From Candidatus Parcubacteria bacterium (lineage in GTDB: Bacteria > Patescibacteriota > Patescibacteriia > UBA1558 > GWA2-36-10), in assembly GCA_030632225.1 (NCBI GenBank), contig DAOVVF010000046.1, positions 1-5,245 of the forward strand: 5,245 bases of DNA. The letters run 5' to 3'. This document shows positions 1 to 5,245 of the stretch, one piece after another (position 1 is the first letter of the stretch; every line of letters begins with the position of its first letter). The notes under the pieces were generated by a model. It saw only the letters and a program-made list of their open reading frames with translations, made no database searches and was not told where the DNA came from. A program made the translations under genes and the position numbers.

Positions 1-1336
1 CATCTACCGCCATACCAATCGATAGAATAAAGCCTGCTACACCAGCTAAAGTCATTACCACTGGAATTATTTCAAAAATAGCTAAAGTAATAAGAGCATA
101 AATAGCTAAAGTAATAACAGCTATTAAACCAGGTAAACGATAGAATAGTAACATAAATAAAGCGGCTGCAATTAAGCCAATAAGACCGGCTAGTAATGAT
201 TTCTGAACAGATTCTTGCCCCAGACTAGCTCCAACAGTTTGCTGACTAATTAACTCTATTGGTACTGGTAAAGCACCTAAATTTAAATCTTTAACTAATT
301 GTTTAGCTTCATCTATGCTAAAACGTCCTGATATCTGAGCGTTACCATCTTTAATTGGTTCCTGGACTATTGGATCAGAAATTAATATATCATCTAAGAA
401 AATACCAATCGGCTTACCAATATTATCAGCAGTTAATTGAGCAAATATATCTTTGCCTTCGTCATTAAACTCTAATAGAACCATTGGTTCTTGAGTATTC
501 TGTTGAAAACTTAGTTGAGCTTTGTTAACATGTTTACCGCCTAAACCTGTTACAACCCAGTTTAAATCAGCATCTTTTTTCTGGAATAGTATATGAGCTG
601 CATGTACTTCTATTTCACCGTCATCATTTAATCTTTCTTCTAGCTTTTTAATAATATGATAACCAAATTGAGATTCAATTAATTCAGAAGATATTTGATT
701 TACTTTTAGATCTCCAAAAATAGCTTTATCAAATTCTGGTACAAAAGTACCTTTAGTAACCCATGGTAAATCTCCTCCAATATCTTTAGAACCAGGATCT
801 TCATTATATTCATCAGCTAAAGTAGTAAAATCTTCTCCAGCTAAAACTCTATCTAATATTTCTTGAGCTTTATTTTTAACAATATCTTCTTCTAATTCTT
901 CATTAATTTCTATACTGCCTTCGGTTCTAAAATCTAAAGATGGTGTTCTATCAATTATTTTAATAGCTTCATTAACATCTTTAACACCAGCTAATTCAAC
1001 AATTATACGATAATTCTCTCCACTGTAGTTAGTTTGAACTATTGGTTCTGAAACACCATATATATTAATTCTACGCTCAATTACATCTCTAAGAGCTTCT
1101 ACACCTTCTTTTTTTTGCTGATCATCTAGATCGGAAACATCAGCTTGGTAGACTAAATGAGTACCACCCTGCAAATCTAAGCCTAGATGTACCTTAAAAT
1201 TACCAAACCAGCCTGGTGCTTTAGGGTAAATAATAAAACCGGCAAAAATTGCCAGTAAGATGATAAATGCAAATGTTGTACGTATTTTAGTAGTGGTTAC
1301 TTGTCCTCTACTAACTACCTTTTTGTATTTACTCAT
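1..1336 (-). CDS. secD: Protein translocase subunit SecD with an embedded parvulin-like domain (3' end outside window)
   Basis: SecD works with SecF in the membrane and uses the proton gradient to help pull proteins out of the SecYEG channel. The window holds the first 445 codons, from the ATG at 1336. In order: a basic N-terminus; TM1 (about residues 20-37); the SecD motif GLDLQGG (52-58); the first extracytoplasmic domain (P1); the stretch NIGKPIGIFLDD (305-316); TM2 (about 381-399), TM3 (402-420) and TM4 (425-443). The last full codon is the Asp of GMAVD (residue 445), the TM4 acidic residue tied to proton use in SecDF. Compared with E. coli SecD, the P1 loop between LDFR (134-137) and VVTGLGG (261-267) is expanded to about 120 residues by a PpiC/parvulin-like domain, annotated separately. 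The start is set by the first ATG, which sits 41 bases after ddl behind a promoter and has no Shine-Dalgarno sequence. The frame is intact. Whether SecF is fused or separate cannot be seen. Identification is very secure. Confidence 0.96.
   Translation of the reverse strand, partial: MSKYKKVVSRGQVTTTKIRTTFAFIILLAIFAGFIIYPKAPGWFGNFKVHLGLDLQGGTHLVYQADVSDLDDQQKKEGVEALRDVIERRINIYGVSEPIVQTNYSGENYRIIVELAGVKDVNEAIKIIDRTPSLDFRTEGSIEINEELEEDIVKNKAQEILDRVLAGEDFTTLADEYNEDPGSKDIGGDLPWVTKGTFVPEFDKAIFGDLKVNQISSELIESQFGYHIIKKLEERLNDDGEIEVHAAHILFQKKDADLNWVVTGLGGKHVNKAQLSFQQNTQEPMVLLEFNDEGKDIFAQLTADNIGKPIGIFLDDILISDPIVQEPIKDGNAQISGRFSIDEAKQLVKDLNLGALPVPIELISQQTVGASLGQESVQKSLLAGLIGLIAAALFMLLFYRLPGLIAVITLAIYALITLAIFEIIPVVMTLAGVAGFILSIGMAVD
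563..919 (-). other. PpiC/parvulin-like peptidyl-prolyl isomerase domain inserted in SecD P1, apparently permuted
   Basis: This is a protein domain inside secD, about residues 140-258. Parvulin hallmarks appear in this order: a helix ending in LAGEDFTTLADEYNEDPGS (165-183), GGDLPWV (187-193), KGTFVPEFDKAIF (195-207), and QFGYHIIK (223-230) with His227. Then comes EVHAAHILF (243-251) with His248. In ordinary parvulins the HIL-type strand is the first element and GYHII is near the end, so the order here is rotated. His227 and His248 would match the two conserved active-site histidines (Pin1 H157 and H59). Asp180 lies near the position of the catalytic Cys/Asp, and Phe198 and Phe202 near the substrate-pocket Met/Phe. 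GDLP replaces the usual GDLG. The inferred role is prolyl isomerisation or chaperoning of proteins emerging from the translocon. Loss of activity, leaving only a binding domain, is possible. Confidence 0.85.
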
Positions 1337-1346
1337 AAGTGCAACT

Positions 1347-1374
1347 ATTTTAGCATAATCTGAAATTTTGACAA
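1347..1374 (-). promoter_or_regulatory. Sigma-70-type promoter for secD
   Basis: Reading the minus strand, TTGTCA (1374-1369, five of six matches to the -35 consensus) is followed by a 16-base spacer and TAAAAT (1352-1347, five of six matches to the -10). A TG one base upstream makes it an extended -10 (TGCTAAAAT). It lies wholly in the 41-base gap between ddl and secD. The usual start point, about seven bases past the -10, falls near 1340, only about four bases ahead of the secD ATG. The transcript would then be nearly leaderless, which fits the missing Shine-Dalgarno sequence. This is a consensus reading, not a mapped start. Confidence 0.7.
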
Positions 1375-1377
1375 GCC

Positions 1378-2268
1378 CTAGACAGAATTGATCCAATCCT
1401 CTAATAAGGCTAGAAAATCCTTATTAGCAGCCTTTATAGCTTTAGGTAATAATGATTCTTTAGTTATACCAGGAATAGTATTTATTTCCAAAAAGTATAT
1501 CTTATTGTTCGCTACTATAAAATCAGAACGACTTAAGTGTCTAACTCCTAGTAATTGATGTATTTTAATACCTAAAGTTTGTAATTTCTTAGCTAAAATA
1601 TTATCTATCTGTGCTGGACAAACCTCATCTACTAAATTAGCATCATACTTGCTTTGATAATCAAAAAACTTATTCTTAGAAATTACTTGGATAACAGGCA
1701 AAGCTTTAGTCTGTTTAGCCTCTTCTATTACTGCTATAGTAAATTCATCTCCTTGAATATAGTCTTCTATTAATACCTTATTAGCATATTTAAATGCTTG
1801 TTCTAAAGCTTTATCTAGTTCTGATTGACTATTAACTATATTAATACCAATAGAACTACCACCTGGTTCTGGTTTAATAACTACAGGCTTTTCATATTTA
1901 ATTTTTTCTTTAGTAAGTAGTAATTTACTCTTAGGTGTTAATATACCTATTTGTTCTACTAATTGTTTAGTTAAATATTTATTCATAGCAACAGCATGAG
2001 CTTCTACATCTGAAAAGATAAAAGGTATACCTAGAGTCTTTAAAAAGCCTTGTACTACTCCATCTTCTCCTCCAGGACCATGAAAAACAGGAATAGCAAC
2101 ACTATATTCTTTATACTCTTTTAAAAACTTATCTAACTCCTTTGGTAAATCAAATAGCTCTACAGTATATTTTTCTTTAAGAATATCTACTATATTTGTA
2201 GCAGACCTTAAAGCAACTTCTCTTTCAGAGCTTTGTCCTCCGCTTAATACTGCAATTTTCTTTATCAT
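1378..2268 (-). CDS. ddl: D-alanine--D-alanine ligase
   Basis: Ddl is a cytoplasmic ATP-grasp enzyme that joins two D-alanines for the peptidoglycan stem peptide. The protein has 296 residues, close to the 306 of E. coli DdlB. Visible motifs: GGQSSEREV, whose Glu15 matches the catalytic Glu15 of DdlB; HGPGGEDGVVQG (63-74); NKYLTK, with Lys97 an ATP-binding lysine; VIKP (Lys132); GGSSIG (136-141, the serine loop); SKY (Tyr208, the DdlB Tyr216 position typical of D-Ala rather than D-lactate specificity); RSD with Arg247 and Asp249; and LEIN, with metal ligands Glu261 and Asn263, followed by TIPGIT. I chose the ATG at 2268 because it places IAVLSGG at the normal family distance from the N-terminus. 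A TTG at 2286 would add six residues and overlap the gene upstream. The ATG lies one base past the methyltransferase stop, with a weak purine run (AAGAGA) ahead of it. It is probably the last gene of the operon. Confidence 0.97.
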   Translation of the reverse strand: MIKKIAVLSGGQSSEREVALRSATNIVDILKEKYTVELFDLPKELDKFLKEYKEYSVAIPVFHGPGGEDGVVQGFLKTLGIPFIFSDVEAHAVAMNKYLTKQLVEQIGILTPKSKLLLTKEKIKYEKPVVIKPEPGGSSIGINIVNSQSELDKALEQAFKYANKVLIEDYIQGDEFTIAVIEEAKQTKALPVIQVISKNKFFDYQSKYDANLVDEVCPAQIDNILAKKLQTLGIKIHQLLGVRHLSRSDFIVANNKIYFLEINTIPGITKESLLPKAIKAANKDFLALLEDWINSV

Positions 2269-2269
2269 A

Positions 2270-3046
2270 TTATCTCTTAATAGCAAAGCATTGTATAGCC
2301 ATGCCTAAGTTTTTAAATAGTTTAGCTAAATATTTATGTTCCCATTCTAGATACTTAGCATATTTACTTAACCATTTTTCATTTTCCCATCTACTAAAGT
2401 AATCATAAGTATAATATTGTTTTAGGTCAAATCCTGTTTTAGTAATCTGTTTTTTTAATACTTTAGGTATATATTTCTCAGCATCAGGCTCTATTAATTC
2501 TTCAGCTATACTTTTACTAAATAATTTAATTAATAGTCTATCTATGATCCAGATATAGAAAAAAGGATTATATAGCTTCATAAACTGTTTATTAGGCTCT
2601 CCTAGGAGTATAAATACACCATTAGGCTTTAATACTCTATAGCTTTCTTTTAATGTCTCTTTAACAGCAAAAAAATGATGCAAAGAACCATTAATAATTA
2701 CCATATCAAAATAATTATCTTGATATGGTAGCTTAATAACTTCAGCACAACTTAATTTTAATTGAGGATATTTTTGTTTAGCTATCTTTAGTACTTCATT
2801 AGACTGATCAACACCATAGACTTCTTTAGATATCTCTAACAACTCATTACTCAGCCTACCTGTACCACAACCTAAATCTAAACAACGTTCTATTTTTCTA
2901 CCTTTTAGAAACTTTTTTAAGTTATTAAAATTCCAAGTATCAACAACTTTAGCACTGTTTGGTTCAACATGCCATTGATCATACTTTTCCGCCGTTTTGT
3001 TATAGTAATCTTTCTGTTCTTTACTTTTAACAGAATAATTATTCAT
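2270..3046 (-). CDS. Class I SAM-dependent methyltransferase (Methyltransf_11/UbiE-like), substrate unknown
   Basis: This 258-residue protein has a Rossmann methyltransferase core. It opens with YYNKTAEKYDQW (14-25), a common lead-in of UbiE-like enzymes. Motif I is LDLGCGTGR (56-64), binding S-adenosylmethionine. The acidic residue after strand 2 is Asp80 in YGVDQS. The post-II segment is AEVIKLPYQDNYFDMVI (101-117), then GSLHHF (120-125), where the HH is typical of this class, and VLKPNGVFILLGEPN (138-152). The C-terminal 100 residues are specific to this protein. They contain a hydrophobic, probably amphipathic stretch (about 155-176, FFYIWIIDRLLIKLF) and many aromatic residues, which could favour a lipid or membrane-bound substrate; that is only inference. 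The ATG overlaps the stop of the beta-propeller gene by 8 bases, so translation is probably coupled, and ddl follows after one base. Its envelope neighbours hint at an envelope substrate. No specific gene name is justified. Confidence 0.9.
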   Translation of the reverse strand: MNNYSVKSKEQKDYYNKTAEKYDQWHVEPNSAKVVDTWNFNNLKKFLKGRKIERCLDLGCGTGRLSNELLEISKEVYGVDQSNEVLKIAKQKYPQLKLSCAEVIKLPYQDNYFDMVIINGSLHHFFAVKETLKESYRVLKPNGVFILLGEPNKQFMKLYNPFFYIWIIDRLLIKLFSKSIAEELIEPDAEKYIPKVLKKQITKTGFDLKQYYTYDYFSRWENEKWLSKYAKYLEWEHKYLAKLFKNLGMAIQCFAIKR

Positions 3047-5075
3047 TTAAATCTAGTTCATTAACTCTTTCCCAGTTTGATTCATCTAAGACAATTATGT
3101 CATTCTGTCCAATAATATACATATAGTCATTTAAATAGACAGCTCTTTTAGTATTAGTTTGACTAATAGCTTTAGCTAATTCTAACTTGTCATTAGCATA
3201 GGAAAAGATATAGGCTCCTTTAGTACCTGGTAAAAAGAATACTTGATGTTTGTCATCTTGTAAGAAAGCATGATGATCATACAAAGATTCAGAGTGATAT
3301 TCATCTAAAGTATATTTATCTATTTCTTTAGGATCTGCTGGATTAGATACATCAAAGTAAGATAGTTTTAACTGAGAACCTTCTTTACCAATACCTAATA
3401 TCTTATTTTCCTTAATTGGATGCAAGTAAGAAGAATAACCAGGAATCTTTAATTCTCCTTTCATTTGTGGTCTACTAGGATTAGATAAGTCTAAGACATA
3501 GAAAGGATCTATTTGTCTAAAGGTTACTAAATAGCCTTTGTCAGCTATAAATCTAACAGAATAGATTCTTTCTTCTAAACCTAAATTTAGAACAGAACCT
3601 TTAATCTTTAAATTCTTGTCGAGCACATAAACATCATTAGCACTTTCAGTATTAACTAAGAAATTACCGGAAATAGTAGTAGCTATTCTTAAATGCCCTT
3701 GATACTCGTCTAAAGAAAATTGATTTAAAGGAGTACCTGGTACATTACCATTAGCTTTTACATCTAAACTATCAAGATCTATCTTAACTATTTCTGTCTT
3801 TACAATATTCCTCATATGTTTTTTGTAGTACTCTATCATTCTATTCTCCATTTCATTATTTATCCTTAATCTTTCATCCTTATCAAGAGAATTCATATAT
3901 TGGTCCATTAAAATACTGTACTCAGTCATTTTACTTTGCGGACTAATATCATAATTATTGATCTTGCTTAATTTAATAGTTAATTCTACAGGAAATAGGT
4001 CAGTAGCTTCTGATTGGATAAAATCAAGCATAAAATCTAACATGTTAATACTATGATTGTAGGTAACATACAAAGATTCAGGAGACATATAGATAATAGA
4101 AGAATAACTAGCTGATAGGAAAGAAACAGTATCTTTTACTTCTCCAGAGTTAATATCTATCTTCATAGCAGTTAAAGTACTATCAGAAGGAATATATGGC
4201 ACTGGATGATATATATCACTACAAGCTATATCAAGAGCTCTGTCATCGACAAATAAAGGCCTGATAGGGCAAGGTGTTATAGGGTTAACTCTAGTACTGG
4301 TAACTATATATATTTCATTATTATATAATCTTGAAGTAAGTATATATGTATTGTCTTCTAATCTAATAGTCCATTTCTTACTTGGATTAATCTTGTCACT
4401 AACATCATAGCCATATACCTTATTAGTTCTGTTATCAAAAACTACTAAAGTATTATCTGATAATAGTAAATTACCACTAGCTTCTATACTAGAATCAATT
4501 TTTAAGTCATCTACTGGCCAAGCATCTATTAAATTAGTTTCTAAATCAGAATATCTAGCAGGCATTCCAATTTCAGCATTTATTAACCCTGGTCCAGATC
4601 TAAAAACAGGACCATAGAATAATTCATTAGAAAAATATATTTCTTGTCCATCTGTTTTAACTAAATCAGGTTCATCAATGCCAACTACTTGTACATTAGT
4701 AGCTGATACTCTATCTGCTGTTTCACCGCCTCCACCTCTGCCTACTGCTTCGCTAAGCATTACATCTTGATCTAACATTGGTTCTACAGCAAATCCTCTA
4801 TTAATACCAAAACCAAAAGGAGCTGATTCACCAGCTTTTTCTAAATATTCTTTAAACTCATCTGCAGAACTAAATTTAACTATTTTAGCAGGCTCATCTA
4901 ATTCTCCTAAAGAACTAACTAAACCTGTTAATGAAGACAAATTGTATTTATTCTCAGGATTTTGAGTATTTCTTATTATTAAAGCTAGACTTAAAGCGAA
5001 AATAAGGATCAAAAGTATCATAAAAACTGGGCTACTGCCTAGTCTTTTTAGCTTATTCTTTTTTCTTTTTTTCAT
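3039..5075 (-). CDS. Membrane-anchored extracytoplasmic beta-propeller domain protein (COG4880 / Beta_propel family)
   Basis: The 678-residue protein has a strongly basic N-terminus (KKRKKNKLKR) and one hydrophobic segment (about 15-34) with no clear cleavage site, so it is probably a signal anchor with the rest outside the cell. After a low-complexity stretch (RGGGGETADR, 113-122) comes the family entry motif ATNVQVVGIDEPDLVKTDG (125-143). Other blocks I recognise from COG4880 proteins are NQFSLDEYQGHLRIATT (451-467), SVRFIADKGYLVTFRQIDPF (506-525), LDLSNPSRP (528-536), ELKIPGYSSYLHPI (541-554), DHHAF (600-604) and RAVYLNDYMYIIG (644-656). These are propeller blades distantly related to WD40. 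A charged helical stretch (about 375-426) interrupts the blades. The only two cysteines, C269 and C285, could form a disulfide. Length is normal for the family. The molecular function of the family is unknown to me; binding or scaffolding is plausible. It is the first gene of the proposed operon. The start is the ATG at 5075, which gives a good anchor; no Shine-Dalgarno sequence precedes it. Confidence 0.9.
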   Translation of the reverse strand: MKKRKKNKLKRLGSSPVFMILLILIFALSLALIIRNTQNPENKYNLSSLTGLVSSLGELDEPAKIVKFSSADEFKEYLEKAGESAPFGFGINRGFAVEPMLDQDVMLSEAVGRGGGGETADRVSATNVQVVGIDEPDLVKTDGQEIYFSNELFYGPVFRSGPGLINAEIGMPARYSDLETNLIDAWPVDDLKIDSSIEASGNLLLSDNTLVVFDNRTNKVYGYDVSDKINPSKKWTIRLEDNTYILTSRLYNNEIYIVTSTRVNPITPCPIRPLFVDDRALDIACSDIYHPVPYIPSDSTLTAMKIDINSGEVKDTVSFLSASYSSIIYMSPESLYVTYNHSINMLDFMLDFIQSEATDLFPVELTIKLSKINNYDISPQSKMTEYSILMDQYMNSLDKDERLRINNEMENRMIEYYKKHMRNIVKTEIVKIDLDSLDVKANGNVPGTPLNQFSLDEYQGHLRIATTISGNFLVNTESANDVYVLDKNLKIKGSVLNLGLEERIYSVRFIADKGYLVTFRQIDPFYVLDLSNPSRPQMKGELKIPGYSSYLHPIKENKILGIGKEGSQLKLSYFDVSNPADPKEIDKYTLDEYHSESLYDHHAFLQDDKHQVFFLPGTKGAYIFSYANDKLELAKAISQTNTKRAVYLNDYMYIIGQNDIIVLDESNWERVNELDLNE

Positions 5076-5102
5076 ATTATTAGGTTAATTATTGGTTATT
5101 GT

Positions 5103-5130
5103 ATTATAGCATACATCTAATTACCGCCAA
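5103..5130 (-). promoter_or_regulatory. Sigma-70-type promoter for the beta-propeller / methyltransferase / ddl operon
   Basis: On the minus strand, TTGGCG (5130-5125, four of six matches to the -35) lies inside the last codons of uppS. It is followed by a 16-base spacer and a perfect TATAAT (5108-5103) with an upstream TG (TGCTATAAT, extended -10). The expected start is near 5096, leaving a leader of about 21 bases before the ATG at 5075. That leader is A/T-rich and has no Shine-Dalgarno sequence. The extended -10 closely matches the one ahead of secD. The call rests on consensus and position only. Confidence 0.65.
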
Positions 5131-5245
5131 AACGCCTTTGTCTGCTATTAAATTCATCAATAGCTATATCAAAATCTTTAGTACTAAAAGCTGGCCAATG
5201 CTTTTTAGGAAAATATAGTTCACTATATATAGATTGCCAGGTTAA
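5117..5245 (-). CDS. uppS: Isoprenyl transferase / undecaprenyl diphosphate synthase, C-terminal 42 residues only
   Basis: UppS condenses isopentenyl diphosphate onto farnesyl diphosphate to make the C55 carrier lipid for peptidoglycan and other envelope polymers. Only the end is in the window; the 5' part lies beyond the right edge. The 42 visible residues begin LTWQSIYSELYF and end RQRRFGGN before a TAG stop. These match the family's conserved C-terminus: WQ..Y.E, with the Glu (E213 of E. coli UppS) that takes part in catalysis and metal binding, then the WP.F segment (HWPAF here, WPDF in E. coli), then the (R)RFGG tail. The end is normal and not truncated. The next gene starts 41 bases downstream, and the -35 of its likely promoter overlaps these final codons. 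Cytoplasmic, membrane-associated. The short fragment is still distinctive. Confidence 0.95.
   Translation of the reverse strand, partial: LTWQSIYSELYFPKKHWPAFSTKDFDIAIDEFNSRQRRFGGN

Follow-up and report, generated by a model that had tools for sequence, protein, structure and literature searches.

The secD gene and the insert in its P1 domain

The window, by which we mean the whole stretch of 5,245 nucleotides that was analysed, belongs to a genome that is 82.8% complete and carries secD on the minus strand (2..1336, ATG at 1336). Residues 1-445 of the protein lie within the window, its C-terminus lies beyond the window end, and the full-length copy in the protein database is P0002 (549 aa). 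A D-alanine--D-alanine ligase gene (1378-2286, minus; PF07478, PF01820) immediately precedes secD and has its orientation. A class I methyltransferase (2270-3046, minus; PF08241), a 678-aa protein with a beta-propeller domain (3039-5075, minus; PF09826, 364.5 bits) and the C-terminal end of an undecaprenyl diphosphate synthase (5120-5245, minus; PF01255) are encoded farther along. The window protein matches the secD profile TIGR01129 with 260.1 bits (cut-off 244.4), the Pfam profiles PF07549, PF21760, PF22599 and PF02355 are all above their cut-offs, and the GG motif, the P1 domain and the membrane part of a SecD are present. The named relatives near the top of the SecD match list are Candidatus Komeilibacteria, with 71-72% identity.

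Between two pieces of P1, SecD_1st (residues 80-138) and the P1 head (PF22599, residues 265-358), lies a PpiC-type parvulin, which is recognised by the curated profiles PF13616 (Rotamase_3; 83.5 bits, cut-off 22.5, residues 145-234) and PF00639 (Rotamase; 68.7 bits, cut-off 21.7, residues 147-230). The domain spans residues ~144-252 (581..907, minus). A SurA-like N-terminal domain was also looked for, and there was no SurA_N match in the window SecD up to E 1.

We aligned 10 insert-less SecDs (picked from 40), in which T[PA]xL[ES]F runs directly into T-x-L-[TN]-G, so that the P1 segments are joined. In the window SecD the insert is preceded by the strand LDFRTE (residues 134-139; 920..937, minus), which is a strand in the full-length model and whose segment is present in all 10 aligned insert-less SecDs, eight of them reading TPxLEF. 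Since the same segment is found in SecDs without the insert, residues 131-137 are taken to be SecD's own P1 strand. P1 resumes after the insert with the strand at residues 260-266 (539..559, minus) of the full-length model, the P1 head profile starting from residue 265.

Order of the strands in the SecD parvulin

A canonical parvulin has the chain order beta-alpha3-beta-alpha-beta2 with strand 1 first, and its two active-site histidines are on the first and last strands. In the SecD domain both histidines are found on these strands (H248 and H227), and strand 1 comes last, for which reason we classify the domain as a permuted variant and not as an ordinary member. The window translation agrees with the preliminary description, in which GYHII (residues 225-229, 650-664) precedes EVHAAHILF (residues 243-251, encoded at 584-610, minus) with the linker ERLNDDGEI (residues 234-242) between them. 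The PF00639 match begins at position 12 of the profile, so the domain lacks the N-terminal strand at its front. Permuted domains are clipped in this way, without warning, when a profile search expects strand 1 to come first. In the isolated-domain model, helix 1 covers residues 144-165 (842..907, minus) and strand 2 covers residues 189-194 (755..772, minus). Strand 4 (residues 225-236; 629..664, minus), which contains GYHII and H227 (codon 656-658), is assigned by conservation and models, and strand 1, now last in the domain (residues 242-252; 581..613, minus; H248 codon 593-595), by conservation, profile rotation and models. The two are joined by a turn at residues 237-241 (614..628, minus), seen in the model and in the near-constant linker length.

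For conservation, we used the best 120 of 7996 SecD matches, which are P0002 (the window's own copy) and 119 others. It turned out that H227 is H in 120 of 120, while H248 is H and E243 is E in 119 of 120 each, the lone exception at position 248 being P0071; the conservation of both histidines in homologues, which the preliminary description had proposed to check, is thereby borne out. A chance order of the motifs was considered and rejected, these three positions being kept in 119-120 of the 120. In the same best 120 of 7996, position 189 is D in 104 and E in 14, F202 is kept in 113, and S or T stands at 222 in all 120; these we take to be equivalents of further parvulin active-site residues. 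The linker between strand 4 and strand 1 has just two lengths, which differ by one residue (92 and 28 SecDs of the 120). A HIL-like strand upstream, in the 60 residues lying 60-120 before GYH, was detected by motif search in 0 of these 120 SecDs, as expected from the earlier claim that no such strand stands ahead of helix 1.

The permuted order was also examined by rotating the sequence. When residues 238-258 were placed first, the Pfam score rose from 87.0 to 95.6 for PF13616 and from 71.2 to 76.7 for PF00639, whose match now began from profile position 1. No rise was seen with three controls, namely the strand in shuffled form, a segment from its neighbourhood and the segment that natively lies upstream (PF13616 86.0-87.3, PF00639 71.9-72.2). 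We also made a canonical parvulin profile from 45 canonical foldases. Against it, 187 of 188 permuted domains (119 of 120 in SecD, 68 of 68 in free-standing proteins) scored higher once the HIL strand had been placed first, so that rotation improves their fit to this profile. Shuffled strands (20 per domain) had a mean gain below zero. The rotation gain itself is modest, and the best single shuffled strands reach gains of 12.9 bits in SecD and 6.2 bits in foldases. In 6 of the 120 single SecDs, the N-terminal part of the canonical profile was stretched over the upstream P1 segment (start below position 9).

Models were built with 70 of the 120 SecDs. In structure searches with the full-length SecD model, SecDF and other transporters from its superfamily took up the match lists, and the parvulin domain was therefore folded alone. 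The isolated-domain model, with pLDDT 93-98 over residues 150-249, matches solved parvulins, so its predicted fold would be that of a parvulin. The predicted elements are, in order, helix 1, helix 2, strand 2, helix 4 and then strands 4 and 1; the last two (225-236 and 242-252), with a five-residue turn between them, are read as a hairpin from the strand lengths and the short turn. The models have no strand 1 between residue 139 and helix 1, and residues 130-143 have pLDDT <50 and are not strand in the isolated-domain model. An alternative strand 1 at 131-150, which would have spoken against permutation, was thus sought and not found, residues 131-137 being the P1 strand shared with insert-less SecDs. 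The proposal that both chain ends lead into P1 also agrees with the model, in which the new ends run into the two P1 strands 134-139 and 260-266.

Free-standing foldases and nested SecDs

Besides SecD, parvulins of both orders occur in SurA-like membrane foldases. Among the best 120 of 4979 matches to the permuted query L017, 75 are permuted, 45 canonical and none has both strands; since the query is permuted and only best matches were taken, this ratio is biased. The motif count called 68 permuted and 45 canonical, and the 7 uncalled were assigned by visual inspection; relaxing the motif produced spurious second matches in the N-domain of five. Relatives in canonical order thus exist in the same context for the free-standing foldases. 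For example, L016 (canonical) and L017 (permuted) have the same family code and share the C-terminal tail IHNPF. Pfam searches on four foldases found the SurA-like N-domain in all four, with the Rotamase match starting at profile position 1 in the two canonical and at position 10 in the two permuted proteins. Three permuted foldases (P0175, P0176 and P0179) have lost both histidines together (GFY and RARN), and in both the SecD and the foldase sets the histidine pair is kept or lost together.

A foldase tree was built without strand 1 from 66 rows chosen at 60% identity; L030 gave no motif, and the long-branch L012, L020 and L022 were removed after the first tree. The order changes 5 times on it, and starred branches require at least 4 of these changes; a history with one change was obtained in 0 of 200 bootstrap trees. 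Repeated permutation among the foldases is therefore likely, but it is not proven, because a single clade of permuted foldases survives the AU test (p 0.0795). The parvulin-core tree (86 columns), whose labels were set from the profile start and are wrong for 6 single SecDs and P0131, was too poorly resolved to speak for or against one origin of the SecD and the free-standing permuted domains.

In SecDs of ~690 aa the chain order is core 1, HIL, core 2 and a HIL-like strand. To count them, 52 loci were fetched by frame length (667-748 aa), of which 50 were usable, as L085 (wrong frame) and L100 (single permuted) were dropped; L054 and forms >800 aa lie outside this count. In all 50, the histidines of the middle HIL and of the second GYH are both present. 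For the first GYH and the last strand, both histidines are lost in 45 of 50, both kept in 3 and one kept in 2; the overlap of the outer histidines is 3/4 (p 0.0008, with related genomes treated as independent). Because the histidines are retained and lost in these pairs, the middle strand is paired with the second GYH and the first GYH with the last strand, and from their sequences these SecDs are read as carrying a permuted parvulin whose hairpin encloses a canonical one.

We also searched the genome collection. A query made of the hairpin and the P1 head found matches in 365 of the 380 genomes of the class, a number that may include insert-less SecDs. A SecD frame was present in 74 of 80 loci and missing in 6. 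Among the 74 frames, 17 have one parvulin match lacking strand 1, 3 a complete match alone, 40 none and 14 two matches, always the strand-1-lacking one and then the complete one; L142, counted among the 17, looks nested on inspection. Four loci have no frame with the GYH motif (L014, L050, L052 and L065), and the frame of L014 is not a parvulin. L065 (1089 aa) is a nested SecD in which both members of the inner histidine pair are lost as well (RIL and GYN), while L122, L050 and L052 have the permuted domain only, with both histidines gone. In 18 SecD frames a single complete canonical unit is over the threshold and lies 187-303 residues from the GG motif, a distance that leaves room for a decayed first core; in single permuted SecDs the spacing from the GG motif to the parvulin is 92-117 residues. 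A clean single canonical SecD was not seen among the SecD frames scanned.

Several other forms were observed in the collection. The SecD frames of L062, L063, L070 and L175 (810-1149 aa) have larger or more numerous P1 inserts. L115, on a contig titled Lysobacteraceae and possibly wrongly binned, has a single permuted parvulin in SecD. L176 and L178 (623 and 633 aa) have long P1 inserts with no parvulin profile match; the insert of L178 looks like a decayed permuted parvulin, and L176 (titled Dehalococcoidia) has a different one.

Interpretation and comparison with known systems

As read from the translated gene, the domain has the order core, GYHII strand 4, turn, EVHAAHILF strand 1; it is inserted in P1 and its histidines are conserved. 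We consider it very probable that this SecD has a PpiC-type parvulin whose first strand, with one active-site histidine, comes last, and that the predicted fold is circularly permuted; the domain would likely catalyse prolyl isomerisation in chains that emerge from the Sec channel. The circularly permuted parvulin proposed in the preliminary description is supported by the rotation, the models, the canonical and permuted relatives, the co-retention of the histidines and the insert-less SecDs. In the model, strand 1 would lie beside strand 4, the arrangement of ordinary parvulins. H227 and H248 would then come together, in a putatively catalytic domain, and the permutation would put the domain ends where they suit insertion into P1. 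As part of the outer domain of SecD, the parvulin would meet its substrates while SecDF pulls them.

Motif order alone is no proof of permutation, because the joint between P1 and P2 of the tandem parvulins in E. coli SurA reads GFHILKVND..EVHARHIL. From this similarity one may propose that EVHAAHILF is a relic of the second parvulin in a tandem array, now truncated, and that the strand has no part in the first domain and only bridges to the P1 sheet, and KTKTEAD or KTKSEAD after the strand in some relatives indeed resembles the loop following a canonical strand 1. We regard such a relic as improbable, since neither H248 nor the turn length would be expected to stay so constant in one, the core has no other strand 1 in any of the best 120 of 7996 SecDs, and residues 242-252 are modelled as a confident strand directly after strand 4. 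The SurA tandem is told apart from the SecD domain, which lacks both an upstream strand and a downstream core. As an account of origin, the relic is compatible with a permuted parvulin, which may have arisen from a tandem or duplicated array by loss of its first strand and last core. There is even less to be said for a canonical parvulin in which LDFRTE takes the place of strand 1 and the HIL strand is a surplus element: LDFRTE does precede helix 1 in the full-length model and the canonical profile stretches over this segment in the six SecDs mentioned above, but the segment has no histidine, is shared with insert-less SecDs and is not a strand in the isolated model. Terminal-strand exchanges occur in other proteins, and the HIL strand of one SecD copy might fill the slot of another; the five-residue turn and the confident single-chain model favour pairing within one chain, and we think such an exchange hardly credible.

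The rival with the greatest weight, although we still judge it unlikely, is that the permuted fold is real but non-catalytic and serves SecD as a substrate-holding or spacing module. The outer domains of nested SecDs persist though most have lost both histidines, those of L122, L050 and L052 persist with neither histidines nor an inner domain, and L065 has lost the inner pair too; since SecDs without any histidine pair persist, a permuted domain can be kept for a non-catalytic reason. According to PMC9643414, the importance of the PpiD parvulin domains has likewise been questioned, which makes their catalytic weight doubtful. On the other side, SecDs of the window's type keep both histidines together with D189, F202 and S/T 222 at the frequencies given above, and every nested form in the count keeps its inner pair.

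On balance, we favour a history in which parvulins were repeatedly permuted in Patescibacteria, a permuted one was taken up by SecD and, in many lineages, a canonical one was later placed in its turn, the inner domain keeping the active site and the outer one becoming a histidine-less scaffold. Repeated permutation would be natural, since strands 1 and 4 lie antiparallel side by side and a short turn is enough to connect them. The permuted order with its two histidines had been proposed in the preliminary description; the nested double-parvulin SecDs and the permuted free-standing foldases had not been foreseen there. With natural canonical and permuted pairs of one enzyme family, as well as a nested form, the cost and use of permutation become directly testable.

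PF00639 matches occur in 20 of the 21 genomes of the window's family, the best one in each lying in the frame with the SecD P1 head. No second match was found in 15 of these 20, several genomes being incomplete, and the other 5 each show one further, weak match, in a frame of ~300 aa. The SecD domain is thus often the sole parvulin found, and the bacterial group has a likely prolyl isomerase inside its Sec motor. It is not the sole prolyl isomerase, since cyclophilins are present in 17 of 21 family genomes.

In the literature searched, we found no description of a permuted parvulin or of a parvulin within SecD, none that links circular permutation to parvulins, and no paper on PDB 8HM3/8HM4 (title PPIase-BfUbb). 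This last protein, presumably from B. fragilis, is free-standing and not a SecD. It likely shares the permuted strand order, its strand assignment being inferred from alignment ranges that run to chain residues 392 and 384, with some aligned residues far down the chain; the strand order itself therefore likely has a precedent. To our knowledge, the solved SecDFs (3AQP, 3AQO) carry no parvulin in P1. Canonical parvulins, such as the PrsA PPIase domain, SurA, PpiD, Pin1 and CsPin, have strand 1 first, whereas the SecD domain has it at the C-terminal end and, unlike them, sits inside SecD P1. A parallel in function is E. coli PpiD, a membrane-bound parvulin protein that contacts SecD and cooperates with SecDF (PMC9643414). 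SecDF pulls on chains leaving SecYEG, and by analogy the SecD parvulin would do PpiD's job there, likely helping newly exported proteins to fold as they leave the export channel. PpiD is a separate protein, while the parvulin described here is permuted and built into SecD; what in E. coli is a partnership of PpiD and SecDF would thus become a single polypeptide, in which the role of prolyl isomerisation during SecDF-driven export could be tested.
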